Position numbers and translations under genes: made by a program
Part shown: piece by piece, positions 1-64,000 of the stretch
Layout of the letters: the number at the start of each line of letters is the position of its first letter
Position numbering within the stretch: position 1 is the first letter of the stretch
Notes under the pieces: generated by a model
What the model saw: the letters and a program-made list of their open reading frames with translations, nothing else
Databases searched by the model: none
What the model was told of the DNA's origin: nothing
Origin: Citreicoccus inhibens
GTDB lineage: Bacteria; Myxococcota; Myxococcia; Myxococcales; Myxococcaceae
NCBI RefSeq assembly: GCF_019039035.1
Contig: NZ_JAHNZT010000006.1
Span: 248,001-312,000 of the forward strand
Reading direction: 5' to 3'
Length of the DNA: 64,000 bases

Positions 1-1681
1 CGTGCTCCACGATGGGCGAGTCCACGATGACGGTGGCCTCGGTCCAGTTCAGGGTCTCCAGCGCCGCCGAGTACACGAACGGCTTGAAGGAGCTGCCCGG
101 CTGACGGCACGCCTGGAAGGCGCGGTTGAACTCGTTGTCGTCGAAGTCGTAACCGCCCACCATCGCGCTCAGGTACTGGCGATGCGGGTCGATGGAGACG
201 AGCGCGCTCTGGGCCTCGGGGGTCTGCTCCAGCCGGAAGAGCTTCGCGCCCTCCTCGGGGATGTCCTCCGCGAGCTTCTTGTCCCACTGCTCCTTGTCGT
301 CCGTGAGGTCCTTCTTCGTCACGTGCCGCACCACGATGACGTCGCCCACGCTCAGGGCCTTCTTCACCGAGGTGATCATCATCGCGGGGTAGTAGCCCTC
401 CGGGTTCACCTTGCGCGCCCAGCGCATGCCCAGGAGCGGCAGGCGTCCCTGGTACGGGCCCACCTGCACGTCGGCGCCCTTGCCGTCGTCGTCCAACGCG
501 GTGACGACGCCCACGTAGAGCCGGCCGTCGACCAGCTCCTCCTTGCCCATGGCCTTCCTGGCCTTCTCGATGAAGGCGCGGCGCTCGGTCTCGCCGGCCA
601 GTTGCTGCACCGGCCCGCGGTAGCCCTGGCGCTTGTCCACGGAGAGCAGGCCGTCCATCACCGCGTCCTGCGCGGCGCGCTGGCGCTCGCTGTCCATGGT
701 GGTGAAGACCTTGAGGCCCTCCTTCAGGAGCACCGGGTTGCCGTAGCGGTCCACCACGTCCTTGCGGACCTGCTCGGTGAAGTACGGCGCGAACTCGTGG
801 AAGACGTCCTCCACCGGATACACCTTCACCGGCTCGGCGTTGGCGGCGTCATGCTCCGCCTTGGAGATCATCCCCTCCACCAGCATGCGGCCCAGCACGT
901 ACGAGCGGCGCCGGCGCGCGGCCTCCGGACGCAGGAAGGGCGAGTAGCGGCTGGGCGCCTGCGGCAGACCCGCGATGAGCGTCATCTCGCCCAATGTCAG
1001 GTCGCGAACATCCTTGCGGTAGTAGTTCTCCGCCGCGCTCTGCACGCCGTAGCTGTGGTGGCCGAGGAAGACGTTGTTCAGGTAGAGATAGAGGATCTCC
1101 TCCTTGGTCAGCGCCTGCTCCAGCCGGAAGGCGAGGATGGCCTCGCGAATCTTGCGCTTGGGCGTCTTGGCCGTGGCCTCCTTGTAGCCCTCGGCGGAGA
1201 TGAGCACCGCCTTGGCGGTCTGCTGCGTGAGGGTGGAGCCACCCTGGACGCCGCCGGCCCGCAGGTGGAGCTTGGACATCACCGTCTTGGAGACGGCGCG
1301 CGCGGTGCCCAGCACGTCCACGCCCTGGTGGTCGAAGAAGCTGGAGTCCTCGCTGGCGATGAAGGCCTGCACGAGCCGCTTGGGGATGCGCTCGTAGGGC
1401 ACCACCTTGCGGCGCTCGTTGTAGAACTCGCCGGCCAGCACCGCGTCGTCGGTGTAGACCTCGGTGACGATGGGGGGCGCGTACTCGTCCACCTTCGGGA
1501 TGGCGGGCAGCCCGTCGGAGAAGATGTAGTAGGCGGTCACCACGGCGAGCGCGGCGGCGGTGGCGCCCGACAGCGCCAGCACGCACGCCAGCTTCAGCAA
1601 GCGCACCAGAAAGAAGCGCTTGGGGGGCACGCCGTCGAGGACCAGTTTCGAGCGGCTGCGGTCGTTCTTCGGGTCGGACAT
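1..1681 (-). CDS. mrcA: Penicillin-binding protein 1A, bifunctional transglycosylase/transpeptidase (3' end outside window)
   Basis: Polymerises lipid II into glycan strands and cross-links them, anchored in the inner membrane and facing the periplasm. About 560 N-terminal codons are present; the gene runs off the left edge. A single membrane helix lies near residues 22-50. The GT51 domain follows, with EDSSFFDHQGVD (about residue 110, catalytic Glu), GGSTLTQQ and LNNVFLGHHSYG. The transpeptidase domain reaches only its SSFKPF active-site motif (SxxK) near residue 530, so the SxN and KTG motifs are off-window. The ATG at 1681 starts a charged cytoplasmic tail before the helix, as usual for class A PBPs. 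The downstream RluA-type gene ends upstream at 1706 on the same strand, so co-transcription is possible. The class A assignment is firm; the 1A subtype is by similarity of the motif layout. Confidence 0.93.
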   Translation of the reverse strand, partial: MSDPKNDRSRSKLVLDGVPPKRFFLVRLLKLACVLALSGATAAALAVVTAYYIFSDGLPAIPKVDEYAPPIVTEVYTDDAVLAGEFYNERRKVVPYERIPKRLVQAFIASEDSSFFDHQGVDVLGTARAVSKTVMSKLHLRAGGVQGGSTLTQQTAKAVLISAEGYKEATAKTPKRKIREAILAFRLEQALTKEEILYLYLNNVFLGHHSYGVQSAAENYYRKDVRDLTLGEMTLIAGLPQAPSRYSPFLRPEAARRRRSYVLGRMLVEGMISKAEHDAANAEPVKVYPVEDVFHEFAPYFTEQVRKDVVDRYGNPVLLKEGLKVFTTMDSERQRAAQDAVMDGLLSVDKRQGYRGPVQQLAGETERRAFIEKARKAMGKEELVDGRLYVGVVTALDDDGKGADVQVGPYQGRLPLLGMRWARKVNPEGYYPAMMITSVKKALSVGDVIVVRHVTKKDLTDDKEQWDKKLAEDIPEEGAKLFRLEQTPEAQSALVSIDPHRQYLSAMVGGYDFDDNEFNRAFQACRQPGSSFKPFVYSAALETLNWTEATVIVDSPIVEH

Positions 1682-1705
1682 ACGCGTTCTATCGAGTCCT
1701 GAGGC

Positions 1706-2671
1706 TCAAGGCTGGAGCGCGGCCCGCTTCAGCACGTCCAACAGCTCCGGGGGCATGGGCGCCTCGACGGCGACCTTCCCCCCATGTTCGGGGTGCGGAA
1801 ACTCAATGCGCTCAGCGTGCAGGAACAAACGTTTGAGCCCCCAGCGCGCCCGCACGTCGCGGTTGAAGGCGAAGTCACCGTACTTCTTGTCCCCGGCCAC
1901 CGGGTGGCCAATGGCCGTCAGGTGCCTTCTTATCTGATGGGTGCGCCCTGTCTCGATGGTGCAGGAAAGGAGGGCCGCCTCGCTCGACTGCCGGATGAGC
2001 GTCCAGCGGGTGAGGGCCTCCTGCATGTTCACCCCCCGACGCGCCTTGGACTCGGCGGTCTGTTGGTGCTCGGACAGGGGCAGGTCGATGACGCCCGAGT
2101 CGCGGGCCATCTTCCCCTTCACCAACGTCAGGTAGCGCTTCTTGGGGTGGCCGTGGGTGAAGATCTCGGTGAAGTGCACCATCGCCGGGCGGCGCTTGGC
2201 CACCAGGATGACGCCCGAGGTCTCCCGGTCCAGCCGGTGCGCCGGCGACGCGGCGAAGTCGTTGCGGACCGCCTTGGGGCCCAGGTAGGCGCGCACGTAG
2301 TCCACCAGCGTACCGCCGGTGATGCCGCTGCCGGTGTGGACCGCCATGCCGCTGGGCTTGTCCACGGCCATGAACCAGTCGTCCTCCGTGAGAACGACGA
2401 GTCGGTCGGGCTCCAGGGGCGGCGGCGGGGGGGGCGGACGGTCCGATTTCGGACGCTCCGCGTGGAGCAGCTGCTCCTCGCTGCCTCGGATGGTGAGGAC
2501 GTCGCCTTCGGCGAGCTGTTGCTCCGGCTGGGCCCGCTTCCCATTCACCCGCACCTTCTTGGTGCGGATCATCTTGAAGAGGTGGCTGACGGGAACGTTG
2601 GGCATCCGCTTGCGCAGGTGCTTGTCCAGGCGCATCCCGGCGGTGTCGGCTTCGATTCGGTACTCGATCAT
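1706..2671 (-). CDS. RluA-family 23S rRNA pseudouridine synthase (RluC/RluD-like)
   Basis: Isomerises uridine to pseudouridine in large-subunit rRNA. The 321-residue protein has an N-terminal S4 RNA-binding domain (about residues 10-70: RLDKHLRKRMP, then KVRVNGKRA). A proline stretch (about 79-85) links it to the catalytic domain, which carries the family signature HRLDRETSG with its catalytic Asp, then KRYLTLVKG and the C-terminal GRTHQIRRHL. The length and the S4 domain fit RluC/RluD rather than RluA. The specific uridines modified cannot be told from sequence. It is divergent from the pentapeptide-repeat gene, with fewer than 50 bp between the start codons, so both promoters must sit inside or beside the genes. 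Confidence 0.93.
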   Translation of the reverse strand: MIEYRIEADTAGMRLDKHLRKRMPNVPVSHLFKMIRTKKVRVNGKRAQPEQQLAEGDVLTIRGSEEQLLHAERPKSDRPPPPPPPLEPDRLVVLTEDDWFMAVDKPSGMAVHTGSGITGGTLVDYVRAYLGPKAVRNDFAASPAHRLDRETSGVILVAKRRPAMVHFTEIFTHGHPKKRYLTLVKGKMARDSGVIDLPLSEHQQTAESKARRGVNMQEALTRWTLIRQSSEAALLSCTIETGRTHQIRRHLTAIGHPVAGDKKYGDFAFNRDVRARWGLKRLFLHAERIEFPHPEHGGKVAVEAPMPPELLDVLKRAALQP

Positions 2672-2715
2672 TTGTGCTGGCGCCCGGACCAGACCACACG
2701 AATAATTCCCGGTCC

Positions 2716-4188
2716 ATGCCGAAAGCCCCCAGTATCGAGAAGCTGCTCCAGAATGGCTCGGCGGAATGGAACCGGCTGCGCAAGGCCGGCCAGGTTCCGA
2801 CCGATCATACCGGCGCCACGTTCACGCAGCTCTTCTCCGCCAACACGGACTTGTCGGGCCTTGGCCTGATTGGTTCGGAATGGGAGCGGTGCGACCTGTC
2901 GAAGGTGAACTTCCGCGACTCGGACCTCTCCAACGCCTACTTCCATGGAGGTCGCTTGCAGGACTGCGACTTCCGCGGCGCCAACCTCGAGGGCTGTACC
3001 TTCGAGAAGTTGAAGCTGCTTCGCTGTGACTTCACGGGCGCCAAGGGCCTGGAAGACATCGAGATGGACGACGTGGACATGGACCGCGTCGTGGGCCTGG
3101 ATGGCGAGGAAGCGCCGCCGCCGCCCCCACCGCCCGCCCAGGGCATCACCGCCTTCACCCGCGAGCAACGCGACAAGGTGCTCGGCACGCAGGGTGGCGC
3201 GCCGTCCATCCTGGGCAACGAGCCCCTGGGTGACGACCTGCCGCCCTTCCGTCCGCAGGACCCGCCCGGCTCGCTCTTCTTCCGAGCCCTCAAGCGGATG
3301 CCCATGCCGCCCCTGTGGGTGTTGGACGTGCCGGGACTCCGGCCGCTCCTGCCGCAGCGGCTGCCGCCCGGCAACGCGCTGGAGACGCTCTACCGCGAGG
3401 CCGTGAAGACGCGGCTGGAGAACAAGAAGCCGTCGGCGGACCCCGGCGCGGTGGACCGCGCGCAGAAGGCCCTGCGCATGGGCACCAAGGACGCCCACGT
3501 GGCGGCCATGTACCTGCGCGAAGTGGGCGTGCTGCCGCTGTTCCGCTTCGCCACCGCGAAGACGCTCAAGGACATGCTGCGCGCCTCGGTGGAGGTGGAT
3601 GACCTGACGGGCGACATCGACCCGCGGACGACGGGCGCGCTCCTGGAGCTGCGGCTGCCGCACGAGGTGGTGGAGCACCTGCAAGAGGCGCGGCGCCGGC
3701 TGGCGGCCACGCAGCTGTACACCTCGCTCCTGGAGGCGGGCTTCAGCCCGGAGAACAACTGGGACGAGGCGCTCGAGTCCAGCGACGCGGCCATGGAGCT
3801 GGCGCAGCTGGCCACCGGGGAGGACCGCACCGCGCTGTTCGAGGGCTTCCAGGTCTTCGCCGCGCTGCCGGACGAGTCGCGGCTGCGGCGGCTGGCGTAC
3901 CTGGCCGAGTCCGTCACCAACCTGGAGCTGGTCAGCCGGCTGCCCGAGGGCATGGAGCCCGCGTGGCTCACCGGGCCCGAGACGCGCGAGTGCCACGAGC
4001 GCGAGATGACCTACGTGCAGTCGCTCAAGGCCTCGGAGATTCCGGAGAAGGTCGCGGCGCTCGCCAAGGCCGAGCTGGGCGTGCCCGAGGGCGAGGTGCC
4101 CGAGGAGAGCGAGGGCGACCTGTTCGTCCACCTGCGCTGCGACGTGTGCGGCAAGGAGAAGCTCATCGTCCAGTCGCCCGAGGAGTGA
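2716..4188 (+). CDS. Pentapeptide-repeat protein with large uncharacterised C-terminal region
   Basis: A 490-residue cytoplasmic protein without signal peptide. Residues about 30-105 form a short right-handed beta-helix of A(D/N)LXX-type pentapeptides (for example CDLSKVNFRDSDLSNAYF and GANLEG). A proline run (about 128-135) follows, and then about 350 mostly helical residues I cannot place in a family. The C-terminus holds a lone CDVCGK motif that could bind metal. Most of the C-terminal sequence is rich in Leu, Glu and Arg. A GTG at 2674 would extend the protein by 14 residues, but the ATG at 2716 starts at the first conserved-looking block and is preferred. The function is unknown. The gene ends before a hairpin terminator shared with the convergent neighbour. 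Confidence 0.85.
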   Translation: MPKAPSIEKLLQNGSAEWNRLRKAGQVPTDHTGATFTQLFSANTDLSGLGLIGSEWERCDLSKVNFRDSDLSNAYFHGGRLQDCDFRGANLEGCTFEKLKLLRCDFTGAKGLEDIEMDDVDMDRVVGLDGEEAPPPPPPPAQGITAFTREQRDKVLGTQGGAPSILGNEPLGDDLPPFRPQDPPGSLFFRALKRMPMPPLWVLDVPGLRPLLPQRLPPGNALETLYREAVKTRLENKKPSADPGAVDRAQKALRMGTKDAHVAAMYLREVGVLPLFRFATAKTLKDMLRASVEVDDLTGDIDPRTTGALLELRLPHEVVEHLQEARRRLAATQLYTSLLEAGFSPENNWDEALESSDAAMELAQLATGEDRTALFEGFQVFAALPDESRLRRLAYLAESVTNLELVSRLPEGMEPAWLTGPETRECHEREMTYVQSLKASEIPEKVAALAKAELGVPEGEVPEESEGDLFVHLRCDVCGKEKLIVQSPEE

Positions 4189-4233
4189 GGCGACGCCGGG
4201 CGCCCCGCGCTCGGCGCTGAAGGGAAGCACGAG

Positions 4234-4266
4234 AAGGCCCGGCGCGCGTCACAGCGGCCGGGCCTT
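4234..4266. terminator. Bidirectional intrinsic terminator-like hairpin
   Basis: A perfect 10-bp inverted repeat (aaggcccggc at 4234-4243 against gccgggcctt at 4257-4266) with a 13-nt loop lies between the convergent stop codons at 4188 and 4274. The A/T ends give short U tracts in both directions, as expected of a two-way terminator. Confidence 0.7.
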
Positions 4267-4273
4267 CCGCGTT

Positions 4274-4846
4274 TCAGCGGTGCGTGGCGGCGCTCGCCAC
4301 CGAGGGCGCTCCCGCGGCGGCCATGGCCTGCCCCATCTTCGCGGCGGCGCTCGGGAAGGGGCCGCGCGCCAGCTCCTGGCCGGTGGCGCTCACCACCTGG
4401 GCCTGCGCCTGGTGGAAGCCCTTCTCCATCCCCAGCCCCTGGTGCGGCGAGCCATCCGAGTCCGCCACCATGAAGAAGGACGCGTCCAGGTCCGCGGGCG
4501 GGGACTCGCCGTGCTCGCGGAACAGCTGGCGCATCTCGTCGAGGGACTCGGCGTAGCTCTTGCGGATCTCCTTGCGCGCGGTGCCTTTGAAGAGCCCGGG
4601 GATGTCTCGCAGGTCCACGTGCACCACCACCACGGGGTGCTCCTGGCGCAGGCTGTAGGCGAACTGGAAGGCGTGGTCGCGCAGCACCTCGCGGGTGCCT
4701 CGATTCGCGTACAGAACGAGCGCGGGGCGCCCCTTCCCCACGGGGACGACTCGGCCAAGGACGTCCTTGCCGTCATCCGCCGCGCGGGCCGGAATGGCCG
4801 CCATCAGTCCCAGCACACAAGCGAGTCCCACGAGAGAGGTCTTCAT
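4274..4846 (-). CDS. Secreted protein of unknown function, thioredoxin-like fold suspected
   Basis: A 190-residue protein beginning MKTSLVGLACVLGL, with a Sec signal peptide cut near ARA-AD (about residue 22). The mature part has alternating strands and helices (ALVLYANRGT, then HPVVVVHVDLRD, and a late SFFMVADSDG) that resemble a thioredoxin/peroxiredoxin fold of the YtfJ kind. There is no CxxC motif, so any redox role is doubtful. The ATG at 4846 is chosen because the longer frame (from 4870) would put RRHRLP before a clean signal sequence. It stands alone on the minus strand, ending at a shared terminator. The fold is inference; I do not recognise the family. Confidence 0.75.
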   Translation of the reverse strand: MKTSLVGLACVLGLMAAIPARAADDGKDVLGRVVPVGKGRPALVLYANRGTREVLRDHAFQFAYSLRQEHPVVVVHVDLRDIPGLFKGTARKEIRKSYAESLDEMRQLFREHGESPPADLDASFFMVADSDGSPHQGLGMEKGFHQAQAQVVSATGQELARGPFPSAAAKMGQAMAAAGAPSVASAATHR

Positions 4847-5055
4847 CGGCAAGCGGTGCCTCCTAGGCATCAGGTGGACCTCCGCAACAGCACTTCTCCC
4901 AAGGTGCTGCCCGTCCTCCTTCCCCCACTCCCGCGCCAGGCCGCACGGCGAGCATGGGGCAAGGCCCCGCCTCGGGACTTCCCCACGGAGGGCGGAACCT
5001 CGGGCGCCCCGCCCTGCCCTCGGCGGGCACTCCGGCGAGCCCGGCCCGTGGGAGT

Positions 5056-5634
5056 TCAGCCCGGCAGCGAGTACGTCACCGGCGCGGGCAACATCACGCG
5101 CACCTCATCGCCCGCGCGCACGGGGCCCGGACGCTCCACCCACGCGACCAAACCTCGGCGTTGAAAGGCGGCCTTCACGAAGCGGCTCGCCAGTCCTGCG
5201 CGGTCCGGGTGGTGCTCGGCGATGACTTCTCCCGGGCCCGTGCAGGGCATGTTCTCGCCCTCCACCACCACCGTGGCCTCGTCGGGAAAGAAGAGCCGGG
5301 TGCCGGGCGGCAGGTGCGTCAGGCGGGGGACCCCGGACAGCTCCAGGTTCGCGCCCAGCCACTCGGCCCTCACCTGCGGAACGCCGAGCCGCGTCGCCAC
5401 CTCCGCCAACTCGTCATCGGCCACGAGCGACAGCTGCCGCGTGTTGCGGATGGGCGTGCCGCGGGGGAACCAGGGCGTGCGGACATCCGCCGGTCGCGTG
5501 AGCCCCGCGTGCCGGTCTCCCTCGATGCCCTCGAAGGAGAGCCGCACCTCGGGCAGCTCTCGCGTGACGAACGTCTTCTGCTCGGTGCACAGGAGCACTC
5601 GGACGAGGCGGCCAGTGAGGTGGGGAGCGCGCAT
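5056..5634 (-). CDS. MOSC domain-containing protein
   Basis: MOSC domains are related to the C-terminal domain of molybdenum cofactor sulfurases and YiiM-type molybdoenzymes. This 192-residue protein is essentially one such domain. It shows EGDRHAGLTR near residue 40 and the conserved cysteine block ENMPCTGPGEVI near residue 135, the Cys expected to bind the cofactor. The ATG at 5634 is preceded by a clear purine-rich site (gagggg) 6-11 bases upstream; longer frames add only Arg-rich shadow sequence. It is 37 bp downstream of the beta-CASP nuclease gene on the same strand and may be co-transcribed. The actual substrate is unknown. Confidence 0.85.
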   Translation of the reverse strand: MRAPHLTGRLVRVLLCTEQKTFVTRELPEVRLSFEGIEGDRHAGLTRPADVRTPWFPRGTPIRNTRQLSLVADDELAEVATRLGVPQVRAEWLGANLELSGVPRLTHLPPGTRLFFPDEATVVVEGENMPCTGPGEVIAEHHPDRAGLASRFVKAAFQRRGLVAWVERPGPVRAGDEVRVMLPAPVTYSLPG

Positions 5635-5671
5635 GGACGTCCCCTCTTCTACTCCGCCACGCGCCGCCGAG

Positions 5672-6646
5672 TCAGAGCAACGCGAGCTGCTGGGGCTTGC
5701 CCAGCGCGCGCGCGTCCAGGCCCGCGTCGCGCAGCGCCTGCGCCAGCTCGTCCGCGAAGCCGTGACAGGTGACGACCTCGCTCGCGCCCGTGGCCTTCGC
5801 ATACGCCACCAGCGAGGGGAAGTCCGCGTGGTCCGAGACGGGGAACGCCACGTCCGCGCTGTAGCGCCGCGCCGCGCCGGGGTCCATGGCCCACCCCGTC
5901 AGCACCGCCGTGGCCCGAGGCCACAACGGAGCGAGCCCACCACCGCGAACCTTGTGCGGCGGGAAGAAGAGGACCTCGCCCTGCTCCACCGCGCCCTCGT
6001 AGCGACGCACGTTGCCCACGGGCATGCCCAGCTCCGCGTACAGCTCGGCCATCTCGTAGATGGAGTCGTGCGCCACCAGGCGGAAGCCTCGGCTGGCCAG
6101 GTACTTCATCGCCTCCTGGCTCTTGCCCAGCGGGTAGCCCAGCAGCACGGGCACCGCGCCCCGCTCCAAGTGCGCGCGCACCCACGACTCCACCTGCCCC
6201 AGCACCTCCGCGCGCGGCGGGAAGCGGTAGCGGGGGTGGCCGAAGGTGGACTCGATGACGAGCGTGTCGCACTCGGCCACCTCCGTCGCCTCGGCGGTGA
6301 GCGAGGGCACCACGTTCAGGTCGCCCGTGTAGACGATGCGGCGGCCGTCACTCCGGATGACGCGCAGCTGCGCGCTGCCGAGGATGTGCCCCGCGGGCAG
6401 CAGCTCCAGGACGAGCGGCCCCAGCTCGAAGGGCCGGCGGTACGGCACGGCCAGGGGCGCGCTGAGGGGGCCCAGCCGGTGCGCCATGAAGCGCAGCGTG
6501 GCCGCGGTGGCGATGGTCCGCTCGTGGCGCGCGATGTGGTCCGCGTGCCCATGGCTGACGAAGGACAGCGGCGACTTGCGCTTCGCGTCCAGGGACAGCG
6601 GCGTCCCCGTCAGGTGCAACCCGTTTCGCCTCAGCTCCACACTCAT
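5672..6646 (-). CDS. Beta-CASP metallo-beta-lactamase exonuclease (ligase-associated type)
   Basis: A 324-residue MBL-fold nuclease. The metal-binding motif HGHADH is at about residue 32, followed by GHILGSAQ, YTGDLN (Asp ligand), a beta-CASP cap domain and the late SDHADF and TCHGF histidines. This arrangement matches the mRNA 3'-end-processing/CPSF-like group, including the bacterial ligase-associated DNA exonucleases found beside ATP-dependent DNA ligases. No ligase gene is adjacent here, so whether the substrate is DNA or RNA is open. The start at 6646 is an ATG 12 residues before the first strand of the MBL fold. Confidence 0.88.
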   Translation of the reverse strand: MSVELRRNGLHLTGTPLSLDAKRKSPLSFVSHGHADHIARHERTIATAATLRFMAHRLGPLSAPLAVPYRRPFELGPLVLELLPAGHILGSAQLRVIRSDGRRIVYTGDLNVVPSLTAEATEVAECDTLVIESTFGHPRYRFPPRAEVLGQVESWVRAHLERGAVPVLLGYPLGKSQEAMKYLASRGFRLVAHDSIYEMAELYAELGMPVGNVRRYEGAVEQGEVLFFPPHKVRGGGLAPLWPRATAVLTGWAMDPGAARRYSADVAFPVSDHADFPSLVAYAKATGASEVVTCHGFADELAQALRDAGLDARALGKPQQLALL

Positions 6647-6718
6647 CGGAAGGGCTCGGGATATAGCGCGTCCGGGCGACGTGCGCCGCTGACGTGTGCG
6701 CGCTTGGCCGCCCGCGGC

Positions 6719-7630
6719 TCAGGCGACCGTGCCCTGCCGCCGCGCGCGCCACCAATCCCACGCCGCGGTGCCCACGTCCGAGGCCAACACGCCCGTGAGG
6801 ATGAGGCCACCGCCCAGCACCTCGCGCGCGCCCAGCACCTCGTAGCCGAGCGCCACCGAATAGCAGGCAGCGAACACGGGCTCCATCGCGTAGATGAGCG
6901 ACGCGCGCACCGCCGTGGTGCGCGCCTGTGCCCACGTCTGCACGCTGATGGCCAGCGCGCTGGCGAGCACGCCGCACACCAGCACCGCGCCCACGAAGGA
7001 CGGCGTCCACGTCACCGAGCGATGCACGAACGGCAGGCACGCCGCCGACATCAGCGACACGCCCCAGAGCTGCACCGCCACCAGCCCCATCACGCCTTCC
7101 TTGGGCGCGTAGCGCTCGGTGAGGGTGATGTGGCCCGCGTATGCCACCGCGCACCCGAGCGTCAGCAGGTCGCCCCGAGAGAAGCCCGACACGCCCGAGC
7201 CCGCGTCCGGCCGCGTCAGCGCGTACATGCCCACCGCCGCCAGCGCCGCGCCCACCAGCGAGCCCACGCGCGGCACGCGGCGGAACAGCACCAGCGACAA
7301 CAGCGGAACGAACAGCACGCACATCCCCGTGATGAAGGCCGAGCGAGACGGCGTCGTCTCGGTCAGCCCCACCGTCTGGAGCGCGAAGCCCGCGAACAAC
7401 AGCGTGGCGAGCTGCGCGCCGTGGCGCAGGTTGCGAGGCCGCAGCACCTCGCGGCCCGACAGCGCGCTCAACAGCAGCGCGCCCACCGCGAAGCGCAGCG
7501 CGAGGAACGAGAAGGGGTCGCTGAAGCCCAGCGCGTCCTTCACCACCACGAAGGTGACGCCCCACAGCGCGGTGATGAGCGCCAACGCGCCATCCGCCTG
7601 GAGGCGCCCCGCGCCCGAGGCGCTTTGCAC
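6719..7630 (-). CDS. EamA-family DMT transporter
   Basis: A 303-residue integral inner-membrane protein of the drug/metabolite transporter superfamily with two EamA repeats, about ten hydrophobic segments in all. The first repeat starts ALALITALWGVTFVVVK, and the loop GLTETTPSRSAFITG precedes helix 4, both typical of the family. The second repeat begins near residue 150. It starts with GTG. The transported solute cannot be predicted. It lies between the nuclease and the Ca2+/H+ exchanger on the same strand, separated by 37-72 bp, so the three may be one transcript. Confidence 0.9.
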   Translation of the reverse strand: MQSASGAGRLQADGALALITALWGVTFVVVKDALGFSDPFSFLALRFAVGALLLSALSGREVLRPRNLRHGAQLATLLFAGFALQTVGLTETTPSRSAFITGMCVLFVPLLSLVLFRRVPRVGSLVGAALAAVGMYALTRPDAGSGVSGFSRGDLLTLGCAVAYAGHITLTERYAPKEGVMGLVAVQLWGVSLMSAACLPFVHRSVTWTPSFVGAVLVCGVLASALAISVQTWAQARTTAVRASLIYAMEPVFAACYSVALGYEVLGAREVLGGGLILTGVLASDVGTAAWDWWRARRQGTVA

Positions 7631-7667
7631 GATGTTCGACGAGGAATCCAGAACCGACCGCCTGCTG

Positions 7668-8822
7668 CTAGGGGATGAAATAGAAGGTGACGCCGAGGAT
7701 GGCGTAGACGCCGAGCAGCATCACGCCTTCGAGCCAGTTGGACTCGCCATCCAGCGCGATGAGCGTCCCGGCGCCCACGCCGATGGCCATGCCCAACACC
7801 TCCATGTGGCTGAACTCCAGCGTCAGCGGCTGGCCCAGCGGAATGGAGAGCAGCACCAGCACCGGCGCCACGAAGAGGGCGATCTGCTTCGAGGACTCGA
7901 ACGCGATGTTGAACGCCAGGTCCATCTTGTTCTTCAACGACATGATGATGGCGGTGGAGTGCTCGGCCGCGTTGCCCACGATGGCGATGATGATGACGCC
8001 CACGAACGTGTGCGTGAACCCGAACGTGGCGATGGCCGGCTCGATGGCGTGCACCAGGAACTCGGCCACCACGACGACGCCGAGCGTGGCGCCGAGCAGG
8101 ACCGCGGAGGCCTTCCGGGTGCCCCAGGTCGGCAGCTCCTCGGGCGTGCCGTGGTCCTCGCCCGCGTACAGGTGCGCGTGCGTGCGCAGCGCGAACAGCA
8201 GCGACAGCGCGTAGACGATGAGCAGGATGACGGAGATGGCCACCGACATCGGGAAGATGACCGGGTCGGCCGCGGGCCCGCGCACCGCGTGGAACAGGTC
8301 CGGGATGGCCATGGCGGTGAGCGCCAGGAACATGATGGCCGAGCCGGACAGGGCCGCCGTCGTATTGAACGTCTGCTTGGGGAACTTCAGCCCCCCCGCG
8401 AGGATGGCCGCGCCCAGCACCAGCAGGATGTTGCCCAGGATGGCGCCGGTGATGGACGCCTTCACCACGTCCGCGTGGCCCGAGCGCAGCGCCGCCAGCG
8501 CGATGATGAGCTCGGCGGCGTTGCCGAACGATGCGTTCATCAGGCCGCCCAGGCCGCTGCCCAGTTTGTGGGCGATGACCTCGGTGGCCTCCCCCATCAG
8601 CCGCGCCAGCGGGACGAGCGCCACCGCGCACAGGATGAACGTCCAGGTGCCCGGGAAGAGGAAGTGCGAGGCGACCGCGAGGGGGAAGAACACCACCAGC
8701 ATCCCCATGAAGACGCGGTCGGTGGTGAGCCACGCGCCGCGCTCCTGCTCGGGGGCAGGGGCGCCAGACGGCGGGGGCGTCACGGAAGACAGCGGTGGGG
8801 TCGCGGAAGCGGGCGTGCTCAC
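7668..8822 (-). CDS. cax: Calcium/proton exchanger, CaCA superfamily
   Basis: Exports Ca2+ in exchange for H+ at the inner membrane. The 384-residue protein has a Pro-rich cytoplasmic N-terminus (about 35 residues), then about eleven hydrophobic segments in two halves. Each half carries the family repeat: GEATEVIAHKLG with NASFGNAAELI in the first, and IVGNAAEHSTAI in the second, whose acidic residues form the ion site. An acidic linker (about residues 215-235) separates the halves. The start is a GTG; no ATG occurs before the first helix. It is 78 bp downstream of the S24/S26-GNAT gene of the peptide operon and may receive read-through from it. Confidence 0.93.
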   Translation of the reverse strand: MSTPASATPPLSSVTPPPSGAPAPEQERGAWLTTDRVFMGMLVVFFPLAVASHFLFPGTWTFILCAVALVPLARLMGEATEVIAHKLGSGLGGLMNASFGNAAELIIALAALRSGHADVVKASITGAILGNILLVLGAAILAGGLKFPKQTFNTTAALSGSAIMFLALTAMAIPDLFHAVRGPAADPVIFPMSVAISVILLIVYALSLLFALRTHAHLYAGEDHGTPEELPTWGTRKASAVLLGATLGVVVVAEFLVHAIEPAIATFGFTHTFVGVIIIAIVGNAAEHSTAIIMSLKNKMDLAFNIAFESSKQIALFVAPVLVLLSIPLGQPLTLEFSHMEVLGMAIGVGAGTLIALDGESNWLEGVMLLGVYAILGVTFYFIP

Positions 8823-8900
8823 GAGGGCCTCGGCTCGGGATGCGGAAACGGGACGCGTGCTTTTGTCTCAGCCGGGCGGGGCAGCGCAACCCCTGGTGCG

Positions 8901-9881
8901 TCAGTCCTCGAACACCCGCTCGAGGACGACCAGGCGCTTGCTCCCTCCCGCCGCGTCCCATTCCTGGTTCGTGCGCTGGGTAAGCGAGGGCGGGGCCGGA
9001 CGAAAGCCCAGCCCGCGAAAAGTCCGCAGCGAGGCCGTGTTGTCCTCGTCGATGTCCGCCCGGACGCGGTCCGCGCCCTGCCGCCGCGCCTCGTCCAGCA
9101 GGCAGCGCACCAGCCCGGAGGCCACCCCCATCCGCCGCGCGCGGGGCGCCACCACCAGCGAGCGCACCCACAGGCCCTCCAGGGCCAGCCCCTCCTGCCG
9201 GTAGTCGTCCACCCAGGCGAAGCCGTGCAGGCGCCCCGAGTCGTCGAAGGCGCCGACCGCCGCTCCCGCGCGCTCCTCGGGCCTCAGCCCCCATCGCTCG
9301 CGAAGCTGGCGACGCAGGAAGCTGGCGGACACCACCAGCCCTTCGCCCGCGAAGACGAGCAGCGCGTCCAGGTCCTCCTCCCGCAACAGGCGCACCGACA
9401 GCGTCCCCACGAAGAGGCGCCGCAGCGGAAGCGACCAGCCGGAGAAGAAGAAGTCGCGCACGTGCCGGTAGACTACCCGGGCTCGGGGCCGCGCCCAGAT
9501 GGCGGAAAGGCCCCGGTGTGCCAGCCACAACGCGGGCCGGGAGGGCCGGGGCAACGGCAACACCACCCTCCCCCGCCGCACCGCCACCACGCGCCCGAGC
9601 GGCTCCCCCCCTGGCGGGTCCAGGTTCCCCAGCAACGACGCCGTCGTCCAAGGTTCGGTGGAGCACACCACGTGCGCGGTGAGCTGCCGCCCGCGCCGCA
9701 CCAGGGCCACGTCCCCGGGCGCCAGGGACTCCATGCCGCAGCGCTGCACCCGGACCGCGTCGCCGCTGCGCAGGAGCGGGTACAGGCTCCGCCCCGCGCC
9801 GCGCACCCAGAGGCGGTGGCCATGGGGCAGCGTGTCCAGCAGGTCCAGGAGGGCGTCAGCGGCCGGAGGCTGTCGTGCCAT
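8901..9881 (-). CDS. S24/S26 signal-peptidase-like domain fused to a GNAT acetyltransferase
   Basis: A 326-residue two-domain protein. Residues about 22-105 look like the S24/S26 peptidase fold: GRSLYPLLRSGD (Ser32, matching GxSMxP), LAPGDVALV, TAHVV (His70) and GRVVAV. The TKGD segment that supplies the Lys in LexA-like members reads SLLGNL here, so only a Ser/His arrangement is possible and activity is uncertain. Residues about 160-326 are a GNAT domain with the acetyl-CoA loop RARRMGVASGL and a late NTASLRTFRGLGF. The gene overlaps the HprK-like gene by 26 bp, so the two are translationally coupled. In context it could trim or acetylate the operon's 49-residue peptide; this is inference. 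Confidence 0.8.
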   Translation of the reverse strand: MARQPPAADALLDLLDTLPHGHRLWVRGAGRSLYPLLRSGDAVRVQRCGMESLAPGDVALVRRGRQLTAHVVCSTEPWTTASLLGNLDPPGGEPLGRVVAVRRGRVVLPLPRPSRPALWLAHRGLSAIWARPRARVVYRHVRDFFFSGWSLPLRRLFVGTLSVRLLREEDLDALLVFAGEGLVVSASFLRRQLRERWGLRPEERAGAAVGAFDDSGRLHGFAWVDDYRQEGLALEGLWVRSLVVAPRARRMGVASGLVRCLLDEARRQGADRVRADIDEDNTASLRTFRGLGFRPAPPSLTQRTNQEWDAAGGSKRLVVLERVFED

Positions 9882-10629
9882 GCGCCACCCACTCCGCGAG
9901 GAGGCCCGCCACCGCCACGTCCTTGCGGAAGGCGAGCCGGAAGCCCGGCACCTCGGCCACCACCGCGCCCACGGCGGTCAGCACCCGAGGCCCCGGCTCC
10001 AGGTCCGCCACCGCGCGGAACCGCTGGCCCAACAGCGCCGCGAGCAGCTCCGACGAGGCCACGGGCGTCAGCCGCTCGGTGGGGGCCTTCTCCAGCAAGA
10101 GCAGGGCGTGCGCGCGGGCCTCGGCGCGCGAGGCGGCCAGGTCCGGCTCGGACGAGAAGGGACTGCCCAGCACACGGCCCCCGGGCAACAGCGCCACCAG
10201 CTCATCCGACAGCAACGCCGCGCCTGCTTGGAGGCACAGCCGAGACAGGGTGGACTTGCCCGCGCCGCTCGGCCCCAGCGCCACGAGCGCCGCGTCCCCG
10301 AAGACCACGCCCGCGCCGTGGGCGCAGAAGCCGCCCTGACGCAGCACCGCGAGCTGGAACAGGGCGCGCAGGGCGAACTCGGCCGGGAAGGTGGAGAGCG
10401 GCGCGGAGGTGCGCAGCGTGTCCCGCTCCAGCGCGAAGCCACCGAGGTCGGGGCGCTCGCGTTGGAAGAGGTGCCCGCCCGGGCTCAACGCGTCGTCGCG
10501 CCGGAGCCACAGGGTGGGGCGGGACTCGGACCCCACGAGAAAGGGGCCCGCCTGACATCGCGGCCGCGCCGCGTCGAGGAGCGCGTCATCGACGTCACAG
10601 ACGCACTCGCCGATGCGCAGCCGCGCCAT
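9856..10629 (-). CDS. HprK-like serine kinase (peptide-cluster type)
   Basis: A 257-residue P-loop protein related to the C-terminal kinase domain of HPr kinase/phosphorylase. It has HGAGVVF (104-110), Walker A GPSGAGKST (119-127) and LLSDELVAL (139-147), equivalent to the second acidic motif of HprK. There is no HprK N-terminal domain and no PTS gene nearby. Homologues of this kind occur with PqqD-type proteins and small precursors; in paeninodin-type lasso clusters such a kinase phosphorylates the precursor C-terminus. The ATG at 10629 has gagg 8-11 bases upstream and sits 9 bp after the peptide gene. The likely substrate is the adjacent peptide, but that is inference. Confidence 0.85.
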   Translation of the reverse strand: MARLRIGECVCDVDDALLDAARPRCQAGPFLVGSESRPTLWLRRDDALSPGGHLFQRERPDLGGFALERDTLRTSAPLSTFPAEFALRALFQLAVLRQGGFCAHGAGVVFGDAALVALGPSGAGKSTLSRLCLQAGAALLSDELVALLPGGRVLGSPFSSEPDLAASRAEARAHALLLLEKAPTERLTPVASSELLAALLGQRFRAVADLEPGPRVLTAVGAVVAEVPGFRLAFRKDVAVAGLLAEWVAHGTTASGR

Positions 10630-10638
10630 GCCAGGTCC

Positions 10639-10788
10639 TCAGTTGCAGGCGGGGCGCGGATCGTAAACGGGGTCGCAGTCGAGCGGGCGGCTCACCGTGA
10701 ACAGGTCCGAGACGAGCAGCTTCTCGGACCGCACCTGGGGTGGGCGGTAGGGCTTCTTCTGGGACGGCGCCTTCGGTTCCGACCTCAT
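10639..10788 (-). CDS. 49-residue precursor-like peptide of a putative RiPP system
   Basis: A short gene encoding MRSEPKAPSQKKPYRPP onward, 49 residues. The Lys/Pro-rich first half contains Y14-x-x-P17-x-V19, like the YxxPxL leader motif read by PqqD-type recognition domains in lasso-peptide systems. The second half (from about T31) has Cys38 and Cys48, a DPxYDPRP stretch and a terminal Asn. The ATG has an aagggg site whose first bases overlap the TAA of the giant lipoprotein gene, ten bases upstream, showing tight coupling. It has no signal peptide. No lasso cyclase or transglutaminase-type leader protease lies next to it, so the final product is unknown. An alternative is a small structural partner of the lipoprotein. 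Confidence 0.72.
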   Translation of the reverse strand: MRSEPKAPSQKKPYRPPQVRSEKLLVSDLFTVSRPLDCDPVYDPRPACN

Positions 10789-10798
10789 GGGTGCCCCC

Positions 10799-13700
10799 TT
10801 AATACCAGACCGTGATCTTGCCCGGCGTGTCGAACGGGTCACCCGCCGCCACGTCCACGGCGCCGTCGCCGTTGAAGTCGCCCAGCGCCAGCCCCGAGCC
10901 GAGCGACTTGATGCCCTTGAAGCGCGCCTGCGCGAAGCCGTCTCCCGCCACGGCGTCGAAGGGCATGGGCCCCGAGGCGCCGTGGTACAGCACCCACACC
11001 GACGAGCCCGCCGTGGCGGCCTCGCTCACCACCAGGTCCGGCAGCGAGTCGCCGTTGAGGTCCGCGCTCGCCAGCACGTAGCCGAAGAAGCGCGCCCCGG
11101 ACACGCTGGCGTCATCCGCCACCTGGAGGCTGTAGGCCGGCTGCGCGCTGAACCCGGCCGTGGTGCCGTCCAGATAGAAGTTCACCCGGTTCACGCTCGG
11201 CTGGGACACCACGAGGTCCACCGCCGCCGTGCCTCCAAAGTTGCTGGCGCCCACCACGTCCACGCCGAAGCCGTTGGGGCCACCGCCGCCGGGAGCGCCC
11301 AGCGTCAGCGTCTGGAGCGCCTCGGTGGCGAGCAGCGTGCGGTCCGCCACGTTCGGTCCGGAGCGAGACAGCAGCAGGCTGCCCCGGAAGATGTAGACGA
11401 GGTTGAACTTGTCGTTGGGCACGGACAGGGACAGCTCAGGGTGTCCGTCGCCGTCCAGGTCGCCCACGCTCGCCTGTCCGCGCCGCCGGCCGAACAGCGT
11501 GGACGTCGCGGGCGTGATGGGGGCCTCGGTGCCCTCGATGATGCGGTCCGCCGAGTCCATGGGGATGAAGGGCACGTTGTCCGCTTCGTGTCCGGTCGCG
11601 ACGGCCAGCCAGTCCGCGCGCGAGCGCCCGAAGAAGAGGAACATGCGCCCGCGCCCGCCGTTCTCGCCGTCCGCGCTGAGCAGCACCTCACCCAGGCCGT
11701 CGCCGTTGAGGTCCGGGAGGATGCGCACGGCCCAGCCCAGGTTGGTGGCGCCGACGCCCGCGTGGCCTCGGAACTCCACCGGCGTGGGGTCCACCGGCTG
11801 ATTGGCCCGGCCGAAGTACAGGAACGCGCGGCCTCGGAACGCGGACCAGCGGGGCGAGCCGACCAGCACGTCCGGCCGCCGCTCGTTGGTCGCGTCGCCC
11901 ACGTTGCCCACGGCCACCTCGGTGCCGAAGTACTGCTGCGCCTCGGAGGTGGGCGGCAGCAGCACCTGCGGCGCGGCGCTCGCGTTGGTCGCGTCGTAGT
12001 AGATGTACACGCCGCCCATGTCCGCGGTGCCCGACGAGGCGTTTCGGAAGTTGCCCGCCACCAGGTCATCCCGGCCATCGCCGTTGAGGTCGCCGCTGGC
12101 GAGCGCCGAGCCGAAGATGCCCAGCGTCGCGGTGGGGTTGGTCAACGTCGTCGCGTGCGAGTTGACCAGCGCGGGGATGGTGCGCGGCTCGGAGAGGTTG
12201 CCCACCTCGTCGCGCGCGCGGACCTCGATGAAGTACGTGGCCAGCGGCGGCAGCGTGAGCCGCCGCGAGGTGTCGCTCGCGGGCAGCAGGCCGCCGGTCT
12301 CCTGCCGGACCTTGTTGCTGTACCACGTCGTCTCGTTCGGGATGCCGCCCGGCAGCTGCGTCTCGGTCGTCCACCGCAAGTCATAGCCGGCGGGCATGCC
12401 GGACACGCCGTCGTCGCCGCTGGCCGTCCACGCCACGTCCACCTGGGCCTTGCGCTCCGCGCCGCTGACGAGCGTGCGCGTCACCGAGACCTGCGCCGGG
12501 GGCACCACGTCCACCACCGCGGTCACCGTGCGCACCGCCGTGTTGCCGGCGCGGTCCCTCACACGAAGCTCCAGCGAGCCACTGGTGTCATGCGGCAGCA
12601 CCAGGCGCACCGTCTGCGGCTGCCCGTCCTGCGCCACGCTCGCCGAGGTGGAGACCGGCTGGCCCCGGTAGAAGAACTGGAACGCGCCGCCCACGGCCCC
12701 GGCCACCGTCACGTCGAAGTCCGCCTCGGCGTCGCCGCCCGGCGAGACGTCCTTCACGTAGCCCGCCTCGGGCGTGGGGAAGAGGTGCGCGTTGGACGCG
12801 GCCACGAAGGTGAGCTGGGTCGCGGGCGGAGACACCGTCGAGATGGTCGGCGGCGTGATGTCCACCGTGTAGTCGACGAAGTCGGAGGTGTGGTTGTTGT
12901 TGGCATCCACCATCTCCACGCTCAGGCGCCCTTGCTCGCCGTCCGCCAGCGTCACGGGGAAGGCGAAGTCGCCGGAGCTGGCGTTCGCGAGCGTGGTGCC
13001 CACCGCGACCGCCGGCGTGCCCTTGAGCAGCGACACGGTGCGGCCCGCGCAGCGCGTGGTGTGGCCGCGCACGGTGAACTGGAGCCCGGGCGTGCCCGGA
13101 GCCTCGTCGTCCGCTTGGATGAAGTCGCGCACGGCGTCCGCTGGTGAGGTGAGCGCCACGTCACAGCCCACCAGGTGGACATCCACCCCGGCGGCGCTGG
13201 CGGCGCCGCGGTTGCCCGCGGGGTCATCCACCTCCACCGTCACGTCCTGCCGTCCATCCGGGAAGTTGAGCGTCCCCAGGGCCACGCCCTGGGACACCGT
13301 CAGCGCGCCCACCTGGACGCGCGTGCCGCTCCCCTCGGGCGTCGAGTAGACGCGCGCGGTCAGCCCGTCTCCGCCCTGCACTGCCACGCGCACGGGGACG
13401 AGCGCCGAGTCGGACTGCTGGCCCGGAGTGGGGCTCTCCAGCGAGAGCACCGGCGCCTCCAGGTCCACCGTCACGGTGCGCGTCACCGCCGCGCTGGGGT
13501 TGCCCGCGGTGTCGCGAGCCGTGACAGTCAGCGTGTACGTCTGCGTGCCCGACGCCGGCACGGTGAAGTCATGCGTCACCGCGCGGCCCGAGGGCGTGAG
13601 CGACACCGGCGTGAGTCCTGGCTCCAGCGTGAAGAGGACGCCGTCCGCGCCCACGTCCGCGCTGGTCAACATGCTGACGCGGAGCTGGTAGCCCGAGGCC

Positions 13701-16681
13701 GTTGGATCCGCGTCCTGCGCGGGCCCCAGCGTGGCGCCCACCGCGGGCGCGCTGACGTTGACCGTGGGCGGCACGCGGTCCACGCGGAAGTCCGTCAGCG
13801 CCGCCGCGTTGAGCGGATCCAACGGGTTGGGCGGGTTGGCCGGCACCGTGCGGTTCACGTTGCCCACCGTGTCCGTGAGCACCACCACGAGCGACGCATC
13901 CGCCTCGGAGAGCGAGGCCAGCGCCGTGAGGGTGACGTCCGTCCGCGAGCCCGTGGAGGCCGCCTGTCCCAGGAGCGCGAGCGACCGCGCGTCACGCACC
14001 TGCACGGGCCGCCCATGCTCCAGCCCCGTGGTGGACACGCGCACCACCGGCGCGCCGCTGGGAGACTCAGCCAGGTTCAGGATGCGGTCGCCGTTGGCGT
14101 CCCCGACGAACTCGAGCGCCGTCACCTCCGGACGCGAGCCGTCCACGCGCAGCGTCACCGGCGCGGACTCGGCCGTGCGGCCCGCGTCATCCAGCACCAC
14201 CTTCAGCGAGTACTGACCATCCGGGTACGAGAAGCGTGTGGTGTCCGGCGGCAGCGACGACGCCAGGGTGAACCAGCCGCTGCCATCACGGCACGGCGTG
14301 CGGTCCACGGTGAGCGCGATGTCCGTGCACACGTCCACCACGGCCGACGACGACGCGCCGTTGAGCGTGAAGGACAATGGGCGCTGGATGCCCGGCGTGG
14401 CGGGATCCTGGTCCTCGTTCAGCGAGTACTGCGTGGAGGCCCCCGGCGCGGTGAGCGCGATGGCCTCGGGCGTGGTGTCCAGCGTGTAGAGCGCGCTGGC
14501 GCAGGCCCCGGCGCCCGCGGTGTTGGTGAGCACCGCGCGCAACACGTTGACGCCCTCGCGCAGCGTCACGGCCGTGAACGTCTTCTTCACCTCCGCGGAG
14601 GCCACGTCCATCGAGCCCACCTCCGTGGTGTCGCGGTACAGCTTCAGCACGCCCGAGACGCCCTCGCCGAACGCGAGCGTCATGGGCACCGACAGCCCAC
14701 CCGTCACCGCCGTGCCGTCCGCGGGGCCCAGCGTCCGATTCGGATCCGGCGCCGAGAACGACAGCGAGGACTGCGCGAAGGCGGACGCCACCGCCACCGT
14801 CTGCGTGGCTGAGTTGCCCGCGGGGTCCACCGCGCGCACCGTCAGGGTGCACGTCCCCGTCGCCGGGATGGAGATGCCGCGCAGCGTGGCCACTCCCGCG
14901 CCGTTGGCGACCGCGGACGCGGTGCCCGTCAGGCCACAGCCATCCACGAACACCTGCGCATCCGCGTCCGTCGTCACGTCCAGCACCACCTGCATGCCGG
15001 GCAGCACGGACGTGTCGACGAAGTCCGCCCCGATGCGGCCGTCCACCGCGTCACGCACGGTGGCCGTCAGCGCGGGCTTCGCCGTGTCGCGCCGCGAGAC
15101 GATGCGCTGGCTGCGCCCGCCGCCCGCGCACGAGGCCACCAAACTCCAGGCCCCATCCTGGGTCAGCGGCGCGGTGAGCGTCGCGGCGCCACCCGAGGCC
15201 GTGGCGGACACGCTGGTGGCCGTGCCGTCCGGCGCCACCTGCGCCAGCGTCACCGCGCCGTTGGGCGCATCCACGCGGACCGCCACCGAGTTGCCCGTGA
15301 CGAACTCGCGCGCGGCCGGCTCCACGATGCGGCAGGTGGAGCGCCCCATCTGCACGGACACCGTCGTGGGCTGCGAGCAGGTCTGCAGGCCCGCTGAATT
15401 GCGCACACACGCCTTCACGGTGTTGGCGCCCTCGGCCAGGTCCAACTGGAACGCCGCCACCCGGTCCGCGCCGCTCGCCACCGTCGCCACGCGCAGCGGC
15501 TGCCCCAGCCGGCTCGTCACCGTGGTCCACAGCTCCACGTCCGTGCCCACCGGCAGCCCGTTCACCTTCACGCTCGCCGGCGCCTGCACACCGTCCGCGG
15601 CGTCGCCGTTGGCATCGCTCGTCACCACCGCGGGCACGTCCAACGTGAGCACCGGCACCGCGCTCGCGACCACCACCTGAAGGGGCTGCTCGGTGACGTT
15701 GCCGCCCGAGTCCGTCAACCGCAGCCGGAAGTCGAAGGTGCCATCCCCCGGCACGGTGACGGCGGTGAACGTCACGGCGCCGGCGCGCACCTGCGTCTGC
15801 ACCGCGTCCGCGCCCTCGCGCGACAACACCGCCGTGCTGCCATCCTCCACCGAGCGCACCACCGCCACCACGTCGAAGGTGGGGCTGGCCACCGGAGCCA
15901 CCGGCGAGGCCACCACCAGCCGGGGCGCCTCGGTGTCCAGCGTGAAGCCGCGCGGCGCGGACGTCACGTCGCCCGTGGCCCGCTTGAGCACCGCGGTGCA
16001 GCGCGCGAGCTGCGCCTCCCGCACGGGCTCGGTGAGCGTGGCCACCACGGTGGCGCTGCCGTCCTGGCCCAGCGTGAAGGGCACGGGCGCAAGTCCGCAC
16101 ACGCCCGCGCACGAGAGGAGGCCGCTGGCGCCGCGCAGCGCGGTGCCCTTCAGCCCGAAGCGAACCTGATAGCCCGGCGTGGCGGGGTCGGCGTCATCCA
16201 CCTCGCGCAGCACCTGCCCCTCGGCGGGCGAGGTGAGGTCCACGCTGGGCACCTCGGTGCCCACCGCCACGGAGACCGTCTGCGTGGCCGTTCGCCGCGA
16301 GCCCGACTCCTCCACCGTCACGCGCAGCACGCTGGTGCGCAGCGGCAGCGTGACCGACGCGAAGCGCACCTTGGCGCCTTCGATGCGCGCGGCCGGTCCC
16401 GCGGTCCAGGTCTGCTCACTGCCGGCGCGCACCTCCAGCTTCGCGCTCGCGAGCGTCACCTCGCGGCCCGCCGTGTCGCGGCCCACCGCCACCACGTCCT
16501 GCTGGAAGCCATCCGTGCCGGGGTCCGCATCCTCGTCGAGCGCCAGCCGCTGCCCGTCCGTGGGGGACTCGAAGGCCACCGCGAGCTGTGACTCGACGGG
16601 CGGCTCGCCGCCGCAGGAACACCCGGAGATCCACACCGCGGCCATCGCCGCCAGCAAGCCAGTCCAAGTCGCTCGATGCAT
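10799..16681 (-). CDS. Giant lipoprotein with Ig-like repeats, Fn3-like domain and FG-GAP propeller (1960 aa)
   Basis: The signal peptide ends in ISGCS, giving lipidated Cys21, so the protein is probably displayed on the outer membrane. Residues from about 30 to 1400 are tandem Ig-like (Big/CARDB-type) beta-sandwich modules. At least six begin with a repeated acidic motif of the form SPxxGxxLxxxxDADPxTxGxQ, for example at residues about 32-54 and 150-172. An Fn3-like module follows. The last about 420 residues hold about seven FG-GAP/integrin-alpha blades with Ca2+-binding loops such as DLNGDGRDDLVAG, DLDGDGHPEL and DFNGDGAVDVAAG, which would form a seven-bladed propeller. The start at 16681 is fixed by the signal peptide; longer frames add shadow sequence. 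It lies 5 bp after the PqqD gene, and the peptide gene follows ten bases after its stop. Confidence 0.9.
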   Translation of the reverse strand: MHRATWTGLLAAMAAVWISGCSCGGEPPVESQLAVAFESPTDGQRLALDEDADPGTDGFQQDVVAVGRDTAGREVTLASAKLEVRAGSEQTWTAGPAARIEGAKVRFASVTLPLRTSVLRVTVEESGSRRTATQTVSVAVGTEVPSVDLTSPAEGQVLREVDDADPATPGYQVRFGLKGTALRGASGLLSCAGVCGLAPVPFTLGQDGSATVVATLTEPVREAQLARCTAVLKRATGDVTSAPRGFTLDTEAPRLVVASPVAPVASPTFDVVAVVRSVEDGSTAVLSREGADAVQTQVRAGAVTFTAVTVPGDGTFDFRLRLTDSGGNVTEQPLQVVVASAVPVLTLDVPAVVTSDANGDAADGVQAPASVKVNGLPVGTDVELWTTVTSRLGQPLRVATVASGADRVAAFQLDLAEGANTVKACVRNSAGLQTCSQPTTVSVQMGRSTCRIVEPAAREFVTGNSVAVRVDAPNGAVTLAQVAPDGTATSVSATASGGAATLTAPLTQDGAWSLVASCAGGGRSQRIVSRRDTAKPALTATVRDAVDGRIGADFVDTSVLPGMQVVLDVTTDADAQVFVDGCGLTGTASAVANGAGVATLRGISIPATGTCTLTVRAVDPAGNSATQTVAVASAFAQSSLSFSAPDPNRTLGPADGTAVTGGLSVPMTLAFGEGVSGVLKLYRDTTEVGSMDVASAEVKKTFTAVTLREGVNVLRAVLTNTAGAGACASALYTLDTTPEAIALTAPGASTQYSLNEDQDPATPGIQRPLSFTLNGASSSAVVDVCTDIALTVDRTPCRDGSGWFTLASSLPPDTTRFSYPDGQYSLKVVLDDAGRTAESAPVTLRVDGSRPEVTALEFVGDANGDRILNLAESPSGAPVVRVSTTGLEHGRPVQVRDARSLALLGQAASTGSRTDVTLTALASLSEADASLVVVLTDTVGNVNRTVPANPPNPLDPLNAAALTDFRVDRVPPTVNVSAPAVGATLGPAQDADPTASGYQLRVSMLTSADVGADGVLFTLEPGLTPVSLTPSGRAVTHDFTVPASGTQTYTLTVTARDTAGNPSAAVTRTVTVDLEAPVLSLESPTPGQQSDSALVPVRVAVQGGDGLTARVYSTPEGSGTRVQVGALTVSQGVALGTLNFPDGRQDVTVEVDDPAGNRGAASAAGVDVHLVGCDVALTSPADAVRDFIQADDEAPGTPGLQFTVRGHTTRCAGRTVSLLKGTPAVAVGTTLANASSGDFAFPVTLADGEQGRLSVEMVDANNNHTSDFVDYTVDITPPTISTVSPPATQLTFVAASNAHLFPTPEAGYVKDVSPGGDAEADFDVTVAGAVGGAFQFFYRGQPVSTSASVAQDGQPQTVRLVLPHDTSGSLELRVRDRAGNTAVRTVTAVVDVVPPAQVSVTRTLVSGAERKAQVDVAWTASGDDGVSGMPAGYDLRWTTETQLPGGIPNETTWYSNKVRQETGGLLPASDTSRRLTLPPLATYFIEVRARDEVGNLSEPRTIPALVNSHATTLTNPTATLGIFGSALASGDLNGDGRDDLVAGNFRNASSGTADMGGVYIYYDATNASAAPQVLLPPTSEAQQYFGTEVAVGNVGDATNERRPDVLVGSPRWSAFRGRAFLYFGRANQPVDPTPVEFRGHAGVGATNLGWAVRILPDLNGDGLGEVLLSADGENGGRGRMFLFFGRSRADWLAVATGHEADNVPFIPMDSADRIIEGTEAPITPATSTLFGRRRGQASVGDLDGDGHPELSLSVPNDKFNLVYIFRGSLLLSRSGPNVADRTLLATEALQTLTLGAPGGGGPNGFGVDVVGASNFGGTAAVDLVVSQPSVNRVNFYLDGTTAGFSAQPAYSLQVADDASVSGARFFGYVLASADLNGDSLPDLVVSEAATAGSSVWVLYHGASGPMPFDAVAGDGFAQARFKGIKSLGSGLALGDFNGDGAVDVAAGDPFDTPGKITVWY

Positions 16682-16686
16682 GCCCG

Positions 16687-17019
16687 TCACTCCTTGCGTC
16701 GAAGTGGGGACCCGGTTCCCCTCGCCGCGAGCACCAACACCTGCCGCTCCACCAGGAGCGCCACGAAGCGCGCCGTGTCCTGACGACATAGCGCTGGATC
16801 CACGTCGAACTCCTCGCACAGCTGCCGCGAGATGTCCTCCACCGAGCGCTCGCCATCCGCCAGCTCCAGGATGCGCTCAGCGACCTCGGAGGCCCCCGCG
16901 TCATCCTCGAAGGTGTGGAGGAACGTCTCCCCCGGCCCCAGGACCGAGAGCACGCCCCGCGAGCGCACGGAGACGGCGTCGGGGTGCAGTCGGGGCACCG
17001 CGCTCAGCCAGTCGTCCAT
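16687..17019 (-). CDS. PqqD-like RiPP recognition protein
   Basis: A 110-residue protein with the PqqD winged-helix pattern: PRLHPDAVSVRSRG at the start, a strand reading VLSVLGPGE, then AERILELADGERSVEDISRQL and a final FVALLVERQVLVLAARG. PqqD-like proteins bind leader peptides and hand them to modifying enzymes. It heads the operon of lipoprotein, peptide, kinase and S24/S26-GNAT genes, all within 26 bp of one another, so its natural ligand is probably the YxxPxV segment of the 49-residue peptide. No radical-SAM enzyme or other PQQ gene is in the window, which argues against PQQ synthesis. Confidence 0.85.
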   Translation of the reverse strand: MDDWLSAVPRLHPDAVSVRSRGVLSVLGPGETFLHTFEDDAGASEVAERILELADGERSVEDISRQLCEEFDVDPALCRQDTARFVALLVERQVLVLAARGTGSPLRRKE

Positions 17020-17263
17020 GGGGATACGGCTCGGGGCATGGGGGAGGACACCATCTTGTCTCCGGGAGTGGGAGCGCGGTGTCCCGTGCTCCCCCGGCCC
17101 TGATGGAGCACGGCGGGCATGCTACCCGGGGAGCCAGGACGCCACCAAGTGTGGGGAAGCGGCCGGATGGGCTCGGGGACCATGGCTGTCCTGGCGAGAC
17201 CGTGGTTGATGGCGGCCCCGCGTTCCCTCCGGCCCGGAGCGGAGCGCGGGGGGGAGTGGCGCC

Positions 17264-17764
17264 ATGGAGGCGATGCCGGATGGTGGACACGCGCCTGCCC
17301 CGCGGCAGGGGTGGTGGGGACGACACTGGAAGTGGGTGATGGCCGTCATCCTCCTCGGCGCGCTCGGCGCGTGCGGATGCCTGGGCGCCATCTTCTTCGG
17401 CCTGGGCCTGGGCCCGCTCAAGGACAGCGCGGGGGCCTACGCGGAGGCGGTGGCCATCGCGCGAGACAACCCCCTCGTTCAGCAAGAGCTGGGGGCGCCC
17501 ATCCACCCGAGCTTTCCTCGCCACGCCTCCACGAGCACCCTCAATGGACACACGCGCACGGCCTTCACGCTGCCGCTCGACGGCGCGCGCGCCAACGGGA
17601 CGCTGCACGTGAAGGCCGACGAACAGGCTGGCCAGTGGGTCTTCCTCCAGCTCTACGTGGAGCTGGAGGACGGCCGCATCCTCGACCTGCGCCCGGACCA
17701 GGACGCCACTCCCGACACGGAGCCGGCGCCACTCCCGGGCCGCGGGCGCGACATCGAGCTGTAG
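17264..17764 (+). CDS. Coa1-like membrane-anchored protein (cytochrome oxidase assembly factor 1 family)
   Basis: A 166-residue protein. A positively charged, Trp-rich N-terminus is followed by one hydrophobic helix (about residues 24-50, AVILLGALGACGCLGAIFFG). The helix leads into a soluble domain beginning SAGAYAEAVAIARDNPLVQQELGAPI, the pattern of the Coa1/Tim21-like fold: an amphipathic helix, then three to four strands with FTLPLDGARANGTLHVKAD. Coa1 helps assemble cytochrome oxidase in mitochondria; in bacteria the role is unproven. The ATG at 17264 has a strong gggggag site upstream. No oxidase gene is in the window. It ends at a hairpin terminator facing etfA. Confidence 0.78.
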   Translation: MEAMPDGGHAPAPRQGWWGRHWKWVMAVILLGALGACGCLGAIFFGLGLGPLKDSAGAYAEAVAIARDNPLVQQELGAPIHPSFPRHASTSTLNGHTRTAFTLPLDGARANGTLHVKADEQAGQWVFLQLYVELEDGRILDLRPDQDATPDTEPAPLPGRGRDIEL

Positions 17765-17779
17765 CCCCAGAACGACACA

Positions 17780-17814
17780 GGGGCGGCGCGGAAGTGCCTC
17801 TCCGCGACCGCCCC
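17780..17814. terminator. Hairpin terminator between convergent Coa1-like and etfA genes
   Basis: The arms gggggcgg-type (17780-17792) and tccgcgaccgcccc (17801-17814) pair as 12 bp with one internal bulge and an 8-nt loop. The element lies between the convergent stop codons at 17764 and 17849 and probably serves both. Confidence 0.6.
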
Positions 17815-17848
17815 CGTCATGCGGCGTCACCCCAAGCGGCGCGCGCGA

Positions 17849-18814
17849 CTACTTGAGGCCGTGGATGGCCTGGCGCAGCGCGGGGAGCACCTTGAAGAGG
17901 TCCTCCACCAGCCCGTAGTCCGCCACCTGGAAGATGGGGGCCTCCGGGTCCTTGTTGATGGCCACGATGGTCTTCGAGCTCTTCATGCCCGCCAGATGCT
18001 GGATGGCGCCGCTGATGCCCGCCGCGATGTACAGCTGCGGAGCGACGACCTTGCCCGTCTGGCCGACCTGCAAGTCGTTGGGAACCCAGCCGGCGTCGCA
18101 CACCGCGCGCGAGGCACCGACGGCGGCGCCGAGTTCATCGGCCAGCGCCTCGATCTCCTTGAAGTCACCCTTGGTGCCGCGACCACCGGACACCACCACG
18201 CGCGCCTCGGTCAGCTCGGGGCGGGCGCTCTTCACTTCCTTGAAGTCGACGAACTTCGTCTTGGAGGCCTCGACCTTCGCGGCGAAGGTCTTCACCTCGG
18301 CGGCGCCCTGGCCCGTCGCGGCGGCAGGGAACTCCGTGGCGCGCACGGTGAACACCTTCACCGGCGTGGTGAGCTTCACCTCGGCGAAGACGTTGCCGGC
18401 CCACATGGGGCGCGTGAACGTGACGTCCGCGCCCGAGCCGTTGATGGCCATGACGTCGGTGGCCATGGCGGCCTTGAGGCGAGCGGCCACGCGCGGCATC
18501 AGGTCCTTGCCCTGCGCCGTGGAGGCCATGCCCACGTAGTCCGCCTTCAGCTCCTGCGCGAGCGCCGCGATGGCGGGCGCGTAGGTCTCGGCGAGGTAGT
18601 GCTCGAACTCGGGGGCGGCGGCGGTGTGGACCGCCTTGGCGCCGGTGCCCTTGAGCTCCTCGGCCAGCTTCGCGGGGTCCTTGGCGAGCAGCACCAGGTG
18701 CAGCTCCGCGCCGGCCTTGTCGGCCAGGGCCTTGCCCGCGGAGATGGCGTTGAGGGAGGCCTTGCGCAGGTTCCCGTCCGGCTGCTGCTCGGCGACGATG
18801 AGAACGATTGGCAT
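17849..18814 (-). CDS. etfA: Electron transfer flavoprotein alpha subunit
   Basis: Carries FAD and passes electrons from acyl-CoA dehydrogenases to the quinone pool. The 321-residue protein has an N-terminal alpha/beta domain ([17 protein letters not shown]). The conserved C-terminal FAD domain is clear: [23 protein letters not shown] spans the signature (read it from about residue 255), then [16 protein letters not shown]. The length is typical. It lies 55 bp downstream of etfB on the same strand, with acd further upstream, giving the order acd-etfB-etfA. Confidence 0.97.
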
Positions 18815-18869
18815 CTGTCTGACTCCAGTCTCTCGAAAGGGTGCGTGACGAAGGGAGCGCTCGCGCGAC

Positions 18870-19667
18870 TCAGACGACCTTCGCCTCGTTGTGAAGCTTC
18901 TCCACCAGCGTGGCCACGTCCGGCACCTTGATGCCCGCCTTGCGCGCGGGAGGGGCGGACATCTTCAGCACCTGGATGCGCGGCGTGACGTCCACGCCCA
19001 GCTTCTCCGGCGTCAGCTCCTCGATGGGCTTGCTCTTGGCCTTCATGATGCCCGGGAGGCTCGCGTAGCGCGGCTGGTTCAGGCGCAGGTCCGTGGTGAC
19101 GACGGCCGGCAGCTGCACCTCCAGCGTGGCCAACCCGTTGTCGACCTCGCGCACCACGCGCACGGCCTTGCCGTCCGCGGTCAGCGCCACCGCAGGCACC
19201 TTGTTCTTCTCCGCCTCGCTCTCCAGCGACTCGACCTTGGAGGCGAACGTGGCCTGGCCCCAGCCCAGGAACTCGGCCAGGTACTGGCCCACCTGGTTCT
19301 GGTCATCGTCGATGGACTGCTTGCCCAGCACGACGAGGTCCGGCTTCTCCTTCTCCACCACCTTCTGGAGCAGCGCCGCGATGCCGAGCTGATCCAACGC
19401 GCCCGCGTGGTTCACCCACACCGCCCGGGTGGCGCCCATGGCCAGCGCGTGCCGCAGCTGCTCCTGCACGTCCTTGGTCCCGATGGAGACCACCACGACC
19501 TCGCCGCCGTGCTTCGCCGCGAGCCGGAGTCCTTCCTCGACCCCGATTTCGTCGAAGGGGTTGATCTTGTACTTCAACCCCTCCTGGACGATGCCCGACC
19601 CGTCCGGCTTGACCTTGATCTTCGACTCGGGATCTTCCACGCGCTTGGCGGTGACGAGAATCTTCAC
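18870..19667 (-). CDS. etfB: Electron transfer flavoprotein beta subunit
   Basis: Partner of EtfA; binds AMP and docks on the dehydrogenase. It has 265 residues beginning VKILVTAKRVEDPESK, the family's usual N-terminus. It continues with INPFDEIGVEEGLRL, the adenine-nucleotide segment VLGKQSIDDDQNQVGQ, and the recognition-loop region NQPRYASLPGIMKAK with the short lysine-rich run after it. The start is GTG at 19667, with an aaggag site 8-13 bases upstream; the frame extends further upstream only as non-homologous residues. Upstream (156 bp) lies acd. Confidence 0.97.
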   Translation of the reverse strand: MKILVTAKRVEDPESKIKVKPDGSGIVQEGLKYKINPFDEIGVEEGLRLAAKHGGEVVVVSIGTKDVQEQLRHALAMGATRAVWVNHAGALDQLGIAALLQKVVEKEKPDLVVLGKQSIDDDQNQVGQYLAEFLGWGQATFASKVESLESEAEKNKVPAVALTADGKAVRVVREVDNGLATLEVQLPAVVTTDLRLNQPRYASLPGIMKAKSKPIEELTPEKLGVDVTPRIQVLKMSAPPARKAGIKVPDVATLVEKLHNEAKVV

Positions 19668-19823
19668 GGCGTTGCTTCTCCTTGCGAGGAGCGACTGGAA
19701 AGTGCGGCGGGCCAACAACACCCTGCGCGGTGACTTGACGCACCGCGCGACCGGGCAGGATTAATAGGCATTCGCGTGACGCGGCGGCAACGGGAAACGG
19801 CCGCCGGCCACAGTTTTGCTGTG

Positions 19824-20960
19824 CTACTTGAACAGTTCCTTCGCGATGACCAGCCGCTGGACCTGGCTGGTCCCCTCGTAGACCTGGATGAGCTTCGCGT
19901 CGCGCATCAGCTTCTCCACCGGGTACTCCTTCATGTACCCGTAGCCACCGTAGACCTGCACCGCGTCCGTGGTGACCTTCATGGCCATGTCCGCCGCGAA
20001 GCACTTCGCGTAGCTGGACTGGAGCGTGTTGCGCTGGCCCTGGTCCAACACCCAGGCGCTCTCGTAGGTGAGCAAGCGCGCGCCGTGGGTGTTCATGGCC
20101 ATGTCCGCCAGCATGAACTGCACGCCCTGGTGCTCGCGGATGGGCTTGCCGAAGGTCTGCCGCTGGGCGGAGTAGTCCAGCGAGTGCTCGAGCGCGGCGC
20201 GGGCGATGCCCACGGAGATGCTCGCGGTGAGCGGGCGGCTGTTGTCCAGCGTGGCCATGGCCACGAGGAAGCCCTGGCCCTCCTCGCCGATGCGGTTGGC
20301 GACCGGCACCCGCACCTCGTCGAACGTGACGGTGGTGGTGTTGCTGGCGCGCTGGCCCATCTTGTTCTCGTGCTTGCCGGTGGTCAGGCCCTGCGGACGG
20401 CCCTCCACCACGAAGCAGGTGATGCCCTTGTGCTTCTTCGCCTTGTCCACCGTGGCGAAGACGGTGAACTGGTCGGCGTAGCCGCCGTTGGTGATGAAGC
20501 ACTTGGAGCCGTTGAGCACGTAGTGGTCGCCCTCACGACGGGCGGTGGTGCTCATGGCGGCGACGTCCGAGCCCGCGCCCGGCTCGGTGAGGCAGAAGGA
20601 GGAGAACTTCACCTTCTGCGTGAAGGGCGTCAGCAGGCGCTTCTTCTGGTCATCCGTGCCGTGCAGGATGATGGGCAGGTTGGCCAGGTCATTGGCGATG
20701 AGCGACGTGGCCACGCCCGCGCAGCCCCACGCCAGCTCCTCGCACACCATCACCTGCTCGAGGTGCGACAGGCCCAGGCCGCCGTACTCGGACGGGATGG
20801 CCATGTTGATGAGCCCCAGCTCGAACGCCGCGGACAGCAGGTCCTTGGGGAACTCCGACGTCTCGTCGTAGTGCGCGGCCTTGGGGCGGACCACTTCGCG
20901 GGCGTACTTGCGCGCCGCGTCCTGCAATGCGCGCTGCGATTCGGTGAGCTGGAAGTCCAT
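19824..20960 (-). CDS. Acyl-CoA dehydrogenase (short/medium-chain type)
   Basis: Introduces the alpha-beta double bond into acyl-CoA and passes electrons to ETF. It has 378 residues, the normal length. Visible motifs are the helical N-terminal domain (MDFQLTESQRALQD), CLTEPGAGSDVAAM (FAD/substrate loop), GSKCFITNGG, QTFGKPIREHQGVQF, and the C-terminal YGGYGYMKEYPVEKLMRDAK followed by VYEGTSQVQ with the likely catalytic Glu. The chain-length preference cannot be fixed. A gaggag site precedes the ATG, and an 18-bp palindrome lies just upstream. It is first in the acd-etfB-etfA set. Confidence 0.96.
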   Translation of the reverse strand: MDFQLTESQRALQDAARKYAREVVRPKAAHYDETSEFPKDLLSAAFELGLINMAIPSEYGGLGLSHLEQVMVCEELAWGCAGVATSLIANDLANLPIILHGTDDQKKRLLTPFTQKVKFSSFCLTEPGAGSDVAAMSTTARREGDHYVLNGSKCFITNGGYADQFTVFATVDKAKKHKGITCFVVEGRPQGLTTGKHENKMGQRASNTTTVTFDEVRVPVANRIGEEGQGFLVAMATLDNSRPLTASISVGIARAALEHSLDYSAQRQTFGKPIREHQGVQFMLADMAMNTHGARLLTYESAWVLDQGQRNTLQSSYAKCFAADMAMKVTTDAVQVYGGYGYMKEYPVEKLMRDAKLIQVYEGTSQVQRLVIAKELFK

Positions 20961-20972
20961 GCGGCTCCTCGG

Positions 20973-20990
20973 GTTGATTCAGTAGTCAAC
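20973..20990. promoter_or_regulatory. Candidate operator upstream of acyl-CoA dehydrogenase gene
   Basis: An imperfect palindrome, gttga-ttcagtag-tcaac, lies 12-30 bases upstream of the acd start codon in an unusually AT-rich patch of this GC-rich DNA. Short gttga/tcaac half-sites are the kind bound by TetR- or GntR-type regulators of fatty-acid degradation. The regulator is not in the window; the assignment rests on symmetry and position only. Confidence 0.35.
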
Positions 20991-21028
20991 AATTACCCTT
21001 GGAGCCGCCGGACCGCCAGTCCTACGTA

Positions 21029-21682
21029 CTAGCCCTTCGTCTTGGGGACCTTCTCCCAGTCCGCCAGGAACTTCTTGATGCCCGCATCGGTCAGCGGGTG
21101 GTTGGCCAGCTGGGTGATGACGCTGTAGGGAAGCGTGGCCACGTGCGCCCCCATGCGAGCGGACTGGAGCACGTGCACCGGGTTGCGCACGCTGGCGACC
21201 AGCACCTGGGTGTCGAAGTCGTAGTTCTGGAAGATTTCCAGGATGTGGGCGATGAGCTCCATGCCGTCCTGGGAGATGTCATCCAGGCGTCCCACGAAAG
21301 GCGACACGTAGGTGGCGCCGGCCTTGGCGCACAAGAGGGCCTGGTTGGCGGAGAAGCAGAGGGTGACGTTGGTGCGGATGCCCTCGGCGGTGAGCGCCTT
21401 GACGGCCTTCATGCCCTCGACGCCCATGGGAATCTTCACGACGACGTTGTCGTGAATCTTCGCCAGGCCGCGGCCTTCCTTGATGAGCTCGGGCGCCTCG
21501 AGCGAGACACACTCGGCGCTGATGGGGCCGTCCACGATGGTGCAGATTTCGCGGATGGTCTCGTCCAGGCTCCGGCCCACCTTGGCCAGGAGCGACGGGT
21601 TGGTGGTGACGCCATCCACGCAGCCCATCTCGTGGGCCTTGCGGATCTCCCCGACGTCGGCGCTGTCGATGAAGAACTTCAT
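21029..21682 (-). CDS. tal: Transaldolase / fructose-6-phosphate aldolase-like protein
   Basis: A 217-residue class I aldolase of the small transaldolase family, which transfers dihydroxyacetone units in the pentose phosphate pathway. Motifs are [44 protein letters not shown] (Schiff-base Lys), [19 protein letters not shown] and [12 protein letters not shown]. Length and motifs fit the microbial transaldolase/FSA subgroup rather than the 315-residue TalB type. The ATG at 21682 has a gggga site; the frame upstream is unrelated. It is divergent from kdsD. Confidence 0.94.
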
Positions 21683-21830
21683 CTCGTCCCCTTTGGGATT
21701 GAACCTGCAGGTAGAGGGTGGGTGCGGCCAGTCGCAGGCAGCCGGCCGTGCAGGCCCGTAACCGATGCCCCCCCATGCGTCAAGGGTGGCCAGGGCCCCG
21801 GGCCCGGGGATAAAGGTAGCGCCCGTCGCC

Positions 21831-22901
21831 ATGGCCCGCTCCCCTCGCTCCCCTGCCAAGAAGCCCCGCTTGCGGGCCCTCCCCGGCCGCTCCGCCCCCA
21901 CCTCGCCGCCCGTCATGGACGAGGACGAGGACGCCGCCGCCACGCTCGCCTACGCGCGCGGCGTGCTGGAGGCGGAAGCCCACGCCATCCTCGGCGTCAC
22001 CGAACGCCTGGGCCCGTCCTTCCTGCGCGCGCTGAAGCTGGTGCGCGAGTGCACGGGCCAGGTCGTCGTGACGGGCATGGGCAAGGCGGGGCTCATCGGA
22101 CAGAAGCTGTCCTCGACGCTCGCGTCCACGGGCGTGCGCTCCGTCTTCCTGCACCCCGCCGAGGCCGTGCACGGCGACCTGGGCCGCGTGGGCCGGGGCG
22201 ACGTCATCCTCGCGATGTCCAACAGCGGCGCGACGGAAGAGCTGGTGCGCCTGCTGCCGTCCTTCAAGCGCATGGGCGTGCCCGTGGTGGCGCTCACCGG
22301 CGACGCGGAGAGCGCGCTCGCGCGGGGCTCGGACGTGGTGTTGGACATCGGGCGGATTGAGGAGGCGTGCCCCATGGGGCTCGTGCCCACCGCCTCCACC
22401 GCCGCGCTGCACGCGGTGGGCGACGCGCTGGCCATGACGCTGTTGCGCTCGCGGCCGTTCGGCACGGACGACTACGCGCTCCTGCACCCGGGCGGCAAGC
22501 TGGGGCGCTCGGTGCTGCGCGTGTTCGAGCTGATGCGCTCGGGGCCCTCCAACCCCGTGGTGCGCGACACCGCGCGCCTGTCCGAGACCGTGGTGGTGAT
22601 GACCAACACGCCGGGCCGGCCGGGCGCCGCCTGCGTGGTGGACGCGGCCGGGCTGCTGGTGGGCATCTTCACGGATGGAGACCTGCGCCGGCTGGTGGAG
22701 CGCGGCCACACCGACTTCGACGTGCCGGTGCGCGCCGTCATGGGCAAGCGCCCTCGGTGCGTGACGCCGGACACGCTGGTGCTCGCCGCGACGGCGCAGA
22801 TGCGGGAGCTGCGCGTGGATCAGCTCCCGGTGGTGGACGTAGAGGGCCGCGCGGTGGGCCTGCTCGACGTGCAGGACCTCCTGGCCTCCAAGTTCGTCTG
22901 A
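21831..22901 (+). CDS. kdsD: D-arabinose 5-phosphate isomerase (KpsF/GutQ/KdsD family)
   Basis: Converts ribulose 5-phosphate to arabinose 5-phosphate, the first committed step toward KDO for lipopolysaccharide. The 356-residue form has a basic N-terminal extension (about 28 residues, [11 protein letters not shown]). The SIS domain follows ([23 protein letters not shown], then [16 protein letters not shown] and [11 protein letters not shown]). Two CBS domains make up the last third ([31 protein letters not shown]). The acidic ATG at 21915 is an alternative start nearer the usual length. It sits divergent from transaldolase, which works on the same pentose phosphate pool. Confidence 0.94.
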
Positions 22902-22931
22902 GGAGGGTTCGTCTGAAGTCCCGCGCGGGGC

Positions 22932-24350
22932 CTACTGGGCCAGCTTGGCCTGGAGGCCCGCCTTGCCCGAGTACTCGGGCGCGTCCTGGGCCAGCTTCTC
23001 CCAGAGGGCCTTGGCGCCCTTGGCGTCGCCCTTGGACTTGAGCGTGTCGCCCAGCGCCTCCACCGCGGCGGCGTCCGCCTGCACCGCCACGCCCCAGATG
23101 CGCGTGGCCATGGGACGCCCCAGGCCCACGAGCGCCCAGGCCATGCCCGCCTTGGCGCGCCCGTTCTGCGGCTGGAAGGGCACCACGCGCGTGTAGTTGG
23201 CCAGGGCCTCCTGGTAGCGGCCGTGGGCAAGGTGCTCCTCGCCCTCCTCCACCAGCTTCGCCAACCCCTGGTCCATCTCCGGCGTGTGCTCGGTGTTCTG
23301 CACCGCCTCCACCATCTCCGGGGTGAGGGCGCGCGGGCCATCGGCCTCGGCGGGATTGCCCCGGGCCGGCATGGCGGCCACTGCCTGGGACAGCCGGATG
23401 CGGCGGTCCGCGGCGCGCGTCTCCAGATACTTCTGACGCCCACCGGCCTTCACGGTGTCCCTGGCCGTCTGGCTGAGCTGCTTGGCCATGGGCGCGCGCG
23501 GCGAGTTGGGGCGCGTGTTCACCAGCGTGTCGAAGCCCTCGGCCGCCTTCTTCAGCGCGGACAGGTCCTCCCCTTGGGTCTCGAACAGGACGGATGAGCG
23601 CGCGAAGAGCGCCTCTTCCTGACCGGGCTCCAGCTCCAACACGCGGGTGTAGACCGCGAGCGCGCCCGCCGCGTTGCCGGTGAGGTAGAGCGAGTTGCCG
23701 CGCATCACCTCCACGTCCAGCACCGGGGTCAGCGCCGCGCGCGCACACGCCGCCGCGCCCGCCGTGTCGCCCTTCGTCACGCGCTCCTGAGCCACCGTGG
23801 CCATGGCCTCCAGCGCCATGCCGGGCGTGAAGCCGCAGTTCGCCGCCTCCGCGGTGGGCACGGGCGCCTTGCCCAGCTTCTTGCGCGCGGCGAGGAACAC
23901 GTCGCGCACCGGCTGCGCGCGGCCCTCGGCCTGCTGCAGGTAGGTGATGGCGTCCGTGTGCCGGCCGTTCAGGTAGTAGAGCCGCCCCAGCGACGAGGCG
24001 ATTTCAAACGTCTTCTCGCGCTCGCGCAGGCCCTGGGTCGAGTCGAGCTGCTTGAGCAGTTCGTCCGCGGACGGGGGCGCCCGGCCCGGCTCGGCCACCG
24101 CCGGATGACCCACGGGCAGCGGCCCGGTGGGCGCGGCCGGCGCCATGCCCGAGGCGCCCAGCGTGGGATGTCCGGGAGGCAGCGCGCCCGCGGGGGTCGC
24201 GGACGCCGTGCCCGGCGCGGGGTGCCCGGCGGGCATCGCGGCCGTGGGCGAGGCCTGCGTCCCCGGGGGGATGACCGGGTGGCCAGGAGGAAGGGGCGAG
24301 GGCTCGGCGGCGAGCAGCGCCGCGGCGGCCAGGGCGAGGGGGAGGCTCAT
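22932..24350 (-). CDS. Secreted TPR protein with Pro-Gly-His-Pro repeats
   Basis: A 472-residue exported protein with a short signal peptide (MSLPLALAAAALLAAEP). Residues about 18-90 carry four copies of a (L/M)PxGHP motif in a Pro/Ala/Thr-rich stretch. The rest is helical, with tetratricopeptide-like units such as LGRLYYLNGRHTDAITYLQQA, NAAGALAVYTRVLELEPGQ and GRYQEALANYTRVVPFQP. It is last in the long lysA/dap operon, and its ATG overlaps the folK stop codon (atga). TPR units suggest a scaffold role in the envelope; the function of the GHP repeats is unknown. The His-containing repeats could bind metal. Confidence 0.85.
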   Translation of the reverse strand: MSLPLALAAAALLAAEPSPLPPGHPVIPPGTQASPTAAMPAGHPAPGTASATPAGALPPGHPTLGASGMAPAAPTGPLPVGHPAVAEPGRAPPSADELLKQLDSTQGLREREKTFEIASSLGRLYYLNGRHTDAITYLQQAEGRAQPVRDVFLAARKKLGKAPVPTAEAANCGFTPGMALEAMATVAQERVTKGDTAGAAACARAALTPVLDVEVMRGNSLYLTGNAAGALAVYTRVLELEPGQEEALFARSSVLFETQGEDLSALKKAAEGFDTLVNTRPNSPRAPMAKQLSQTARDTVKAGGRQKYLETRAADRRIRLSQAVAAMPARGNPAEADGPRALTPEMVEAVQNTEHTPEMDQGLAKLVEEGEEHLAHGRYQEALANYTRVVPFQPQNGRAKAGMAWALVGLGRPMATRIWGVAVQADAAAVEALGDTLKSKGDAKGAKALWEKLAQDAPEYSGKAGLQAKLAQ

Positions 24351-24883
24351 GAGTCGTTCACCGGGAGGCGGGCAGTGCTCGCGTCGGGCCACCAGCGGGC
24401 CTCGCGCTTGTGGACATCCTGCGGGGCGAGCTTCCCCAGGAGTTCCTTCACGGACATCCCCAACACGGGATGCTTCACCTCGGGGGCGAGCTGCGCGAGC
24501 GGCTCCAGCGCGAAGCGGCGCTTGTGCAGCTCCAGGTGCGGCACCTGGAGATTCGGGTCCGCGACCACCTGCTCGTCCCACAAGAGGATGTCCAGGTCGA
24601 TGGGCCGGGGAGACCAGCGGGGCCCTCCCCGACGGCGTCCCAGGTCTTCCTCAATCTGCTGGAGGATGCACAGCAGGCGCTGCGGTGCCACCCCGCACTC
24701 CAGGGCCACCACCGCGTTGAGGAAGCGAGGCTGCTCGGGCCCCACGGGCGCGCTGTCGAACAACGACGAGCACGCCAGCACGGCCACGGCATCAATGCGA
24801 GACATGGCGTAGAGGGCGGCGACGAGTTGGGCCTCGCGGTCCCCCTCGTTGGACCCCAGGCCGACGTAGACGGTAGCGCTCAC
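24347..24883 (-). CDS. folK: 2-amino-4-hydroxy-6-hydroxymethyldihydropteridine diphosphokinase
   Basis: Adds pyrophosphate to 6-hydroxymethyldihydropterin in folate synthesis. It has 178 residues with the HPPK landmarks VYVGLGSNEGDREAQL, SSLFDSAPVGPEQPRFLNAV, and RWSPRPIDLDILLWDE, which holds the two Mg-binding aspartates. HLELHKRRFALEPL then completes the active-site loop. The start is a GTG overlapping the FAH-family stop (gtga). A C-terminal tail of about 25 residues extends past the usual end. folA and thyA lie about 14 kb away. Confidence 0.96.
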   Translation of the reverse strand: MSATVYVGLGSNEGDREAQLVAALYAMSRIDAVAVLACSSLFDSAPVGPEQPRFLNAVVALECGVAPQRLLCILQQIEEDLGRRRGGPRWSPRPIDLDILLWDEQVVADPNLQVPHLELHKRRFALEPLAQLAPEVKHPVLGMSVKELLGKLAPQDVHKREARWWPDASTARLPVNDS

Positions 24884-25647
24884 GGCTCCATCTCAACCGG
24901 ATTCACCAGGGTCCCGATTCCCTCCACCTCCACCTCCACCGTGTCCCCGGCCTCCAGCTTCCCCACGCCCGAGGGCGTCCCCGTGCTCACCAGGTCGCCG
25001 GGCAGCAGCGTCATCACGTGCGAGATGAAGGACACCAGGCGGGCGGCGTTGAACACCATGTCCGAGGTCCGGCTGTCCTGCCGCACCTGCCCGTTGACGC
25101 GGGCCTGGATGCGCAGGTCCCCGGACGCCAGCCCCGTCACGGCCCACGGGCCCGCGCAGGCGAAGGTGTCGTAGCCCTTGGCGCGCGTGTGTTGAGTCTC
25201 GCGCTTCTGGATGTCGCGCGCCGTCACGTCGTTGAAACAGGTCAGGCCCCAGATGGCGCGCGCGGCGGTGGCCTCGTCCGCGTTCTTCAGCCGCTCGCCA
25301 ATGAGCAGCGCCAGTTCGGCTTCGTAGTGCACTTCCTGGCTCGCGCGGGGAATGCGGATGGGCGAGCCATGGCCGTTCAAGGCCGTAGACGGCTTGGTGA
25401 AGATGAGCGGCTCGGAGGGGATGGGCTTGCCCATCTCCTCCGCGTGCTTGCGGTAGTTCTGCCCGATGCAGACCACCTTGGACGCATCCGAGGGCACCAG
25501 CAGGGTCAGCCCCCCCAGCAAGCGGCGGATGCCCGTCTCCTTGCCTCCCGCCCAGGGCGCCGCGGTGAGGACCACCACCTCGTTGCCCTCGACCCGGCCG
25601 TGGTGCGCGCGGCCCTCGTGAAGGAAGCGGCAGTAACGCGCGGTCAT
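24880..25647 (-). CDS. Fumarylacetoacetate hydrolase family protein
   Basis: A 255-residue member of the FAH superfamily, which cleaves or decarboxylates oxo-acids with a metal bound by Glu-Glu-Asp. The ligands are visible in EVHYEAELALLIG and FNDVTARDIQ. GQNYRKHAEEMG precedes them, and LVSTGTPSGVG marks the C-terminal signature. The exact substrate (acylpyruvate, oxaloacetate or catechol-derived acids) is not determined by sequence. Its ATG overlaps the dapB stop (atga) and its stop overlaps the folK start, so translation is coupled. No obvious metabolic link to lysine is known; it may deal with a damaged keto-acid metabolite. Confidence 0.92.
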   Translation of the reverse strand: MTARYCRFLHEGRAHHGRVEGNEVVVLTAAPWAGGKETGIRRLLGGLTLLVPSDASKVVCIGQNYRKHAEEMGKPIPSEPLIFTKPSTALNGHGSPIRIPRASQEVHYEAELALLIGERLKNADEATAARAIWGLTCFNDVTARDIQKRETQHTRAKGYDTFACAGPWAVTGLASGDLRIQARVNGQVRQDSRTSDMVFNAARLVSFISHVMTLLPGDLVSTGTPSGVGKLEAGDTVEVEVEGIGTLVNPVEMEP

Positions 25648-26438
25648 TTCGTCCCCTGGAGGCCGAGCACGTCGGCCATGTCGTAGAGCCCGGGCGCGCG
25701 CTTCGCCACCCACCGCGCGGCGCGCAGCGCGCCCAGCCCGAATTGGTCTCGATTCGTGGCCCGGTGGGTGAGCTCGATGCGCTCGCCCTCGCCGAAGAAA
25801 TACACCGTATGCTCGCCCACCACGTCGCCGCCGCGCAGGGTCTGCACGCCAATCTCACCCGGCGGGCGCGCGCCCACCTGGCCCTGCCGCGCGAAGGTGA
25901 AGTCGTCGCTCGAACGCCCGAGCGCCTCGGCCAGCACCTCCGCCAACCGCAGCGCCGTGCCGCTGGGCGCGTCCTTCTTCATGCGGTGGTGGGCCTCCAA
26001 CACCTCCACGTCGAAGCTCGGGCCCAGCACGCGCGCCAGCTCGGCGGCCACGCGGAAGACGAGGTTCACGCCCACCGACGTGTTGGGCGCCGCGACGAGG
26101 GGGACCTTCGCCGCGCTCGCGCGCAGCGCCTCGGTCGTCTCCGGAGTGAAGCCCGTGGAGCCCACCACCATCGCCACGCCGCGCTCGGCGCACGCGCGCG
26201 CATGGGCCACGCTCAGCTCCGCGCTGGTGAAGTCCACCACCACGTCCGCGGGCGCCGCGTCCAGCGCGCGCCCCAGGTCCTCCTCCACGCACGCAAGGCC
26301 CGTGGAGGCCCGAGCCTCCGCCGCGCGCCCCGGCCGCACCGTGGCCCCCACCACTTGCAGGTCCGCCGCGGCGCGCCCAAGCCGCAGGAGCGTGCCGCCC
26401 ATGCGGCCGGTGATGCCGGTGATGACGATGCGAGTCAT
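25644..26438 (-). CDS. dapB: 4-hydroxy-tetrahydrodipicolinate reductase
   Basis: NAD(P)H-dependent second step of the diaminopimelate/lysine branch. The 264 residues start MTRIVITGITGRMGGTLLRL (nucleotide-binding loop) and include the catalytic/substrate motif EAHHRMKKDAPSGTA. VFRVAAELAR and the late RATNRDQFGLGALRAARW also match the family. It follows dapA by 18 bp and is followed by the FAH gene with a 4-bp overlap. DAP feeds both lysine and peptidoglycan. Confidence 0.97.
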   Translation of the reverse strand: MTRIVITGITGRMGGTLLRLGRAAADLQVVGATVRPGRAAEARASTGLACVEEDLGRALDAAPADVVVDFTSAELSVAHARACAERGVAMVVGSTGFTPETTEALRASAAKVPLVAAPNTSVGVNLVFRVAAELARVLGPSFDVEVLEAHHRMKKDAPSGTALRLAEVLAEALGRSSDDFTFARQGQVGARPPGEIGVQTLRGGDVVGEHTVYFFGEGERIELTHRATNRDQFGLGALRAARWVAKRAPGLYDMADVLGLQGTK

Positions 26439-26456
26439 GCGCGCCCTCGGGACGGC

Positions 26457-27341
26457 CTACTTCAGCAACCCCAGCTGCGTGAGCGCGGCCTTCATCAGCG
26501 GCACCTGCGACTCGGACAGCGGCACCAGCGGCAGGCGCACCTCGGGGCCAAAGAGGCCCATCAGGTGCAGCGCCCACTTCACGGGGATGGGGTTGGACTC
26601 GGCGAACAGGCGCCGGTGCAGCTCGTTGAGCCGCACCTGGAGGTCGAGCGCGCGGGTCATGTCGCCACCGCGCGCCGCGGCGACGAGGTCCGCCATCATG
26701 CGGGGCGCCACGTTGGAGGACACCGAGATGACGCCCTTGCCGCCGCACGCCATCGTGGGCAGCACGGTGAAGTCGTCACCGGACAGGACGATGAGCCGCT
26801 CGCCGCACTTCTCGCGCAGCTCCAGCGCGCGCCACGGGTTGCCCGTGGCCTCCTTGATGGCGACGACCTCGGGGAGGTCGCACAGCCGCCGCATCGTCTC
26901 TGGCAGGAGGTCCACGCCCGTGCGGCCCGGGACGTTGTACGCCACGATGGGGAAGCCCGGGTGCGCCCTGGCCACCGCGCGGTAGTGCTCCACCAGGCCC
27001 GCCTGCGTGGGCTTGTTGTAGTAGGGCGTGACGATGAGCGAGGCGTCCGCGCCCACGTCGCGCGCGCGGCCCACGGACTCGATGGTCTCCGCGGTGCTGT
27101 TGCTGCCCGCCCCGGCAATCACCGTGGCGCGCCCCTTCGCCTCCTCCACCACCACCGCCACGGCGCGGGCGCGCTCGTCCGCGCTCATCGTCGCCGCTTC
27201 GCCGGTGGTGCCCATGGGGATGAGGCCCGCCGTGCCACCTTCAATCTGGTAGCGAACGAGTGCGCGATAAGCCGCCTCGTCCAGCGCCCCATCCTTGAAC
27301 GGGGTGGCCAGCGCCGTCATGGAGCCTTCGAAGGTCTTCAT
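26457..27341 (-). CDS. dapA: 4-hydroxy-tetrahydrodipicolinate synthase
   Basis: Condenses pyruvate with aspartate semialdehyde, the first step of the DAP pathway. The 294-residue TIM barrel shows MGTTGEAATMSADERARAV, VTPYYNKPTQAGLVEHYRA, YNVPGRTGVDLLPETM (catalytic Tyr) and VVAIKEATGN (Schiff-base Lys). The ATG at 27341 is right for the family; the longer frame is unrelated. It lies 16 bp after lysA and 18 bp before dapB. Confidence 0.97.
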   Translation of the reverse strand: MKTFEGSMTALATPFKDGALDEAAYRALVRYQIEGGTAGLIPMGTTGEAATMSADERARAVAVVVEEAKGRATVIAGAGSNSTAETIESVGRARDVGADASLIVTPYYNKPTQAGLVEHYRAVARAHPGFPIVAYNVPGRTGVDLLPETMRRLCDLPEVVAIKEATGNPWRALELREKCGERLIVLSGDDFTVLPTMACGGKGVISVSSNVAPRMMADLVAAARGGDMTRALDLQVRLNELHRRLFAESNPIPVKWALHLMGLFGPEVRLPLVPLSESQVPLMKAALTQLGLLK

Positions 27342-27357
27342 GCCGGCGCTTATACGT

Positions 27358-28599
27358 TCAGGCCCGCTCGCCGCGCCAGAGATCCTCGACGCGCTCCCGC
27401 TCCCGGATGACACGCCAGGCGGCCTTGTCCACGAGCACCTCCGCGGGACGCGGACGCGAGTTGTAGTTCGAGGCCATGCTCATCCCGTAAGCCCCGGCAC
27501 TCATGAAGGCGAACAGCTCGCCTGCCCGGGGAAGGAGCAGCGGACGGGCGCGGGCCAGCACGTCGGTGGACTCGCACACTGGCCCCACCACGTCCACCTC
27601 CACCGCCTTGCCTCGGCGGCGCACGAGCGGCTGGAGCGCGTGGTGCGCCTCGTACAGCGCGGGGCGGAGCAGGTCGTTCATGCCCGCGTCCACCACGACG
27701 AAGGTGCGCTCCGGCGTCTGCTTCCGGTACAGCACGCGGGTGAGCAGCACGCCCGCGTTGCCCACCAACGAGCGGCCCGGCTCCAGGATGAGCGTGGCGC
27801 CGGTGGCGCGCGTCGCGTCCAGCACCGTGCGTGCGTACTCCGCGGGCGACGGCGGCGTCTCGTCCGCGTAGGTGATGCCCAGGCCGCCGCCCACGTCCAG
27901 GTACTCCAGCGCGTGGCCGCGGGCCTGGAGCGCGAGGTACAGCTGGGCCACCTTGGACAGCGCCGCTCGCAGCGGCGCGGTGGCGGTGAGCTGCGAGCCG
28001 ATGTGGCAGTCCAGCCCCAGCGCGCGCACGCCCTTCATCTTCTTCGCGCGGGTGTAGAGCGCGAGCGCCTCCTCGAACGGCACGCCGAACTTGGAGGTCT
28101 TCAACCCCGTGGAGATGTAGCGGTGCGTGCGCGCATCCACGTCCGGGTTCACGCGCAGCGCGAACGGCGCGGGGCGGCCCGCGCTCCGACCCACCGCGTC
28201 CAGCGCCTCCAGCTCCTCGGCGCTCTCCACGTTGAACAGCAGCAGGCCCGCGTCCAGCGCCTGCGCCATCTCGTCCGGCGTCTTGCCCACGCCGGCGAAC
28301 ACCGTCTTGCGCGGGTCTCCTCCGGCGTGCCGCACCCGCGCCAGCTCGCCGCCCGACACGATGTCGAAGCCGCTGCCCAGCTGGGAGAACAGCCGGAGGA
28401 TGGCCACGTTCGAGTTGGCCTTCACCGAGTAGCACACGAGGTGCGGCTGCCCTGCGAAGGCCTCGGTCACCTGCTGGAAGCGGCGGGTGAGCGCCGCGCC
28501 CGAATAGACATACGTGGGCGTGCCCACCGCGTCCGCGATGGCCGGCAGGGGCACGGCCTCCGCGTGCAGGACGCCCTTCTGATAGTCGAAGTCGCTCAC
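27358..28599 (-). CDS. lysA: Diaminopimelate decarboxylase
   Basis: PLP-dependent last step of lysine synthesis. The 413-residue protein begins VSDFDYQKGVLHAEAVPLP. It shows VCYSVKANSNVAILRL (PLP Lys), HIGSQLTATAP, LDVGGGLGITY, LEPGRSLVGNAGV, VGPVCESTDVLA and SAGAYGMSMASNYNSRPRP. The start is a GTG at 28599 that overlaps the lptM stop (gtga), so the two are coupled. The lptM-lysA order parallels the lptM(yifL)-dapF neighbourhood of E. coli. Confidence 0.97.
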   Translation of the reverse strand: MSDFDYQKGVLHAEAVPLPAIADAVGTPTYVYSGAALTRRFQQVTEAFAGQPHLVCYSVKANSNVAILRLFSQLGSGFDIVSGGELARVRHAGGDPRKTVFAGVGKTPDEMAQALDAGLLLFNVESAEELEALDAVGRSAGRPAPFALRVNPDVDARTHRYISTGLKTSKFGVPFEEALALYTRAKKMKGVRALGLDCHIGSQLTATAPLRAALSKVAQLYLALQARGHALEYLDVGGGLGITYADETPPSPAEYARTVLDATRATGATLILEPGRSLVGNAGVLLTRVLYRKQTPERTFVVVDAGMNDLLRPALYEAHHALQPLVRRRGKAVEVDVVGPVCESTDVLARARPLLLPRAGELFAFMSAGAYGMSMASNYNSRPRPAEVLVDKAAWRVIRERERVEDLWRGERA

Positions 28600-28799
28600 G
28601 GGGGAATCCCGCCGTCCGACTGAGCCGGGACGGTGGGGCCCACTGGGGCGACCGCGCCGCGCGCGGGGTCCGTGGGCGGCGCCGTCTCCGTGACGGGAGG
28701 TGGACGCGGCGGGCGCGGGTTGCCCTTGATGCCGCACGCGGAGAGCCCCACCAGCAGGCTCCCCGCCACGCACGACCGCCAGAGCACGGAGCGCATCAC
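28596..28799 (-). CDS. lptM: LptM-like small lipoprotein
   Basis: A 67-residue lipoprotein. The signal peptide ends LLVGLSAC with lipidated Cys22, and CGIKGNPRPP follows, the CGxKGxL/P pattern that defines the LptM (YifL) family. In E. coli LptM stabilises the LptD outer-membrane translocon for lipopolysaccharide. The remaining 40 residues are a Pro/Thr-rich tail. It starts directly after the barrel-protein stop codon at 28800 and overlaps lysA by 4 bp. Identification rests on the short N-terminal motif and synteny; the tail is not conserved. Confidence 0.82.
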   Translation of the reverse strand: MMRSVLWRSCVAGSLLVGLSACGIKGNPRPPRPPPVTETAPPTDPARGAVAPVGPTVPAQSDGGIPP

Positions 28800-30647
28800 T
28801 CAGTACTTGATGGCCAGCATGCCGCGGATGCTCTGCGGCGTGCGCAGGTCCTGGCTCAGACCCTGCTGGATGAACATGGCGTCCTTGAGGCCGCCCATGG
28901 GGAAGAGGATGCCGTAGGAGATGCCCGCCACGAAGCCGTCCTCGGTCTCGTAGCGCGCGCCCACGTCCACCTCCAGGCCCAGCGCGTGGTTGACCGCCGA
29001 CGGCGTGGACTCCGCGTAGAACGCCTGCGAGTAGATGACGCTCCCGAACACGTCGAAGCCCTCAGCCACCGAGTAGCGCAGGCTGGGCTTCACGTAGAAG
29101 GCATCCGTCACCCCGCCGATCAGCTCGCGCCAGAGGATCATGTCCACGCGGTAGTCGCGGTTGAACCGGAAGTTGCGGATGGCGTTGTCGCAGTGGTCCG
29201 GGGTGGTGCAGCCGTACTGCGGCCCCTCGATGTCACCCGCGGCCGTGGTACCATTGGCGCCCGTGCCAGCGCGGCCCGGGTAGTTGCCCATGCCGTAGGC
29301 CTTGTCGCCCGAGGCGAAGCCCAGCTCCAGCCCCAGGTGGAGCTGACGGCTCTTGGTCAGGTGCACCTCGCCCTGCGCCACGCCACCGAACTGCGCGATG
29401 CGCAGCGGCTGGTTGTTCTGCGAAATGGTCGCATTGGCGGCGCTCTGGGCGCTGTTGCCAATCTTGCCCAGCACCGCGGCGAACTCGAACTCCAGGCGGA
29501 AGTTCTGCTCCTCGTACTTCAGCCAGAGGTCCGGCGTGTAGACGTGCGCGTCGCGCTGGACGAAGTCCGTGCTGTTGGGGTTGCCCGTGGTCTCGTAGCC
29601 CGTGGCCGCCCACGCCTGCGTGCGGTAGGTGAAGTACAGGCCGTAGTTGAGCACGCCCTGGTTGTTCTCCAGCTTCGCGCGCGCCTGCTGATCCGTGTCG
29701 CGGCGGGCGATGGCCAGCACCAGGCTGTGGCTGTCATCCGACTGGGTGAGGTCCACCGGCTCGCCCATGCTGTTCTTCAGCTCGGACGTGGGGCCCTCCG
29801 AGTTGAAGTCCAGCATCGGCGTGATGTACCAACCCGCGAACGGCTCGGTGACGAACTGGATGCGGTCCACCGTGTCGCCGAAGTCGCAGTCCAGGCAGTT
29901 GCCGTCGTTGCGCAGCATGCCCAGGCCCCAGTGGCTGCCCATGCGACCGAAGCGCAGGATGCCCACCGGCGTGGACACCTCGCCGTAGGCGCGGCGCACG
30001 ACGATGGAGTCCTTCAGCGCGTTGATGCCGGCGCTCGGCGGGCTCTGGCTGTCGGAGAACAGCGAGAAGGTGTTGCGGCCGTCCGCGGACATGAACGAGT
30101 CCGGCGTGGAGCCCAGCACCAGGTTGTCCAGGGCGTCCACCTGGAGCTTCACGCGCACGTCCTCGGAGACGTTGACGGTGGGCTCCATGCGCACGCGCAT
30201 GTCCGCGCCCGCCTGCGTCTTCTCGTTCGCGCTGCGCGGCGAGCGGGGGAAGATTTCCAGACCGTTGGGCTGGCCGGGGGCGCGCACCGGCTTGCCCAGG
30301 TTGAACTTGTAGAAGAGGACGGGCCGCACGCGCAGGTAGCCGTCCAGGTTGAGCATCTCGAGCTTGCGCTTCTCCTCGGTCCACTCCTCCTGCCAGCCGG
30401 AGGACACGGACTGGGTCGCGGCCTGGGCGCGGATCTCCTCGCGCAGCTCCTTCTTGGCCGCGTCCAGCTTCTGCTCCAACTCCTCGCGGCTGGGCGTGTC
30501 CTCAGCCGGGGTGGCCGCCGCCGCGGGCGAAGAGGGCGCGGGCGCCGAAGTGGGCGCGGGCGTGGACGTGCCGCCTTCGGGCACCGGCGTCTGCGCGGTG
30601 GCCGTGGACGAGGCGACGAGCAGCGCCGCCAGCAGGGCGTGAGACAT
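28800..30647 (-). CDS. Outer-membrane beta-barrel protein, probably the Myxococcales TIGR04551 type
   Basis: A 615-residue exported protein with a signal peptide (MSHALLAALLVASSTATAQ). A Pro/Ala/Ser linker and a short coiled coil (REELEQKLDAAKKELREEI, about residues 52-75) come next. About 500 residues of alternating strands with aromatic ends follow (for example SLVLAIARRD, LEFEFAAVLG, YVKPSLRYSVAEGF), closing with GMLAIKY, a barrel-type C-terminus. The layout resembles alginate-export or porin-like barrels. I believe it belongs to TIGR04551, a family restricted to myxobacteria, from memory. It is first in the lptM-lysA-dapA operon. ATG 30647 is preferred over TTG 30653. Confidence 0.8.
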   Translation of the reverse strand: MSHALLAALLVASSTATAQTPVPEGGTSTPAPTSAPAPSSPAAAATPAEDTPSREELEQKLDAAKKELREEIRAQAATQSVSSGWQEEWTEEKRKLEMLNLDGYLRVRPVLFYKFNLGKPVRAPGQPNGLEIFPRSPRSANEKTQAGADMRVRMEPTVNVSEDVRVKLQVDALDNLVLGSTPDSFMSADGRNTFSLFSDSQSPPSAGINALKDSIVVRRAYGEVSTPVGILRFGRMGSHWGLGMLRNDGNCLDCDFGDTVDRIQFVTEPFAGWYITPMLDFNSEGPTSELKNSMGEPVDLTQSDDSHSLVLAIARRDTDQQARAKLENNQGVLNYGLYFTYRTQAWAATGYETTGNPNSTDFVQRDAHVYTPDLWLKYEEQNFRLEFEFAAVLGKIGNSAQSAANATISQNNQPLRIAQFGGVAQGEVHLTKSRQLHLGLELGFASGDKAYGMGNYPGRAGTGANGTTAAGDIEGPQYGCTTPDHCDNAIRNFRFNRDYRVDMILWRELIGGVTDAFYVKPSLRYSVAEGFDVFGSVIYSQAFYAESTPSAVNHALGLEVDVGARYETEDGFVAGISYGILFPMGGLKDAMFIQQGLSQDLRTPQSIRGMLAIKY

Positions 30648-30781
30648 GGGCAACAGGCTCCGGGGGCCGCTCGGCGCGGCCGACTGTAAAGGGCGGGCGA
30701 TTCAAGCCATGGGCCATGGGGGTGTCAACGCTTACCGGCCCGAGGTTTCGCGCCGTCAACGCCTTCACCCCCCGGGTCATT

Positions 30782-31588
30782 TCAATCCAAGGGCTGACAA
30801 TGGGGACAAAAATGGGTGGTGCGACCGCCCTGAGTGAAGGCGCGCACCGTCGTTCCGCACTTCGCGCAGGGCTGTCCCGCGCGCCCGTAGATCTGGAAGA
30901 GGTTGACGGCGCCATCCTCCAGATAGGCGGGCTCCTCCCCTTCCTGCTCCTTCAGCCCGAAGTCGATGCTGGCGTGGACGGCGCGGGCCAGGCGACGCCA
31001 GTCCTCGGGCGTGAGCGACTCGGCCTTGCGCGCGGGGTGCAGGCCCGCGCGGAAGAGCGCCTCGGCGGCGTGGATGTTTCCCAGGCCGGCCACGCGGGAC
31101 TGGTCCATCAGCGCCACCTTGAGGTCCATGCGCGTGCTTCCCACCGCGTCCCGGAGCTGCGCGGCCGTGAGCCCTTCTGACAAGGGGTCTCGGCCCAGCG
31201 CCATGACGGGCTCCAATGACCACAGCTCCTTCGCGGGCACGGGCTCCATGCGCCCCAACAGGCGTGGATCCGCGAAGTGCAACACGGTGGCGTCATCCAG
31301 ATGGAAGCGCGCGCGGCTGTGCCGCTCGGCATGGCCCTCGGGCCGGCGCACGAAGCGCCCCGTCATGCCCAGGTGGGCCATGAGCCCGCGTCCCTGCTCG
31401 AACGTGAACAGCAGGTACTTGCCCTTGCGCTCCAGGGACTCCACCCGCCCGGTCAGGCGCGCGAAGCGGGAGCGCTCGGCGCCGCGGAAGACGCGGGAGT
31501 CGTCCGCCTCGGCGCGCACGACGCGGCGCCCGTCGAACCAACGCACCAGGTTCCTTCGCGCGATCTCCACTTCGGGCAGCTCGGGCAT
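30782..31588 (-). CDS. mutM: Formamidopyrimidine-DNA glycosylase
   Basis: Excises 8-oxoguanine and formamidopyrimidines. The 268 residues begin MPELPEVEIARRNLVRW, with the catalytic Pro2/Glu3. LMAHLGMTGRF, the helix-two-turn-helix region with MDQSRVAGLGNIHAAEALF, and a zinc finger at the C-terminus (CAKCGTT, then FCPHCQ) complete the family pattern. The start is fixed by the required N-terminal proline. It is divergent from the superoxide dismutase gene (157 bp between starts); both respond to oxidative damage, so co-regulation is plausible. Confidence 0.95.
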   Translation of the reverse strand: MPELPEVEIARRNLVRWFDGRRVVRAEADDSRVFRGAERSRFARLTGRVESLERKGKYLLFTFEQGRGLMAHLGMTGRFVRRPEGHAERHSRARFHLDDATVLHFADPRLLGRMEPVPAKELWSLEPVMALGRDPLSEGLTAAQLRDAVGSTRMDLKVALMDQSRVAGLGNIHAAEALFRAGLHPARKAESLTPEDWRRLARAVHASIDFGLKEQEGEEPAYLEDGAVNLFQIYGRAGQPCAKCGTTVRAFTQGGRTTHFCPHCQPLD

Positions 31589-31745
31589 CGTGGCGGGCAC
31601 ATACCACCGCGCACACGCCCGGCGCAGCGACTGTCGCCGCGTGTTCGGCCGAGCACACCGCGACGCGCGGCCGAGCGCCGGGGGGACGGGCCTCCTGTAT
31701 GAAGGAACGTCCAGTGCTCGTCCGTCCCTCGCGCCGGGAGGCCGC

Positions 31746-32372
31746 ATGCCCGTTCCGCTTCCGCAGAAGAAGTACGCCCCCCAGCACTACCCTCACCTCA
31801 AGGGGCTCCACGGCATCAGCGACGCGGTCTTGGAGGTGCACTTCAAGCTGTACGAGGGCTACGTCAACCGGACCAACAAGCTCACGGAGCTCTTGTCGGG
31901 GCTCCAGGCCCGAGGCGAGGCCGCGGGCTCCAACCCCACCTATGCCGAGCTGACCCGCCGCCTGGGCTTCGAGTACAACGGCATGGTCCTGCACGAGTAC
32001 TACTTCGGCAACCTCAAGCCGGGGGGCGCGACGACGCCCGTGCCGGACGTGCTGACCCGAGCGCTCACCGAGAGCTTCGGCTCGTTCGAGAACTGGCTGA
32101 CGGACTTTCGCGCCGTGGCCACCATGCCGGGCATCGGCTGGGCCGTGACGTTCCAGGACCCACGCACCCGGTGGCTGTCCAACCACTGGGTCACCCTGCA
32201 CGAGACGAACAACATCGCGGGCTTCCGCCCCATCCTCGTGATGGATGCGTGGGAGCATGCCTTCGTGCCGGACTACAAGGCCACCGAGCGCGCCCGCTAC
32301 GTGGACGCCTACTTCCAGAACATCGACTACGCAGCCTGCGCCTCCCGGCTGGCCGAGCCGCGCGGGGCGTGA
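31746..32372 (+). CDS. Fe/Mn-type superoxide dismutase with altered N-terminal active-site loop
   Basis: A 208-residue superoxide dismutase. Metal ligands appear as His32 (VLEVHFKLYEGYV), the second-ligand helix MVLHEYYFGNL, and DAWEHAFVPDY with the Asp and last His. In ordinary enzymes the first ligand is followed by a KHHxxYV segment, whose His is part of the proton-delivery gateway. Here the segment is one residue shorter and reads HFKLYEGYV, lacking both histidines. The family is clear but the metal preference is not. It has no signal peptide, so it is cytoplasmic. It is divergent from mutM. Confidence 0.9.
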   Translation: MPVPLPQKKYAPQHYPHLKGLHGISDAVLEVHFKLYEGYVNRTNKLTELLSGLQARGEAAGSNPTYAELTRRLGFEYNGMVLHEYYFGNLKPGGATTPVPDVLTRALTESFGSFENWLTDFRAVATMPGIGWAVTFQDPRTRWLSNHWVTLHETNNIAGFRPILVMDAWEHAFVPDYKATERARYVDAYFQNIDYAACASRLAEPRGA

Positions 32373-32465
32373 GCCACGGGGCACTTGCCCAGGCGCCGGG
32401 CGCTGACTACGAGGCGAACGCACGTCGTCGCCGTTCGCCAGTCCACGCAAAGGAGCCACTCGGCC

Positions 32466-33290
32466 ATGCAGCGCATCATCCACGTGATTGTGGGCCTCAC
32501 CCTCGTCTCGAGCCTGACCTCGGGTTGCACCAAGCAGCGCATCGGCGCGGAGAAGGCCATCGCCAGCGTCGTCGTGACGCCGCAGCAGGAGGAGCAGATC
32601 GGCCTGCAGGTGAAGCAGGAGCTGGAGCAGAAGGAGAAGATCCAATACGTGCAGGACCCGGCGGTGGTCGAGTACGTGCGGCAGATCTCCGCGCCCATCC
32701 TCGCGCAGGCCAGCAAGGAGCGCCCGGACGTCAAGTGGCGGGTCAACGTCATCAATGACCCGAAGACGGTCAACGCCTTCGCCACGCCGGGCGGCTACCT
32801 CTACGTGTACACGGGCCTGCTGCTCGCGGCGGACACCGAGGCGGAGCTGGCCGGCGTGATGGCGCACGAGGCGGGCCACGTGGTGGCGCGCCACTCGGCT
32901 CGCGCCATGGTGGGCCAGTACGGATTGCAGGCCATCAGCCAGATGGCGCTGGGCAACAACCCGGGCGCCGCCGCGCAGATCGCCTCGCAGCTCGTCACCG
33001 GCGGCACGATGCTCGCGCACGGCCGCAGCGAGGAGTCCGAGGCGGACACCTACGGCGCGCGCTACGCGTCCGGCGCGGGTTATGACCCGCACGGGCTCAT
33101 CACCTTCTTCCAGAAGCTCCAGGCCGAGCAGGGCAAGACGCCCGCGGTGATGAAGTGGCTGAGCACCCACCCGACGAATGAGCAGCGCATCGCGGACCTG
33201 AACAAGTACATCGCGCAGAACCGGCTGACCGGCTCCAACAACAGCCCGGGCCAGCTGCCCGCCATCAAGAAGAAGCTGGGCGGCAAGTAG
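32466..33290 (+). CDS. M48-family metalloprotease lipoprotein
   Basis: A 274-residue zinc protease, probably an envelope quality-control enzyme like LoiP/BepA. The signal peptide ends SSLTSGC, giving a lipidated Cys. The catalytic domain has NAFATPGGYLYVYTGLL, the zinc motif MAHEAGHVVARHS (HExxH, near residue 138) and the third ligand in EESEADTYGARY. A C-terminal STHPTNEQRI block, typical of the family, follows. A strong aaaggag site lies 11-17 bases before the ATG at 32466. It ends at a hairpin shared with mtnP. Confidence 0.94.
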   Translation: MQRIIHVIVGLTLVSSLTSGCTKQRIGAEKAIASVVVTPQQEEQIGLQVKQELEQKEKIQYVQDPAVVEYVRQISAPILAQASKERPDVKWRVNVINDPKTVNAFATPGGYLYVYTGLLLAADTEAELAGVMAHEAGHVVARHSARAMVGQYGLQAISQMALGNNPGAAAQIASQLVTGGTMLAHGRSEESEADTYGARYASGAGYDPHGLITFFQKLQAEQGKTPAVMKWLSTHPTNEQRIADLNKYIAQNRLTGSNNSPGQLPAIKKKLGGK

Positions 33291-33291
33291 T

Positions 33292-33317
33292 CCGCGCCGG
33301 CTCGGGCGCCGTCGCGG
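33292..33317. terminator. Hairpin terminator between convergent M48 protease and mtnP genes
   Basis: ccgcgccggc (33292-33301) pairs with gcgccgtcgcgg-type arm ending at 33317, giving 9 of 10 base pairs around a 6-nt loop. It occupies exactly the 27 bases between the two stop codons, which suggests bidirectional use. No long T-tract is seen, as is common in GC-rich genomes. Confidence 0.6.
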
Positions 33318-34208
33318 CTAGACGACGCCCGCGGGCAGGTAGCGCCCCAGGAGCGGACGCAGCCGGGTGCGCACCTCATCCGGGATGCGGCCCCGGTCGG
33401 TGGAGATGGCCTGGGCGAGCGCCGAGTCGCAGCGGCAGGACGCGCGCGACTCGGCGACGCGGGGCAGCGCGCGGCGGATGAGCGCGGCGCCTCGCGCGGT
33501 GACGGCCTGGAGGCGCTCCGAGCCTTGCGTGCTCCACGCCTCGGGCTCCGCGTCCTCGGAGCGCGGGTACCACGCGTCGTATTCCGTGGGCAGCGCGACG
33601 AGCGCGTAGTGCAGCTCCGCCTCGCGCGCCAACCGGGCCTCGGGCATGGCCGTCATGCCCACCACGTCCGCGCCCCACGTCCGGTACAGGTGGCTCTCCG
33701 CGCGCGTGCTGAGCGTGGGGCCCTCGATGCAGATGTACGTGCCCGACGGGTGCACCAGCGTCTCCGCGGCGGGCGCGGCCTGCGCGAGCAACCGCCGCAG
33801 CGTGCCGCAGAACGGTGAGCCCATCTCCACGTGCACCGCCACGTCGTCATAGAACGTGCAGGGGCGGCGATACGTCCGGTCCAACACCTGATCCGGCAGC
33901 ACCAGATGCTGCGGCTCCACCTGCTCGCGCAGGCTGCCCACCGAGCCCGCGGCCAGCACGTGGGTGACGCCCAGCAACTTCAGCGCGAAGAGGTTGGCGC
34001 GGTAGGGCGAGCGCGTGGCGTTGTAGACGTGCCCGGTGCCATGTCGGGACACGTAGGCGATGGGCACGCCGTCCAACTCGGTGGTGAGGATGGGCGCGGC
34101 ATGGGGACCGAACGGCGTCTCCAGGACATGGGACTCGCCCCGACCCGCGACGCCGAGCGCCTGGGCGAGGCCGTAGCCCCCGATGATGCCCACCTTGACC
34201 GCCGCCAT
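33318..34208 (-). CDS. mtnP: S-methyl-5'-thioadenosine phosphorylase
   Basis: Phosphorolytically cleaves methylthioadenosine, a by-product of polyamine and S-adenosylmethionine metabolism, in methionine salvage. The 296 residues contain VGIIGGYGLAQALG, YVSRHGTGHVYNATRSPYRAN, SVGSLREQ, GTYICIEGPTLSTRAES and VVGMTAMPEARLAREAELHYA. The TxMPE block suits MTA phosphorylase over purine nucleoside phosphorylase. The ATG at 34208 has an excellent gagaggagg site. The C-terminus is about 20 residues longer than common. Confidence 0.9.
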   Translation of the reverse strand: MAAVKVGIIGGYGLAQALGVAGRGESHVLETPFGPHAAPILTTELDGVPIAYVSRHGTGHVYNATRSPYRANLFALKLLGVTHVLAAGSVGSLREQVEPQHLVLPDQVLDRTYRRPCTFYDDVAVHVEMGSPFCGTLRRLLAQAAPAAETLVHPSGTYICIEGPTLSTRAESHLYRTWGADVVGMTAMPEARLAREAELHYALVALPTEYDAWYPRSEDAEPEAWSTQGSERLQAVTARGAALIRRALPRVAESRASCRCDSALAQAISTDRGRIPDEVRTRLRPLLGRYLPAGVV

Positions 34209-34301
34209 GTGCCTCCTCTCGCCCGAACGGACGTGAGCCGCGACGATATCGCGGGCTCCTGGAGCCGACAGCGAAGAAGGCTGGTAACTTTCACATTTGC
34301 C

Positions 34302-35147
34302 ATGCGCGCCCTTCCGTCCGTCCTCGTGCTCACGTTCACCGTCTGCGCCGCTGCCCACGCGGCGGGCGCCGTCCCCACTGGCTGTCAGGAGGACTACGGA
34401 AGCTGCAAGGAGGACTGCACCATCGAGTACGGCGGGCACTCGCGGACCATCGGAAAGCTGACCCACTGTCTCCAGCAGTGCCAGGAATCCATGGACCTGT
34501 GCGGCGCGCGCCACTCGTCCTTGAAGGAGATGCGCGACCTGGGCCTCCCCGAGGGCGCACGCGACTCGGACGCGACGCTGAAGCGGCAGGCGGTCCACAA
34601 GGGCTCCACCCTGAAGGAGAAGGACAAGGCGCGCGAGGACGACCCGTTCGGCGACTCGGAACCCGCAGCGCCCCGCTCGCGGCGCGCCCAGGAGGAGACC
34701 TTCGACGACCCGCCGCCTCCGCCCAAGGTCGAGCGCCAGGGCTACCGCACCGCCGCGCCCGGACAGAAGTTCGAGGCCCCCGAGCAGCCGCCCGCGCCCG
34801 AGAATCCGCCTCCCGCCGCGCCCGCGCGTCAGGGCGTCTATCGCGCCGCGGACTCGGAGCCCGCCCCCAAGCCCGCGCCCTCGCCGTCTCCTGCGACAGC
34901 CCCGGAGCCGGAAGAGGAGGCCCCGCGTCCGGCGCGAGCGGAGACCCGCCCGCCGCCCTCCCCTCCCCCCGCGCCCTCCGTCGCGCGCACCGCCGCGCCA
35001 GCCCCGGTCGAGCACGACACCGCGAGCGACGAGGAGCCGCCGCCTCCGCCGCGCCCCGTGGCCAAGAAGCCGGAGCCCGCGCCAACGCGCCCGGTGCCTC
35101 CGCCCGAGCCCAAGCACGACATCTCCGATTGGGATCCGGGCGACTGA
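34302..35147 (+). CDS. Secreted protein with Cys-rich head and Pro-rich tail, unknown function
   Basis: A 281-residue exported protein with a signal peptide of about 20 residues (VLVLTFTVCAAAHA). Residues about 27-68 carry six cysteines (GCQEDYGSCKEDC, later CLQQCQESMDLC), likely three disulfides in a small helical hairpin. The remainder is a disordered Pro/Ala/Glu-rich tail ending KHDISDWDPGD, broken by a conserved-looking acidic EDDPFGDSE and by Pro runs. Such tails often cross or bind peptidoglycan, but nothing here proves it. I do not recognise the family. It is divergent from mtnP with 93 bp between starts. Confidence 0.78.
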   Translation: MRALPSVLVLTFTVCAAAHAAGAVPTGCQEDYGSCKEDCTIEYGGHSRTIGKLTHCLQQCQESMDLCGARHSSLKEMRDLGLPEGARDSDATLKRQAVHKGSTLKEKDKAREDDPFGDSEPAAPRSRRAQEETFDDPPPPPKVERQGYRTAAPGQKFEAPEQPPAPENPPPAAPARQGVYRAADSEPAPKPAPSPSPATAPEPEEEAPRPARAETRPPPSPPPAPSVARTAAPAPVEHDTASDEEPPPPPRPVAKKPEPAPTRPVPPPEPKHDISDWDPGD

Positions 35148-35488
35148 CGTCGCGCCCGAAGCCGCCACGTCACGGGCGCCTGAGTCCCGACGCACGGCCT
35201 GACGGCCTCGCACGCCACGCGGACTGTCCGCCAAGCCCACGCGAGCCTCGGGGCTGCTGACGCCGTGCCGCATCCTGGCCGCCCCGCCTCGGCGTGAGGC
35301 CATCAGCGCCTTGCGCGTCCTGGCAGGCCCCCGCCTCGGCGTGAGGCCAGCAGCGCCTTGCGCGTCCTGGCAGCACACGGCCCCGCCTCGCCTCGAGGCC
35401 GGCAGCTCCGCCCTCGCGGGAGCCCCGTGCTCCCACGCCGCGCCACCGCCTCCCCGTCCCGGTCCTCGACGGGAGTCTCGCGCAGGCC
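35148..35488. repeat. Intergenic region with tandem hairpin repeat (units at 35285, 35332, 35384)
   Basis: No gene is supported in these 341 bp. From 35285 a unit of 47-52 bp is repeated. Units 1 (35285) and 2 (35332) are nearly identical, unit 3 (35384) is partial, and a degenerate copy may begin at 35244. Each full unit starts with gcctcggcgtgaggc, a 5-bp stem hairpin, followed by a shared cagcgccttgcgcgtcctgg segment. It lies between convergent genes and could act in transcription termination. It is also the kind of short palindromic repeat that varies between strains. Confidence 0.7.
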
Positions 35489-36430
35489 CTAAGCCTTCGC
35501 GGCGGCGGCTCGCGCGGGCACGGTCTGCGTCAGGCGCACGCCCGCGAGCACGAGCCCACCGCCCACCGCCAGCTCCCAGTGCAGCGCCTCATTGAGCAAG
35601 AGCCACGCCGCGATGGCCGTGGCCGCGGGCTGGAGGTTCGAGAAGATGGCCACGCGCGACGCGGGCACCTTCGACAGCGCGTAGTACCAGATGAGGTACG
35701 CCACCACCGACGTGAGCAGGCCCAGGTACACGATGGACCCCAGCGCCGCGCCGCTCGCGGCCTTCACCTCGGCCCACCGCAGCACCCATGGCGTCAGCGG
35801 CAACATCAGCACGGCCGCCATCGTCATGCTCCAGGCCGTGGCTCGGATGGGTCCGAACTGCGACGCGAAAGGCTTGCCCTCCGTCGTGTAGACGACCCAC
35901 GCCGCCACCGCCGCCAGGATGAGCAGGTCCCCCACCAGCGCTCCGCGCGCGCTCTCCAGCCCACGGCCCAGGAGCAGCACCACCACGCCGGTGAACGCCG
36001 TGGCGATGCCCAGCGAGGCTCGCGTCGAGGCGCGCTCACGTCCCAGGAGCAGGCTGGCCAGGTACACGCCCAGGGGCGTCAACGCGTACAGCAGCGCCGC
36101 GTGCGCAGCGGACGAGCGCGCGAGCCCGGTGAAGAACAGCACCTGGTTCACGGGCCCCGCCAGGAGCCCCAACACGAAGATGCGCTTCCACTCGGAGCGG
36201 GGCGGCAACACGGGCCCCGGCGTGAAGCACAGCAACAGCACGAACACCGAGCCACTCAGCAGGAAGCGCCACAGCACCACGGTGAGCGGCGGAAGCTCCG
36301 CCATGGCGCGCTTGCCCGCGAGGTACGTCCCCGAGCTGATGAGGACCTGAACGAGGAGCGCCGCGTACACCCAACCCAGCGACGAGGCGCTGGGCGAAGA
36401 AGTCACGGTTCGAGCTGGCTGAGCGCCCAT
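35489..36430 (-). CDS. EamA-family DMT transporter (second copy)
   Basis: A 313-residue integral membrane protein with ten hydrophobic segments in two EamA repeats. The first repeat begins VYAALLVQVLISSGTYLAGK, and ARSSAAHAALLYALTPLGVY is its helix 3-4 signature. The second covers LLILAAVAAWVVYTTEGK to the C-terminus, with SRVAIFSNLQPAATAIAAWL in the matching place. Its substrate is unknown. It is distinct in sequence from the transporter at 6719. The start codon at 36430 lies inside queG, overlapping its end by 28 bp, so the two are translationally coupled. Confidence 0.9.
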   Translation of the reverse strand: MGAQPARTVTSSPSASSLGWVYAALLVQVLISSGTYLAGKRAMAELPPLTVVLWRFLLSGSVFVLLLCFTPGPVLPPRSEWKRIFVLGLLAGPVNQVLFFTGLARSSAAHAALLYALTPLGVYLASLLLGRERASTRASLGIATAFTGVVVLLLGRGLESARGALVGDLLILAAVAAWVVYTTEGKPFASQFGPIRATAWSMTMAAVLMLPLTPWVLRWAEVKAASGAALGSIVYLGLLTSVVAYLIWYYALSKVPASRVAIFSNLQPAATAIAAWLLLNEALHWELAVGGGLVLAGVRLTQTVPARAAAAKA

Positions 36431-37422
36431 AGCGCCGCGGTACGTACCAATTCGCTCGCATCGCCGCTGAGCTTTTCGAGCACCCCTCTGGCACTCGCCT
36501 GCTTCGCCACGCCCAAGGCATACGCGGCGTTGCGGCGAAGCCCGTCGTAGCGTGCACGCGCCAGCGCGGTGCCCGGGATGAGCTCCTGGTACTGCTCGGG
36601 CGTCAGGGCCGCCAGCTCCACCGCGCCCAGCGCCGCCACCGCGCGCGGCTCGAAGCGCGCGTGGTCCGCGAACACCGGCCGGCGGTTCAGCGGACACACC
36701 TCCTGGCAGATGTCGCAGCCGAACACGAGGTTGTCGAACTTCACGCGGAAGGCCTCGGGGACCTGTCGCTCGCGGTTCTCGATGGTCTGGTAGGACAGGC
36801 AGGCGCGCGCATCCACGCGGCCATTGCCCACCAGCGCGCCCGTGGGACATGACATGAGGCAGCGACGGCACGCGCCGCAGCGGTCCGCGGCGGGCCCAGC
36901 CCCGTAGTCGTCCACCTCCGCGTCGAGGATGAGCGTGGCCAGCAGCACCCACGAGCCGTGGGACTCGGTGATGAAGCACCCGTTCTTGCCCACGTAGCCC
37001 AGGCCCGCGCGCGCCGCCCACACCTTCTCCATCATCGGGCCGCTGTCCACGCCACCGTACGTGCCCAGCTCCGGGTAGCGAAGGGAGAGCGTCTTGCGAA
37101 ACGCCTTCATCCGGTCGCGCAGCGTGGAGTGGTAGTCGCGGCCCCGCGCATAGCGGGCAATGGGCGAGTCCACCGAGGCCGCGTCATCGCGCCAGTAGTT
37201 GTTGGCGAACGAGATGACCGTGCGCGCGCCCGGCAGGAGAATGGATACGTCCAGCCGCTCGGCGGCCCGCTCGCCCATCCAGTCCATGTCCGCCGCGTAG
37301 CCCGCCGCCACCCACGAGAGGAGCGACTCGGGGGGGATGGGTTCGGCGCGCGCGAAGCCCACCAGGTCGAAGCCCACCTGATGGGCGAGTTCACGCAGGG
37401 GCGCGGTGGGCAGGACGTTCAA
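36403..37422 (-). CDS. queG: Epoxyqueuosine reductase
   Basis: Cobalamin- and iron-sulfur-dependent last step of queuosine synthesis in tRNA. The 339 residues include VGFARAEPI, an N-terminal cobalamin-binding domain (ISFANNYWR, ARYARGRDYH), GKNGCFITESHGSW and two 4Fe-4S sites (CGACRRCLMSCP and CDICQEVCPLN). A HEAT-like C-terminus ends it. The start is taken as TTG at 37422, preceded by a purine-rich gagg; no ATG fits the family's N-terminus. The cobalamin adenosyltransferase gene lies 41 bp upstream, a sensible partner for a B12 enzyme. Confidence 0.93.
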   Translation of the reverse strand: MNVLPTAPLRELAHQVGFDLVGFARAEPIPPESLLSWVAAGYAADMDWMGERAAERLDVSILLPGARTVISFANNYWRDDAASVDSPIARYARGRDYHSTLRDRMKAFRKTLSLRYPELGTYGGVDSGPMMEKVWAARAGLGYVGKNGCFITESHGSWVLLATLILDAEVDDYGAGPAADRCGACRRCLMSCPTGALVGNGRVDARACLSYQTIENRERQVPEAFRVKFDNLVFGCDICQEVCPLNRRPVFADHARFEPRAVAALGAVELAALTPEQYQELIPGTALARARYDGLRRNAAYALGVAKQASARGVLEKLSGDASELVRTAALWALSQLEP

Positions 37423-37463
37423 GGCGCCGCCCTCGTACCTCCGAAGGCCCCGCGCCGCGAGCC

Positions 37464-38027
37464 CTACTTCGCGCCGGAGGTCTCCGGAATCCACTTCACG
37501 TCCGGCACGCCCGCCCGGTGGTTCGCCAGCCGCGCCATCACGAAGAGCAGATCCGACAGCCGGTTCAGATAGACGACCACCGACGCGGGGACCTCGCCCG
37601 CGCGAACGAGCGAAACGGAGCGCCGCTCGCAGCGGCGACACACGGTGCGCCCCAGGTGCAGCGCGGCGGCGGCCTGCGTTCCACCGGGGAGGATGAAGTG
37701 CGTCATCTTCGGCAGCTCCTCCTCGAACCGGTCGATGGCGTGCTCCATGTCCTCGGCCCACGACGCCTTCAACTCGGGGATGTAGGACGACGCCTTGGTC
37801 CCCGTGGGCGTGGCCAGCACCGAGCCCACGGTGAAGAGCTGATCCTGAACGCGCTGCAACAGCGCGTCCAGGTCCGCGGGCAGCGAGAAGCCGCGCGCCA
37901 TACCGAGCGTGGCGTTGAGTTCGTCCACCTCGCCATACGCATCCACGCGCGCGTCGTCCTTGGCCACGCGTCCACCGCCGAACAGCCCCGTCTCTCCCGC
38001 GTCGCCGCTCTTCGTGTAGATCTTCAT
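37464..38027 (-). CDS. Cob(I)alamin adenosyltransferase, PduO type
   Basis: Transfers adenosyl from ATP to cob(I)alamin. The 187-residue protein has the PduO N-terminal nucleotide motif [18 protein letters not shown], a central [16 protein letters not shown] and the C-terminal [15 protein letters not shown] helix, the marker of this family. It is upstream of queG in the same direction with a 41-bp gap. QueG uses cobalamin, so the pairing may be functional, though many other B12 enzymes could be the customer. Confidence 0.94.
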
Positions 38028-38083
38028 GCGCGTCCCTTGTATGGGGGCTGCCTGAACCCGTCCATCGGTTCCACGGTCCCGCC

Positions 38084-38878
38084 ATGCAACAGTACCTCTC
38101 CCTTCTCGACCACGTTCTGAGTCACGGGACGAAGAAGAGCGACCGCACCGGCACCGGCACGCTCAGCCTCTTCGGCCACCAGCTCCGCTTCGACCTCACC
38201 CAGGGCTTTCCCCTGGTGACGACGAAGAAGCTGCACCTGAAGTCCATCATCCACGAGCTCTTGTGGATGCTGCGCGGCGACGCCAACGTGCGCTCGCTCC
38301 AGGCCCAGGGCGTCACCATCTGGGACGAGTGGGCCAACGCCGACGGAGACCTCGGTCCCGTCTATGGCCACCAGTGGCGCTCGTGGAGCGCGCCGGACGG
38401 CGGCCACATCGACCAGATGCGCCTCTTGGTGGATGGGCTGCGCAAGAACCCGGACTCGCGCCGTCACCTGGTCAGCGCGTGGAACGTGGCGGACGTGCCG
38501 GCCATGAAGCTGCCGCCCTGCCACGTGATGTTCCAGTTCTACGTGGCCGAAGGCCGCCTGTCCTGCCAGCTCTATCAGCGCAGCGCGGACCTGTTCCTCG
38601 GCCTGCCGTTCAACATCGCCTCGTACGCGCTGCTGACGCACATGGTGGCCCAGGCCACCGGACTCCAAGCACACGAGTTCATCCACACGCTCGGCGACGC
38701 GCACCTGTATCTGAACCATGTGGAGCAGGCGAAGGAGCAGCTCGCGCGGGAGCCTCGGCCCCTGCCGCGCCTGCGCCTCGACCCCGAGGTGAAGGACCTC
38801 TTCGCGTTCCGCTACGAGGACATCACCATCGAGGGCTACGAGCCCCACCCCGCCATCAAGGCGCCCGTGGCCGTATGA
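38084..38878 (+). CDS. thyA: Thymidylate synthase
   Basis: Methylates dUMP to dTMP using methylenetetrahydrofolate. It has 264 residues, the same length as E. coli ThyA, starting [12 protein letters not shown]. Motifs are [52 protein letters not shown] with the catalytic Cys, [20 protein letters not shown] and [14 protein letters not shown]. Its stop codon overlaps the folA start (atga). That coupling makes sense because ThyA releases dihydrofolate and FolA recycles it. It is divergent from the adenosyltransferase gene. Confidence 0.98.
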
Positions 38879-39366
38879 CGAGGCTCTCCGCCATCGTCGC
38901 CATGGCGGCCAACCGGGTTATTGGCGCGAACAACGCGCTGCCCTGGCGGCTGCCCCCGGACCTCGCGCGCTTCAAGCGCCTCACCTTGGGCCACACGCTC
39001 ATCCTGGGCCGCAAGACATACGAGTCCATCGGTCGCCCGCTGCCCGGCCGGACGACCGTCGTCGTCACGCGCCAGCGAGACTACGCGCCTCCCGGAGTGA
39101 CGGTGGTGCACTCGGTGGAAGACGCCCTCACGCGCGCCCAGGACGACGCCGAGGTCTTCATCGCGGGCGGCGCCGACCTCTACGCACAGACGTTCCCGCG
39201 CTGGGACACGCTCTACCTCACGCGCCTCGAGCGGGACGTCCCCGGCGACACGTACTTCCCCGAGCTGGACCTGTCCGGTTGGCGACTCGTCGAGGAGGAG
39301 CGCCACCCCGAGGGCGAGCTGCCCTACGCCTTCCTTACCTACCAGCGCGGACCGAAATCCAACTGA
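38875..39366 (+). CDS. folA: Dihydrofolate reductase
   Basis: Regenerates tetrahydrofolate. The 163 residues open [20 protein letters not shown] and show [14 protein letters not shown] (substrate Asp at DL), [17 protein letters not shown] and [14 protein letters not shown]. Its ATG overlaps the thyA stop by 4 bp. Upstream frame codons belong to thyA shadow sequence. It is followed by a short AT-rich region that carries the palindrome before the FTR1 gene. Confidence 0.97.
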
Positions 39367-39399
39367 GCGCCGGGCGCCATCCGCCAGGATAGGACAGCC

Positions 39400-39426
39400 C
39401 AATTTTGATTTTGAATATCAAAATTG
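39400..39426. promoter_or_regulatory. Candidate operator: 10-bp palindrome before the iron-permease gene
   Basis: caattttgat (39400-39409) and atcaaaattg (39417-39426) form a perfect inverted repeat with a 7-bp spacer, 33 bp before the GTG start of the cytochrome-FTR1 gene. The block is strongly AT-rich in otherwise GC-rich DNA. A shorter caattcgattg palindrome follows at 39435-39445. Position and symmetry suggest a repressor site, and Fur is the natural candidate for an iron-uptake gene. The match to the Fur consensus is only partial. Confidence 0.45.
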
Positions 39427-39458
39427 AAATAGCGCAATTCGATTGGTACATAGGCCGG

Positions 39459-41339
39459 GTGACTCGCTCCGCATCCCTGGTTCTGTGCCTGTTGCTCGCG
39501 TCGACCTCGTCCCTGGCGGCGGAACCCGCACCCGACGAGGGGCGCTCCTGGCATCGGCTGGTGGGCATCCTCCAGTATCTCCAGGCGGACTATCCGGCGG
39601 CGGTCGAGTCCCGCTCCGCGTTCGAGCTGGCGGAGCAGACGAGCTTCGCGAACGAGGCGGTGGAGACGGCGCGCGACCTGGGCCCGACGGGGAGCGCCTT
39701 CGTGGCGCGCGTGCAGGCCATCCAGGAGCGCGTGTCGCACGGTCAGGACGCAGAGGGCGTCAGCCGCGACTGCGCCGCGCTGGTGGAGGACCTGGTGATG
39801 GCGGGTGGACTGGCGCGCAGCCCGCGTCATCCGCCGGACCTGAAGCAGGGCGCCGCGCTCTATCAAGCCAACTGCGCCGCGTGTCACGGGGCGGACGGCC
39901 GCGCGCAGGTGGCCATCGCGGAGACGATGGAGCCGCGCGCCGCCAGCTTCCACGACGCGGAGCGCATGGACGGCATCACCCCGTACAAGGCCTTCAACAC
40001 CACCAGCTTCGGGGTGCCCGGCACGGCCATGCCGGCCTACCCCACGCTCTCCGAGGATGAGCGCTGGTCCATGGCCTTCTTCCTCTTCACGCTGCGCCAG
40101 CCGCCCTGCGAGGGCGCCCCGCCGAGCATCTCGCTGGAGCGCCTGGCCAACTCCACCGACACGCAGCTCGCCAGGCAGTACGGCGAGAAGAACGTCGCGT
40201 GCCTGCGCCGCCACATGCCGGACGCGGACGAGGAGCGCTCGCTCCTGACGGCGCGCCACGGCGTGGGCGAGGCACTGCGCCTGGGCGCGGCGGGTGACTC
40301 GGCGGCCGCGAAGACGGCGCTGCTGGACGCGTACCTCAACGGCCTGGAGCCCGTGGAGCCCAAGCTGCGCGCGAGGGATCCGCAGCTCATCTCGCGCCTG
40401 GAGGCGGCCTTCCTCCAGGCGCGCATCTCCGCCGAGAAGGGCAGCCCCAAGCTCCAGGAGGACGGCCGCGAGCTGCTGTCGCTGTTGGACCAGGCGCGCA
40501 ACAGCAGCGGTGACACCGCGAGCATGTTGTCCGTGGTGTGGCTGACGCTGCTCATCCTGCTGCGCGAGGGCTTCGAGGCCACCATCATCGTCACCGCGCT
40601 GCTGGCCGCGCTGAAGAAGATGGGCGCCATGGAGCAGGTGCGCGTGGTGCACATCGGCTGGGTGTCCGCGCTGTTCGTGGGCGCGCTGGCCTACGTGCTC
40701 GGCCGGCACCTGCTCGCCGGCGCGCAGCGCGAGTGGCTGGAGGGCCTCACGGCGCTCGTCGCGGTGGGCATGCTGATGTACGCGGCGCTGTGGCTCAACG
40801 CGCGCGCCAACGTGAGCAGCTTCATGGGCGAGCTGCGCCAGCGCATGCAGGGCGCGCTGGGCCGCGGCAGCACCACGGGCCTGTTCATCATCGCCTTCAC
40901 GTCCGTGCTGCGTGAGAGCTTCGAGACGGCCATCTTCCTCCAGGGCCTCGCGGTGGACTCCGCCACGGGCGTGGCGTGGGGCTCGCTGTTGGGCGTGGTG
41001 GTCATCCTGCTGCTCGTCTTCGCCGTGAGCCGCATGGGCTACCGGCTGCCCATGAAGACGCTGTTCAGCGTCTCCACCGTGGTGCTCATGGCGACGGCCG
41101 TCATCCTGCTCGGCAAGGGGCTGCACGCCATGCAGGAGGTGGGCGTGGTGCCGCTGGCCCCCATCCGCTTCATCACCGTGGACATGCTGGGCCTGTACCC
41201 GGACATGATGTCGCTGCTGCCGCAGTTGCTGCTGGCCCTCGCGCCCGTGCTCTGGGTGTGGTCGCGCCGGCGCCCACGCGGTGAGCGGGTGGAGTCTGCG
41301 CCGGAGAGTGGCGCGACGCGGGCACCGCCCTTGCAGTAG
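39459..41339 (+). CDS. Cytochrome c-FTR1 iron permease fusion
   Basis: Probably imports iron, coupling a heme domain to the FTR1/EfeU permease. The 626-residue protein has a signal peptide (LVLCLLLASTSSLAAEP). A helical segment and a cytochrome c domain follow (ANCAACHGADG with a CxxCH heme site; GTAMPAYPTL provides the likely Met ligand). The C-terminal half has about seven hydrophobic segments. It carries the two FTR1 ferroxidase-type motifs, LLREGFEATII and VLRESFETAIF (RExxE). The start is GTG at 39459, just after an AT-rich palindrome. Confidence 0.9.
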   Translation: MTRSASLVLCLLLASTSSLAAEPAPDEGRSWHRLVGILQYLQADYPAAVESRSAFELAEQTSFANEAVETARDLGPTGSAFVARVQAIQERVSHGQDAEGVSRDCAALVEDLVMAGGLARSPRHPPDLKQGAALYQANCAACHGADGRAQVAIAETMEPRAASFHDAERMDGITPYKAFNTTSFGVPGTAMPAYPTLSEDERWSMAFFLFTLRQPPCEGAPPSISLERLANSTDTQLARQYGEKNVACLRRHMPDADEERSLLTARHGVGEALRLGAAGDSAAAKTALLDAYLNGLEPVEPKLRARDPQLISRLEAAFLQARISAEKGSPKLQEDGRELLSLLDQARNSSGDTASMLSVVWLTLLILLREGFEATIIVTALLAALKKMGAMEQVRVVHIGWVSALFVGALAYVLGRHLLAGAQREWLEGLTALVAVGMLMYAALWLNARANVSSFMGELRQRMQGALGRGSTTGLFIIAFTSVLRESFETAIFLQGLAVDSATGVAWGSLLGVVVILLLVFAVSRMGYRLPMKTLFSVSTVVLMATAVILLGKGLHAMQEVGVVPLAPIRFITVDMLGLYPDMMSLLPQLLLALAPVLWVWSRRRPRGERVESAPESGATRAPPLQ

Positions 41340-41347
41340 CGTCCCGC

Positions 41348-42190
41348 ATGGTGACGCCCCCTCGCCGCTCCGCACTGCTGTTCCTGCTGCTCGTGCCCGC
41401 CCTCGGGCTCGCCCAGCAGACCTCCAGGGCCGCCACCGAAGGCACCACCAGCAGCACCGAGTTCGCCCCGGGCTCCCGGGAGGAGCCCCTGGGCACCCCG
41501 CCGCGCGGGCTCCCACCTCCGCCCCTGGTCAATGTCCCCGAAGAGAGCGCGCCGACCCGGTGGGATGCCCCCGAGGCGCCCCGGACCGAGCGCTCCGACT
41601 TCGCCAGCGGCGCCTCCGGACAGAACCATGCGGTGGCCGCCGCGGCCCTGCCTCCCCACCTCGTGACGGACGCGCCCCGGGACCCCGTGCCGCGCATCGC
41701 CGTGGACATGGTGGGCGGCGCGGCCGGAGGCGTGGTGGGCGTGCTGGGACTGGGACTCGCGGGCTACCTGGCCGCCGCGCCCACGGTGGGGTGCAACTCG
41801 GATGAGTGCTCCATCCTCGCGGTGATGGCGGGCATCGCGGGAGGTTGCATCGGCGTTCCCCTGGGGACCTACCTGGGCGGACAGCTCATGGGGGGGCAGG
41901 GCCGCCTGTGGCCCACCGCGGTGGGCAGTCTGGTGGGCTGGGGAGGCGCCCTCCTGGGGCAGGTGACGCTGAACAACGGCGAAGGAGGGGGCACCCCCTC
42001 CACCGTCATGGCCGCCGCGCTGCTGGCGCTGCCAGTCATCGGCGCGACGGTGGGCTACGAGCTGTCCCAGGCCCCCCAGGCCCCCGTCCGCCACGACACG
42101 GATGTCGCGTCTCGACAGTCCGTGCGGCTCGTGCCCGTGGCCGGCTACGCCCAGGGCTCGGCCCGGCTGGGGCTCATGGGCAGCTTCTAG
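41348..42190 (+). CDS. Secreted Gly-rich protein of unknown function, paralogue A
   Basis: A 280-residue exported protein with a signal peptide (SALLFLLLVPALGLAQ). A disordered Pro-rich region of about 70 residues comes next. A hydrophobic Gly-rich block follows (VDMVGGAAGGVVGVLGLGLAG, further LGTYLGGQLMG and AVGSLVGWGGALLG), interrupted by TVGCNSDECSI with two Cys. The protein ends GLMGSF. Gly-zipper helices of this kind often oligomerise in membranes. The next gene (42275) encodes a clear paralogue with the same order and the ending GLAGSF. I do not recognise the family. Confidence 0.75.
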   Translation: MVTPPRRSALLFLLLVPALGLAQQTSRAATEGTTSSTEFAPGSREEPLGTPPRGLPPPPLVNVPEESAPTRWDAPEAPRTERSDFASGASGQNHAVAAAALPPHLVTDAPRDPVPRIAVDMVGGAAGGVVGVLGLGLAGYLAAAPTVGCNSDECSILAVMAGIAGGCIGVPLGTYLGGQLMGGQGRLWPTAVGSLVGWGGALLGQVTLNNGEGGGTPSTVMAAALLALPVIGATVGYELSQAPQAPVRHDTDVASRQSVRLVPVAGYAQGSARLGLMGSF

Positions 42191-42274
42191 GGCCGCCTCC
42201 CGGTGCGGGTCCGAGTCTTGCTTTCCGCCCTCCCCGGCGGCCGAGGCTCGGCGGTGCGCCGAGGAGCCGTGGCC

Positions 42275-42952
42275 ATGTTTCCAGTTCGCAACCTTCCAGC
42301 GGTGGTGCTGCTGGCCTGGGGGCTCGCGCTGCCAGCCCGAGCCGCGACGGACGCGCCCATCCTGACGCCGCCACCGCTCGTCTCTGCCATCGAGGAGCCG
42401 CCAGCGACCTCAACGGCGGCGCACCGTGAGGACGGCGCGGCGCCGAGCGCGGGGCTCGAAGGAGTCCGGGCGACACCGCCCGCCTCAACGGGGCGGCGGG
42501 TGTTCTCGGAGGTGCTGGGCGGCGGCCTGGGCGGTGGCGCGGGCTTGCTCGTGGGCGTGCTGACGTCCCTGGTGCTCGAGCCCAGCTTTCGGCGGTGCAC
42601 CGGCGACGTGTGCACCACGGACAAGACGCCCATGGTGGGGCTGTCCCTGTTGGGGCTCTCGCTCGGCACGGCGACGGGCGTCTACGCCGCGGGGCACTGG
42701 ATGGATGGCCGCGGGAGCGCGGTGCCCACCTTCGCGGGGGCGCTGCTCGGCGGCGCGACGTCCACGGCGCTGTACATGGCGGGCGTGGGCAAGCAGGACG
42801 CCGACGTGGGCCGGGTGACGATGCTGCTGTCCCTGCCCTTGGCCGCGGCCATCGCCAGCTTCGAGTGGTCCTCCGCGCGCGCCCCGCACGTCGTGCCCAC
42901 CGTGACGATGGGCCCGGACGGCGGGGCGGTGGGCCTCGCCGGGAGCTTCTAG
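42275..42952 (+). CDS. Secreted Gly-rich protein of unknown function, paralogue B
   Basis: A 225-residue relative of the preceding gene's product: signal peptide (AVVLLAWGLALPARA), Pro-rich linker and Gly-rich hydrophobic block (SEVLGGGLGGGAGLLVGVL). A two-Cys loop (RRCTGDVCTTD) and further Gly-rich helices (YAAGHWMDGRG) follow, ending GLAGSF. The ATG at 42275 has a gaggag site upstream; a longer frame from 42203 adds only an Arg-rich stretch. The two genes presumably arose by tandem duplication. It overlaps the convergent Nudix-MBL gene by 4 bp at its end. Confidence 0.75.
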   Translation: MFPVRNLPAVVLLAWGLALPARAATDAPILTPPPLVSAIEEPPATSTAAHREDGAAPSAGLEGVRATPPASTGRRVFSEVLGGGLGGGAGLLVGVLTSLVLEPSFRRCTGDVCTTDKTPMVGLSLLGLSLGTATGVYAAGHWMDGRGSAVPTFAGALLGGATSTALYMAGVGKQDADVGRVTMLLSLPLAAAIASFEWSSARAPHVVPTVTMGPDGGAVGLAGSF

Positions 42953-44475
42953 GCCCCGGTGCGGAACCAGGTGAGGGACTCCTCGCGCACGCGCCCCTCC
43001 GCCGCCAGCTTCTCCAGCGTCGCCAGCGCGCTGCGCTCGGCCACCGGGTGCATCAGCGGGTGCGTGTCCGCGTAGGCCGTCGCCACCACACGCGCCAGGG
43101 TGGCGCCCTCGGGGGGCAGCGACTCCAGGATGACCGCCTCACGCGCGGCCCGATGCTTCAGGTACTCCTGGAGCCTGGCGGGGCCATCTGGAATGGGCCC
43201 ACCATGTGCCGGGTACAGCGTCGTCACGGGCCAGTCTCGCAAGCGCGCGAGCTGCGTCAGGTAGTCGCCCATGTTGCCCTCCGGCGGGTCGATGACGATG
43301 GTGCCCACGCCGGCCACCATGTCCCCCACCACTGCGGCCCGGCTGAGTTCGTCCACCAGGCACACGTGGCCCTGCGCGTGCCCCGGCGTGTGCAACACGC
43401 GCCAGCGCTGCGCCACGGCTCCGGCCAACTCCAGCACCTCGCCGTCTTGCAGCAGCCGCTCCACCGGGAAGTCCAACCGGTCCGCGGTGCGCGCGTGCGC
43501 CCAGACGGGCACGCCCAGTCGCTCCTTCACCGCGCGCGCGCCGCCCGTGTGGTCACCGTGGTGGTGGGTGAGCACCACCGCCACGGGCTTCATCCCTTCC
43601 GCCTTGAGCCCCGCCACGAGCGACAACAGCTTCGCGTACTGCTTCACGTCCGAGGAGCCTGGGTCCACCACCAGCAGCTCGCCGTGCCCCAGCACATACG
43701 CGTTCGTGTGCATGGCCGGCGGCAGCGTGGCCGTCTCCAGCGCCACCACGCGCACGCCGCGCTGGAACTCGATGCGCTGGGAGATGAAGCCCGGGCAGTA
43801 CGCCGGCGTGGCCAGCCGCGCGCGCGCGTCCGCGTCGTCCTTGAAGTCCGCCAGCACCTGGAGCGCGTGCACGGTGGGCGGATGCAGGAGCGCCGAGCCG
43901 TCCCGCCAGCGCGCCAGCGCCGCCTCGGGGTCAATCCACGCGCCCTCGGACAGCTCTCCGGGCAGCACCTCCGCGTGGGAGTCCGGCGGCGCCTCCACCA
44001 GGTAGAAGTGCGCATCGAAGCGCACGGGCACCGACGGCGGGGTGATCCACCGGCCCGCGGCGCGGAAGTCCTCCGCGCGCAGCGCCAGCCCCTCGCGCTG
44101 GAGCAGGTCCGCCCACTTCAGCTCCTCGGCGAGCAGGGCCCGGCGCAGCTCGGCGCGCCGCGGCTCCGGGAGCGCCTGGGCGCCCTCGGCCATCAGCACG
44201 CCGGTCTCCTCGAAGAGCTCGCGCGCCGCGGCCGAGCGCAGCGCGGCCTCTTCGCCGGCGGCGCCGCGCACGGGCACCCGCGCGTCCGCCGCGTCCAGCT
44301 TGCCGCCGGGCAGCGCGTAGAAGCCTCCGGCGAAGCGCAGCGCCTCGCCGCGCTTCACCCAGAACACCTGGGCGCCATCGCCCGCGCGCCGATAGAGGAT
44401 GGCCACCGCGGACAGCCGGGGCTCGGCCGCGGTGGGCGACAGGGGGATTCCCATGCCAGGAAGGCGCTCGCTCAT
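42949..44475 (-). CDS. Nudix hydrolase-metallo-beta-lactamase fusion
   Basis: A 508-residue cytoplasmic protein with two enzymes. Residues about 20-240 are a Nudix domain: GGFYALPGGKL, then an insertion, then AAARELFEETGVL, the Nudix-box end, with RFDAHFYLVEA after it. Residues about 260-508 are a LACTB2-type MBL domain (VVDPGSSD, LTHHHGDHTGG, HTPGHAQGHVCLVDE, VVGDMVAG, LYPAHGGPI) and a winged-helix C-terminus. Nudix-MBL fusions occur in several bacteria and the MBL half of LACTB2 is an RNase. The true substrate is unknown. It follows the HD gene by 10 bp. Confidence 0.88.
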   Translation of the reverse strand: MSERLPGMGIPLSPTAAEPRLSAVAILYRRAGDGAQVFWVKRGEALRFAGGFYALPGGKLDAADARVPVRGAAGEEAALRSAAARELFEETGVLMAEGAQALPEPRRAELRRALLAEELKWADLLQREGLALRAEDFRAAGRWITPPSVPVRFDAHFYLVEAPPDSHAEVLPGELSEGAWIDPEAALARWRDGSALLHPPTVHALQVLADFKDDADARARLATPAYCPGFISQRIEFQRGVRVVALETATLPPAMHTNAYVLGHGELLVVDPGSSDVKQYAKLLSLVAGLKAEGMKPVAVVLTHHHGDHTGGARAVKERLGVPVWAHARTADRLDFPVERLLQDGEVLELAGAVAQRWRVLHTPGHAQGHVCLVDELSRAAVVGDMVAGVGTIVIDPPEGNMGDYLTQLARLRDWPVTTLYPAHGGPIPDGPARLQEYLKHRAAREAVILESLPPEGATLARVVATAYADTHPLMHPVAERSALATLEKLAAEGRVREESLTWFRTGA

Positions 44476-44485
44476 GGTTGCACCG

Positions 44486-45778
44486 TCAGGGTTGCGGGGG
44501 CTGGCCGAGGAGCCGGCCCATCATCTCGCGCGCCGCTCCGGCCTGGTCCGGCCGGACATACAGCCGGGTGAGGCGCACGGCGCCACTGTAGCGCTGGTAG
44601 AGCGGCGTGTAGCGCGCCACCTCCGTCAGTCTTCCCGTGGACATATCCAGGATGAACAGGCCCGGGTTTCCGCCCGCCGAGCCCACGTACTTGCTGAGCG
44701 TCCCCTGCGACTGCACGGTGTAGTGCTCGAAGCCCGAGCTCAACAGCGCGCTCCTCAGCACGTCCAGGTCATAGCCCGTGTCCCGCTCGGTGAACTGCGC
44801 CAGCAGCTTGAAGCCCTGGCGCGTGCTGATGCGCTCCGCCCAGGGATTGCGAGAGCGGCGCAGCGTGTACCAGAGCGCCGCGTCGTCGCAGAGCAGGAAG
44901 CCGTCCGGGTCGGCTGGAATCTCGAACTCGCCCGGCGACTCCTCGTAGTAGCGCCGCAGCATGTAGTCGAAGTTGACCGACGTGTGGTGCAGGTACACGG
45001 ACACGAACATGTGGTAGCGGCTGAGCAGGAAGTCCTCGAACGCGAACGCCGCCGCGCGCGACAGCGCCAGCACCGCGCGCCCGTCCTTCACCGCCGGGTT
45101 CAGGTTGGAGACGATCCAATCCAGGTCGTACCGGCCATAGTTCACGCCCGTGTAGAACGAGTCGCGCAAGAGGTAGTCCATCCGGTCCGCGTCCAGCTCA
45201 CCGGACACGATGGCCCGCAGGAGCGGGGTCCAGTCCACCCCTTGGTGCGTGAAGCCCGGGTCCTGCGGCGGACGGGCGCCGGTGATGAGCGCCACCACGG
45301 CCATGGGCGTGATGCCCTGCGGGCCGAACTCCCGCTCCAGGATGGGCGTCAGCGAGCTGTCGAGGATGAGCTTGGCCGTGAAGTCCTCGTGCGTGGCCTG
45401 CTCGCCCTCCGCCACGGGGTCCAGCCAGGACGGCAGGCGCAGGAGCGCGCGCCGGGGCGCGATGCGCTCGGACGCGTGCGACAGCGGCATGTGCCCCAGG
45501 TCATGGCAGAGCACCGCCAGCCTCACGGCCGTGCAGAAGCGCTCCTTCACATCCTCGGGGAGCGAGGAGCGTGCCGACACGGAGGTGAACACCTTGGACG
45601 CCACCGACATGGCGCCCAGGCAGTGCGCGTGGCGCGTATGGGTGGCCCCGGGGAACGCCAGGTCTCCGAAGCCGAGCTGCCGCACGTAGCGCAGCCGCTG
45701 GTAGAAGCGGCTGTCGATGACGGCCTTCTCCGAGTCGCTCACGGTGATGGTGCCGTGGATGGGGTCGCGGATCCGCAT
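44486..45778 (-). CDS. HD-domain phosphohydrolase (SAMHD1/dGTPase-like)
   Basis: Probably a dNTP triphosphohydrolase or related nucleotidase. The 430 residues start MRIRDPIHGTITVSDSEKAV, the usual N-terminus of this family. HTRHAHCLGAMSVA and AVLCHDLGHMPLSHASE contain the HD metal ligands. ATHEDFTAKL and GELDADRMDYLLRDSFYTGV follow, the latter with the last Asp ligand. The ATG at 45778 has a ggaagag site. It is divergent from the ATP-grasp gene and followed by the Nudix-MBL gene, which also acts on nucleotides or RNA. Confidence 0.92.
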   Translation of the reverse strand: MRIRDPIHGTITVSDSEKAVIDSRFYQRLRYVRQLGFGDLAFPGATHTRHAHCLGAMSVASKVFTSVSARSSLPEDVKERFCTAVRLAVLCHDLGHMPLSHASERIAPRRALLRLPSWLDPVAEGEQATHEDFTAKLILDSSLTPILEREFGPQGITPMAVVALITGARPPQDPGFTHQGVDWTPLLRAIVSGELDADRMDYLLRDSFYTGVNYGRYDLDWIVSNLNPAVKDGRAVLALSRAAAFAFEDFLLSRYHMFVSVYLHHTSVNFDYMLRRYYEESPGEFEIPADPDGFLLCDDAALWYTLRRSRNPWAERISTRQGFKLLAQFTERDTGYDLDVLRSALLSSGFEHYTVQSQGTLSKYVGSAGGNPGLFILDMSTGRLTEVARYTPLYQRYSGAVRLTRLYVRPDQAGAAREMMGRLLGQPPQP

Positions 45779-45929
45779 GGTTCTCTTCCATACCCCGGGA
45801 TACCTCCCCAGGAGGTGACCGACCGTACCGCACACCTCGCCCGGAGGTAGCTCTGCCGGACGCCGACCGGCCGGGTGCGTGCGGGCTGTGAACGTCCCGG
45901 GGGACGTGCTAACCCTCCGGTCCCAACGA

Positions 45930-47030
45930 ATGCACATCGCCCTGTTGCACAATCGCGACCACGAACTCCTGGAGGATGACCCAGGACGGGAAGCCCGAGA
46001 GGACGTGGTCCGGGTCGCTGAGTCGCTGTCCGAGGCCTTGACCCGCGCGGATGTCACAGCCGAGCCGCTCGCCATCGAAGGCGACCGCCTGGACTTCGTG
46101 GACACCCTGCGCCGCCTCCAGCCGGACCTGGTGGTCAACCTCTGCGAGTCATTGGCTGCGGACAGCCGGGGCGAGATGGCCGTCCCCTGCCTGCTGGACG
46201 CGCTCGGCCTGCCCTACACCGGGTCGTCCGCCCTGTCGCTGGGCCTGGCGCTGCACAAGCCCCAGGCCAAGGAGCTGTTGCGCGCCCACGGCGTGTCCAC
46301 GCCCGCCTCCTGCGTCGTGCGGCGCCTGGAGGACGTGCTGGCGGTGGACCTGCCCTGGCCGCTCATCGTCAAGCCGTCCCGCGAGGACGCCAGCGTGGGC
46401 ATGGACTTCGACTCGGTGGTGCAGGACCGCGCGGCGCTCGCGCGCGCGTGCGAGGCCGTGCTGCGCACCTTCCACCAGCCCGCGCTCGTCGAGCAGTTCA
46501 TCCCCGGGCGCGAGGTGTACGTGCCCCTGCTGGGCAACCACCCCCGCCAGTCCCTGCCCCTCACCGAAATCCACTTCGGGGACACGTTCCAGGACCGGCC
46601 CAACATCGTCTCCTACCGCGCCAAGTGGGAGGCGGACTCGCCCGAGTTCCGAGACTCCCCCACCGGCCCCTGCCAGCTCGACGCAGTGCAGGAAGCCCGA
46701 TGCGTGCAGGTGGCGCTGGAAGCATTTGCAGCGCTCGAGTGTCAGGACTATGGACGCGTGGACCTTCGGGTGTCGCCCGAGGGCATCCCCTACGTCATCG
46801 ACATCAACCCCAACTGCGACCTCCATCCGAGCGCGGGCTTCGCCAAGGCGGCGGCGTCCGCGGGCATGGACTATCCCGCCCTGGCCTCGCGCCTCGTGGA
46901 GATCGCTCTCGAAAGGGCCCATGGACATCCGACCCATCGCAGGAAAGGACCGGGAGCCGCTCGCCGCGCTGATCCGGCGAATCGAAACCTTCTCGCCGCT
47001 GGAGGTGGAGTGCGCCATCGAGCTGGTTGA
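45930..47030 (+). CDS. D-alanine--D-alanine ligase-like ATP-grasp enzyme
   Basis: A 366-residue ligase of the D-Ala-D-Ala ligase family. It shows DLVVNLCESLAADSRGE, LPYTGSSALSLGLALHKPQAK, PLIVKPSREDASVGMD (ATP Lys and glycine-type loop), PALVEQFIPGREVYVPLL and the C-terminal YVIDINPNCDLHPSAGF with metal ligands. It does not match Ddl closely, so its amino-acid or peptide substrates are unknown. The last about 36 residues (from AHGHPTHRRK) come from 110 bp that overlap the GNAT gene and look unrelated to the family. The ATG at 45930 starts at the first strand; the frame runs further upstream. Confidence 0.85.
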   Translation: MHIALLHNRDHELLEDDPGREAREDVVRVAESLSEALTRADVTAEPLAIEGDRLDFVDTLRRLQPDLVVNLCESLAADSRGEMAVPCLLDALGLPYTGSSALSLGLALHKPQAKELLRAHGVSTPASCVVRRLEDVLAVDLPWPLIVKPSREDASVGMDFDSVVQDRAALARACEAVLRTFHQPALVEQFIPGREVYVPLLGNHPRQSLPLTEIHFGDTFQDRPNIVSYRAKWEADSPEFRDSPTGPCQLDAVQEARCVQVALEAFAALECQDYGRVDLRVSPEGIPYVIDINPNCDLHPSAGFAKAAASAGMDYPALASRLVEIALERAHGHPTHRRKGPGAARRADPANRNLLAAGGGVRHRAG

Positions 47031-47388
47031 CCTGGCGCTCACGCCCAGCAACCGCGACTACTCCATCCTCGTCGCCGAGCGCGACGGACAGCTCATCGGC
47101 TACATCTGCTACGGCCCCACGCCGATGACCGAGGGCACCTTCGACCTGTACTGGATCGCCTCCGCTCCGGAGGTCCGTGGACAGGGCGTGGGCGCCGCGC
47201 TGGTGTCCGGCATGGAGGGCGACCTGCGCCGCCACCGCGCGCGCGTCATCCGCGTGGAGACGAGCGCCACCGAGGCCTACGGCCCCACCCGCGGCTTCTA
47301 CGCCGCGATGAAGTACGGCGAGGAGGCGCGCTTCCGCGACTTCTACAAGGTGGGCGACGACCTCATCATCCTGTCCAAGCGCCTGTAG
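46921..47388 (+). CDS. GNAT-family N-acetyltransferase
   Basis: A 155-residue single-domain acetyltransferase. The N-terminus reads MDIRPIAGKDREPLAALIRR. The acetyl-CoA loop is VRGQGVGAALVSGME, and it is followed by RVIRVETSATEAYGPTRGFY and a C-terminal YKVGDDLIILSKRL. It begins 110 bp inside the end of the ATP-grasp gene in another frame, so the two are surely co-expressed and may act in sequence on one molecule, one ligating and one acetylating. Its substrate is unknown. Confidence 0.9.
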   Translation: MDIRPIAGKDREPLAALIRRIETFSPLEVECAIELVDLALTPSNRDYSILVAERDGQLIGYICYGPTPMTEGTFDLYWIASAPEVRGQGVGAALVSGMEGDLRRHRARVIRVETSATEAYGPTRGFYAAMKYGEEARFRDFYKVGDDLIILSKRL

Positions 47389-47444
47389 TCCGCGCGCCAC
47401 CCACCATCACCTTCCGGCCCACGCTCGGGAGGGGGGATGCCCTC

Positions 47445-48941
47445 GTGAACCGCTCGACTCCGCTCACCCTCCTGTGCCTGGGGGCGCTCGCCCTCGGCAC
47501 GCCGCTCGCCGCTCGGGCGGCCCCCAAGCAGCCCGTGGCCAAGGCCGCCGCGCCCCAGGCCGAGGCCGTCTCGGATGTGCTGAAGGCCCCGCGCCCCACG
47601 GGAGGCGAGTTCTTCGGCCTGTACCTGATGGACAAGAAGGTGGGCTGGCTCTTCACCGACGTCTCGGCGCAGCCGGGCGGCAAGGTGAAGAGCGTCAACG
47701 AGCTGGTCTTCAAGGCGCAGGTGGGCACCCGTGTCTCCGAGCGCGTGCACCGCGAGGAGCGCGTGTACGAGGCGAAGCCGGGCGGGCGCCTCGTGTCCTT
47801 CACCACCACGCAGCGCGGGGACGGTGGGGACCAGGTGCTGCAAGGCACCGTGACGGCGGACGGGATGCGCGTGGTGCGCAAGCGCCCGGGCCTCGCGGAT
47901 GAAGTGCTCAAGCCCCTGCCCGCGCCCAAGGAGACGGTGGAGGACGCGGACCAGGCGCGCGTGGCGCTGCGCCGCGCGGCCAGGGTGGAGGGCTTCGCGC
48001 TCGACGGCACCGACCTGGAGAGCTACCGCACCGTCACCACGCTGGAGCCCGCCACGGAGCAGGTGCTGGGCGGCGTGAAGGTGAAGCTGTCCCAGGTCAG
48101 CACCCTCTCGGACAAGGAGAAGGTCCCGGTGGTGGCGCTCATCAGCCCCGACGGGAAGATGGTGCGCGTGGACTTTGGCCAGACCATGCAGGCGCGCGCC
48201 GAGCCCGAGGCCGTCGCCAAGCGGTTGGACCTGGTGGAGGTGTTTGGCCTCACGCGCATCGTGCTGCCGCGCGAGCTGCCGCCCGAGGCCTCCACGGTCC
48301 CCGGCAAGGCGACGCTGGTGATGAAGGGCCTGCCGGAGAAGTTCCAGGTGGACACCTACCGCCAGAAGTACAAGCGGCTGCCGGATGGCCAGGTGGAGGT
48401 GACGCTGTTGGCCACGCAGCCGGCGAACCAGACGCGCAAGCCGCGCCCGCTGGCGGACCCCGAGGGCGGCGCCAACCTCAAGTCCACGCTCGCGGTGGAG
48501 AGCGAGGCGCCGGCCATCCGCGCGCAGGCGCAGGAGCTGGTGGGCACGGAGAAGGACGCGTACACGGCCGCGAGGCTCATCAACACGTGGGTCTACAAGA
48601 CGCTGCGCAAGGACTACGGCGCCAGCGCGGACCGCGCCACGGACGTGCTGCGACAGAAGAAGGGCGACTGCACCGAGCACTCGCTGCTGGCCGTGGCGCT
48701 GATGCGCGCCGCCGGCATCCCGGCCCGCCGCGTGGATGGCGTCATCTACATGGTGAACACGGACGGCGTGCCCGCGCTGTATTGGCATGAATGGGTGGAG
48801 GCCTACGTGGGCGAGTGGACCCAGCTCGACCCCACCTTCAACCAGTCGGTGGCCGAAGCCACACACTTCGCCGTCGGCCAGGAAGGGAACGCTGAAATCA
48901 CGCCATTGATTGGCGCGCTCCAGGTCACCGCGGTGAAGTGA
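47445..48941 (+). CDS. Secreted transglutaminase-like protein
   Basis: A 498-residue exported protein with a signal peptide (LTLLCLGALALGTPLAARA). A large beta-rich N-terminal domain (about residues 50-330) follows. The C-terminal transglutaminase-like domain carries the catalytic triad: Cys in KGDCTEHSLLAVAL, His in LYWHEWVEAYVG and Asp in TQLDPTFNQS. Such periplasmic proteins are often peptidases rather than cross-linkers. The start is GTG at 47445 with a ggaggggg site. It is followed by a possible promoter and a hairpin that precede the next lipoprotein gene. Confidence 0.9.
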   Translation: MNRSTPLTLLCLGALALGTPLAARAAPKQPVAKAAAPQAEAVSDVLKAPRPTGGEFFGLYLMDKKVGWLFTDVSAQPGGKVKSVNELVFKAQVGTRVSERVHREERVYEAKPGGRLVSFTTTQRGDGGDQVLQGTVTADGMRVVRKRPGLADEVLKPLPAPKETVEDADQARVALRRAARVEGFALDGTDLESYRTVTTLEPATEQVLGGVKVKLSQVSTLSDKEKVPVVALISPDGKMVRVDFGQTMQARAEPEAVAKRLDLVEVFGLTRIVLPRELPPEASTVPGKATLVMKGLPEKFQVDTYRQKYKRLPDGQVEVTLLATQPANQTRKPRPLADPEGGANLKSTLAVESEAPAIRAQAQELVGTEKDAYTAARLINTWVYKTLRKDYGASADRATDVLRQKKGDCTEHSLLAVALMRAAGIPARRVDGVIYMVNTDGVPALYWHEWVEAYVGEWTQLDPTFNQSVAEATHFAVGQEGNAEITPLIGALQVTAVK

Positions 48942-48957
48942 TTTTCGCGTTTTCCTC

Positions 48958-48987
48958 TTGGCAATCCGTTGAATCCTGAACTATGGA
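48958..48987 (+). promoter_or_regulatory. Possible sigma-70-like promoter before the lipoprotein gene at 49024
   Basis: ttggca (48958-48963) and tatgga (48982-48987) are spaced by 18 bp, resembling -35 and -10 boxes. A start site near 48994 would place the hairpin at the extreme 5' end of the transcript. The match is weak at the -10 and the claim rests on spacing. Confidence 0.35.
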
Positions 48988-48991
48988 CCCG

Positions 48992-49012
48992 CCCCCTCTA
49001 CACAAGAGGGGG
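48992..49012 (+). promoter_or_regulatory. Hairpin enclosing the Shine-Dalgarno site of the next gene
   Basis: ccccctct (48992-48999) pairs perfectly with agaggggg (49005-49012) around a 5-nt acaca loop. The second arm holds gaggggg, the only good ribosome binding site, about 11-17 bases before the ATG at 49024. Folding would hide it, so it may act as a translational switch. It could equally end the upstream transglutaminase transcript, although only a short t-rich stretch follows. Confidence 0.5.
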
Positions 49013-49023
49013 TTGTTGGGTTC

Positions 49024-50283
49024 ATGAAGAGTTTCAAGAAGGCATGTGTGGTGTTCTCGATGGTGGCGGCCGCCGGTTGCACGAACGGCAACGAGGGTCG
49101 CATCGTCGGCTTCCTGGTGGATGGTCAGACGGGTCAGCGCCTGAACTGGTTCAAGGCGGAGGACTCGAAGAACAACATCGGGAAGGACGAGGACAGCAAG
49201 TCCCAGGTCTACGCGGTGGTGGACGGCGAGTTCGTCGCGGCCAAGCCCTGCGGCAAGGGCGACCTGAACAAGAACAACGCCATCGAGGCGGACGGCTGCT
49301 TCCAGATTGAGGGCGTTCCGCTGGGCGAGGCCGTCCCGGTGTTCGCGCAGGGCGCGGGCTACGAGCGCTTCCACGGCATCGTGGACTACCCCGAGTGGTC
49401 CAACGACTACGACCACGACAAGGCGCAGTACGTGGGCAACATCCGCGTGTTCCCCACGGGCTACGCGGTCGACTACCGCTTCCAGGTGAACTACGCCGGC
49501 CGGGGCGTCCCGGACGCGAAGGTCAACTGCCAGTACCTGCAGATTGCCTCCAACGCGCTGGAGACGGCGGGCGCCCGGTTCATCTCCCCGATGTCCACGG
49601 GCAGCACGACGCTGAGCGCCACCACGGACGCCAACGGCGTGGCCACGTTTCCGGGCGCGCAGCTGGTCAACGGCGCGACGTACCACTGCGAGGCGGTGCT
49701 GAATCAGGCGTTCGACGGCCGCGTGCTGTCGGGTGACGCGACCATCGTCGCGGGCGTCTCCGCGGCGGATCAGGCGCTGAACCTGGGCACGGGCAACGGC
49801 ACGCCGGACCAGACGCTCTACGCCGTGTCCTCCAACGCGGACTACGCGGACGCGCTGCTGGGCGCCAATGGCAAGCTCGTCATCACGTTCAACCGCCCCA
49901 TCGAGATTGCCGCCCGCACGGCGGACTGCCAGGTGGCGCTGCTGAGCGAGCCGGACACGGACAAGGACACGCAGACCGGCCGCCTGGTGACGGACGTCGT
50001 CGGCAACGGCGCCTCGGAGTCTGTCTCCGCGGACGTCTCCGCGGACGGCCTGACGCTGACCATCGGCTTCAAGGTCGAGCAGCCGCTGGACACGGGCGAC
50101 CTGGGCACGACGGTGCTCTTCTCGGGCATCCTGGTCCACCCGCGCGGCGCCACGGACGGCGTGCAGACGCGGTACATCGGCGGCCTGGGCCTGTGCCAGC
50201 CGTTCGACCTCCCGTACGCCAGCGCGCAGATTCTGCGCAGCGTGCGCGCGGGTGTGCAGCCGAGCGCCATCCGGCTGTTCTAG
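49024..50283 (+). CDS. Lipoprotein of unknown function with carboxypeptidase-regulatory-like modules
   Basis: A 419-residue lipoprotein. MKSFKKACVVFSMVAAAGC has its lipobox at AAGC, giving Cys19. Beta-rich modules follow: GRIVGFLVDGQTGQRLNWF looks like a carboxypeptidase regulatory-type strand pattern, and DANGVATFPGAQLVNGATYHC is a second. Several further cysteines (CGKGD, CFQIEG, NCQYL, DCQVAL) probably form disulfides. It has no enzymatic motif. The start codon follows the hairpin described above, and the gene ends at a strong terminator. Confidence 0.78.
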   Translation: MKSFKKACVVFSMVAAAGCTNGNEGRIVGFLVDGQTGQRLNWFKAEDSKNNIGKDEDSKSQVYAVVDGEFVAAKPCGKGDLNKNNAIEADGCFQIEGVPLGEAVPVFAQGAGYERFHGIVDYPEWSNDYDHDKAQYVGNIRVFPTGYAVDYRFQVNYAGRGVPDAKVNCQYLQIASNALETAGARFISPMSTGSTTLSATTDANGVATFPGAQLVNGATYHCEAVLNQAFDGRVLSGDATIVAGVSAADQALNLGTGNGTPDQTLYAVSSNADYADALLGANGKLVITFNRPIEIAARTADCQVALLSEPDTDKDTQTGRLVTDVVGNGASESVSADVSADGLTLTIGFKVEQPLDTGDLGTTVLFSGILVHPRGATDGVQTRYIGGLGLCQPFDLPYASAQILRSVRAGVQPSAIRLF

Positions 50284-50309
50284 TCCGCACGAGCTGACGT
50301 GAAGCACCT

Positions 50310-50345
50310 GGGGCGCGTGGGCCAGCGGCAAGGCCCTCGCGCCCC
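50310..50345 (+). terminator. Strong GC-rich hairpin terminator
   Basis: The arm starting ggggcgcgt (50310-50323) pairs with the arm ending cgcgcccc (50332-50345) as 13 bp with one mismatch around an 8-nt loop. It lies 27 bases after the stop at 50283. No T-tract is present. Confidence 0.65.
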
Positions 50346-50396
50346 GCGTCTGTCTCGGGTCATGATGGGGTGGACTCGCGTGTCTGGATTGCCTTC

Positions 50397-51185
50397 ATGT
50401 CCCCTGCCCTGTCTGACGCACACGCCTTCGCGCCGGAGTCCTACGCGCCCGCGGTGAGGGCGGTGGTGGAGCGGCTCGCCTCGGGCGGGCTGATGAAGGG
50501 CTCGCGCTGGAGCGCCGAGGCGCTGTCGAGCCACCTGCTCGCGGGCGAGCCTCCCGCCACGCTCGAGGCGCTGTTGGAGCGCCTTCATGGCGCGCGGGAT
50601 GACCTTCTGTGCGCCCATGCCCTGGTGCGTCTGGCATTGCATGCATTGGGCCCGCCCCAGCGCACCGCCACGGTGCCGGGCAACTTCGTGGTGTCCAACC
50701 GGCGAGAGGGCGGCGTGCCGAGTCCGCTGCTCGTGGTGGGAAACCTTCACGTCCTCGGCTCGTTGGATCTCGACGTGGGCGCCTGGCTGGTGTGCACCGG
50801 CGAGCTTCGCGTCGCCCACGCCACGGTGGACCGCGCGCCCGGCGCGTTGCTCGCGGTGGGAGGCTCGCTCACCACGGCACGGATGAGCACGCAGGGCGAC
50901 GTCGCCGTCGGCGGCACGCTCACGGTGGAGGACACGCTGCTGGCCTGGGGACAGGGACGGCTCGTGTCCGAGGGCCCGCTCCGCGCGGGCCTCCTCGTCA
51001 ATGGAGGCCACACCGTCGACACGCCGCTCCTTCCCGCCACGCGCGTGGGGCCCGGCACGGATGGCGCCGGGCTCCGACAGCATCTGGTCGACAGCGTGCT
51101 CACCCGCGACGGTGAGCGCACCACCGTGGACGCCTCGGCGGTGGATCAGTGGCTGCGCGCCAATCGCTCGCCTCGCCGCGCGTGA
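50397..51185 (+). CDS. Beta-helix repeat protein of the polymer-forming/bactofilin-like kind
   Basis: A 262-residue cytoplasmic protein with an N-terminal helical half and a C-terminal right-handed beta-helix of short repeats. The repeats read LLVVGNLHVLGSLDLDVG, GELRVAHATVD, LLAVGGSLTTARM, DVAVGGTLTVEDTLL and RLVSEGPLRAGLLVNGGH. Similar helices occur in bactofilins and in widespread uncharacterised bacterial proteins. No WGR or toxin-immunity domain is seen. The start could be GTG 50370 instead of ATG 50397. The function is unknown. Confidence 0.72.
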   Translation: MSPALSDAHAFAPESYAPAVRAVVERLASGGLMKGSRWSAEALSSHLLAGEPPATLEALLERLHGARDDLLCAHALVRLALHALGPPQRTATVPGNFVVSNRREGGVPSPLLVVGNLHVLGSLDLDVGAWLVCTGELRVAHATVDRAPGALLAVGGSLTTARMSTQGDVAVGGTLTVEDTLLAWGQGRLVSEGPLRAGLLVNGGHTVDTPLLPATRVGPGTDGAGLRQHLVDSVLTRDGERTTVDASAVDQWLRANRSPRRA

Positions 51186-51338
51186 GCTTCCACGTCACGG
51201 CTTGAGGAGGGTCTGTGCGGCGGGATGCCGTGAACCCGGGGAATGACGCGACCGGGTCCGTGGCCGCCGCCCAGACGGGCGAGCAGACAAGACAGAGACT
51301 GACTCATCCGTGCACACGGCGGCACACGGGCCGGTGAC

Positions 51339-52892
51339 TCAGGGCGAGCAGTCACCCGAGCCCTGCAAGCCATAGCGCGCGGAGAGATAGACACGCGCGC
51401 CGCCGTTCCAGAAGCGGCGCAGCGTGTGCTCCGCGTGCGGCATCAGGTGGCTGGCATTGCAGGCGATGTCCAGTGAGACGTCGCTCGGGCTGTCCAGGTC
51501 GACCGAGGAGGTCGAGGCCGTCATGTGGCAGCCCCGGCAGTAAGGCTTCACCACGCCCTCGTACATCGTCCGGTCCGAGTTGTTGGTGTCCCAGTCCGGC
51601 GGGATGAAGCGGTTGGTGGGCGCGATGGTCGTGCCCAGCGTGGGCAGCACGCCGCCATACATTCCCTTGAGGAACTGGCTCGTGGCGCTGGTCATGGGCG
51701 TCAGCGCGACCAGGGCGTTGAGCTGTCCGAAGGTGTCCTCCTGCGCGGCCTGGGTGAAGCCCGCGTCGGTTGAATAGAGGAACGAGTACAGGTCGAACGG
51801 GAGGAAGCGCGCGCCCGCCACGGTGGGAATGCCCGCGTTGGCCACGCCCCCCGAGTTCACCGTCACGGTGGAGTTGATGCCGTGGCACGTCAGGCAGTTC
51901 GACGGCACGGACTTGTGCTGTCCCGTCGAATCGAGCTGCGCGTTCGTCGCGAGATTGTCCGCCGCGTCGTACACCATGAAGCTCACCGCGTCCGCGCCCG
52001 CCGCGGGGTTGTACACCATGGCCACCGTGGCGAACTGGGTGTGATTGCTATTGGTGGACGCCGTGGCGAGCGCCAGCGCGGACGTGGCGTTCGCCGGGAA
52101 GTTGGCCGTCTGCGACGTGTTCCCGAAATTCTTCACATAACAAGCAACCACCGCGCCGTCCTTGCGGCAGTGCATCTGACGCCCGAAGCCGAGGTCCGCT
52201 TCGTTGTAGTACGAGGCGACCTGCTCGCCCGACGCGAAGTGATACTTGCTGATGAAGGCGGGCAGCGTGGCCGGCGCGCCAATCGCCGTGTAGTAGTTCT
52301 GGGTCTGCTGGGCCGTCAGGTCCGGATGGTTGTGAATGACCGTCCCCAGGTAGTCGAAGTTGCCGCCCACCGGGTTGTTCAAGGTGGAGACGATGGCCAG
52401 GGGCCCGAGCTGCGTCGCGCACTTCGTCCCGATGGCCGACCACGCCTCCGTGGAGTGGTCATCGAAGCAGTTCGAGTACGTTGCCTCGTCGAAGACGGTG
52501 AGGATCCTGTCACCCGTCGGGTCATGCGCCACCGCCCGCAGCCGGGCAATCTTCCCCGCGGGCCAGCGCAGCGCCTCGGCCGTGGTGGGCGACGCGGGCA
52601 CCGGCGTAATCGTGCCGGACCACGCGTACAGCGGATCATCCGAGTTCCAGTGCAGCGCCGTGGTGCCGCTGGTCGTCGAGCCGATGGTCACCCAATTGAG
52701 GTCCTGGCTCGAGTCCAGCGAGGGCTGCTTCAACACCTGAAGGTCAATGAGAATGGAAGGCTTCGCGTAGAAACCTTTCATGGTCACGGTTTTTCCCTTC
52801 ACAGCCCCGGAGAATGCGGTGCCATTGAGTGGCTCCGTGATGCATCCCAATCCCAGGACGACTGACAGTGCGGCGATAGCCAGCAAGCGCAT
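51339..52892 (-). CDS. Di-heme cytochrome c-like lipoprotein
   Basis: A 517-residue lipoprotein: signal peptide MRLLAIAALSVVLGLGC with lipidated Cys17. The protein is Thr/Asn/Ser-rich and beta-rich at first, and then has two heme-c motifs, NCLTCHGIN (near residue 335) and YCRGCHMTAS (near residue 455). The arrangement of CxxCH sites far apart resembles the planctomycete-type cytochrome domains. The redox partner is unknown. Its Asn/Thr content stands out from its neighbours. It is divergent from another heme-c lipoprotein. Confidence 0.82.
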   Translation of the reverse strand: MRLLAIAALSVVLGLGCITEPLNGTAFSGAVKGKTVTMKGFYAKPSILIDLQVLKQPSLDSSQDLNWVTIGSTTSGTTALHWNSDDPLYAWSGTITPVPASPTTAEALRWPAGKIARLRAVAHDPTGDRILTVFDEATYSNCFDDHSTEAWSAIGTKCATQLGPLAIVSTLNNPVGGNFDYLGTVIHNHPDLTAQQTQNYYTAIGAPATLPAFISKYHFASGEQVASYYNEADLGFGRQMHCRKDGAVVACYVKNFGNTSQTANFPANATSALALATASTNSNHTQFATVAMVYNPAAGADAVSFMVYDAADNLATNAQLDSTGQHKSVPSNCLTCHGINSTVTVNSGGVANAGIPTVAGARFLPFDLYSFLYSTDAGFTQAAQEDTFGQLNALVALTPMTSATSQFLKGMYGGVLPTLGTTIAPTNRFIPPDWDTNNSDRTMYEGVVKPYCRGCHMTASTSSVDLDSPSDVSLDIACNASHLMPHAEHTLRRFWNGGARVYLSARYGLQGSGDCSP

Positions 52893-53062
52893 GGCGCGTT
52901 TCCCTCCCCATCGCTGAACGCCATTCGCCTGAAATCTTCCTCACCCGCAGGGGTTCAATCCCTCGTGCGCCCCCAAGCGGTCCCCCGTTTCGTGTCACAA
53001 CTCCGTTTTTTCGCATTTTTCTGCATGCGCGGGAGTGCGTCCGGCATTAATGAGCGCGCACC

Positions 53063-54928
53063 ATGACGCGCCCCGGCGAAGCGAGCAGCACGGGCTCTCC
53101 TCCCAAGAGCCCGTGGAAGGTGCTCGCGATCCTTCTCCCCCTCGTCCTCAACATGGGCTGTGCCTCCGACCCGCCCCAGAGTGGTCCACAGCCCGAGTCC
53201 CCACCCGTCAGGTCGTGTGAGTCCGCCGCCGCCACACCCGTGGCGTTGGACATACAAGCCACCACGTTGCCGCTGGAGATCATCGGCGCGCCCGGCACGC
53301 GCGTGGAGGCCCACATCCAGATGGAGGCCGCGGACGTCCAGGCCGCGAAGAGCGCGGGCGTGGCCGGCCTCTGGCTCCGGGTCCACAACATCCTGGCGCT
53401 GGGGAGCGCGGAGGTGTCTCTGAACGATGCGCCGTTCATGGACCTCGCGACCGCGGCCTATGGCCTGGTGCGCCCCTACGACGGTGACGTCGCGGCGGGC
53501 GTCATCCCGCTGGAGCCCCAGGCGCTGCGCGCGGGCGACAACCGGCTCGTGTTCCGCTACGCGCGGCAGGTCGAGGATGTGGCGGGCATCTCCGGGTTCC
53601 GCGTGCTCGACGCGGCCCTCATCGCCGGGACGGCGCGCGACGGCAAGCGCCTCGCGCTCACGCTTCCCGCGGAGGCCCCCTCGGGTTGGCGTCCCACGGA
53701 CTCGTCCCCTGAGGCCATCGAGCGTGGCCGCCGCGCCTTCCAGGAGCTGAGCCGTGACGGTGGCCCCGCCTGCGCGCGGTGCCACGCGGACTCGGGCGCG
53801 GACCTGCAGTACTACGCGTTCTCCTCCCACAGCCTCGTGCAGCGCGCACGCTTCCACCGGTTCAGCCAGTGCGAAGCGGAGGACCTGGCCAGCTACATCC
53901 GCGCCCTGCCGCTGTTGCCGCAGGGACGCCCCTTCGCCCCACCCTTCCAGCCAGGGCCCGGAAACCACGGCGCCGCCGGGGCCGGAGCGGACGCGGTGCT
54001 GGCACAGGACAGCGACTTCGCCCACGCGGCCTGGGGCGGCGACGCGCCTGCGGAATCCCTCTCCTGGGATTGGGCCGCGAGCGTGAACACCTACCAACTC
54101 CCCACCAGCGTCGCGCTCCCCACCTGGCACCGGTGGCTGCCACGCGAATTGAAGGACGATTGGTTCACCCGCCTGGACGGAATCCTGGCGCGCACCGAGG
54201 CGGAGCTGGCTCGCAACCCCACCCTGGAGTCCGCGCAGGCCTTCATGTCCGCGGCGCTCCTGGTAGGCAAGGACGTGCTGCTGCGCGATGGGGACTATCA
54301 GGGCAAGGTGGAGGTGCTGCGCTTCGCCGCGGTGAAGCTCTGGGATTGGTCGCGCCGCACGGGGTTCGACCGCGCGGACCACGGCATGCCGGACCTGAGC
54401 CCCGCCTATCCCTATGAGGTCGGCTTCGCGTTCTTCGAGGCCGCCCAGGCGCAGGCGCTCCCCGGCGCCGAGCGACAAACCCTGGCGTGGTGGTGGACCC
54501 AGGTGGCGACCTATCCCGGCCGGGGCTTCTCCACGGGCCGGCGTCCCCTCAACTTCAAGGACGTGCTCACCGCTGCCGAGGCCGCTGGACTGGAGCCATC
54601 CCAGCTCACCTTCCTCCACCTGTTCGGAAGCTGGGAGGAGTCACGCGGAGACCTGATGCAGCGCTGGGGCACCTCGGATGGGCCCGTGCGGCTGCTGCTC
54701 GTCCCCATGCGCGGGGTGGCCCCTTCCGCGCGAGTCACCCTCATGCGGCGCTTCCTGAAGCGCGAGACGGAGTTCCTCGCGACCGGGGGCACGCTGGACA
54801 ACAGTCACCATGCCCGCCTCGCGGAGGCATGGGGTTTTGGATGTGAAGCATTGTCCGTGGATCAGCGCGCTGCCCTGCGCGCGCTCGCTCCCTCCGAGGT
54901 CCACGGCGATCTGCTCGGGTGTCCCTGA
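53063..54928 (+). CDS. Cytochrome c domain lipoprotein
   Basis: A 621-residue lipoprotein with a signal sequence (VLAILLPLVLNMGC, Cys33). A beta domain of about 150 residues comes first. A heme-c site, GPACARCHADSGADLQYY (about residue 233), lies in a cytochrome-like helical segment (ERGRRAFQEL). The remaining 350 helical residues have no motif I know. The axial Met or His is not certain. It is divergent from the di-heme lipoprotein with 170 bp between start codons, and is followed by the G8-domain gene. Together they form an envelope-protein cluster. Confidence 0.8.
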   Translation: MTRPGEASSTGSPPKSPWKVLAILLPLVLNMGCASDPPQSGPQPESPPVRSCESAAATPVALDIQATTLPLEIIGAPGTRVEAHIQMEAADVQAAKSAGVAGLWLRVHNILALGSAEVSLNDAPFMDLATAAYGLVRPYDGDVAAGVIPLEPQALRAGDNRLVFRYARQVEDVAGISGFRVLDAALIAGTARDGKRLALTLPAEAPSGWRPTDSSPEAIERGRRAFQELSRDGGPACARCHADSGADLQYYAFSSHSLVQRARFHRFSQCEAEDLASYIRALPLLPQGRPFAPPFQPGPGNHGAAGAGADAVLAQDSDFAHAAWGGDAPAESLSWDWAASVNTYQLPTSVALPTWHRWLPRELKDDWFTRLDGILARTEAELARNPTLESAQAFMSAALLVGKDVLLRDGDYQGKVEVLRFAAVKLWDWSRRTGFDRADHGMPDLSPAYPYEVGFAFFEAAQAQALPGAERQTLAWWWTQVATYPGRGFSTGRRPLNFKDVLTAAEAAGLEPSQLTFLHLFGSWEESRGDLMQRWGTSDGPVRLLLVPMRGVAPSARVTLMRRFLKRETEFLATGGTLDNSHHARLAEAWGFGCEALSVDQRAALRALAPSEVHGDLLGCP

Positions 54929-55005
54929 CCCCGAGTGCTGCACGCAGCACCGTCGTCGAGAGTCGTTCGCAGTCCTTCTCCCCCCCCGGGCGCAAGGAGT
55001 ACGTC

Positions 55006-57246
55006 GTGCATAGACAGAGGTTGTTCTCCCCAGCACTCGCTGCAACCCTCGCCGTCTGCCTGATGACAGGCGTGGGTTGTGGTGATGACAACAAGCCGTC
55101 CTCTCCCAACAACGAAGAAGTGCATCAATCCGGTCCGGATGCGAGCACGCTGACCGACGCCGGTGGCAACGTCTCCGACTCGGGCACCAAGCCCGACGCG
55201 GGCGGTGGCACCGGTGGTACGCCGGACTCCGGCAGTGGCACCCCCGACGCGGGCGGTGGCACTGGTGGCACGCCGGACGCGGGCAGCGGCACGCCCGACG
55301 CCGGGAGTCCTCCTCCGGTGGGCCAGTGCGGCCAGGAGCCGTCGCAGGCCGCGCGCTCCTTCTGCGATCCCGCGACCTGGGGTGGCCAGGCTCCCACGGC
55401 GAGCTCGGCGCTCGTGGTCAGCGGCGAAGTGGTGATGGACTGTGACGCCGAGGTCCGCACCGTGGAGATTCCCGCGGGCGCCACGCTCCGCGCCTCGCGC
55501 AGCAAGAGTTCCAAGCTGACCCTCCACGGAAACCTCGTGGTCCGCGGCACGCTGGACTACGGCTCGCCCGACAACCGCGTCTGTGTCCCCTCCGCGGAGA
55601 TTGTCTTCCAGGGCATGGATGACGCGAAGTTCGTGGGCACGCCCAACCAGGGCCCGGACGGCAACGTCCAGGGCCTGCCGCAGATGTTGCCGCTCACCGT
55701 GGTGGACTCGGACTACGGCGTCTGGGTGATGGGCTCGGGCAAGCTGACGGCGGCCGGCCGCCTCAAGCGCGCGTGGTCCAAGCTCACGGACGGCGCGGGC
55801 CCGGGTGACACCACCCTCACCGTGATGGAGGCCACGGGCTGGGAGGCGAACGACAAGGTCGTCCTCACGCCCACGGCCAAGTCCAGCGTGGCGAACCACT
55901 TCCTCCAGTTCGACGAGGGCGCCATCTCCTCCGTGGACGAGGCCACGGGCCGCGTGACGCTCAAGGCCGCGCCCAAGTTCGACCATGCGGGTTGCCCGAG
56001 CTGCGTGCGGCGCGGCGAGGCCATCAACTTGTCTCGCAACGTCGTCATCCGCTCGTTCGACACCAGTGCCCACGCGCACATGATTGTCGGCGAGAAGGGC
56101 CGCCTCCAGCTCGACAGCGTGGAGCTGCGGGCCCTGGGGCCCTACAAGGCCTGCACCGGTGGCGAGCCCCAGCGCCGCGCGCCCATCTACTTCCACCAGC
56201 AGCTCAATGACTCGCGCGGCTCGTTCGTGCGCCACACGTCCATCTGGGGTGGCAAGAACCAGTTCCTGGCCATCGAGGCGAGCCACGGCGTGGAGGTCGT
56301 GGACGACGCGGGCTACGACACCACGGGCGACGGCTTCACCATGCAGTTCGACTCGCACGCCTGCGGCACGCGGTGCCAGCGCGACTACGCTCCGGCGGAC
56401 ACCGTCTTCCGCCACGTGCTGGGCGCCAAGGTCGCCATTCCGCAGCGCGTCTCGGGCTGCGCGGCGATTGGCAGCGTCTCCGCCATCCTCCCGGGCGGCG
56501 GCGAGAACACGGGCTGCGATGACTGCTCCGTGTCGGGCAATGCCTACAACGGTGGCACGTTCGGCAACGAGGCCGCGCTCTTCTTCGGAGAGATGGGCAC
56601 GGGCCGCCCGTCCGCGCTGGTCTTCAAGGACAGCGTGGCGCACAACAACGCGGGCCACGGCATCAGCAACTGGCAGAACTCCGAGAAGACGCAGCCGCCG
56701 TACGACAACATCCAGACGTGGTCCAACGCCGACAACGGCATCCACCACGGCGCGTACACCAACGGCTACGAGTACATCAACCTCATCGCCCAGGACAACG
56801 GCGAGGCGGACTTCGCCGTCATCGCCATCCAGAGCGACGCGAGCCGCTCGCGCCTGGAGAACGCCACGTTGGATGGCTTCCGCACGCTGCCCTACTTCCT
56901 GGTGCCCACGCTGCCCGTGGTCATCAAGAACGCGAAGTTCACGGGCGTGCGCAACCCGGCCATCACCCAGGTCCAGGACGCGTGCTCCGGCGGCAACGAG
57001 AACGACCCGAACGACGGCACGTGCATCCGCAACTGGCTGCACTTCGACAACCCGCAGGTGCCCAAGGGCGTGAAGCCGTTCCTGTTCGCCAACCACCAGA
57101 ACAAGTTCTCCGTCTGGGAGGTCCGCAACTTCAAGCACGCGGACTACCCGACGCTGCCGGCGAACTTCGACCTCTACCGCAAGGACAACCAGGTCGCGGG
57201 CGGCGCGTACAACGCCGACTTCGATGCCTGGCTCGTCCCCAGGTAG
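55006..57246 (+). CDS. G8-domain parallel beta-helix lipoprotein
   Basis: A 746-residue lipoprotein. The signal sequence ends LMTGVGC, and a low-complexity linker of GGTGGTPDAGSGTPDAG units follows. A G8 domain (FCDPATWGGQAPT, then ALVVSGEVVMDCDAEV, VEIPAGATLRAS) is followed by parallel beta-helix repeats such as VVIRSFDTSAHAHMIVGE and KDSVAHNNAGHGISNW. G8 plus beta-helix proteins such as CEMIP/KIAA1199 bind or degrade carbohydrate. The start is GTG at 55006, with aaggag 7-12 bases upstream. Several Cys pairs suggest disulfides. Confidence 0.87.
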   Translation: MHRQRLFSPALAATLAVCLMTGVGCGDDNKPSSPNNEEVHQSGPDASTLTDAGGNVSDSGTKPDAGGGTGGTPDSGSGTPDAGGGTGGTPDAGSGTPDAGSPPPVGQCGQEPSQAARSFCDPATWGGQAPTASSALVVSGEVVMDCDAEVRTVEIPAGATLRASRSKSSKLTLHGNLVVRGTLDYGSPDNRVCVPSAEIVFQGMDDAKFVGTPNQGPDGNVQGLPQMLPLTVVDSDYGVWVMGSGKLTAAGRLKRAWSKLTDGAGPGDTTLTVMEATGWEANDKVVLTPTAKSSVANHFLQFDEGAISSVDEATGRVTLKAAPKFDHAGCPSCVRRGEAINLSRNVVIRSFDTSAHAHMIVGEKGRLQLDSVELRALGPYKACTGGEPQRRAPIYFHQQLNDSRGSFVRHTSIWGGKNQFLAIEASHGVEVVDDAGYDTTGDGFTMQFDSHACGTRCQRDYAPADTVFRHVLGAKVAIPQRVSGCAAIGSVSAILPGGGENTGCDDCSVSGNAYNGGTFGNEAALFFGEMGTGRPSALVFKDSVAHNNAGHGISNWQNSEKTQPPYDNIQTWSNADNGIHHGAYTNGYEYINLIAQDNGEADFAVIAIQSDASRSRLENATLDGFRTLPYFLVPTLPVVIKNAKFTGVRNPAITQVQDACSGGNENDPNDGTCIRNWLHFDNPQVPKGVKPFLFANHQNKFSVWEVRNFKHADYPTLPANFDLYRKDNQVAGGAYNADFDAWLVPR
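55192..55305 (+). repeat. Coding tandem repeat, two 51-bp units plus partial third
   Basis: Within the G8-protein gene, a 17-codon unit starting PDAGGGTGGTPD is repeated at 55192-55242 and 55243-55293, and the next four codons (PDAG) start a third. It encodes a flexible linker after the lipid anchor. In-frame gain or loss of units would only change linker length. Confidence 0.85.
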
Positions 57247-57264
57247 CCCTGACGGAGTCTGGCT

Positions 57265-59340
57265 TCAGGACCGCAGGCGCTCCGTGAGCGCTTGCGGTGT
57301 CGTCCGCGGGGGCTCGCAGGCGAAGCCCCGGCAGAGGTAGGCCGAGCCCGTGTTCCCCACGGGCTCGCGCCCGTCGAAAATCTCGCGAAGGAGCGCGGGC
57401 ACCGGGGCGCCCGCCTCCTTCCATCCGAAGGCGAACGTGGGCGCGTAGACGGCGTTGGCCGCGTCCAACAGCGGCGCCACGGCCTCGCGCGTCCCGGCGA
57501 AGGTGACTCCCGCCGCGCCGTCCAAGAGCGCGTCCGCCGCGAGCCCCAGGTGTCCGTAGCCCATGGGATTGCGCACGAGCGCCTCGCGCATCCGGCCCAC
57601 GTACTCCCCCGCCCGCTCCAGGTGCGCCTTGTCCCCGGTGAGCGCCGCCAGCGCCACCTGCGCCTCCGTCAACGTGGACGCGCCCGAGGGGAAGGCATTG
57701 TCGAAGAGCGAGAAGGCCGCGACCACGAGGTCCTTCTGGCCGCGCGGCGCGGCGAGGTACGCCTGCTTGGAGGCGTCCCAGAAGAGGGCCTCGGCGCGAC
57801 GAACCAGCGCGTCCGCCGCCTCCAGGTACTTCACGTCGAACGTCACCTGGTAGAGCGCGGTGAGGCCCGACGCAAGGTCGCCATAGTCCTCCAGGAACCC
57901 GTCGATGCGCCCTTGTCCGTCCTGGAACGAGCGCAGCAACCGCGTGCCGTCCCACATCTGTCGCAGCACGAAGTCCGCCGCGCACGCGGCCCACCGAGCC
58001 CACTCCGGCCGCCCGAAGACTCGCGCCGCCAGGGCGAGCCCGCGGATCATCAGCCCGTTCCAGCCCGAGAGGAGCTTGTCGTCGCGCCCCGGCTTCACGC
58101 GCTGCTCGCGCGCTTGGAACAACGTCCGACGCGCCTGTGCGAGCTCCCGCGCCACCGCGTCCTCGGATACGCCCCGCTCGCGAGCAAGCTCCGCGACGGA
58201 CACCACGACCTCCAGCACCGTGGTGCCGTGCTCGAAGTTGCCGCGAGGCGTGACGCCCAGGTGCCGAGACACGAGCGCGGCCTGCTCGGGCGGGAGCAGG
58301 GCGTTCACCTGCTCCGGCGTCCAGACGAAGAATCGGCCCTCCTCGCCTTCGCTGTCCGCGTCCTGCGTGGCGTAGAAGCCGCCGCCCGCGTCTGTCATTT
58401 CGCGCCGCACGTACTCGACGGTCTCTTCCACCACCTTGCGCCACAGCGGCCGGGGCTCCACCTGCTGCGCTTCCGCATACAGGTGCAGCAGCTGCGCGTT
58501 GTCGTAGAGCATCTTCTCGAAGTGCGGCACCAACCACCGGTCATCCACCGAGTACCGATGGAAGCCCCCGCCGAGCTGATCATAGATGCCCCCCAACGCC
58601 ATCCGCTCCAGCGTGCGCATCACCGCGGCCTTCAGCGCGTCTCCCCCTCCGCGACGCCACGCCCGCAGCAGCAGCGCCACGTTCATGGGGTTGGGGAACT
58701 TCGGCGCGCCGCCAAAGCCTCCGTTCACCGGGTCCACGTCCTGGGCCATGCGCTGCCCCAGCGACACCACGTCCGCCACGGTGAACGTGCCCGGCGCGGC
58801 GTCCAATCCATACGTGGCCAGCTCGCCCAGCCCTGCTTGGAACTGGCGCGCCTGATTCTCGATGTCCTCGGGCTTGTTCTCCCACGCGTCGCGCAGCGCC
58901 TGGAGCAAGCGCGGGAAGCCCGGCCGACCGTAGCGGTCGCTCGGCGGGAAGTAGGTGCCGCCGTAGAAGGGCCGCAGGTCCGGCGTGAGGAAGACGGTGA
59001 GCGGCCAGCCTCCGCCCTGCCCCATGAGCTGCACGACGCCTTGGTAGATTTGATCCAGGTCCGGGCGCTCCTCCCGGTCGACCTTGATGTTGATGAAGCC
59101 GTCGTTCATCAACCGAGCGATGACCGGAGACTCGAATGACTCATGGGCCATGACGTGGCACCAGTGGCACGCCGAGTAGCCCACGGAGAGCAGGATGGGC
59201 TTGTTCTCCGCGCGCGCTCGGGCCAGCGCCTCGTCGCCCCAGGGGTACCAATCCACCGGGTTGGTGGCGTGCTGGCGCAGGTAGGGCGACGGCTCCCGCG
59301 CGAGGCGGTTGGTGGGGCCAGGGGGCGAGTGGGCGGCCAA
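57265..59340 (-). CDS. yyaL: Thioredoxin-domain DUF255 protein (YyaL/SPATA20 family)
   Basis: A 691-residue protein. The N-terminal thioredoxin-like domain opens [25 protein letters not shown] (read in two pieces) and has [17 protein letters not shown], the CxxC motif that defines the family. A six-hairpin glycosidase-like (alpha/alpha barrel) domain follows, seen as [36 protein letters not shown] and [16 protein letters not shown]. The family is conserved from bacteria to animals but has no confirmed reaction. The start is TTG at 59340 with ggag six bases upstream, since no ATG fits the conserved N-terminus. Confidence 0.92.
57271..57297. terminator. Hairpin terminator-like stem after the G8 gene
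   Basis: ccgcaggcgct (57271-57281) pairs with agcgcttgcgg (57287-57297), one g-t pair in 11, around a ccgtg loop. It sits 25 bases after the G8 stop codon, inside the 3' end of the convergent DUF255 gene, so it must be coding there as well. Confidence 0.5.
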
Positions 59341-59504
59341 GGGAGGCTCCAGTCAGAAAGGGACTGGGGGCACATTGAGAGGCGCGGAGCGTGCGGGCAA
59401 GTCGAAAGGCCCTCACTCGCCGCTGGCCAACGGCCTCCTGGTGCGCTTTGTCGGGGGACGTGCGTCCCACCCTCTCCCACGACGTCCGCCCGAGCGGCAT
59501 CGGA

Positions 59505-60833
59505 ATGAAGGCCTGCCTCGCCTTGCTCGCGGTGGGGCTGGGCGCGAGGCTGGGGCTGGCGCTGGGCACGGACGTCTACTTCGACGAGGCCTATTACTGG
59601 CAATGGGCGCAGCACCTCGCGTGGGGCTACTTCGATCATCCCCCGCTGGTGGCGTGGCTCATCGCCGCGTTGGGCATCCGGCCCGCGGCCTTGCTGTGCG
59701 GCGTGGCGACGGTGGCCGCGGTGTGGGGCTTCGCGCGAGACGTGTACGGCGCCCCCGAGCCCGCGTGGCGCGCCGCCGCGCTCTGGTCCGTGGTGCCCGT
59801 GGGCGTGCTCTCCGGGGTGTGGGCCACGCCGGACTCGCCGCTGTTGTTGTTCTGGGTGCTGGGCCTGTGGGCGCTGTGGCGTGAGCGCTGGGTGCTGGCG
59901 GGCCTGGCGTGTGGACTGGCGCTCTTGTCCAAGTATCCCGCCGTCCTGCTGGGGCTGGCGTTCCTGGCCACCGCGGTGCGCGTGCGCAGGCTGCCCGCGG
60001 GCGCGTGGCTGACGGCGGTGCTGGCGCTGGTGTGCTTCCTGCCCGTGGTGCTGTGGAACGCGAACCACGAATGGGTGGGCTTCGCCTTCCAGCTTCACCA
60101 CGGGCTCGGCGGCAATGGCGGCTGGGACACCTTCGGAGAGTTCCTCGCCGGGCAGCTCGCGATGGGCGGGCCGGTGCTCTTCCCGCTCGCGCTCGTCTAC
60201 GTGGTGCGCGGGCCGCGTGAGCAATTCCTGCCCCGCATGGCGACGCTCGTGCCGCTCGCCTTCTTCGGCTACGCGGCGACGGGTACGCGGGGTGAGGCCA
60301 ACTGGCCCGCGGTGGCCTATCTCTCCGCCTGCGTGGGCGTGGCGGGCATGCGCCCCGGCTGGCAGCGCGCGGCGGGTGTCACGGGCGCGGCCCTCGTGGT
60401 CGCGGTGAGTTCGCACCTGCTCTTCCCCGTGCTGGAGTTCGAGCGAGACGTGCCGCTGTCTCGCACGCATGGCTGGAGCGTGCTGAGTGAGCTGGCCCAT
60501 CCGGAGCGGCTCTTCCCAGACATCCGTCCGGGCGCGGTCGTGCGGGTGTATGCGCCGACGTATCAGCTCGCGTCACAGGTGGCGCGCTACGCGGGCGTCG
60601 TCACGGACACCGAGGGCCCCGCGCGACGCGGCAGCCAGTATGACGTGTGGACGCTCCCGCCCGTGGCCTCGAACCAGGAGGCGCTGTGGTGCTCCGAGGA
60701 CGGCGTGCCTCCGCCCGAGGAGCTGACGGCGCGCTTCCGCGACATTGAAGGCCCCGTGGAGCTGCGGGGCGACTATCGCGGCAGGACCGTGCACAGTTTC
60801 ACGGTGTGGCGGCTTCGCTCACCGACCCCTTGA
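59505..60833 (+). CDS. ArnT-like/GT39-type membrane glycosyltransferase
   Basis: A 442-residue integral membrane enzyme of the GT-C fold, which transfers sugars from polyprenyl phosphates to lipid or protein acceptors. The first periplasmic loop is diagnostic: YFDEAYYWQWAQHLAWGYF followed by DHPPLVAWL, with catalytic Asp-Glu. About ten hydrophobic segments follow, and TPDSPLLLFWVLGLW and LLSKYPAVLLG are typical. The last about 110 residues form a soluble domain. The donor and acceptor are unknown. The ATG at 59505 starts the first helix. Confidence 0.87.
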   Translation: MKACLALLAVGLGARLGLALGTDVYFDEAYYWQWAQHLAWGYFDHPPLVAWLIAALGIRPAALLCGVATVAAVWGFARDVYGAPEPAWRAAALWSVVPVGVLSGVWATPDSPLLLFWVLGLWALWRERWVLAGLACGLALLSKYPAVLLGLAFLATAVRVRRLPAGAWLTAVLALVCFLPVVLWNANHEWVGFAFQLHHGLGGNGGWDTFGEFLAGQLAMGGPVLFPLALVYVVRGPREQFLPRMATLVPLAFFGYAATGTRGEANWPAVAYLSACVGVAGMRPGWQRAAGVTGAALVVAVSSHLLFPVLEFERDVPLSRTHGWSVLSELAHPERLFPDIRPGAVVRVYAPTYQLASQVARYAGVVTDTEGPARRGSQYDVWTLPPVASNQEALWCSEDGVPPPEELTARFRDIEGPVELRGDYRGRTVHSFTVWRLRSPTP

Positions 60834-61050
60834 AGGGGACGCACGCGCCCCGCGCGGACCACGCGCTGGGCCCCCCCACGAGGAACGCGTGGGCGAACAA
60901 TCCATTGATGAGCCGCGGCACGAAGTTCACCGCGGGCATCGCCGCCGACAGCGGCAACACCACCGCGTTCATCACGGCGTAGCCCAAGCCACACGCCACG
61001 GGATGCTCGGCGGTGACGCCGAACCGGATGCGGCATATCGGCCCCCGCGC
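60799..61050 (-). pseudogene. Remnant of an integral membrane protein gene (C-terminal part)
   Basis: A short frame encodes EHPVACGLGYAVMNAVV and then VPRLINGLFAHAFLVGGPSAW. These look like the last two membrane helices of a larger bacterial membrane protein. The frame is open from a TGA near 61065 with only a GTG (60999) as a start. There is no room for the missing helices because another broken gene follows. It overlaps the glycosyltransferase gene's end by 35 bp. A genuine small membrane protein is the alternative. Confidence 0.35.
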
Positions 61051-61084
61051 GAAGGCGGTTCACGCGAGGAGCCGCCCAGGGCAG

Positions 61085-62700
61085 CTACGGCGAGACGCCC
61101 AGGAGCCCCACTCCGCGCTGAGCCCACTCCGTCCCGGGCAACGTGCGCAGAGCATCCACCGGCAAGGGGAGGTGCTCCCACACCGTCGCGTTCGCGCTCG
61201 GGACCTGGTTGGTGCTCGCCGAGCGGGCTCGGTACAGCTCACCATCGTGCATCACCAGCGCCCCCGCGGCATATGTCACCTCCGGCTTGCCTACGGCGAG
61301 CGTGGCGCGGTCCGTCCACATCTCCAGTTGCCGCGTGGAGGAGCCCTCGGGCAGTCCTGTCGCCACGAAACGCAGAACCGTCACCGGTCCATTGACGTTG
61401 CCTGTCGCGGTCACGGCCCCCACGGTGCCGCTGCCTCCCGTGAGCCCCGCCACGAGCTTGCGCCCGCCCTCCCAGGTGTTGTCCTTCAACGTTGTCGGCG
61501 CGGCGATGCCCGAGCCCAGGCGGAAGACGACACCGGGCTCCGTCGCGCTCGGGTAGACGCTGGCGTAGCCGAAGGCGAGACCACGAAAGGCATTGCGCTC
61601 CCAGAGAAAGCGCGAGGCCGAGCTGGCGGTGCCTCCGAGGTAGAGCCCCAGGTTCAGCGTGTCCGCGCCTCCGAGGAAGACGTTTTGGTAGAAGCAAAAG
61701 GTGCCGCCTCGGAACTGTGCCTGGGCACCATTGTCCTGGTCTTCACCAAAGGCAGCGCGTCAGTCCAGCGCGCCGAAGGCGAAGGCGTTGTGGTGGATCT
61801 CCGCGCCGTCCCAAAGTTCTGCGATTGGAGCGCCTCGGTCCCGGTGTGCACGAGTCGGCAGTTATAGATTTGGAGCCCCGACGCCAGCGGCGTCGGCGCG
61901 CCCTGCGTCGAGCCGAAGTAGATGCCCTCGCTCGCGGTGTCGTGGATGTAGAGGTCGTGCAGACGGATGCCATCGCGGGGCGGCACCGTGCCGTTGCTGA
62001 CTGTCTGGTTGATACGCAGCCCCGCGAAGCCCGCGCGCGTGATTTCAACGAACTCGACCTCGAAGGCATGCGCGCCCCCGATGCCCAGGCCCATGTGCCC
62101 ATCGCTCAGGAGGGCGTCATCGCTCAGGAAGCCGTCGCGCGAACGTGACGTGGCATTGGCGACACAGCCGTGCCCTGGGAAGGCCGCGTCGCCCGTTCCC
62201 GACTCCGCGTCGTAGCGACCGGTGAGCACCCAGTTCGAGCCCCCGCGCATGGCCCAGAGGTAGCCCTGCGTGCTGGCCGCCTTCGGACGAATGACGACCT
62301 GCCCCCTTGTTGGTGATGACCAGCGGCCGAGTCCCGGCGCGGTCAGGCAGGTTGCCCAGGTTGATGAGCGTGTACTGGCCCGCCGGGATGTAGAGCCGGT
62401 CCAGCGTCTTCCAATCCACCGCGGGGAACTTCGCTTGCACGTCCGGGAGGTAGAGCTCGCCCGCGGCACTGGGCCCCGGAAGCGTGAAGACAGTCGAGGG
62501 TGCGCCGAAATGCCCCAGCGGCTCGCAGGGACCCACACCTCCGTCCGGGTTCTGGGTGCCCGCGTCCGTCGATGGTCGAGGGGCTGGCGGCAGCACCACT
62601 CTGTCCACGAGCCGGGGCAAGCTCACTCTCTGGCTGCGTGCGCACGTTCCGCCCCGCGGCAGGTGTCTCGCCCGGGCGTTCCAGAGGGCATCGCGTGGAG
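61085..62700 (-). pseudogene. Frameshifted right-handed beta-helix protein gene
   Basis: Reading the minus strand gives one continuous beta-helix protein only if three shifts and a stop are repaired. Recognisable pieces are FGAPSTVFTLPGPSAAGELY, then IRPKAASTQGYLWAMRGGSN, GIRLHDLYIHDTASEGIYFG, IHHNAFAFGALD, GTFCFYQNVFLGGADTLNLG and NTWEGGRKLVAGLTGGSG. The lesions are near 62570, at a five-C run at 62302-62306, near 61810 (one base short in a G run), and an in-frame TGA at 61760-61762. The product was probably a secreted polysaccharide-binding or lyase-like protein. The 5' end is not resolved. Confidence 0.75.
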
Positions 62701-62934
62701 ACCGCAAGATTCTCCAAGCTGAGCTGACGAACACCTCCTAGAAGTGGTCGCAGCCCAGGAGACAAGGACAAAGGCTTGCACGGCATTCGTGCAACCTCCT
62801 CGGACACCGACGCTTCCGCGTTCGTTCTCGTTCCAGTTGGGGACAGCGCCGAGACCGTGTGCATCAGGTGATGCGCGGCGGGCGGCGGGCCCAGACCTTG
62901 AATCTCGTGAGACACCACAACAGGAGCAAACAAC

Positions 62935-63333
62935 ATGAGTTCGATCTGCAAAGACATCACCACGAGCGCCGCGCCCGAGCTGGTGTGGGATGCAGTCCGT
63001 GACCTCGGCGCCCTTCACACCCGATTGGTTCCCGGGTTCGTCGTCGATACGCGCCTCGAGCCGGGAGCCCGCGTGGTCACGTTCGGCAACGGGATGGTGA
63101 TCCGGGAGCCCATCGTTGCGATCGACGAGGAGGGACGGCGCCTCGTGTGGGGCGCGGAAGGTGGACTGATGACCCACTACAACGGAGCGGTTCAGGTCTT
63201 CGCGGAGGGCAATGGGAGTCGAGTTGTCTGGACGGCTGATTTTCTGCCCCACGAGGCCAGCGCGGTCGTCGGGCCAATGATCGACGCGGGAATGGCCGCG
63301 ATGAAGAAGGCGCTGGACGGGCTGGGGACCTGA
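62935..63333 (+). CDS. SRPBCC-family protein (polyketide cyclase/START-like)
   Basis: A 132-residue single-domain protein with the helix-grip pattern: ICKDITTSAAPELVWDAVRD at the start, RVVTFGNGMVIREPIVAID in the middle strands, and a long C-terminal helix (GPMIDAGMAAMKKALDGL). Such proteins bind hydrophobic ligands in a cavity. The ligand is unknown. A caggag site precedes the ATG at 62935. It stands alone beside the broken beta-helix gene, and the helix-grip call rests on fold pattern rather than a catalytic motif. Confidence 0.85.
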   Translation: MSSICKDITTSAAPELVWDAVRDLGALHTRLVPGFVVDTRLEPGARVVTFGNGMVIREPIVAIDEEGRRLVWGAEGGLMTHYNGAVQVFAEGNGSRVVWTADFLPHEASAVVGPMIDAGMAAMKKALDGLGT

Positions 63334-63884
63334 GCCGGTCTTCCGACTCGGGAGCTCGCGATGCCATGGCGCGGGCTGGACAATCCACCTGTGGCGTCGC
63401 GAGCCCCACGAAACCCAAAAGGAATGGAGTCACTCGCCGGGCGGGTGCGCAGCAATGGGAACTCCGACACGACCCAGCGGAGGAGTCCGCAGCCCTCCGG
63501 GATGGTGGGGCAGCGCCGGGATGGCTGGGAGCGAGGGTGGCCCATCGAGGAGTGAGTGCGAGAGAAAGAGCAGGGCCCACACATGGGTCCGGGTTCTGAA
63601 GGCCCACTGCGGTCGGCCCCTGGGGCCGCATTCACCCGTCGCGGATGTCTGGGATGAGCCAGCAACCACAAGCGCCCCAGACGGTGACGCGCAGTGACTA
63701 CGAGACACGGACGGCTCTTGGCGGGATGCGCCATGGGGTCGCTCCAGCCCTGCTCGCATGGAGATGCCCGCGCCTGAAGATTTCAAAGTCTCTCTTTGAT
63801 TAGGCTTCGCGCGGCCCAGACTTCAGAGGGCTTCGCTCGGGGACTCCTGGCCCCGAGCGGTCTCGCGGTTCATGGAGGCTTCAC
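63334..63884. other. Gene-poor stretch, no confident gene
   Basis: I see no gene with a ribosome site and a recognisable family in these 551 bp. One short frame (63654-63803, 49 codons, MSQQPQAPQTVTRSDYETRT) has no convincing ribosome binding site and may be chance. No repeat or tRNA is evident. A promoter for the lipoprotein at 63885 should lie near its right end, in an AT-richer patch at about 63780-63800. Confidence 0.5.
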
Positions 63885-64000
63885 ATGACGCTCAAGTCGT
63901 TGTTGTGGCTGCCGTGTGCCCTGGCGATGGTTGCCTGCGGCGGATCCCCCGTGGAAGAGCAGACGCCTGCTGCGCCCGATGAGTCCTCGGGCGGGCAGGT
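63885..64000 (+). CDS. Lipoprotein, N-terminal part (cut by the window edge)
   Basis: The first 38 codons read MTLKSLLWLPCALAMVACGG, a signal peptide with the lipobox MVAC and lipidated Cys18. An acidic Pro/Ser-rich linker (EEQTPAAPDESSG) follows. A ggagg site lies 9-13 bases before the ATG. Nothing can be said about the mature domain, which lies outside the window. Confidence 0.8.
   Translation, partial: MTLKSLLWLPCALAMVACGGSPVEEQTPAAPDESSGGQ

Follow-up and report, generated by a model that had tools for sequence, protein, structure and literature searches.

Linear Polyphosphorylated Peptides (LPP), encoded by lppAKBSDN of Paenibacillus alginolyticus and published in May 2026, were reported as restricted to the Bacillota and patchy in distribution (PMC13381572). 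In these systems LppK phosphorylates S3 of the core, and LppS, which uses the residues S29, H68 and D93, cuts the leader together with LppB (PMC13381572). The LPP kinase of the Bacillota accepted serine only, and the HprK-like RiPP kinases tested to date leave the phosphate on the peptide (PMC13381572). Discrete recognition elements bind a [Y/W]xxPx[L/V/I/A/F/Y] motif in the precursor (PMC13381572). Phosphorylated lasso peptides of the paeninodin/Bsf type (PMC13381572, PMC10368454) likewise combine a PqqD-type B1 protein, a YxxP/WxxP leader and an HprK-like kinase.

The window analysed here is the whole stretch of 64,000 nucleotides from Citreicoccus inhibens, in which five minus-strand genes (Table 1) are transcribed in the order PqqD, lipoprotein, peptide, kinase and peptidase-acetyltransferase. 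The first-pass annotation had described five minus-strand open reading frames with intergenic gaps of 5 bp (PqqD/lipoprotein), 10 bp (lipoprotein/peptide) and 9 bp (peptide/kinase) and a 26-bp overlap between the kinase and peptidase genes, and these values, like the positions of the genes, were exact. Its proposal that the genes are one unit was borne out by the recurrence of the order and of the small peptide in the family and beyond.

Table 1. Features of the five-gene locus and its flanks, in positions of the window
Feature	Position	Strand	Description
PqqD-like putative recognition element	16687-17019	-	110 aa; PF05402 44.7 bits (cut-off 23.4)
Giant lipoprotein	10799-16681	-	1960 aa; lipobox, Ig-like repeats, C-terminal FG-GAP repeats
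Precursor peptide	10639-10788	-	49 aa; homologues aligned on Tyr
Predicted HprK/PEPCK-fold kinase	9856-10629	-	257 aa; invariant residues, predicted fold
Peptidase-acetyltransferase fusion, whole gene	8901-9881	-	326 aa
Fusion, N-terminal part: Sec11/SipW-type (S26) peptidase	9450-9881	-	S32/H70/D88; SEC11C/SEC11A best profile matches
Fusion, C-terminal part: GNAT acetyltransferase domain	8901-9449	-	PF00583 51.5 bits; fold matches
Ser33 codon, predicted phosphorylation site	10690-10692	-	19 residues past Tyr14
Flank: electron-transfer flavoprotein (etfA)	17849-18814
Flank: Ca2+/H+ exchanger (Cax)	7668-8822
Flank: EamA-type protein	6719-7630

The family profile of the PqqD-like protein matched the solved lasso recognition element TbiB1 (E 1.4e-9), and also TfuB1, PqqD and the chains 9x90_B and 9x8z_B. 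Together with the PF05402 match these profile matches support the recognition role assigned to it earlier, and the protein is probably a discrete RiPP recognition element of the PqqD type, as in LPP systems. Homologues of the peptide were taken next to lipoprotein or kinase genes, and 41 non-redundant sequences were aligned on the leader tyrosine. The leader consensus was [KR][KR]xYxxPx[VLI], which reads KKPYRPPQV in the window peptide (Y14, P17 and V19). Tyrosine at position 0 was scored in 38/41 peptides (L049, one of the three exceptions, does have it), proline at +3 was invariant (41/41), +5 was V, L, I, M or F in 93% and +7 was S or T in 85%; hydrophobic residues were found at +15/+16, and beyond these the sequence is variable. 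A conserved leader joined to a variable core in a ribosomal precursor, as in RiPPs generally and in the LPP precursors with their YxxPxV leader and variable C-terminus, was therefore found over the 41 non-redundant homologues. Judged by its sequence, the myxobacterial leader motif is the one that discrete recognition elements bind (PMC13381572), and it is kept across the phylum. Changes in the peptide genes of genus g16 fall mostly at third codon positions, so the frame is selected as a protein (purifying selection); for the window and its closest relative, dN/dS of the peptide rests on one synonymous change in all. The small ORF is a precursor peptide, and both the RiPP-type precursor with a Y-x-x-P-x-V leader and the conservation of the small frame as protein, which the first-pass annotation had put forward, hold on the retained leader and the third-position bias in g16.

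The kinase carries the P-loop GPSGAGKST and the further residues H104, D142 and E143; across 58 relatives H104 never varies, nor do G124, K125 and T127 of the P-loop, and D142 is almost invariant. An AlphaFold2 model (mean pLDDT 95.7) matched PEPCK and HprK/P structures in the PDB, and a second structural aligner gave PEPCK at Z 13.5 over 234 residues and 4.9 A. The model gives the kinase an HprK/PEPCK fold, and in this predicted fold and its catalytic residues it parallels the HprK-like kinase of LPP systems. By sequence the match to HprK-related models is weak (TIGR04352, E 5e-5): the curated family of HprK-related kinase A (TIGR04352), likewise HprK-like, matches the same P-loop/HG region, but at 22 bits the window kinase stays below its cut-off of 200, which leaves it outside that family. 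The earlier call of an HprK-like kinase is thus confirmed by the fold, though the sequence match is weak. The putative target of this kinase lies just past the leader. Ser or Thr was present within +18 to +20 in 36/41 peptides (14.3 expected) and exactly at +19 in 19/41 (46%, 5.5 expected), the expectations being obtained by shuffling the tail of each peptide, and 0/20,000 tail shuffles reached the wider count; the peptides are related and not independent, so the peak is taken as support and not as a probability. The +19 residue of the window peptide, Ser33, is the candidate phosphosite.

The peptidase-acetyltransferase had been annotated as an S24/S26-GNAT fusion. The S24 match of the peptidase domain is very weak (E 0.24), and the best match of its family profile was the SEC11 signal peptidase (E 6e-7; SEC11C/SEC11A), which outranked bacterial signal peptidase I and LexA. 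Since Sec11-type proteins match better than LexA, the S24 (LexA-like) identity was abandoned, while an S26-like (Sec11/SipW-type) peptidase and a strong GNAT match remain of the earlier label. S32, H70 and D88 of the peptidase are invariant in 23 homologues, giving a Ser-His-Asp peptidase of the SpI/SipW type like the leader peptidase of LPP systems. The probable cleavage region of the window peptide is L29-V32. The fold of the GNAT domain matched N-acetyltransferases, with 4jwp at the top and RimI-type proteins, Ard1 and NAA60 also among the matches. The domain is reduced or missing in several relatives, and the fusion was also found in L129 and L150 (distant family), from which the fusion is considered old and the domain dispensable. 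Modification of the peptide by kinase, peptidase and acetyltransferase, as first suggested from the gene content, is supported by the kinase fold, the catalytic residues of the peptidase and the GNAT match, and appears probable by analogy.

The core of the window peptide contains two cysteines, C38 and C48. The number of core cysteines was even (2, 4, 6 or 8) in 27/27 non-redundant members of the window's family and in 16/16 genera; the common residues P, G, S, T and D were each even in about half of the cores, and the rare K and R in 22/27, most cores having none. Such evenness points to disulfide bonding, and with it to a site outside the cytoplasm. The cores are conserved within one genus and variable between genera. 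Cores with six cysteines were seen in genera g5 and g17 and in L044 (L044, L096, L132-L136, L138 and L139); they begin with LLAC[TS] or similar, and most have the knottin-like spacing C-x5-C-x5..8-CC-x6-C-x3-C. A lipoprotein signal at the LLAC start of the g5/g17 cores was considered and dropped, as the hydrophobic signal segment is absent.

Taken as a whole, the operon would by analogy work like an LPP system with a different set of partners. The first-pass annotation had recognised the arrangement from no described RiPP class; this no longer applies, the core machinery being the LPP core set (PMC13381572), including the lack of a macrolactam cyclase and of a B2 protease. Several features differ. 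The window motif has YxxPxV and a Ser/Thr near +18 to +20 but lacks the LxHQxIxFET of the LPP signature YxxPxVLxHQxIxFETxxS, and no LPP-type precursor (YxxPxVLxHQ) was found among the HprK loci listed. Neither the five genes nor the flanking ones that were inspected include an NTP-transferase (LppN), and the operon has no MsbA-like exporter (LppD), with Cax and EamA only nearby. The window peptidase is fused to GNAT, a giant FG-GAP lipoprotein is obligatory, the cores of the window's family have even cysteine numbers, some relatives add a radical SAM enzyme, and the cassette belongs to a myxobacterium-type phylum in which it is largely vertical, in contrast to the patchy LPP systems. Because the full precursor motif, the NTP-transferase and the exporter are lacking, the operon was not filed as a member of the LPP class. 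EamA was not claimed as the exporter: although it is a frequent neighbour, it shares synteny with housekeeping genes as well.

Other classes fit less of the locus. Unlike the phosphorylated lasso systems, the window operon has no lasso cyclase and no B2 peptidase: neither the five genes nor those immediately next to them encode an asparagine-synthetase-like macrolactam cyclase, and no B2 peptidase (PF13471) scored over the cut-off in the genome, the best being a sub-threshold 22.4 bits (cut-off 26) to a 1412-aa frame on another contig. On these grounds a lasso peptide was rejected, and the earlier remark that no lasso cyclase or exporter is adjacent agreed with the five genes and the neighbours examined. 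A lanthipeptide was rejected on the lack of any LanC-like protein (no PF05147 match) in the genome, and a cofactor precursor (PQQ- or mycofactocin-like) as the main reading on the variability of the core between genera. No description of this cassette in Myxococcota was found in the literature, which was covered in part and so is weak evidence.

We consider it fairly likely, by analogy with the LPP of the Bacillota, that this is a RiPP operon in which leader binding, phosphorylation, cleavage and export are followed by action with the lipoprotein. The PqqD protein would bind the YxxPxV leader of the 49-aa precursor, as its family and the motif indicate. The HprK-like kinase would phosphorylate a Ser/Thr just past the leader, most likely Ser33, in keeping with its fold, its catalytic residues and the positional conservation of the site. 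The Sec11-type Ser-His-Asp peptidase, to which PqqD would present the precursor as in LPP systems, would cut near residues 30-32 and release a core of about 18 residues, and an intact GNAT domain may, more speculatively, acetylate the new N-terminus. The core would then exit the cytoplasm, form a C38-C48 disulfide, as the even cysteine numbers suggest, and act with the co-encoded giant Ig/FG-GAP lipoprotein, for which a bound ligand, a displayed cargo and a receptor pair are proposed as alternatives. Counting against this LPP-like reading are the missing exporter and NTP-transferase, both present in LPP systems, the missing LxHQxIxFET after YxxPxV, the presence of Ser/Thr exactly at +19 in fewer than half of the peptides, Thr at some candidate sites where the kinase of the Bacillota accepted Ser only, and a Pro or acidic residue at the expected cleavage position in several homologues.

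Relatives were found by a kinase search followed by comparison of neighbourhoods, with 96 genomes as the family sample. The five genes are conserved together, as the earlier reading had supposed: the order PqqD-lipoprotein-peptide-kinase-peptidase recurs in many genera and in most of the relatives that carry the cassette. Kinase match scores were bimodal among the 96 family genomes, with the high-scoring type in 37; the matching PqqD type was found in 40/96 and the lipoprotein in 38/96, of which the match in G004 is incomplete and sits at the end of a contig. PqqD, kinase and lipoprotein were all present in 36/96 and all absent in 56/96 (Fisher p 2e-23 for kinase-PqqD co-occurrence), and the genomes that break this all-or-none pattern (G004, G045, G046 and G049) have fragmented assemblies, with 740 to 1260 contigs each. 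Genus g5 carries its kinase gene on a different contig from PqqD and the lipoprotein, yet all are present, so the association exceeds linkage. The set is missing from g38 (16/16 genomes) and g12 (4/4), and a single genome of g23 has it; g23 and g38 are the two largest genera, and the components were lost together in most of their genomes. Beyond the family, the cassette occurs elsewhere in the same order, in families other than that of the window, and also in L118, L129, L149 and L150, which are separated from it at the level of class or phylum. Distances between components tracked those of etfA (Spearman 0.81 for PqqD, 0.83 for the kinase and 0.79 for the lipoprotein; 0/2000 permutations), so inheritance is mainly vertical, and synteny of the cassette with etfA is kept across the phylum. 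Synteny likewise extends to the flanking genes (etfA, Cax, EamA and MBL), and long-lived synteny is by itself no proof of function. In bacteria of the myxobacterium type these five genes form a genuine operon of ancient origin.

The position of etfA directly upstream of the cassette was seen across several families of the phylum, and in several loci the cassette is followed directly by the Ca2+/H+ exchanger, a placement worth recording beside an FG-GAP lipoprotein.

The giant lipoprotein matched FG-GAP and Big_13 and has an SPII signal with a WISGC lipobox (ISGC, Cys21) that is conserved in most of its homologues; MYXO-CTERM domains are encoded in the host genome (9.05 Mb), as would be expected of a myxobacterium. 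Almost every A-type locus, A being the architecture of the window, has the lipoprotein gene between those of PqqD and the peptide. The surface lipoprotein as a constant partner, already proposed at first sight of the locus, is supported by the recurring order and the shared presence and absence, and a dependence on it is suggested by this shared gain and loss, not by contact.

Like A, two further architectures (B and C) contain PqqD, a YxxP peptide and an HprK-like kinase, and an S26-like peptidase is usually present as well. The B-type occurs in the host genome as well (L054, 9855-15195 on contig C46), with an S26-like peptidase, PqqD, a 179-aa probable lipoprotein, a 1024-aa secreted protein that carries a PQQ/BamB-like propeller and an HprK-like kinase, and also in L048, L053, L063, L069 and L070. 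A third PqqD-family gene of the genome (L055, G000:C79:182117-182317) stands in an unrelated context. C-type loci (L066, L067, L119, L122 and L130) encode PqqD, a radical SAM/SPASM enzyme and an HprK-like kinase; their peptides have a YxxPx[IL] leader and a CK...C tail, the tail missing in L067, and the neighbour is a secreted protein of about 1000 aa, with Peptidase_C25 confirmed in L067, L119, L122 and L130 and the L066 protein a cluster mate of that of L067. The radical SAM/SPASM cassettes of L066, L119, L122 and L130 resemble the window in PqqD, the YxxPx[IL] precursor, the kinase and often the S26-like peptidase, whereas the radical SAM enzyme and usually the secreted C25 peptidase replace its FG-GAP lipoprotein.

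A radical SAM gene directly after the kinase was also found in the A-type loci L118, L129, L142, L143, L149 (there fused to a methyltransferase domain) and L150, whose peptides are cysteine-free with a tail of the [YS]G-x-[FY]-[RKQ]-x-x-P type. The peptide of L052 has the same tail type and one Cys, and no radical SAM gene was found at that locus; in L058 and L059 cysteine-containing peptides occur together with a radical SAM enzyme and a large protein or lipoprotein. The link between radical SAM and a cysteine-free core is seen in three families and is not universal. In the kinase tree the A-type kinases from loci without radical SAM form one clade (98/95), and lipoprotein loci with radical SAM scatter outside it on long branches. 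The statement that no radical SAM gene is adjacent is therefore right for the window and fails as a trait of the class, since the cassettes of deeper-branching relatives include the enzyme and its absence at the window is a lineage feature. Outside the phylum (Kiritimatiellae, an unplaced deltaproteobacterium and Anaerolineales), HprK-like kinases were seen near PqqD and YxxP peptides in L071, L072, L074 and L087, three of which have radical SAM.

That the peptide is instead a part of the lipoprotein, modified and then joined to it or tightly bound in it as an equipped adhesin or receptor, is rather unlikely though it draws on the same data: the place of the lipoprotein gene between those of PqqD and the peptide, the match of its presence and absence to PqqD and kinase in the 96 genomes, and the large secreted beta-propeller protein that the related B-type cassettes likewise encode. 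A ligand-receptor pair explains the co-occurrence equally well, however, no ligase or transpeptidase is present in the operon, and no route of the peptide to the outer membrane was found. In its strongest form, a genetically encoded prosthetic peptide, phosphorylated, disulfide-locked and made only to equip the giant beta-propeller surface lipoprotein, this idea is offered tentatively and as an unlikely one. A secreted peptide of defence or competition (bacteriocin-like), for which the lipoprotein would serve as the immunity protein or as a decoy receptor, would suit the variable Cys-rich cores, some with knottin-like spacing in g5/g17, and the adjoining surface lipoprotein gene, but is improbable in view of inheritance that is vertical and not patchy (Spearman 0.79-0.83 against etfA), the etfA synteny kept across the phylum and the conservation of cores within a genus. 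It is more doubtful still that phosphorylation of Ser/Thr is an activation followed by elimination to a Ser/Thr-Cys thioether (lanthionine-like) or other cross-link: in most peptides the Ser/Thr at +18 to +20 has the first core Cys nearby, and the cores are rich in cysteines, but the operon encodes neither a lyase nor a LanC-like cyclase, the genome lacks any LanC-like protein, even cysteines in 27/27 cores fit disulfides better than Ser/Thr-Cys pairing, and tested HprK-like RiPP kinases leave the phosphate in place (PMC13381572). Mere co-location of housekeeping neighbours with an incidental small ORF, for which only the synteny of the flanking etfA, Cax, EamA and MBL genes speaks, is barely credible and is refuted by the co-occurrence (joint loss in most g23 and g38 genomes, pairing kept when unlinked) and by leader conservation across the phylum, with purifying selection on the peptide in g16.

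If the prosthetic peptide were real, the locus would mature its peptide in the service of a surface adhesin or recognition protein and not of a secreted natural product, and the B-type cassettes, which encode a different propeller protein, would provide a second case. On the preferred LPP-like reading, the phosphopeptide logic reported as limited to the Bacillota would extend to a second phylum, in which it would be of long standing, inherited mostly vertically and linked to a single giant surface lipoprotein, and this link would make the question of what such phosphopeptides do directly testable. The cassettes with and without radical SAM, three families in which radical SAM goes with cores free of cysteine, to be set beside the window's family and its paired cysteines, offer material for studying a change of chemistry in a RiPP pathway.

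What the first reader, a model, noticed from the sequence alone, without database searches (positions are those of the whole stretch)
10639..10788. Precursor-like peptide with YxxPxV leader motif and two cysteines in the C-terminal part
The motif resembles the leader segment that RRE/PqqD domains read in lasso systems. The C-terminal half (Cys38, Cys48, DPxYDPRP, final Asn) would suit a macrocycle or disulfide. The Shine-Dalgarno site overlaps the upstream stop codon, showing that translation is deliberate and coupled.
Basis: partly seen in the sequence, partly recalled or inferred. Interest (0 to 1): 0.75.

Follow-up and report, generated by a model that had tools for sequence, protein, structure and literature searches.

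The report
Phosphopeptide precursor beside a propeller lipoprotein
This tiny gene very probably encodes the precursor of a peptide that the cell phosphorylates and trims, a kind of system so far described only in Bacillota (the Bacillus group), but here kept at the same chromosomal place in distant myxobacteria and tied to a large surface propeller protein of unknown purpose.

Summary
The ORF is real. It lies on the MINUS strand (10788-10639, 49 aa), inside a five-gene operon: PqqD-type leader-binding protein, 1,960-aa FG-GAP/Ig lipoprotein, peptide, HprK-like kinase, S26-type peptidase fused to an acetyltransferase. Relatives in other families and classes of the phylum keep a YxxPxV leader and a variable, mostly Cys-containing tail. 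Ser/Thr stands 18-19 residues after the Tyr in 38 of 46 distinct peptides (11.3 expected), where BsfK and LppK are published to phosphorylate their precursors. No lasso cyclase lies within 16 kb in 38 genomes searched. The parts match the core of the linear polyphosphorylated peptides (LPPs; Nat Commun, May 2026), which the authors call restricted to Bacillota. Differences: no NTP transferase or transporter gene in the cassette, an acetyltransferase fused to the peptidase, vertical inheritance at a fixed site beside etfA, and a beta-propeller gene directly upstream of the peptide in 42 of 46 cases. In eight relatives lacking the peptide, the RRE, propeller, peptide and kinase genes are all gone from the site. 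Phosphorylation, cleavage and the propeller's role are inferred. Verdict: new variant of a known kind.

The parts
16687..17019 (-). Discrete RRE, PqqD family (110 aa, P0003); Asp81/Phe85 at the leader-reading positions
   Evidence: PF05402 E 1.7e-11; invariant D81, F85 in 17 rows; PDB profile hits PqqD, TbiB1, PbaB1, TfuB1, LppB; profile matches BsfB1
10799..16681 (-). FG-GAP beta-propeller / Ig-like-repeat protein, about 1960 aa, with a lipoprotein-like N terminus (ISGC lipobox, recalled motif)
   Evidence: translation; PF01839 E 5.6e-21, PF19077 E 4.9e-18; FG-GAP gene directly upstream of the peptide also in 36 of the 45 other peptide loci (35, L146)
10639..10788 (-). Precursor peptide gene, 49 aa: leader 1-30 (YxxPxV = 14-19), predicted core 31-49 TVSRPLDCDPVYDPRPACN with candidate phosphosite S33
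   Evidence: The leader/core border is inferred by analogy, not shown
10794..10801 (-). Shine-Dalgarno-like run overlapping the FG-GAP stop codon (translational coupling inferred)
9856..10629 (-). HprK-like kinase (257 aa, P0004)
   Evidence: invariant H104, G124, K125, S126, D142, E143; model pLDDT 92.2; Foldseek matches to PEPCK and HprK/P; family profile matches BsfK, E 3.3e-12 at Z=1000
8901..9881 (-). S26/S24-type peptidase domain (about residues 1-110; S32, H70, D88) fused to a GNAT acetyltransferase domain (about 160-326) (P0005)
   Evidence: PF00583 E 1.4e-13; S32/H70/D88 invariant in 17 rows; profile hits SEC11A E 0.0023, LexA E 0.05; model pLDDT 87.6; GNAT part Z 15.6-17.5 in the 50 rows shown
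17849..18814 (-). Flanking gene, not part of the system: electron transfer flavoprotein alpha (name recalled, etfA); fixed left neighbour of the cassette
   Evidence: match in 20 of 61 stretches; 8 of 8 sites lacking the cassette core

Best explanation
The gene encodes the precursor of an LPP-like RiPP: a linear phosphopeptide. Steps: (1) the PqqD-type RRE binds the Y14xxP17xV19 leader segment; (2) the HprK-like kinase, presented with the RRE-bound precursor, phosphorylates Ser33 (core residue 3); (3) the S26-type serine peptidase domain removes the leader, most likely after Phe30, releasing TVSRPLDCDPVYDPRPACN; (4) the fused GNAT domain may acetylate the new N terminus; (5) the two Cys may close a disulfide after export. 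The co-encoded FG-GAP lipoprotein belongs to the same unit, probably as the surface partner of the peptide. Shown here: operon, conservation, motif spacing, intact catalytic residues, folds, joint absence from the site. Inferred by analogy with BsfK/BsfB1 (PMC10368454) and LppK/LppB/LppS (PMC13381572): steps 1-3. Speculative: steps 4-5, the route of export, and the propeller's role.
For: Same operon order in relatives: in the 16 f1 loci with a peptide that were fetched, PqqD, HprK and an S24/S26 match are all present, with FG-GAP directly before the peptide in the 15 of them tested. Anchoring on Tyr gives an ungapped leader with invariant Pro at +3 in all 33 peptides. Ser/Thr at Tyr+18/+19 in 38 of 46 peptides against 11.3 expected, and in 21 of 27 sequence clusters against 7.3 (p<=5e-5, shuffles). 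BsfA Ser3 is Tyr+19 and LppA S3 is Tyr+18 (papers read; both sites shown by mutation there). Kinase residues conserved, fold PEPCK/HprK, profile similarity to BsfK and BsfB1. Peptidase S32/H70/D88 invariant, in the order of LppS S29/H68/D93. No cyclase within 16 kb in 38 genomes. At the site beside etfA in 8 relatives without the peptide, RRE, FG-GAP, peptide and kinase are all absent. Purifying selection.
Against: No biochemistry; no mature product is known, nor was one identified for LPP or Bsf by their authors. 8 of 46 peptides lack Ser/Thr at Tyr+18/+19. The window's RRE profile scores PqqD, TbiB1 and PbaB1 better than LppB (E 0.06), so membership of the LPP clade is not shown. The Walker B pair is Asp-Glu, not the Asp-Asp of BsfK. 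The cassette has no NTP transferase and no transporter gene. Four relatives keep the peptidase-GNAT gene alone at the site, so it may not be dedicated to this peptide. Seven HprK relatives have no YxxP peptide within 900 nt upstream (L116, L117, L119, L120, L122, L124, L125), so this kinase branch has other contexts. BsfA is not matched by the peptide profile.
Confidence: 0.78

Rival explanations
1. A lasso peptide: the core is cyclised by an unlinked Asn-synthase-like cyclase acting in trans, with D37 (core Asp7) as acceptor.
For: Leader, RRE and kinase are those of phosphorylated lasso systems such as bsf of Bradymonas; an Asp stands at core position 7 here; the genome holds three PF00733 matches elsewhere.
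Against: No PF00733 match within 16 kb of any cassette in 38 genomes. No B2-like PF13471 match in the own genome above the cut-off (22.4 bits in a 1412-aa frame). The acceptor is not conserved at one position. An S26-type peptidase stands where B2 would.
Confidence: 0.04
2. A RiPP with the same leader reading and trimming but another main chemistry (for example unlinked oxidative or radical SAM modification of the tail), the kinase being accessory, regulatory or a non-kinase.
For: Deep relatives have a radical SAM gene in the cassette (L132, L133; L137, L140, L141, L149); tails are variable and Cys-rich; 8 of 46 peptides lack the Ser/Thr.
Against: No such gene in the window cassette; the kinase is the constant neighbour; its ATP/Mg residues are invariant.
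Confidence: 0.12
3. Not a natural product but a small subunit that the cassette attaches to or assembles with the FG-GAP lipoprotein: the phosphopeptide as part of a surface structure or as its ligand.
For: A propeller gene directly precedes the peptide gene in 42 of 46 loci (FG-GAP: window, 35 loci, L146; PQQ/BamB-type: L134, L135, L136, L143, L144). Vertical inheritance at a fixed site and joint absence with the propeller are unlike patchy antibiotic clusters. Not exclusive of the best explanation.
Against: No physical interaction tested; four radical-SAM-type loci lack the propeller; tails are too variable for one fixed binding surface unless partner and peptide co-vary, which was not tested.
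Confidence: 0.3
4. An untranslated or translation-coupling spacer ORF with no peptide product.
For: It sits in the short gap between two genes; the upstream stop overlaps the Shine-Dalgarno-like run.
Against: Purifying selection on amino acids, a 20-residue motif with fixed spacing across families, and loci where peptide and kinase are kilobases apart (L118, L121, L123).
Confidence: 0.03

Closest known systems
Linear polyphosphorylated peptides (LPP; lppA-K-B-S-D-N of Paenibacillus alginolyticus, PMC13381572, Nat Commun 2026)
   Same: YxxPxV leader, variable C terminus, discrete RRE with the Asp/Phe pair, HprK-like kinase, Ser/Thr at core position 3 (Tyr+18 there, +19 here), Ser-His-Asp archaeal-type signal peptidase as leader peptidase, no cyclase
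   Different: No LppN-type NTP transferase and no MsbA-like transporter gene in the cassette; GNAT fused to the peptidase; FG-GAP lipoprotein between RRE and peptide; leader tail RSEKLLVSDLF instead of LxHQxIxFET; two Cys in a short 19-residue core; fixed-site vertical inheritance in Myxococcota, whereas the authors describe a patchy Bacillota distribution with frequent gain and loss
Bsf lasso cluster of Bradymonas sediminis (PMC10368454)
   Same: HprK-like kinase on core Ser3 with RRE stimulation, Tyr-to-Ser distance 19, YxxPxL leader; an FG-GAP gene borders the cluster (the authors presume it is not involved)
   Different: Bsf has a cyclase (bsfC), a cysteine peptidase B2, an ABC transporter and a nucleotidyltransferase; none of these is in the window cassette
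Paeninodin-type phosphorylated lasso peptides (as summarised in PMC10368454 and PMC13381572)
   Same: HprK-like kinase and discrete RRE
   Different: WxxP leader read through Gln/Glu; C-terminal Ser phosphorylated; macrolactam ring
S26B-type signal peptidases (SEC11/SipW)
   Same: GxSMxPxL...GD...H motifs; profile hit to SEC11A
   Different: Fused to GNAT; presumed cytosolic (not tested)

Membership tests
LPP | Precursor with YxxPxV leader and variable C terminus | tested here: met
   33 of 33 anchored peptides have Tyr/Trp and Pro at +3; tails differ
LPP | Discrete RRE reading Tyr through an Asp (LppB D70) and Pro through a Phe (F74) | tested here: met
   D81 and F85 invariant in 17 rows; LppB and PbaB1 letters compared. 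Equivalence by sequence spacing, not by structure
LPP | HprK-like kinase present with catalytic residues | tested here: met
   Asp-Glu instead of Asp-Asp
LPP | Phosphorylation of core Ser3 | not testable with these tools
   Only the position is conserved: S33 here; Ser/Thr in 38 of 46
LPP | Archaeal-type (Ser-His-Asp) signal-peptidase-like leader peptidase | tested here: met
   S32, H70, D88 invariant in 17 rows, S32 in 13 of 14 in the wider set (L132 has Cys); profile hit SEC11A E 0.0023. Leader cleavage itself not tested
LPP | No macrolactam cyclase | tested here: met
   no PF00733 match within 16 kb of a cassette in 38 genomes
LPP | Co-occurring NTP transferase (LppN) | tested here: not met
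   PF14907 matches exist in 37 of 38 genomes but none within 20 kb of the cassette; the own-genome ones are on contigs C101 and C29, not C90. The paper gives it as part of the conserved set; its deletion there did not change the products
LPP | Co-occurring MsbA-like transporter (LppD) | tested here: inconclusive
   No transporter gene lies between 8901 and 17019; ABC families were not searched genome-wide
LPP | RRE in the LPP clade | tested here: inconclusive
   No tree with LppB was made; the profile prefers PqqD, TbiB1 and PbaB1 to LppB. For this reason, and because the NTP transferase is missing, it is filed as LPP-like, not as a member
Lasso peptide | Cyclase C (Asn synthase-like) in the locus | tested here: not met
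Lasso peptide | Leader peptidase B2 (transglutaminase-like) | tested here: not met
   21 genomes; own best 22.4 bits (cut-off 26) in a 1412-aa frame; six genomes over the cut-off, best 27.8 bits, none at the cassette
RRE-dependent RiPP | RRE, short precursor with conserved leader and variable core, modifying enzyme in one operon | tested here: met
NCBIfam HprK-related kinase A (TIGR04352) | Score over the curated cut-off (200 bits) | tested here: not met
   22.5 bits

The most novel reading that the evidence does not exclude
Myxococcota carry an old, vertically inherited system in which a phosphopeptide and a large surface beta-propeller lipoprotein are one functional pair: the peptide is made, phosphorylated and trimmed to dock on, mature or gate its integrin-like partner. 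The Bradymonas lasso cluster, with the FG-GAP gene presumed uninvolved, and the Bacillota LPPs would then be offshoots that lost or replaced the propeller.
Probability: 0.3. Interest if true: 0.82.

Novelty: new variant of a known kind. Interest (0 to 1): 0.6.

Why it matters
The LPP family was reported in May 2026 as restricted to Bacillota, with no known biological role. A Myxococcota version that is inherited vertically at one site, and that was lost there together with a giant propeller lipoprotein, suggests a stable physiological job rather than an antibiotic, and gives that job a testable partner. It also bears on the FG-GAP gene beside the Bradymonas bsf cluster, which its authors presumed irrelevant, and adds a natural peptidase-acetyltransferase fusion to RiPP enzymology.

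Tried and rejected
Lasso reading: rejected. Match in G007 (L018/L035): it lies in a 437-aa frame with no partner genes; dropped. Weak peptide matches (41 of 195 genomes at E<=0.05) were not taken as such; only those with a kinase or FG-GAP neighbour were used. NCBIfam and Pfam hold no family for the window peptide; five further peptides gave no NCBIfam match either. Viral collection: no relative. A genome-contig scan gave only three named relatives (Archangium lansinium, Hyalangium versicolor, Archangium violaceum), probably because the pattern was narrow. Fold search of the fused protein was filled by the GNAT half, so the peptidase half rests on motifs, a weak Pfam hit to the S24 family (E 0.24) and a weak profile hit. 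No RRE tree was made. Papers: PMC10368454 parts 1-4 of 6 read; PMC13381572 sections 6-9, 11, 12, 35 and found passages read; PMC7470986 and PMC12710340 passages only; the others seen as search listings. That no Myxococcota version is in print rests on the searches in this open-access library only.

Full report
WHAT IS THERE. The frame is on the minus strand, 10788-10639, 49 aa. The operon, in order, is PqqD-type RRE (17019-16687), FG-GAP/Ig lipoprotein (16681-10799), peptide, HprK-like kinase (10629-9856) and S26-type peptidase fused to GNAT (9881-8901, overlapping the kinase gene). The FG-GAP stop codon overlaps the peptide's AAGGGGG Shine-Dalgarno-like run. The window lies in a 9.05-Mb genome that is not named. 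Three relatives found by the same peptide are Archangium lansinium, Hyalangium versicolor and Archangium violaceum.

CONSERVATION. With the single sequence, 18 of 144 related genomes match; one of these (G007) is false. With a profile, 21 of 145 match. In all 16 true f1 loci fetched, PqqD, kinase and peptidase matches are present in the same order. More distant families (G086, G094, G093, G098, G159 and others) also have FG-GAP, then peptide, then kinase. Selection is purifying: 13 synonymous against 0 non-synonymous core differences in 7 non-independent comparisons; the only difference from G001 is synonymous.

THE PEPTIDE FAMILY. Anchored on the leader Tyr, 33 peptides align without gaps: a mostly basic pair at -20/-19, Tyr (or Trp) at -17, invariant Pro at -14, aliphatic or Ala at -12. 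The tail varies; 42 of 46 tails have two or more Cys, 3 none. Ser/Thr at Tyr+18 or +19 occurs in 38 of 46 (11.3 expected from shuffles of each peptide's residues after the motif) and in 21 of 27 clusters (7.3 expected), p<=5e-5. Some peptides were found by a profile covering this region and others by motif and place only, so the test is not fully independent. The 8 exceptions include L114, L115, L118, L121, L127 and L128.

KINASE. H104, G124, K125, S126, D142 and E143 are invariant in 18 sequences. The corresponding BsfK set is H148, G163, G166, G168, K169, S170, D186, D187 (PMC10368454), so the second Asp is Glu here. The model has pLDDT 92.2 and matches PEPCK and HprK/P (best Z 13.6, rmsd 4.7, 233 aligned, to PEPCK; HprK/P in the Foldseek list). 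The family profile matches BsfK with E 3.3e-12 at a nominal database of 1000.

PEPTIDASE. S32, H70 and D88 are invariant in 17 sequences; in a wider set including stand-alone relatives S32 is Cys once (L132) and H70 and D88 are invariant. The profile hits human SEC11A (E 0.0023) and LexA (E 0.05). The GNAT half matches N-terminal acetyltransferases among many others; it is absent or degenerate in some relatives (L032, L113) and absent from the stand-alone peptidase of L059, so it is an addition, not a core part.

RRE. PF05402 E 1.7e-11. D81 and F85, invariant in 17 rows, have the spacing of LppB D70 and F74 and of the BsfB1 Asp/Phe, whereas PbaB1, which reads WxxP, has Gln at the Asp position.

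PROPELLER. A propeller gene directly precedes the peptide gene in 42 of 46 loci: FG-GAP in 37 (window; 35 loci, overlap of up to 32 nt to gap of 37 nt; L146), PQQ/BamB-type in 5 (L134, L135, L136, L143, L144). In the other four (L137, L140, L141, L149) a radical SAM gene precedes it. In L132 and L133 a radical SAM gene sits after the kinase.

FIXED SITE AND JOINT ABSENCE. The etfA homologue flanks the cassette in 20 of 61 stretches examined (these include type-2 and other loci and one false locus), among them loci of another family (L131, L132) and another class-level relative (L142). In 8 genomes lacking the peptide, taken from 9 searched for etfA (one not fetched), none of RRE, FG-GAP, peptide or kinase is left at the site; 4 of the 8 (L166-L169) keep the peptidase-GNAT gene, 4 keep none. 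The first four genes thus go together; the retained peptidase is a result against its being dedicated to this peptide.

AGAINST. Seven kinase relatives lack a YxxP peptide within 900 nt upstream. In three others the peptide follows FG-GAP but stands kilobases from the kinase (L118, L121, L123). The RRE profile does not favour LppB. No NTP transferase lies near the cassette.

COMPARISON WITH THE KNOWN. PMC13381572 (sections read) describes LPPs: RRE LppB, kinase LppK on core S3, peptidase LppS (S29/H68/D93), NTP transferase, transporter, no cyclase; the authors state that LPPs are restricted to Bacillota and patchily distributed. PMC10368454 shows BsfK phosphorylating core Ser3 with RRE help in a Bradymonas lasso cluster bordered by an FG-GAP gene presumed uninvolved. 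The window cassette has the LPP core parts with the extra features above, so I file it as a new, LPP-like variant; it works like an LPP, while descent from the same RRE clade is not shown.

WHAT IS SHOWN AND WHAT IS NOT. Shown: gene reality, operon, conservation, motif spacing, catalytic residues, folds, fixed site, joint absence. Inferred: leader binding, phosphorylation of S33, cleavage after F30. Guesses: acetylation, disulfide, export route, propeller partnership.

Noticed in passing
L134:9858-15225 (own genome, contig C46): A second, paralogous cassette in the same genome: S24-type peptidase, PqqD, PQQ/BamB-type propeller protein, peptide ending YTPPAILWEQPFVALAQTSMCTIPGESECVP, HprK-like kinase. 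Related cassettes in L135, L136, L143 and L144.
   Followed up: partly
L137, L140, L141, L149: A third layout: radical SAM enzyme directly before a YxxP peptide with a Cys-Lys and Gly-rich tail ending in GS, then the HprK-like kinase; a PqqD domain lies upstream in the stretch.
   Followed up: partly
L166-L169 (G023, G031, G048, G063), at the site beside etfA: The peptidase-GNAT fusion gene survives alone (64-72% identity to the window's) after the rest of the cassette is gone, so it probably has another substrate there.
   Followed up: partly
G000:C101:93749-95582: Two tandem NTP_transf_5 (PF14907) genes in the own genome, the kind of enzyme expected for an LppN-type nucleotidyltransferase; their context was not examined.
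   Followed up: no
L132:11273-11767: In this stand-alone S26-type peptidase the nucleophile position reads Cys (GACMWP) instead of Ser.
   Followed up: no
L117, L119, L122, L124, L125: Kinase relatives of this branch that sit next to a gene other than FG-GAP or a YxxP peptide; substrate unknown.
   Followed up: no
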